DNA from: an uncultured delta proteobacterium
GTDB lineage: Bacteria > RBG-13-61-14 > DRUE01
Length of the DNA stretch: 8,521 nucleotides
NCBI GenBank assembly: GCA_903930515.1
Contig: CAIYYW010000010.1
Coordinates: 1 to 8,521 of the forward strand
Reading direction: 5' to 3'
The number at the start of each line of letters is the position of its first letter. Position 1 is the first letter of the stretch. Positions 1 through 8,521 of this stretch are shown one piece after another. The notes below the pieces were generated by a model, which had not been told where the DNA came from, did not search any database, and saw nothing but the letters and a program-made list of their open reading frames with translations. A program made the position numbers and the translations under genes.

Positions 1-1046
1 AGGATTTTCAGTTGTTTGACCTGGTCGGGGTACAGGTCCCCCTCCAATTGCGCGGAAGCCCCGATGCAGAATTTGCCTCCGCTGCCTAGAATGATCGCGG
101 TCATCCTGACCAGGTCGTTGGGGTCGTCCCGCAGGGACGGGTCCTGCCACCATTTGCCCGCCGGCGAGATCAGCTCCACGCTATGGGCCATCACCCGCCG
201 GCCCAGAGTGGCCCATTTCCAGGCGCCGGTAAAAATTGGCAGACGCATGGCCCCGGTCTTCACCAGCTTGATGTAATTGCCGGTGAGGTCGTGGGCCTCG
301 CCGCTGGTGTAGTCCAGTTTTTTATAGGCGCTGGGAAAGTAGTTAGAGAGGTTGAAGGTGATCACCGTGTTCCGGTAGTTGGCGCGGAAGAAATCTATTG
401 TCAGTTTTGTTGCATGGTCGGGCCAATACCAATCAAACCACATCCCGTCCGGATGATACTGCTCCATTATTTCCCGGTACTGCCCCTGCAGGTATTCTTC
501 ATATATCGGCTGCGGGTCCATGCTCAGGTCGGAAAAGGTGGAATGGGGGTTGGGCTGGATCGAGTTGAACTTGGGATTATGATCAAATACGGTGGAGTAG
601 TAATACATAAAAGGAATCCCGGCTTTACGGCTGAACTCGGCAAATTGACCGCAATAGTCCGGGTCGGTTCTCCAATCGGTAAGCTTGGTGTTGAAGTAGC
701 AAATCCCATCATGCCACTTGGACTCGAAAATGTGATAATCCGCGCCGGCGTTTTGACTCAACTTGACCCAGTCCTCTATTTTACAGAACGGACCGTTGAA
801 TTTGATTTTTCCATGCTCATCCATCATGGATGGATTGAATTTATCGTAATCCCGATCCCAGTCCATCCCCGGGCGATATTCAATTTGATACATTATTCCC
901 AGCCCCGGTTTCTTCCACCATGGATCGCTTGGGATGAATGCGTGCCGGGCGGGGAAAACCAGCCGCCGTAAAATATTGGCGAAAGCAAACGATACTTCCG
1001 GCACCATCCACCTGATAACTCTTCTGCCATTCCGGTTTTTTGACAT
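1..1046 (-). CDS. Alpha-L-fucosidase-like glycoside hydrolase (GH29 type), 3' end outside the window
   Basis: The minus strand is open from ATG at 1046 to the window edge (348 residues, no stop reached). The product resembles GH29 alpha-L-fucosidases, which remove terminal L-fucose from glycans with retention of configuration. Seen: WWKKPGLGIMYQIE (about 43-56), which aligns with the GH29 opening W-F-x-x-x-K-F-G-x-F-x-H-W-G; the signature SKWHDGICYFNTKLTDW (109-125), matching AKHHDGF..F.SK.T.W; and YHPDGMWFDWYW (197-208), where D205 is at the usual catalytic nucleophile position. The general acid cannot be assigned. The HWG histidine is replaced, so this is a divergent member and fucose specificity is inferred. 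No clear signal peptide is seen; the N-terminus is basic with a moderately hydrophobic stretch. The start has only a weak ribosome site; Met14 and Met52 are alternatives. It lies 98 bp downstream of the helical-repeat gene on the same strand and may share its transcript. Confidence 0.8.
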   Translation of the reverse strand, partial: MSKNRNGRRVIRWMVPEVSFAFANILRRLVFPARHAFIPSDPWWKKPGLGIMYQIEYRPGMDWDRDYDKFNPSMMDEHGKIKFNGPFCKIEDWVKLSQNAGADYHIFESKWHDGICYFNTKLTDWRTDPDYCGQFAEFSRKAGIPFMYYYSTVFDHNPKFNSIQPNPHSTFSDLSMDPQPIYEEYLQGQYREIMEQYHPDGMWFDWYWPDHATKLTIDFFRANYRNTVITFNLSNYFPSAYKKLDYTSGEAHDLTGNYIKLVKTGAMRLPIFTGAWKWATLGRRVMAHSVELISPAGKWWQDPSLRDDPNDLVRMTAIILGSGGKFCIGASAQLEGDLYPDQVKQLKI

Positions 1047-1124
1047 AGTTCCCGCTTCTCCCGATCCTTTTTTCAGATCAACGACATCTCCTGATCGCTT
1101 TCGATCTATTTCGCATACGATACA

Positions 1125-1144
1125 GCTTATAGATCAGTATAAGC
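1125..1144 (-). other. Perfect stem-loop directly after the stop of the helical-repeat gene
   Basis: GCTTATA (1125-1131) and TATAAGC (1138-1144) form a perfect 7-bp inverted repeat around a 6-base loop. The repeat begins one base after the TAG stop (1145-1147). No U-tract follows on the minus strand, so it is not a canonical intrinsic terminator. It could be a 3' stabilising or processing hairpin between this gene and the fucosidase-like gene. It could also be chance in an AT-rich spacer. Confidence 0.4.
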
Positions 1145-1981
1145 CTATTTTTCCGGATACTCCTTGCCGGTGATCGTTTTCCACAGTTGTCTCCCGTTGC
1201 GTCGAGCCACCTTATTGGCGATGACTTCGTCGGGAAAACAATTGGGGTCCATCTTCAACGCCGTGTCAAGGAGTTTTAGAGCGGCTTCCTTGTCTTCAAA
1301 ATAACGGTACATGAACCTGGCCTTGTAATTGTAGTTGTCGATAATGCGCGGTTCCTTCTCGATGGCCGTGTCTATTTGAACCATAGCCTCGTCAACATAT
1401 TTCCGGCCGACCATTTCGACCACTTTTTTGGGCACCCGCGAGAGGATTTCGGCCCAGAGCCGGCCCGGGGCGCCGTAATCATAATCGGGGTCATGGTCAA
1501 GCACGTACTGGGTATGTTTATAAATACTGGGAAAGGCTGCGGCTTGGGCAAATATGGAACTGAACTCCAGGCCCGCGGCCTTGTTGACCGCGTACCAGTA
1601 ATGACCGGCCGGAGTCTCCTTGATCTTCATGGATTTTTGCGAGGCTTCCATGCCACTAGCATAGAGCCTCACCAGTTTTTCCTGCTGCTCCGGGGTCTGT
1701 TTGGGGAGGTTGTCCCCATACTGCCAATAGTAACGGGAAAAGTCCGACAGGATGGCTGGGGTATTGGGATCGAGTTTGTCCGCTTGCTCCATCAAAGAAA
1801 CACATTGTTTGAAAATCTCCGCATTGGAATCGGTTTTTTCCAACGCCCATGCCTTGTCAACCAGCTTCTGGGCCTCGGGGTTTTTTGAGGTTGACTTAAT
1901 CAGCCCGCCCGCCAATGCCGGCAAGGAGACAGCAAGCAAGAAAACCGCGATTGCAATTGTTAAAGCCACTTTTCTTTTCAT
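1145..1981 (-). CDS. Exported TPR-like protein resembling the TatT (TRAP transporter T-component) family
   Basis: 278 residues. The start at 1981 is chosen because AGGAAGG sits about 5 bases upstream and the protein then opens with a typical Sec signal: MKRK, a hydrophobic stretch (about 6-20), then LPALA-GG with cleavage near residue 24. The mature part is all-helical, with TPR-like pairs at about 54-90, 100-140 and 193-247 (the pattern A..x.x.D.AL..DPN is clear at the end). The segments GHYWYAVNKAAGLE (126-139) and DYDYGAPGRLWAEIL (166-180) resemble TatT proteins, periplasmic partners of some TRAP transporters. That family call is from memory of the pattern. No TRAP genes are visible, so a role in ligand handling or scaffolding for the glycan genes is only inference. 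An in-frame ATG at 2014 would add 11 residues but has no ribosome site and would bury the signal peptide. Confidence 0.72.
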   Translation of the reverse strand: MKRKVALTIAIAVFLLAVSLPALAGGLIKSTSKNPEAQKLVDKAWALEKTDSNAEIFKQCVSLMEQADKLDPNTPAILSDFSRYYWQYGDNLPKQTPEQQEKLVRLYASGMEASQKSMKIKETPAGHYWYAVNKAAGLEFSSIFAQAAAFPSIYKHTQYVLDHDPDYDYGAPGRLWAEILSRVPKKVVEMVGRKYVDEAMVQIDTAIEKEPRIIDNYNYKARFMYRYFEDKEAALKLLDTALKMDPNCFPDEVIANKVARRNGRQLWKTITGKEYPEK

Positions 1982-2000
1982 AGCTTGCCTTCCTATCGGA

Positions 2001-2126
2001 TTTTCAAAATTCATCGCTACCGACTATCTGGTGTCCCATCACTTCAAGAATCTGGACAGTTCCCTCGACCCCGAGTTGAAAGAGCGGCTGAAAAACCTGA
2101 TCCTCGCCATCCACCAGAACCGATGA
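2001..2126 (+). pseudogene. Orphan coding-like 3' tail on the plus strand (possible gene remnant)
   Basis: The plus frame ending at TGA 2124-2126 reads as a convincing protein C-terminus of about 41 residues, including SSLDPELKERLKNLILAIHQ: charged, amphipathic, and with mostly G or C at third codon positions. Upstream, the same frame merges into the antisense of the helical-repeat gene, where it no longer resembles a natural protein, and no start with a ribosome site is visible. It fills most of the 157-bp gap between the sulfatase stop and the helical-repeat start. The simplest reading is the severed tail of a gene lost by rearrangement. The tail faintly recalls the helix before the LILxHHG motif of some HD-domain hydrolases, but that is too weak to name. 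Chance is possible. Confidence 0.3.
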
Positions 2127-2138
2127 GCGGCAGGATTA

Positions 2139-3510
2139 TCACATGAACTCGCGGAACGGGTCGCCGGTTTGCCGCCGGAATTGCCGGACCCGCTCGCGAA
2201 ATTTATCCACCAGGCCTTGAGATGATTTCTCGCCGGCAAGATTGGCCTTTTCATAAGGGTCGGTTTCTAGGTCGAACAGGAATTCAAACCCATCCAGATA
2301 TTGCCAGTATTTCCATTTCCCGCTCCGCAGCCCGCGCCAGGGTTTGGTGGTGTTGAGTTCACCCTGGCCTTCGCAAAAGATCGTCTCGCGCGGCGCCACA
2401 TTCTTTCCGGCCAGGACCGAAGTCAGGTCCATTCCCGAGAGCGGCTCCGGCCATTCGATCCCGGCCAGGCCGCAAAGAGTGGGGGACCAGGTCGAGGTGC
2501 GAAACCAGACGGTCATCCGCGGCCGGGGCCAGACCGGGACGGCTGAACACCAACGGCACATGAATATTTTCCTCATACATGGCCATGCCCTTGTTGACCA
2601 GGCCGTGCGAGCCGGCCATCTCGCCATGGTCCGAGGTATAGATGACCACGGTGTTCGCCATCTGGCCGGTGCGGTCAAGGGCCTCGAGCAAGGCGCCGAT
2701 CTGCCGGTCCATCAGTTCGGTGAAATAACAATAGTGGCGCAAATAGGCGATCCAGGCTTTTTCCGTTTTGGGAATCTGCGCGCTGGTCGCGGGGGTTTTT
2801 AGGACTGCGGCAAACGGCGGATAAATTTTCCCGGCATCGTCGCTGAAGTTGGGCGGAAGCGAGACCGGGTATTCCGGGATCTGGCCATAGAGGCTGTAGA
2901 GGGCCGGGTAGCAGATGTCATGCGGGTTGAGCACCGAGCAGGCGCAGAGCCAGGGCCGGGGAGAATTTTTCCGGCCCTCAATCCAGTCGGCGGCATGGGC
3001 GATGGTGCTCCGGTCGCGGCCCAGGCCGAAGAGCTGGCTGGAAATCCGCATCCGCTCGAAACCGTATTTCCTGCTCTCTCCGGAATTACCGATGCCCGCG
3101 CACAGATGCCATTTGCCGAACCAGGCGGTGGCATAGTCGGCCTGCGAAAACACCCGGCCGATGGTCGGCAGCTCCGGCGGGAGCGACGGGTTGTGGTTAT
3201 AGAAGTCGGTGTTGGTGAAAATGCCGGCCTGGTGCGGGTATTTGCCGGTGATCAGGGTGGCGCGGCTGGGCGAGCAGAGCGGGTAGCTGCAATAGGCGTT
3301 CTGGAATTCGATCCCGCTCCGGCGCAGCCGGTCCAGCGTGGGCCGCTTGAGCGGCGGAGTGTGCGTCGGATACCGGTCCTGGTCGGCGAGAATGATCAGC
3401 AGGTTGGGCCGGCCGGACGCGGCCGAACCTCTCCCGCCCAGACCCGCCAGCGAGAACCCCAGCCCGAGCGAGACCCCAGTTTTCAGGAAATCTCTCCGGC
3501 TGTTTTTCAT
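2139..3510 (-). CDS. Tat-exported C-type (S1 family) sulfatase, interrupted by a one-base frameshift
   Basis: A type I formylglycine sulfatase that would hydrolyse sulfate esters on glycans outside the cytoplasm. With the frameshift repaired it is about 456 residues, normal for the family. Seen: Tat signal MKNSRRDFLKTG with a hydrophobic stretch (about 13-25); LLIILADQDR with metal-binding D43; CSPSRATLITGKYP, where C79 would be converted to formylglycine, with R83 and K90 following; FGKWH (K133, H135); and YTSDHGEMAGSHG (D294, H295) with K307. The C-terminal sulfatase features (W-R-G-L-R-S-G-K-W-K, then LFDLETDPYEKANLA) lie in the next frame. The shift maps to the C5 run at 2481-2485, after LDLVP; one C fewer restores PTLCGLAGIEWP. 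As read, frame 1 ends at 2359. Start 3510 is chosen for the Tat signal; a longer reading from 3678 would put over 50 unlikely residues before it. Specific sulfated sugar unknown. Confidence 0.88.
2481..2485 (-). other. Frameshift site in the sulfatase: C5 homopolymer on the coding strand
   Basis: The coding strand reads CTG GTC CCC CAC TCT here, whereas CTG GTC CCC ACT CTT continues the conserved sulfatase sequence in the downstream frame. The event is one extra C. A sequencing or assembly error or a recent mutation is most likely. Programmed +1 slippage at CCC-C is possible in principle, but no nearby stop or stimulator is visible: the first frame runs on for about 40 codons. Confidence 0.85.
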
Positions 3511-3516
3511 TAGGGA

Positions 3517-3545
3517 ATTGTATAGTCGCGGGGAATCTTTGTCAA
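3517..3545 (-). promoter_or_regulatory. Sigma70-type promoter for the sulfatase, predicting a leaderless mRNA
   Basis: On the minus strand, TTGACA (3545-3540, a perfect -35) is followed after exactly 17 bases by TACAAT (3522-3517, five of six matches to the -10). Six bases separate the -10 from the sulfatase ATG at 3510, so the standard start of transcription falls on the A of ATG. There is no Shine-Dalgarno sequence before this ATG, which agrees with a leaderless message. The -35 overlaps the TGA stop (3542-3544) of the upstream degenerate ORF. Confidence 0.65.
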
Positions 3546-3736
3546 AGCGGCCGGATAAGGGCCATGGGCACTTCGACAACCGTTTCACCTGCTCCGATCT
3601 TGCCCGGGAGAAGGTTTTCGGCAAAGCCCACCTAGTTCCCGATGATCGGGTAGGTTCCCCGGTCTGTCTCGAAAACATCCGGTCAACCTCCGGCTATGCA
3701 GTCAAACTTTTTCGGAGTCACTTCTTTGATCTTCAT
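3542..3736 (-). pseudogene. Small ORF of unknown function with two in-frame stops (TGA and TAG)
   Basis: From ATG 3736, preceded by AGGAGGAAG, the frame reads MKIKEVTPKKFDCIAGG, stop TGA (3683-3685), PDVFETDRGTYPIIGN, stop TAG (3632-3634), VGFAENLLPGKIGAGETV then VEVPMALIRPL and a final TGA (3542-3544). All three segments read like natural protein and remain in one frame with no indel. Together they resemble a family of about 60-residue proteins that I recall from planctomycete-like genomes, with a C-x4-CP motif, ETDRGTY, an IIGK-like turn and a final VEVP..L. On that recollection TGA replaces a Cys codon and TAG a Lys codon, each one substitution away. Its start overlaps the stop of the preceding small ORF by 4 bp (ATGA). 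Most likely a recently decayed gene. Function unknown; the family link is from memory and unverified. Confidence 0.6.
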
Positions 3737-3942
3737 TTTTCTTCCTCCTTTTTGGAGATTATTGCGATGATTTCTCCCCTGGCCTCATCAGAGAGGTCAG
3801 GCCAAGCCTTTATGATAAGCTCCAGCTCGTGCGGAAGCCGAAGAAAATTTTGGCGCACGCGAATAGCACATTTGGAGCGCAAAGAAGTGTTCGGAAAGTG
3901 TAATGGAATTGTCATCAGGGCCGATACCTGAACCCTGCTCAT
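3733..3942 (-). CDS. Small hypothetical protein (about 69 aa), translationally coupled to the degenerate ORF
   Basis: I do not recognise a named function. The start at 3942 is chosen because AGGA lies 7 bases upstream; a longer reading from 4089 adds 49 residues of low-complexity, implausible sequence. The C-terminal half (FLRLPHELELIIKAWPDL then SDEARGEIIAIISKKEEEK) forms two amphipathic helices of the pattern LP.EL..II.AWP.L....+..I..I. I recall such tails on short proteins that sit beside integrases and paired small ORFs in planctomycete-like genomes, but that is memory, not a search. The stop overlaps the ATG of the next ORF (ATGA, 3733-3736), with AGGAGG inside the last codons, so the two were evidently co-translated. 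The N-terminal half looks poorly conserved, so this may itself be a remnant. Confidence 0.45.
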   Translation of the reverse strand: MSRVQVSALMTIPLHFPNTSLRSKCAIRVRQNFLRLPHELELIIKAWPDLSDEARGEIIAIISKKEEEK

Positions 3943-4170
3943 GGCTTTATCCTGAAAGTATTTGCGCGGTTTCCATGGCAGAATTGACGAGGTTTTGTTT
4001 AGCTTGGAATTTCTTATTAAAGAAGCTCCATTCCCCCATCCTCGCCTTTGTGCCCTGGGTTGGATAATCGGGGCGCCCGTTAGCAGCAATTCCTATTGGA
4101 GTTGACTCTCGGGCCGATCAGCAGAAAATAAACATCTAGGAAAAAAGAAACACGGGCAAGAGAGATCAAG
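3943..4170. other. Intergenic stretch before nanA; no confident gene
   Basis: This 228-bp stretch is visibly more AT-rich than the flanking genes. On the minus strand, one frame is open for about 50 codons (GRPDYPTQGTKARMGEW and onward) and ends in TAA near 3948, but it has no start or recognisable motif. It may be eroded DNA upstream of the small ORF pair. The last 70 bases carry the presumed promoter and leader of the lyase gene. Confidence 0.35.
4102..4129 (+). promoter_or_regulatory. Possible weak promoter for the lyase gene
   Basis: TTGACT (4102-4107, five of six to the -35 consensus) and GAAAAT (4124-4129, four of six) are separated by 16 bases. This would give a leader of about 35 bases. 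The -10 is poor, so the call is tentative. Confidence 0.28.
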
Positions 4171-5091
4171 ATGAGAGAAAAAATTAAGGGACTGATCGCG
4201 GCGCCATACACCCCAATGAACGGCGACGGCTCCGTCAACCTCTCCGGCATCGGGCCTTATGCCCGGATGCTGGCGAAGAACGCTGTTGCCGGCGCTTTTG
4301 TCTGCGGGACCGCCGGCGAGAGTATGCTGCTTTCAATGGAGGAGCGGATGGCGGTACTGGAGGGGTGGGAGAAGGAGAGGCCGCCGGGATTCAAGGTGAT
4401 CGCGCATGTGGGCCACTTAAGCCTGCAGGAGGCCTGTCGGCTCGCGGCCCATGCAGAAAAAGTTGGGGTATGGGGCTTCGGCGCCATGCCGCCGGCTTTG
4501 TTTCGGGCCTCGCGGCTGGACGAACTGGTCGAGTTCCTCGCGCAACTGGCCGCAGCCGCGCCCAGCCTGCCGTTCTACTACTACCACATCCCCATTTTCA
4601 CCGGGGTCGACTTGGACATCTCCGAGTTGCTTTCCCGGCTCGGCCGCCGCGCGCCCAACCTGGCCGGGGTTAAGTTCACCTCAATGGACATGATGCAGTT
4701 TCGTCTCTGCTTGGAATTGGAGAACGGGCGCTTTGATATGGTCTCGGGCTACGACGAGATGATGCTCCCGGCGTTGGTGCTGGGAGCCACGGGAATGGTG
4801 GGCAGCACCTTCAACTACGCCGCGCCGCTCTACCGCCACCTCATCGAGGCCTTCACTGCGGGCGAGCTTAAGCTCGCGCAGGAACAGCAGCTAAAATGTT
4901 ACCATCTGGTCCGCTGCATCCGCTCCCAACCCGCGGATTTCCACGGCACCGCCAAGGCAATCATGAAACTGATCGGCGTCGACTGCGGCACAACGCGGCT
5001 GCCGATCCGGCCCTTCCCCGCTGATAAGGTAACGGAGCTGGAACGAGACCTCCGCGCCATCGGCTTTTTCGATTGGTGCTGCCGGGTCTGA
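4171..5091 (+). CDS. nanA: N-acetylneuraminate lyase (DapA/NanA superfamily)
   Basis: 306 residues, the full length of the family. It would cleave N-acetylneuraminate (sialic acid) to pyruvate and N-acetylmannosamine in the cytoplasm by a class I (Schiff base) aldolase mechanism. Seen: GTAGES at 46-51 (carboxylate-binding loop); YYYHIP with Y138 equivalent to E. coli Y137; GVKFTS with the Schiff-base K168; SGYDE (192-196); and GATGMVGSTFN (205-215). YHIP, GYDE and GST-x-N favour sialate lyase over dihydrodipicolinate synthase, and the YYYHIP region is closer to animal NPL than to E. coli NanA. The loop has Ala48 where Thr is usual (GSTGE or GTTGE). ATG 4171 follows GAGAG about 6-10 bases upstream. 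It is the only long plus-strand gene here and converges with the kelch-reductase-symporter operon, whose products fit the same pathway. Other 2-keto-3-deoxy acid aldolase activity is not excluded. Confidence 0.85.
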   Translation: MREKIKGLIAAPYTPMNGDGSVNLSGIGPYARMLAKNAVAGAFVCGTAGESMLLSMEERMAVLEGWEKERPPGFKVIAHVGHLSLQEACRLAAHAEKVGVWGFGAMPPALFRASRLDELVEFLAQLAAAAPSLPFYYYHIPIFTGVDLDISELLSRLGRRAPNLAGVKFTSMDMMQFRLCLELENGRFDMVSGYDEMMLPALVLGATGMVGSTFNYAAPLYRHLIEAFTAGELKLAQEQQLKCYHLVRCIRSQPADFHGTAKAIMKLIGVDCGTTRLPIRPFPADKVTELERDLRAIGFFDWCCRV

Positions 5092-5283
5092 CCGCGCAGT
5101 GATAAAAGAATTCAGCCTTTCCTATTGATGAGGGACCCTTTTGCGCCAGGGGTTGCACTTCGACAAAGGCTTGATCATCGTCATTCCCGCGACCAAACGG
5201 AGTAGGATCCGTGAATCGGGATCATCGCAAAAATCTATTATTTAATTGCGGGTGACCCCAGAAAAGACCGGAACTCCCAACCG
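5092..5283. other. Convergent intergenic spacer between nanA and the kelch gene
   Basis: Two genes end here facing each other. Candidate structures are weak: CGCAAAAAT (5226-5234) can pair with ATTT-AA-TTGCG (5240-5250) across a 5-base loop and a 2-base bulge, an AT-rich hairpin that could serve both directions. GATCATCG occurs twice in direct orientation (5173-5180, 5220-5227). No gene is visible. Confidence 0.35.
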
Positions 5284-6303
5284 CTACTGTCTGAGCGACA
5301 GCCTGCCCATCAGCAACCAAGACTGCCGGTGACGACCACGGTCCTCTCCGCCGGCCAGATAGATGCGGTCGCCCACCCGGGCCAGACCATAATCGATGAT
5401 CCCGGCGGGAAGCGGATCGGACCGCCAATACTTCTGCGTCTGAGAGTCAAAGACCAGCGTTTCGGAGAGAAACCCGTTCGGGTCGACCTTGGTCCCCGGC
5501 ATCATGCCGGCGAGCTTTTCCGCGGCGATAAATCCGCCCGGCATGATCAGGTAGCGGTCCCGGTAAGCAACCGCCCAGGCCCACTGTGTCGGCCAGGGCA
5601 GGTCTGCGATCCGCTCCCAGCGGTCGGCGCGAGGTTCATAACGGTAGGCCTCGGCTACGCCCCCGCCGAATGCGTAGATTTTTCTGCGAGCGGCGGCAGT
5701 AGCCACTCCGACGCGCAACGGCCCGGGCAAAGGCGCGCAGGCTGTCCAGACAGGCTGCCGGGAGGCGAGGTCGATCTTCCACATGTGGTTATTAGGCGCC
5801 GGGGGCGTGCCCGCGTCGCCGGCCACCAGAAAGACGGTGGAGCCGATCAGCGCGACCTGCATATTAGCTAGCTTTTCGGGCAGGGGGACAAAGGTCTCCC
5901 ACCGATAGCTCCCGCCGAAGCTTGAGAGCTTCCAGGTTTCGGCATTATTGGTCTTGTCTGCGGACTGCCCGCCGAAGATATAAATCGTATCGTGAAAAGT
6001 TGCCAAACAGGGATAAGCGGTCTTGATGGGGATGGGCGGAATCACGGTCCAGCTTTTTTCCTCCCGGCCCAGGCGATAAGCCTCCGCCGACCAAACCTTG
6101 TCCTTCTCCTCGATCCAATAGGTGCCTCCGGCAACAATCAGCCCGCGGCCCAGCCAGCCAAAGGCCGGCCCGCCCACGGCCTGCGGCAGGTCGCTGATGC
6201 GTTTCCATTCAATTTTTATCGGGCAAGGCCCATCTTTCGCGCGCGCGGTCGCGCCCGCAATGATGCATGCGCATAAGATGGCGATCAAGGTTCCAGATTT
6301 CAT
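5284..6303 (-). CDS. Secreted six-bladed kelch protein, N-acetylneuraminate epimerase/cyclically permuted mutarotase type
   Basis: 339 residues. The start at 6303 gives a Sec signal (MKSGTLIAIL..., cleavage near residues 20-23), and its ATG overlaps the reductase stop (ATGA). Kelch turns recur at about 50-residue spacing: VAGG (57-60), FGG (110-112), VAGD (160-163), FGGG (212-215), MPGG (254-257) and LAGG (316-319), giving six blades with W and Y at the usual positions, for instance RYEPRADRWERIADLP. NanM-type proteins have this architecture and convert alpha- to beta-N-acetylneuraminate in the periplasm; relatives sit beside SSS transporters and NanA in many bacteria. The order symporter, reductase, kelch with a lyase facing it supports that role. 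The substrate is inferred: kelch repeats alone do not prove catalysis, and I could not place the NanM catalytic residues with confidence. Confidence 0.72.
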   Translation of the reverse strand: MKSGTLIAILCACIIAGATARAKDGPCPIKIEWKRISDLPQAVGGPAFGWLGRGLIVAGGTYWIEEKDKVWSAEAYRLGREEKSWTVIPPIPIKTAYPCLATFHDTIYIFGGQSADKTNNAETWKLSSFGGSYRWETFVPLPEKLANMQVALIGSTVFLVAGDAGTPPAPNNHMWKIDLASRQPVWTACAPLPGPLRVGVATAAARRKIYAFGGGVAEAYRYEPRADRWERIADLPWPTQWAWAVAYRDRYLIMPGGFIAAEKLAGMMPGTKVDPNGFLSETLVFDSQTQKYWRSDPLPAGIIDYGLARVGDRIYLAGGEDRGRHRQSWLLMGRLSLRQ

Positions 6304-7211
6304 AAAACCCCGCCCATCAAATCTTCCAACTGCCCAATGCTTTTGACGCCCGCCACCACGGAGGTCACCCCGGGCTGCAAGAGCAGCCAACGGATTGCAT
6401 ACTGGGCGGGTTTAAGTCCCGAGCGCTTGCTCTCATCAACAAATGTCTTCAGCTTTTCATGCACGCCTTCATCCATTTTCAGCCACTTGGGATGTTCCAC
6501 CCCCCGGCTGCCAGGAGGGGGAGGCTGATCGGCCTGATATTTCCCGGTAAGGAGTCCGCCCTGCAACGGCTGGTAGGGTGTGATTGCTATATTATTTGCG
6601 CGGCAAACCTGCAGGTATCCCTTTTCGCTTCCGCGCTCCAGCCAGTTGTAGAGGGGCTGGGCAACAACCGGAGCCGGAAGGTTGCCGGTTTTGCAGACAT
6701 TGAGCAATTGTTCGACCTGCGCCGCCTCAAAGTTTGAAAAACCCCAGTGCCTTATTTTGCCTTCTTTGACCAAGTCGGCCATTGTTCCGACCGATTCTTC
6801 AAGCGGCGTTTCCGGGTCGGCCTTGTGCAGTTCATAGAAGTCAAAATAATCTGTGCGGAGTCTTGCCAGGCTGGCGTTCACCTGGTGGAGGATGTGTTTT
6901 CTGCCTAGTCCGGTCCCTTCATATCCGGCGCCTCCGATTTGGTTGCCCACTTTGCTGGTGACCACCGCTTTGTCCCGCCTGCCCTGCAAAGCGGTTCCCA
7001 GAATGCTTTCCCCCACGCCGCCGGGAGAGCCGAGGAAACGCTTGTATCCTTCGTAGATGTCGGCAGTGTCAATAAAGTTGATTCCGTTATCCATCGCCCA
7101 ATGCACGATCTTGACGGCTTCTGATTCGGCCACCGGGGTGCCGAAGGTCATGGTCCCCAGACAGATGGGCGAGACCTCGATCCCGGTTCCGGGTATTTTA
7201 TTGCGTTTCAT
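6300..7211 (-). CDS. Aldo/keto reductase (YajO/Gpr-like), C-terminus short
   Basis: 303 residues; an NAD(P)H-dependent TIM-barrel oxidoreductase acting on a carbonyl or sugar. The catalytic tetrad is complete: D48 and Y53 (FIDTADIYEGY), K87 (VVTSKVG) and H129 (YELHKAD). GKIRHWGFSNF (151-161), a QPLYNWLER region and TPYQPLQGGLLTGKY (211-225) are family hallmarks, as is SVVAGVKSIGQLE (284-296) of the cofactor-phosphate loop. The protein stops about 25 residues early, just after QLEDLMGGVL, where relatives continue with a helix rich in Asn, Leu and acidic residues; the kelch ATG overlaps its stop. Its own ATG overlaps the symporter stop. Both junctions are ATGA, implying translational coupling. 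The substrate is unknown: a sialic-acid derivative, or L-fucose from the nearby fucosidase, are both untested ideas. Confidence 0.88.
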   Translation of the reverse strand: MKRNKIPGTGIEVSPICLGTMTFGTPVAESEAVKIVHWAMDNGINFIDTADIYEGYKRFLGSPGGVGESILGTALQGRRDKAVVTSKVGNQIGGAGYEGTGLGRKHILHQVNASLARLRTDYFDFYELHKADPETPLEESVGTMADLVKEGKIRHWGFSNFEAAQVEQLLNVCKTGNLPAPVVAQPLYNWLERGSEKGYLQVCRANNIAITPYQPLQGGLLTGKYQADQPPPPGSRGVEHPKWLKMDEGVHEKLKTFVDESKRSGLKPAQYAIRWLLLQPGVTSVVAGVKSIGQLEDLMGGVL

Positions 7212-8521
7212 AGCTTCCCCTTTCTCCAGTCTTCCACGAATTTCCAGGCGGTGAGGCTCTTGTCTGCCGGCTCGCCGGACAAAACCAGGCTGGCGAGATA
7301 GCTGACCACCAGGCTGGTGAGCACCGAGCAGGGCATGTAAAAAGCCCAGTGCAGCTTTTGCCCGCCGAAGTCGAGATTCATGATCACCAGCGTGGTGGCT
7401 ATGCCGGCGATCGCGCCGACCAGCCAGCTCTTGAAATTAACCCGCTGCGTGAGTACGCCCAGCACGAACAGGGCCAGAATCGGTCCGTTGAACAGGCCCA
7501 GCACCATAGTCGCGGCCTTCAGGATGTGCTCGATGCCGGCGACATAAAAAGCGATCGCGGTTCCGACCACGCCGATCACCACCGTGAACATGCGGCCGAG
7601 CCGGACGCTGCCATGCTCGGTCATCGGCTCTTTATGGAGCGGCCGGACAAAATCGTTGACCAGCACGGTGGACATGGAATTGATCCCCGAGTCCACGCTG
7701 GAAATGGCCGCAGCGAAAATGCCGGAGATGGCCAGCCCGGAAATGCCATTGGGCAGCACGGTCATGATGTAGTAGGGCAGGAGTTTGTCGCTCGTGATCG
7801 CCCCGGCCGGGAACTGCCGGTAATAGGCGAACAGCCCGAGGCCGATAAACCCGAGCAGCGAGAACATCATTACATCCACGCTGGAATTGAACGCCACCGC
7901 CCGGGCCATGCCCCCGAACGACTTGGCCGACAACAGCCGCTGCACACCGACCTGGTCGCACCCGTAGTCCTGCATGAAATTGAAAAAGTACGACAGCGCG
8001 AACGCCGGCACGCACGCCGCAAACCAGCTGAACTGCCAGCTGAACAGGTGATGGTTTTCCGCGGCCACCCGCAAAATCCCCGCCGCGCCCCCGTCCACCT
8101 TCATGACCAGGCTGACCCCGACGATGACGGCGCCGCCCACCAGAATGATAAACTGGACCGCGTCAGTCAGCACCACGGCCTGGAGACCGCCGGCCGAGGT
8201 GTAGAGCGTGGCTACCAGGCCCATGATCAGGATGGTCCTGACCAGGTCCATGCCGGTCACGACCGAAAGCGCCAGGGCCGGCGCATAGATCACCGCGCCC
8301 AGCCAGCCCATCCGCGCGAGCAGGAACAGTCCGGAAACGCCGTAGCGCGCCGAGCGGCCGTAGCGTTTGAAGATGTATTCATAGGAGGTGGTCACTCCCA
8401 GCCGCCGGTACAAGGGTAGAAACATGATGATTATGAAGGGCGCCACCACCGGGCTCAGGTAATAGCCGGCCAGGAGCGAAATGTTCTCCTTCACCACCGT
8501 GCCCGGCATGCCCATGTACGA
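7208..8521 (-). CDS. Sodium:solute symporter (SSS/SLC5 family), N-terminus outside the window
   Basis: 437 residues are visible; the frame is open to the right edge (SYMGMPGTVV...), so the first one to two membrane helices are missing. Na+-coupled uptake of a sugar or sugar acid across the inner membrane. Seen: VTTSYEYIFKRYG (43-55 of the visible part), GGLQAVVLTDAVQ (111-123), a DQVGVQR motif (189-195), and AAAISSVDSGINSMSTVLVND (270-290), whose Ser pair corresponds to the Na2 sodium site of vSGLT-type proteins. About ten or more hydrophobic helices follow in the LeuT-like order. The tail ends in a charged SLTAWKFVEDWRKGKL segment. First gene of a coupled operon with the reductase (ATGA overlap) and the kelch protein. 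SSS-type sialic acid transporters often neighbour nanA and mutarotase genes, so sialate or a similar acid is the favoured substrate, but the family also carries hexoses, myo-inositol and others. Confidence 0.9.
   Translation of the reverse strand, partial: SYMGMPGTVVKENISLLAGYYLSPVVAPFIIIMFLPLYRRLGVTTSYEYIFKRYGRSARYGVSGLFLLARMGWLGAVIYAPALALSVVTGMDLVRTILIMGLVATLYTSAGGLQAVVLTDAVQFIILVGGAVIVGVSLVMKVDGGAAGILRVAAENHHLFSWQFSWFAACVPAFALSYFFNFMQDYGCDQVGVQRLLSAKSFGGMARAVAFNSSVDVMMFSLLGFIGLGLFAYYRQFPAGAITSDKLLPYYIMTVLPNGISGLAISGIFAAAISSVDSGINSMSTVLVNDFVRPLHKEPMTEHGSVRLGRMFTVVIGVVGTAIAFYVAGIEHILKAATMVLGLFNGPILALFVLGVLTQRVNFKSWLVGAIAGIATTLVIMNLDFGGQKLHWAFYMPCSVLTSLVVSYLASLVLSGEPADKSLTAWKFVEDWRKGKL

Follow-up and report, generated by a model that had tools for sequence, protein, structure and literature searches.

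The window (the whole 8,521-nucleotide stretch of DNA analyzed here) is proposed, with a probability of roughly one half, to be the distal part of a gene set for scavenging of sialate or another nonulosonate, in which a DegT-family aminotransferase and an aldo/keto reductase (AKR) jointly interconvert amino, carbonyl and hydroxyl groups; this figure applies to the reading as a whole. The locus is very likely of the sialate type, and the chemistry of the pair is inferred. The locus may hold an unrecognized mode of breakdown of sialic acid, a sugar acid found at the ends of many animal glycans, since an aminotransferase and a reductase are not used in the sialic acid pathways of the literature searched.

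Gene order across two contigs

The lyase, kelch protein, AKR and SSS symporter (Table 1) are placed by open reading frames and Pfam matches where the sequence-only reading had them, and the ATGA overlaps of stop and start codons that it described on both sides of the AKR gene are present in the sequence. The same reading had the lyase facing the operon; the two are indeed on opposite strands, but the exact geometry is convergent, tail to tail with 192 bp between them, so that the lyase has no share in the operon transcript. The SSS gene is truncated at its 5' end because contig G000:C10 ends inside it at position 8521. Contig G000:C146 carries its first ~63 codons at the right-hand end, and these fit the SSS gene of the window in frame, to the codon; this is the sole truncated SSS start at a contig end among ten SSS matches in the genome, and it is 47% identical to the same SSS subfamily as the window gene. 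The two contigs probably join through the SSS gene. C146 also carries, upstream of the SSS start and on the same strand, genes for a GH33-type sialidase that is secreted, a GntR regulator resembling NanR, and the DegT-family aminotransferase. Across this one predicted joint, the gene order is secreted sialidase, then GntR-DegT-SSS-AKR-kelch, then the convergent NanA-type lyase, and the spacing of the operon is tight (20-bp gaps, then 4-bp overlaps). A second copy of a 134-bp repeat of the window is found just before the sialidase gene; both copies have the same orientation after contig joining and thus bracket the cluster, and no third copy was found in 215 kb of the genome.

Table 1. Features of the window and of the adjoining end of contig G000:C146
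Feature	Position	Strand	Details
134-bp repeat copy	3757..3890	.	second copy at L176:15332-15465 on C146, 82%
NanA/NPL-type lyase, 306 aa	4171..5091	+	PF00701 4e-53
NanM-like kelch protein, 339 aa, signal peptide	5284..6303	-	PF24996 NANM 7e-16; ATG at 6303
ATGA overlap, AKR stop / kelch start	6300..6303	-	TCAT on + strand
Aldo/keto reductase (AKR), 303 aa, short C-terminus	6300..7211	-	PF00248 5e-65
ATGA overlap, SSS stop / AKR start	7208..7211	-	TCAT on + strand
SSS-family symporter, residues ~64 onward	7208..8521	-	PF00474 3e-34
SSS start	L176:19166-19353	same strand as upstream genes	contig G000:C146; in-frame junction
DegT aminotransferase	L176:17958-19145		on C146; PF01041 1e-87

Sialidase, regulator, lyase and kelch protein

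Scavenging of sialate or another nonulosonate by this locus is a well-supported prediction because C146 adds the sialidase, the NanR-like regulator and the DegT gene, and because related lyases have sialidase, AGE, kelch and SSS neighbors; the proposal of sialic-acid-type utilization made from the window alone is strongly supported by both. The sialidase has a BNR_2 match (1e-39), a FRIP motif, Asp-boxes and a signal peptide, and is up to 49% identical to sialidases of other loci. The best NCBIfam family of the GntR regulator is NanR (4e-24, below the curated NanR cut-off), and its top BLAST matches are GntR genes of Bacteroidota sialate loci.

The nearest characterized relatives of the lyase are NALs rather than DapA/KDG aldolases: the nearest solved relatives are the NALs 6h4e and 5afd and human NPL 6arh (E-values of 1e-62 to 5e-58), and the top 35 chains in phmmer are all named NAL (best 9.7e-63), with DapA lower. 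The NCBIfam NAL models rank first, yet score under their curated cut-offs. In alignment, the lyase keeps the catalytic Tyr (YYYHIP), the Schiff-base Lys (GVKFTS), the Asp/Glu for the glycerol chain (GYDE) and the GST.N motif (GSTFN); the carboxylate-binding motif S/T-T-G-E reads GTAGE, with Ala in place of Thr48 of E. coli NanA, a position at which some sialate-locus homologs have Asn. Among 30 related lyase loci, a sialidase is present in 18 (by BLAST), an AGE epimerase family in 11 and a kelch/SSS family in 13, and the lyase groups with the lyases of sialidase/AGE loci.

The kelch protein matches the NANM family of Pfam above the gathering threshold. Its Glu320 and Arg326 align with Glu209 and Arg215 of NanM (E228 and R234 of the precursor), presumably the catalytic residues, at the same spacing, and are invariant across eight sialate-locus kelch proteins. 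Because the NCBIfam NanM/YjhT models match it only partially and under their cut-offs (44 bits compared to 256-416), with circular permutation, the protein is not assigned to NanM and is predicted at most to work like NanM. Its AF2 model is a kelch propeller (pLDDT 85), but a fold search with the model does not single out NanM (2uvk, Z 30.2), since many kelch propellers tie at Z 30-32.5.

The symporter

The sequence-only reading counted three of the four families of the window as classic sialate parts, which fails for the SSS symporter at the subfamily level. In SiaT, Neu5Ac is bound by Ser60, Thr63, Gln82 and Arg135 (PMC5931594). In the window symporter, the carboxylate-binding Arg135 is replaced by Trp, Gln82 by Tyr, Asn247 by Phe and Gln250 by Asp; by the joined sequence, Ser60 is kept and Thr63 is replaced by Ser. 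Trp occupies the position of Arg135 in all 21 alignable members of the SSS subfamily, and none of the 21 is located beside sialate genes; SSS proteins in sialate contexts keep Arg135. A SiaT-type sialate symporter is ruled out by these pocket residues, the Trp for Arg135 in particular, and an SSS gene beside nanA is not in itself proof of a SiaT-type transporter. Of the Na2-site serines and Asp182, the equivalents of Ser342, Ser343 and Asp182 are kept and Ser345 is replaced by Asp, which fits the Na+-coupled SSS superfamily.

A proposed DegT-AKR pair

The catalytic tetrad of the AKR (Asp48/Tyr53/Lys87/His129) is present and is invariant in its clade of four members (support 97/92), and its closest relative is 53% identical (in genome G809). 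A conserved SSS-AKR-kelch triplet, for which a gene-neighborhood search had been suggested, is ruled out by the neighborhoods of the lyase, the AKR and the SSS symporter: an AKR is absent beside all 30 related lyases, no kelch or SSS gene is found beside the closest AKR relatives, and no AKR, kelch or lyase gene is located within 7 kb of the SSS gene in 21 placeable homologous loci (28 fetched). Judged by gene context, the AKR appears to be more than a random neighbor because its clade recurs, in one verrucomicrobial lineage, alongside the DegT subfamily found here and either a nonulosonate synthase (NeuB) or a DHDPS-family lyase. The DegT protein has the PLP-binding Lys in an SF..QK..T.GEGG motif (here SFHTQKNITTLGEGG); the best model is PseC, but the score of 221 bits is below the cut-off of 423.5, and therefore the protein is assigned to its family with no product. 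In genome G602, the gene order is GntR-DegT-UROD-NeuB-AKR. In genome G745, DegT, DAO and the start of a lyase are located at one contig end, and the end of a lyase and the AKR at the start of another; these lyase ends match weakly (hmmsearch, 23 and 4 bits, with a single sequence each), and the middle of the lyase is missing, as a search found no contig that carries it. The AKR clade and the DegT subfamily are rare, each being present in 3 of 387 Verrucomicrobiota genomes with two genomes common to both, and the hypergeometric probability of this co-occurrence (1.2e-4) is not relied on because the two genomes are of related lineages. As G602 and G745 represent one lineage (DegT proteins 69% identical, AKRs sisters), the link between DegT and the AKR stands on about two independent cases.

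It is somewhat doubtful that the locus is a sialate locus in which the AKR, as a general carbonyl reductase, and DegT, as a sugar aminotransferase, are passengers co-transcribed by chance and serving other pathways. AKRs of this family are promiscuous, none of the 30 lyase loci has an AKR or a DegT gene, and the AKR relatives in G809, G221 and G422 are in unrelated surroundings with no DegT or nonulosonate genes beside them; however, the ATGA overlaps on both sides of the AKR gene, and the fact that this rare AKR clade and this rare DegT subfamily turn up again near a nonulosonate synthase and near a DHDPS-family lyase, argue against passengers.

A module for another 2-keto-3-deoxy sugar acid (Kdn, Kdo-like, legionaminic or pseudaminic) rather than Neu5Ac, with DegT and the AKR handling its amino or hydroxyl group, is distinctly unlikely. 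Such a substrate would suit the symporter pocket that is unlike that of SiaT, the Ala for Thr48 in the lyase, and the presence of the DegT subfamily in a cluster for nonulosonate biosynthesis in genome G586 that holds NeuB, a cytidylyltransferase and an iron alcohol dehydrogenase, and a precedent is the Kdn-specific lyase of Sphingobacterium as cited in PMC10017367; but the GH33-type sialidase, the NanR-like regulator and the NanM residues indicate Neu5Ac-like substrates, and the grouping of the lyase also argues against it.

That the AKR acts like NanOx/YjhC, converting 2,7-anhydro- or 2,3-dehydro-sialate to free sialate in line with the NanOx-type analogy drawn in the sequence-only reading, is very improbable: an oxidoreductase gene does lie between transporter and mutarotase, and Gfo/Idh genes occur in two related lyase loci (L065, L066), but NanOx belongs to the Gfo/Idh enzymes and holds its NAD+ tightly, recycling it internally through a 4-keto intermediate (PMC7535918), whereas the window protein matches only the AKR family, an unrelated fold with other chemistry, and not the Gfo/Idh/MocA fold; moreover, NanOx-type loci show no connection with the AKR clade, the presence of DegT as a partner would be left unexplained, and the sialidase would be of the anhydro-forming kind only by assumption.

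Proposed pathway

In the preferred reading, in which DegT and the AKR form a functional pair within a sialate locus, a sialic acid would be released by the sialidase outside the cytoplasm and its anomers brought to equilibrium by the exported kelch protein; the symporter would import it for cleavage by the lyase, which would yield pyruvate and a sugar of the N-acyl-mannosamine type. Less sure than these uptake and lyase steps is the action of the pair, in which DegT would exchange an amino group for a carbonyl group and the AKR would reduce the carbonyl to a hydroxyl group, or the reverse, with either the sugar acid or the lyase product as the substrate. Described bacterial routes of sialic acid utilization proceed from NanA/NanL through the NanE or AGE epimerase to NagA/NagB (PMC10017367). 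The genome of the window (93.5% complete) has NagA, ROK kinases and a NagB-like protein, and no match to NanQ; single-sequence queries found no NanE at 1e-6 and no AGE at E<=1, although the epimerase genes could be located in the unassembled ~7% or escape the search at low identity. As neither epimerase was found, the DegT-AKR pair may stand in for the ManNAc-to-GlcNAc step; alternatively, it may process a sialic acid variant of the amino-sugar type. A sialate route without NanE or AGE, in which DegT and the AKR turn the lyase-derived amino sugar, or the nonulosonate itself, into a neutral sugar by replacing the amino group with a carbonyl and the carbonyl with a hydroxyl group, is unlikely. 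With this gene content and no epimerase, the locus would amount to a third sialate route or would serve an amino variant of the sugar acid.

Comparison with known systems

The locus resembles the nanATEK-yhcH (nanQ) and nanM genes of E. coli in its NanA-family lyase (27% identical), its NanR-like GntR/FCD regulator and its exported NanM-like kelch protein with the Glu/Arg pair; unlike the E. coli nan operons, it has an SSS symporter in place of NanT, a lyase nearer to NPL-type enzymes than to NanA, and additional sialidase, DegT and AKR genes, and NanE and NanQ were not found. The nan loci of Bacteroides fragilis and other Bacteroidota (NanL, NanE-II, which is the AGE epimerase, RokA and sialidase) have related lyases, GntR genes, sialidases and NanM-type kelch proteins, but the genome of the window has no AGE match and its cluster lacks SusC/D and adds DegT and the AKR. 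Roseibacillus (Verrucomicrobiota) loci, with the order lyase, SSS-kelch fusion, AGE and sulfatase, likewise combine a lyase with SSS and kelch proteins, there fused as one protein of ~910 aa, but their SSS is SiaT-like with Arg135 kept, and they have neither an AKR nor DegT. As in the NanOx/YjhC pathway of 2,7-anhydro-Neu5Ac, an oxidoreductase gene adjoins sialate genes, but the enzyme superfamily and chemistry are different, and nothing at this locus points to an anhydro substrate.

In the literature searched, no system was found in which an AKR or an aminotransferase takes part in the catabolism of sialate or belongs to a nonulosonate cluster. KdnA is rejected as the identity of DegT, as it is not among the solved DegT relatives at 1e-40; the iron alcohol dehydrogenase beside DegT in G586 is a distant match (7e-21) of KdnB (5k8c). 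In the 8-amino-Kdo system of Shewanella, KdnA and KdnB are presumably a DegT-family aminotransferase and an iron alcohol dehydrogenase acting on a 2-keto-3-deoxy sugar acid. The window locus differs in having an AKR instead of an iron alcohol dehydrogenase, a scavenging context, and a DegT protein whose best solved relatives do not include KdnA, but presumably shares with KdnA/KdnB the pairing of a DegT-family aminotransferase with a dehydrogenase or reductase.

Gene organization across two contigs

The window comprises the entire contig C10 (8521 bp) of genome G000 (3.65 Mb, 401 contigs, 93.5% complete). ORF calling, Pfam and the sequence bore out the four genes of the sequence-only reading, those of a lyase, an SSS symporter, an aldo/keto reductase (AKR) and a NanM-like kelch protein, with four-base ATGA overlaps at the SSS/AKR and AKR/kelch junctions; the lyase gene is oriented towards the end of the operon, and therefore the two are convergent. 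The symporter N-terminus is missing from C10. G000 was searched with a composite query made of a homologous symporter's N-terminal part, an AGE epimerase and a sialidase. Of the ten matching places, nine correspond to the start of the symporter and one to the sialidase. The top symporter match is a short reading frame that runs up to the right-hand end of C146 and ends TSAV; the symporter in the window begins SYMGMPG, an exact fit to TSAVTYLGLPG of the homologue. This fit, together with a TC that is common to both contig ends and keeps the reading frame, argues strongly that C146 and C10 join through the symporter gene. Upstream of the symporter start, C146 encodes a DegT-family aminotransferase, a GntR-FCD regulator and, a further 278 bp upstream, a sialidase. 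Because gaps of 20 bp separate GntR from DegT and DegT from the symporter, followed by the two ATGA overlaps, GntR-DegT-SSS-AKR-kelch looks like one operon.

Features of the window and of the probably adjoining part of C146 (L176 is the locus on C146)
Feature	Position	Strand	Basis or remark
Lyase	window 4171-5091	+	ORF calling, Pfam, sequence
Kelch protein	window 5284-6303	-	ORF calling, Pfam, sequence
AKR	window 6300-7211	-	ORF calling, Pfam, sequence
SSS symporter	window 7208-8521	-	ORF calling, Pfam, sequence; N-terminus cut by contig end
SSS symporter start	L176:19166		very probably continues into window SSS
DegT aminotransferase	L176:17958-19145	same as SSS start	upstream
GntR-FCD regulator	L176:17182-17937	same as SSS start	upstream
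Sialidase	L176:15815-16903	same as SSS start	upstream
134-bp repeat	window 3757-3890; L176:15332-15465		82% identical
Sulfatase, two frames	window 2139-3678	-	Pfam: Sulfatase 2359-3678, SGSH_C 2139-2678
TPR-like protein	window 1145-2014	-	borderline TRAP T-component (TAtT) match, slightly under cut-off
Alpha-L-fucosidase family (PF01120)	window 3-1046	-	cut by contig end

One copy of the repeat flanks the cluster on either side, and joining the contigs puts both in one orientation; no further copy was found in the 215 kb of G000 searched, and the pair is possibly a trace of cluster mobility. The split of the sulfatase gene reflects a frameshift or an assembly error.

Probable sialate scavenging

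The locus is very probably (about 85%) a variant of a sialate-scavenging locus. The sialidase has a signal peptide, a FRIP motif and Asp-boxes (BNR_2, 1e-39), and its closest relatives are sialidases of other loci (up to 49%). Among NCBIfam families the regulator scores best against NanR (4e-24, under the cut-off); in the comparison set it is matched best by GntR genes from sialate loci of Bacteroidota. N-acetylneuraminate lyases, human NPL among them, are the nearest relatives of the lyase, which keeps the catalytic motifs, with Ala at the position of E. coli NanA Thr48; 30 loci of its relatives contain a sialidase in 18 cases (BLAST), the AGE-type family in 11 and the kelch/SSS family in 13. 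The kelch protein retains, at the same spacing, the Glu/Arg pair of NanM, which is invariant in all eight aligned kelch proteins of sialate loci; its structure model predicts a kelch propeller with confidence, and fold comparison of this model does not separate NanM from other kelch proteins. In Roseibacillus (L067:1316-4036, L068, L069, L071), a NanM-type kelch protein and a SiaT-like symporter are fused (~910 aa), adjoining nanA and an AGE epimerase gene. Judging from the families, sialic acid would be released outside the cell, its anomers interconverted, and the freed sugar acid imported and subjected to aldol cleavage.

The symporter fits less well than the sequence-only reading had it, as a classic sialate part. 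The Neu5Ac site of SiaT requires Ser60, Thr63, Gln82 and Arg135 (PMC5931594); in alignment, Gln82 is replaced by Tyr and Arg135 by Trp in the window protein. This Trp occurs in 21/21 alignable homologues, and Arg135 is kept in alignable symporters of sialate context. Of 387 Verrucomicrobiota genomes, 28 have a member of the subfamily; its neighbourhoods vary and are not of sialate type, with no lyase, kelch or AKR gene beside it in the loci read. Descent and pocket thus reject its identity as SiaT; the protein, by its sequence a Na+-coupled SSS symporter, could carry sialate by another mode or have a different cargo. The Verrucomicrobiota members (L138-L165, one per matched genome) share the Trp and an MQDYG motif, and their neighbours include Fe-ADH with ribulose-P epimerase, CorA/PhoH, DapB, Dus and FtsA.

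The reductase and the aminotransferase

The AKR has an intact catalytic tetrad. A recurrent SSS-AKR-kelch triplet near nanA was not found: the AKR is absent beside all 30 related lyases. At 1e-55 it was not found in either of the two other genomes available from the same phylum, and close relatives are rare (2/392 Planctomycetota genomes at or beyond 1e-75; 3/387 Verrucomicrobiota genomes beyond 1e-60). In the AKR tree it forms a clade (support 97/92), with a common short C-terminus, with one copy from genome G809 and those of G602 and G745. In one verrucomicrobial lineage (G602 and G745), this clade goes instead with DegT and with either the nonulosonate synthase NeuB or a lyase of the DHDPS family. 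The NanOx-like role first proposed is very improbable.

The usual step after the lyase is an epimerase, NanE or AGE (PMC10017367). Because single-sequence queries of the fragmented G000 found no NanE, AGE or NanQ, and NagA, ROK kinases and a NagB-like protein are present, there may be some room, weakly indicated, for new chemistry by DegT and AKR on the lyase product. Chances are about even that the two belong functionally to the locus, with a nonulosonate or its product as their substrate. Their pairing suggests that DegT (exchanging amine and carbonyl, in either direction) and AKR (interconverting carbonyl and hydroxyl) would act in sequence, likely as deamination then reduction in a scavenging locus; in NeuB clusters the reverse would be equally likely.

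In G602 the order is GntR-DegT-UROD-NeuB-AKR (L101:9387-16818); this NeuB lacks a SAF domain match, no cytidylyltransferase gene was seen beside it, and the operon, with its URO-D-like protein, adjoins an MTTB gene. In G745 the C-terminus of a DHDPS-family lyase directly precedes the AKR, and on a separate contig DegT is followed by an FAD oxidoreductase (DAO) and an apparent lyase start, consistent with one operon DegT-DAO-lyase-AKR, of which the middle is missing and both lyase matches are weak. Since G602 and G745 are related, the AKR association amounts to about two independent cases. The DegT proteins of G602, G745 and G586 are 44-46% to that of C146, and from these contexts the DegT subfamily goes with nonulosonate genes and an AKR or other alcohol dehydrogenase. 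In G586 (L181:3725-17804, a nonulosonate biosynthesis cluster), DegT accompanies two NeuB and cytidylyltransferase-type genes, and its gene overlaps that of an adjoining iron alcohol dehydrogenase, an arrangement reminiscent of the KdnA/KdnB pair.
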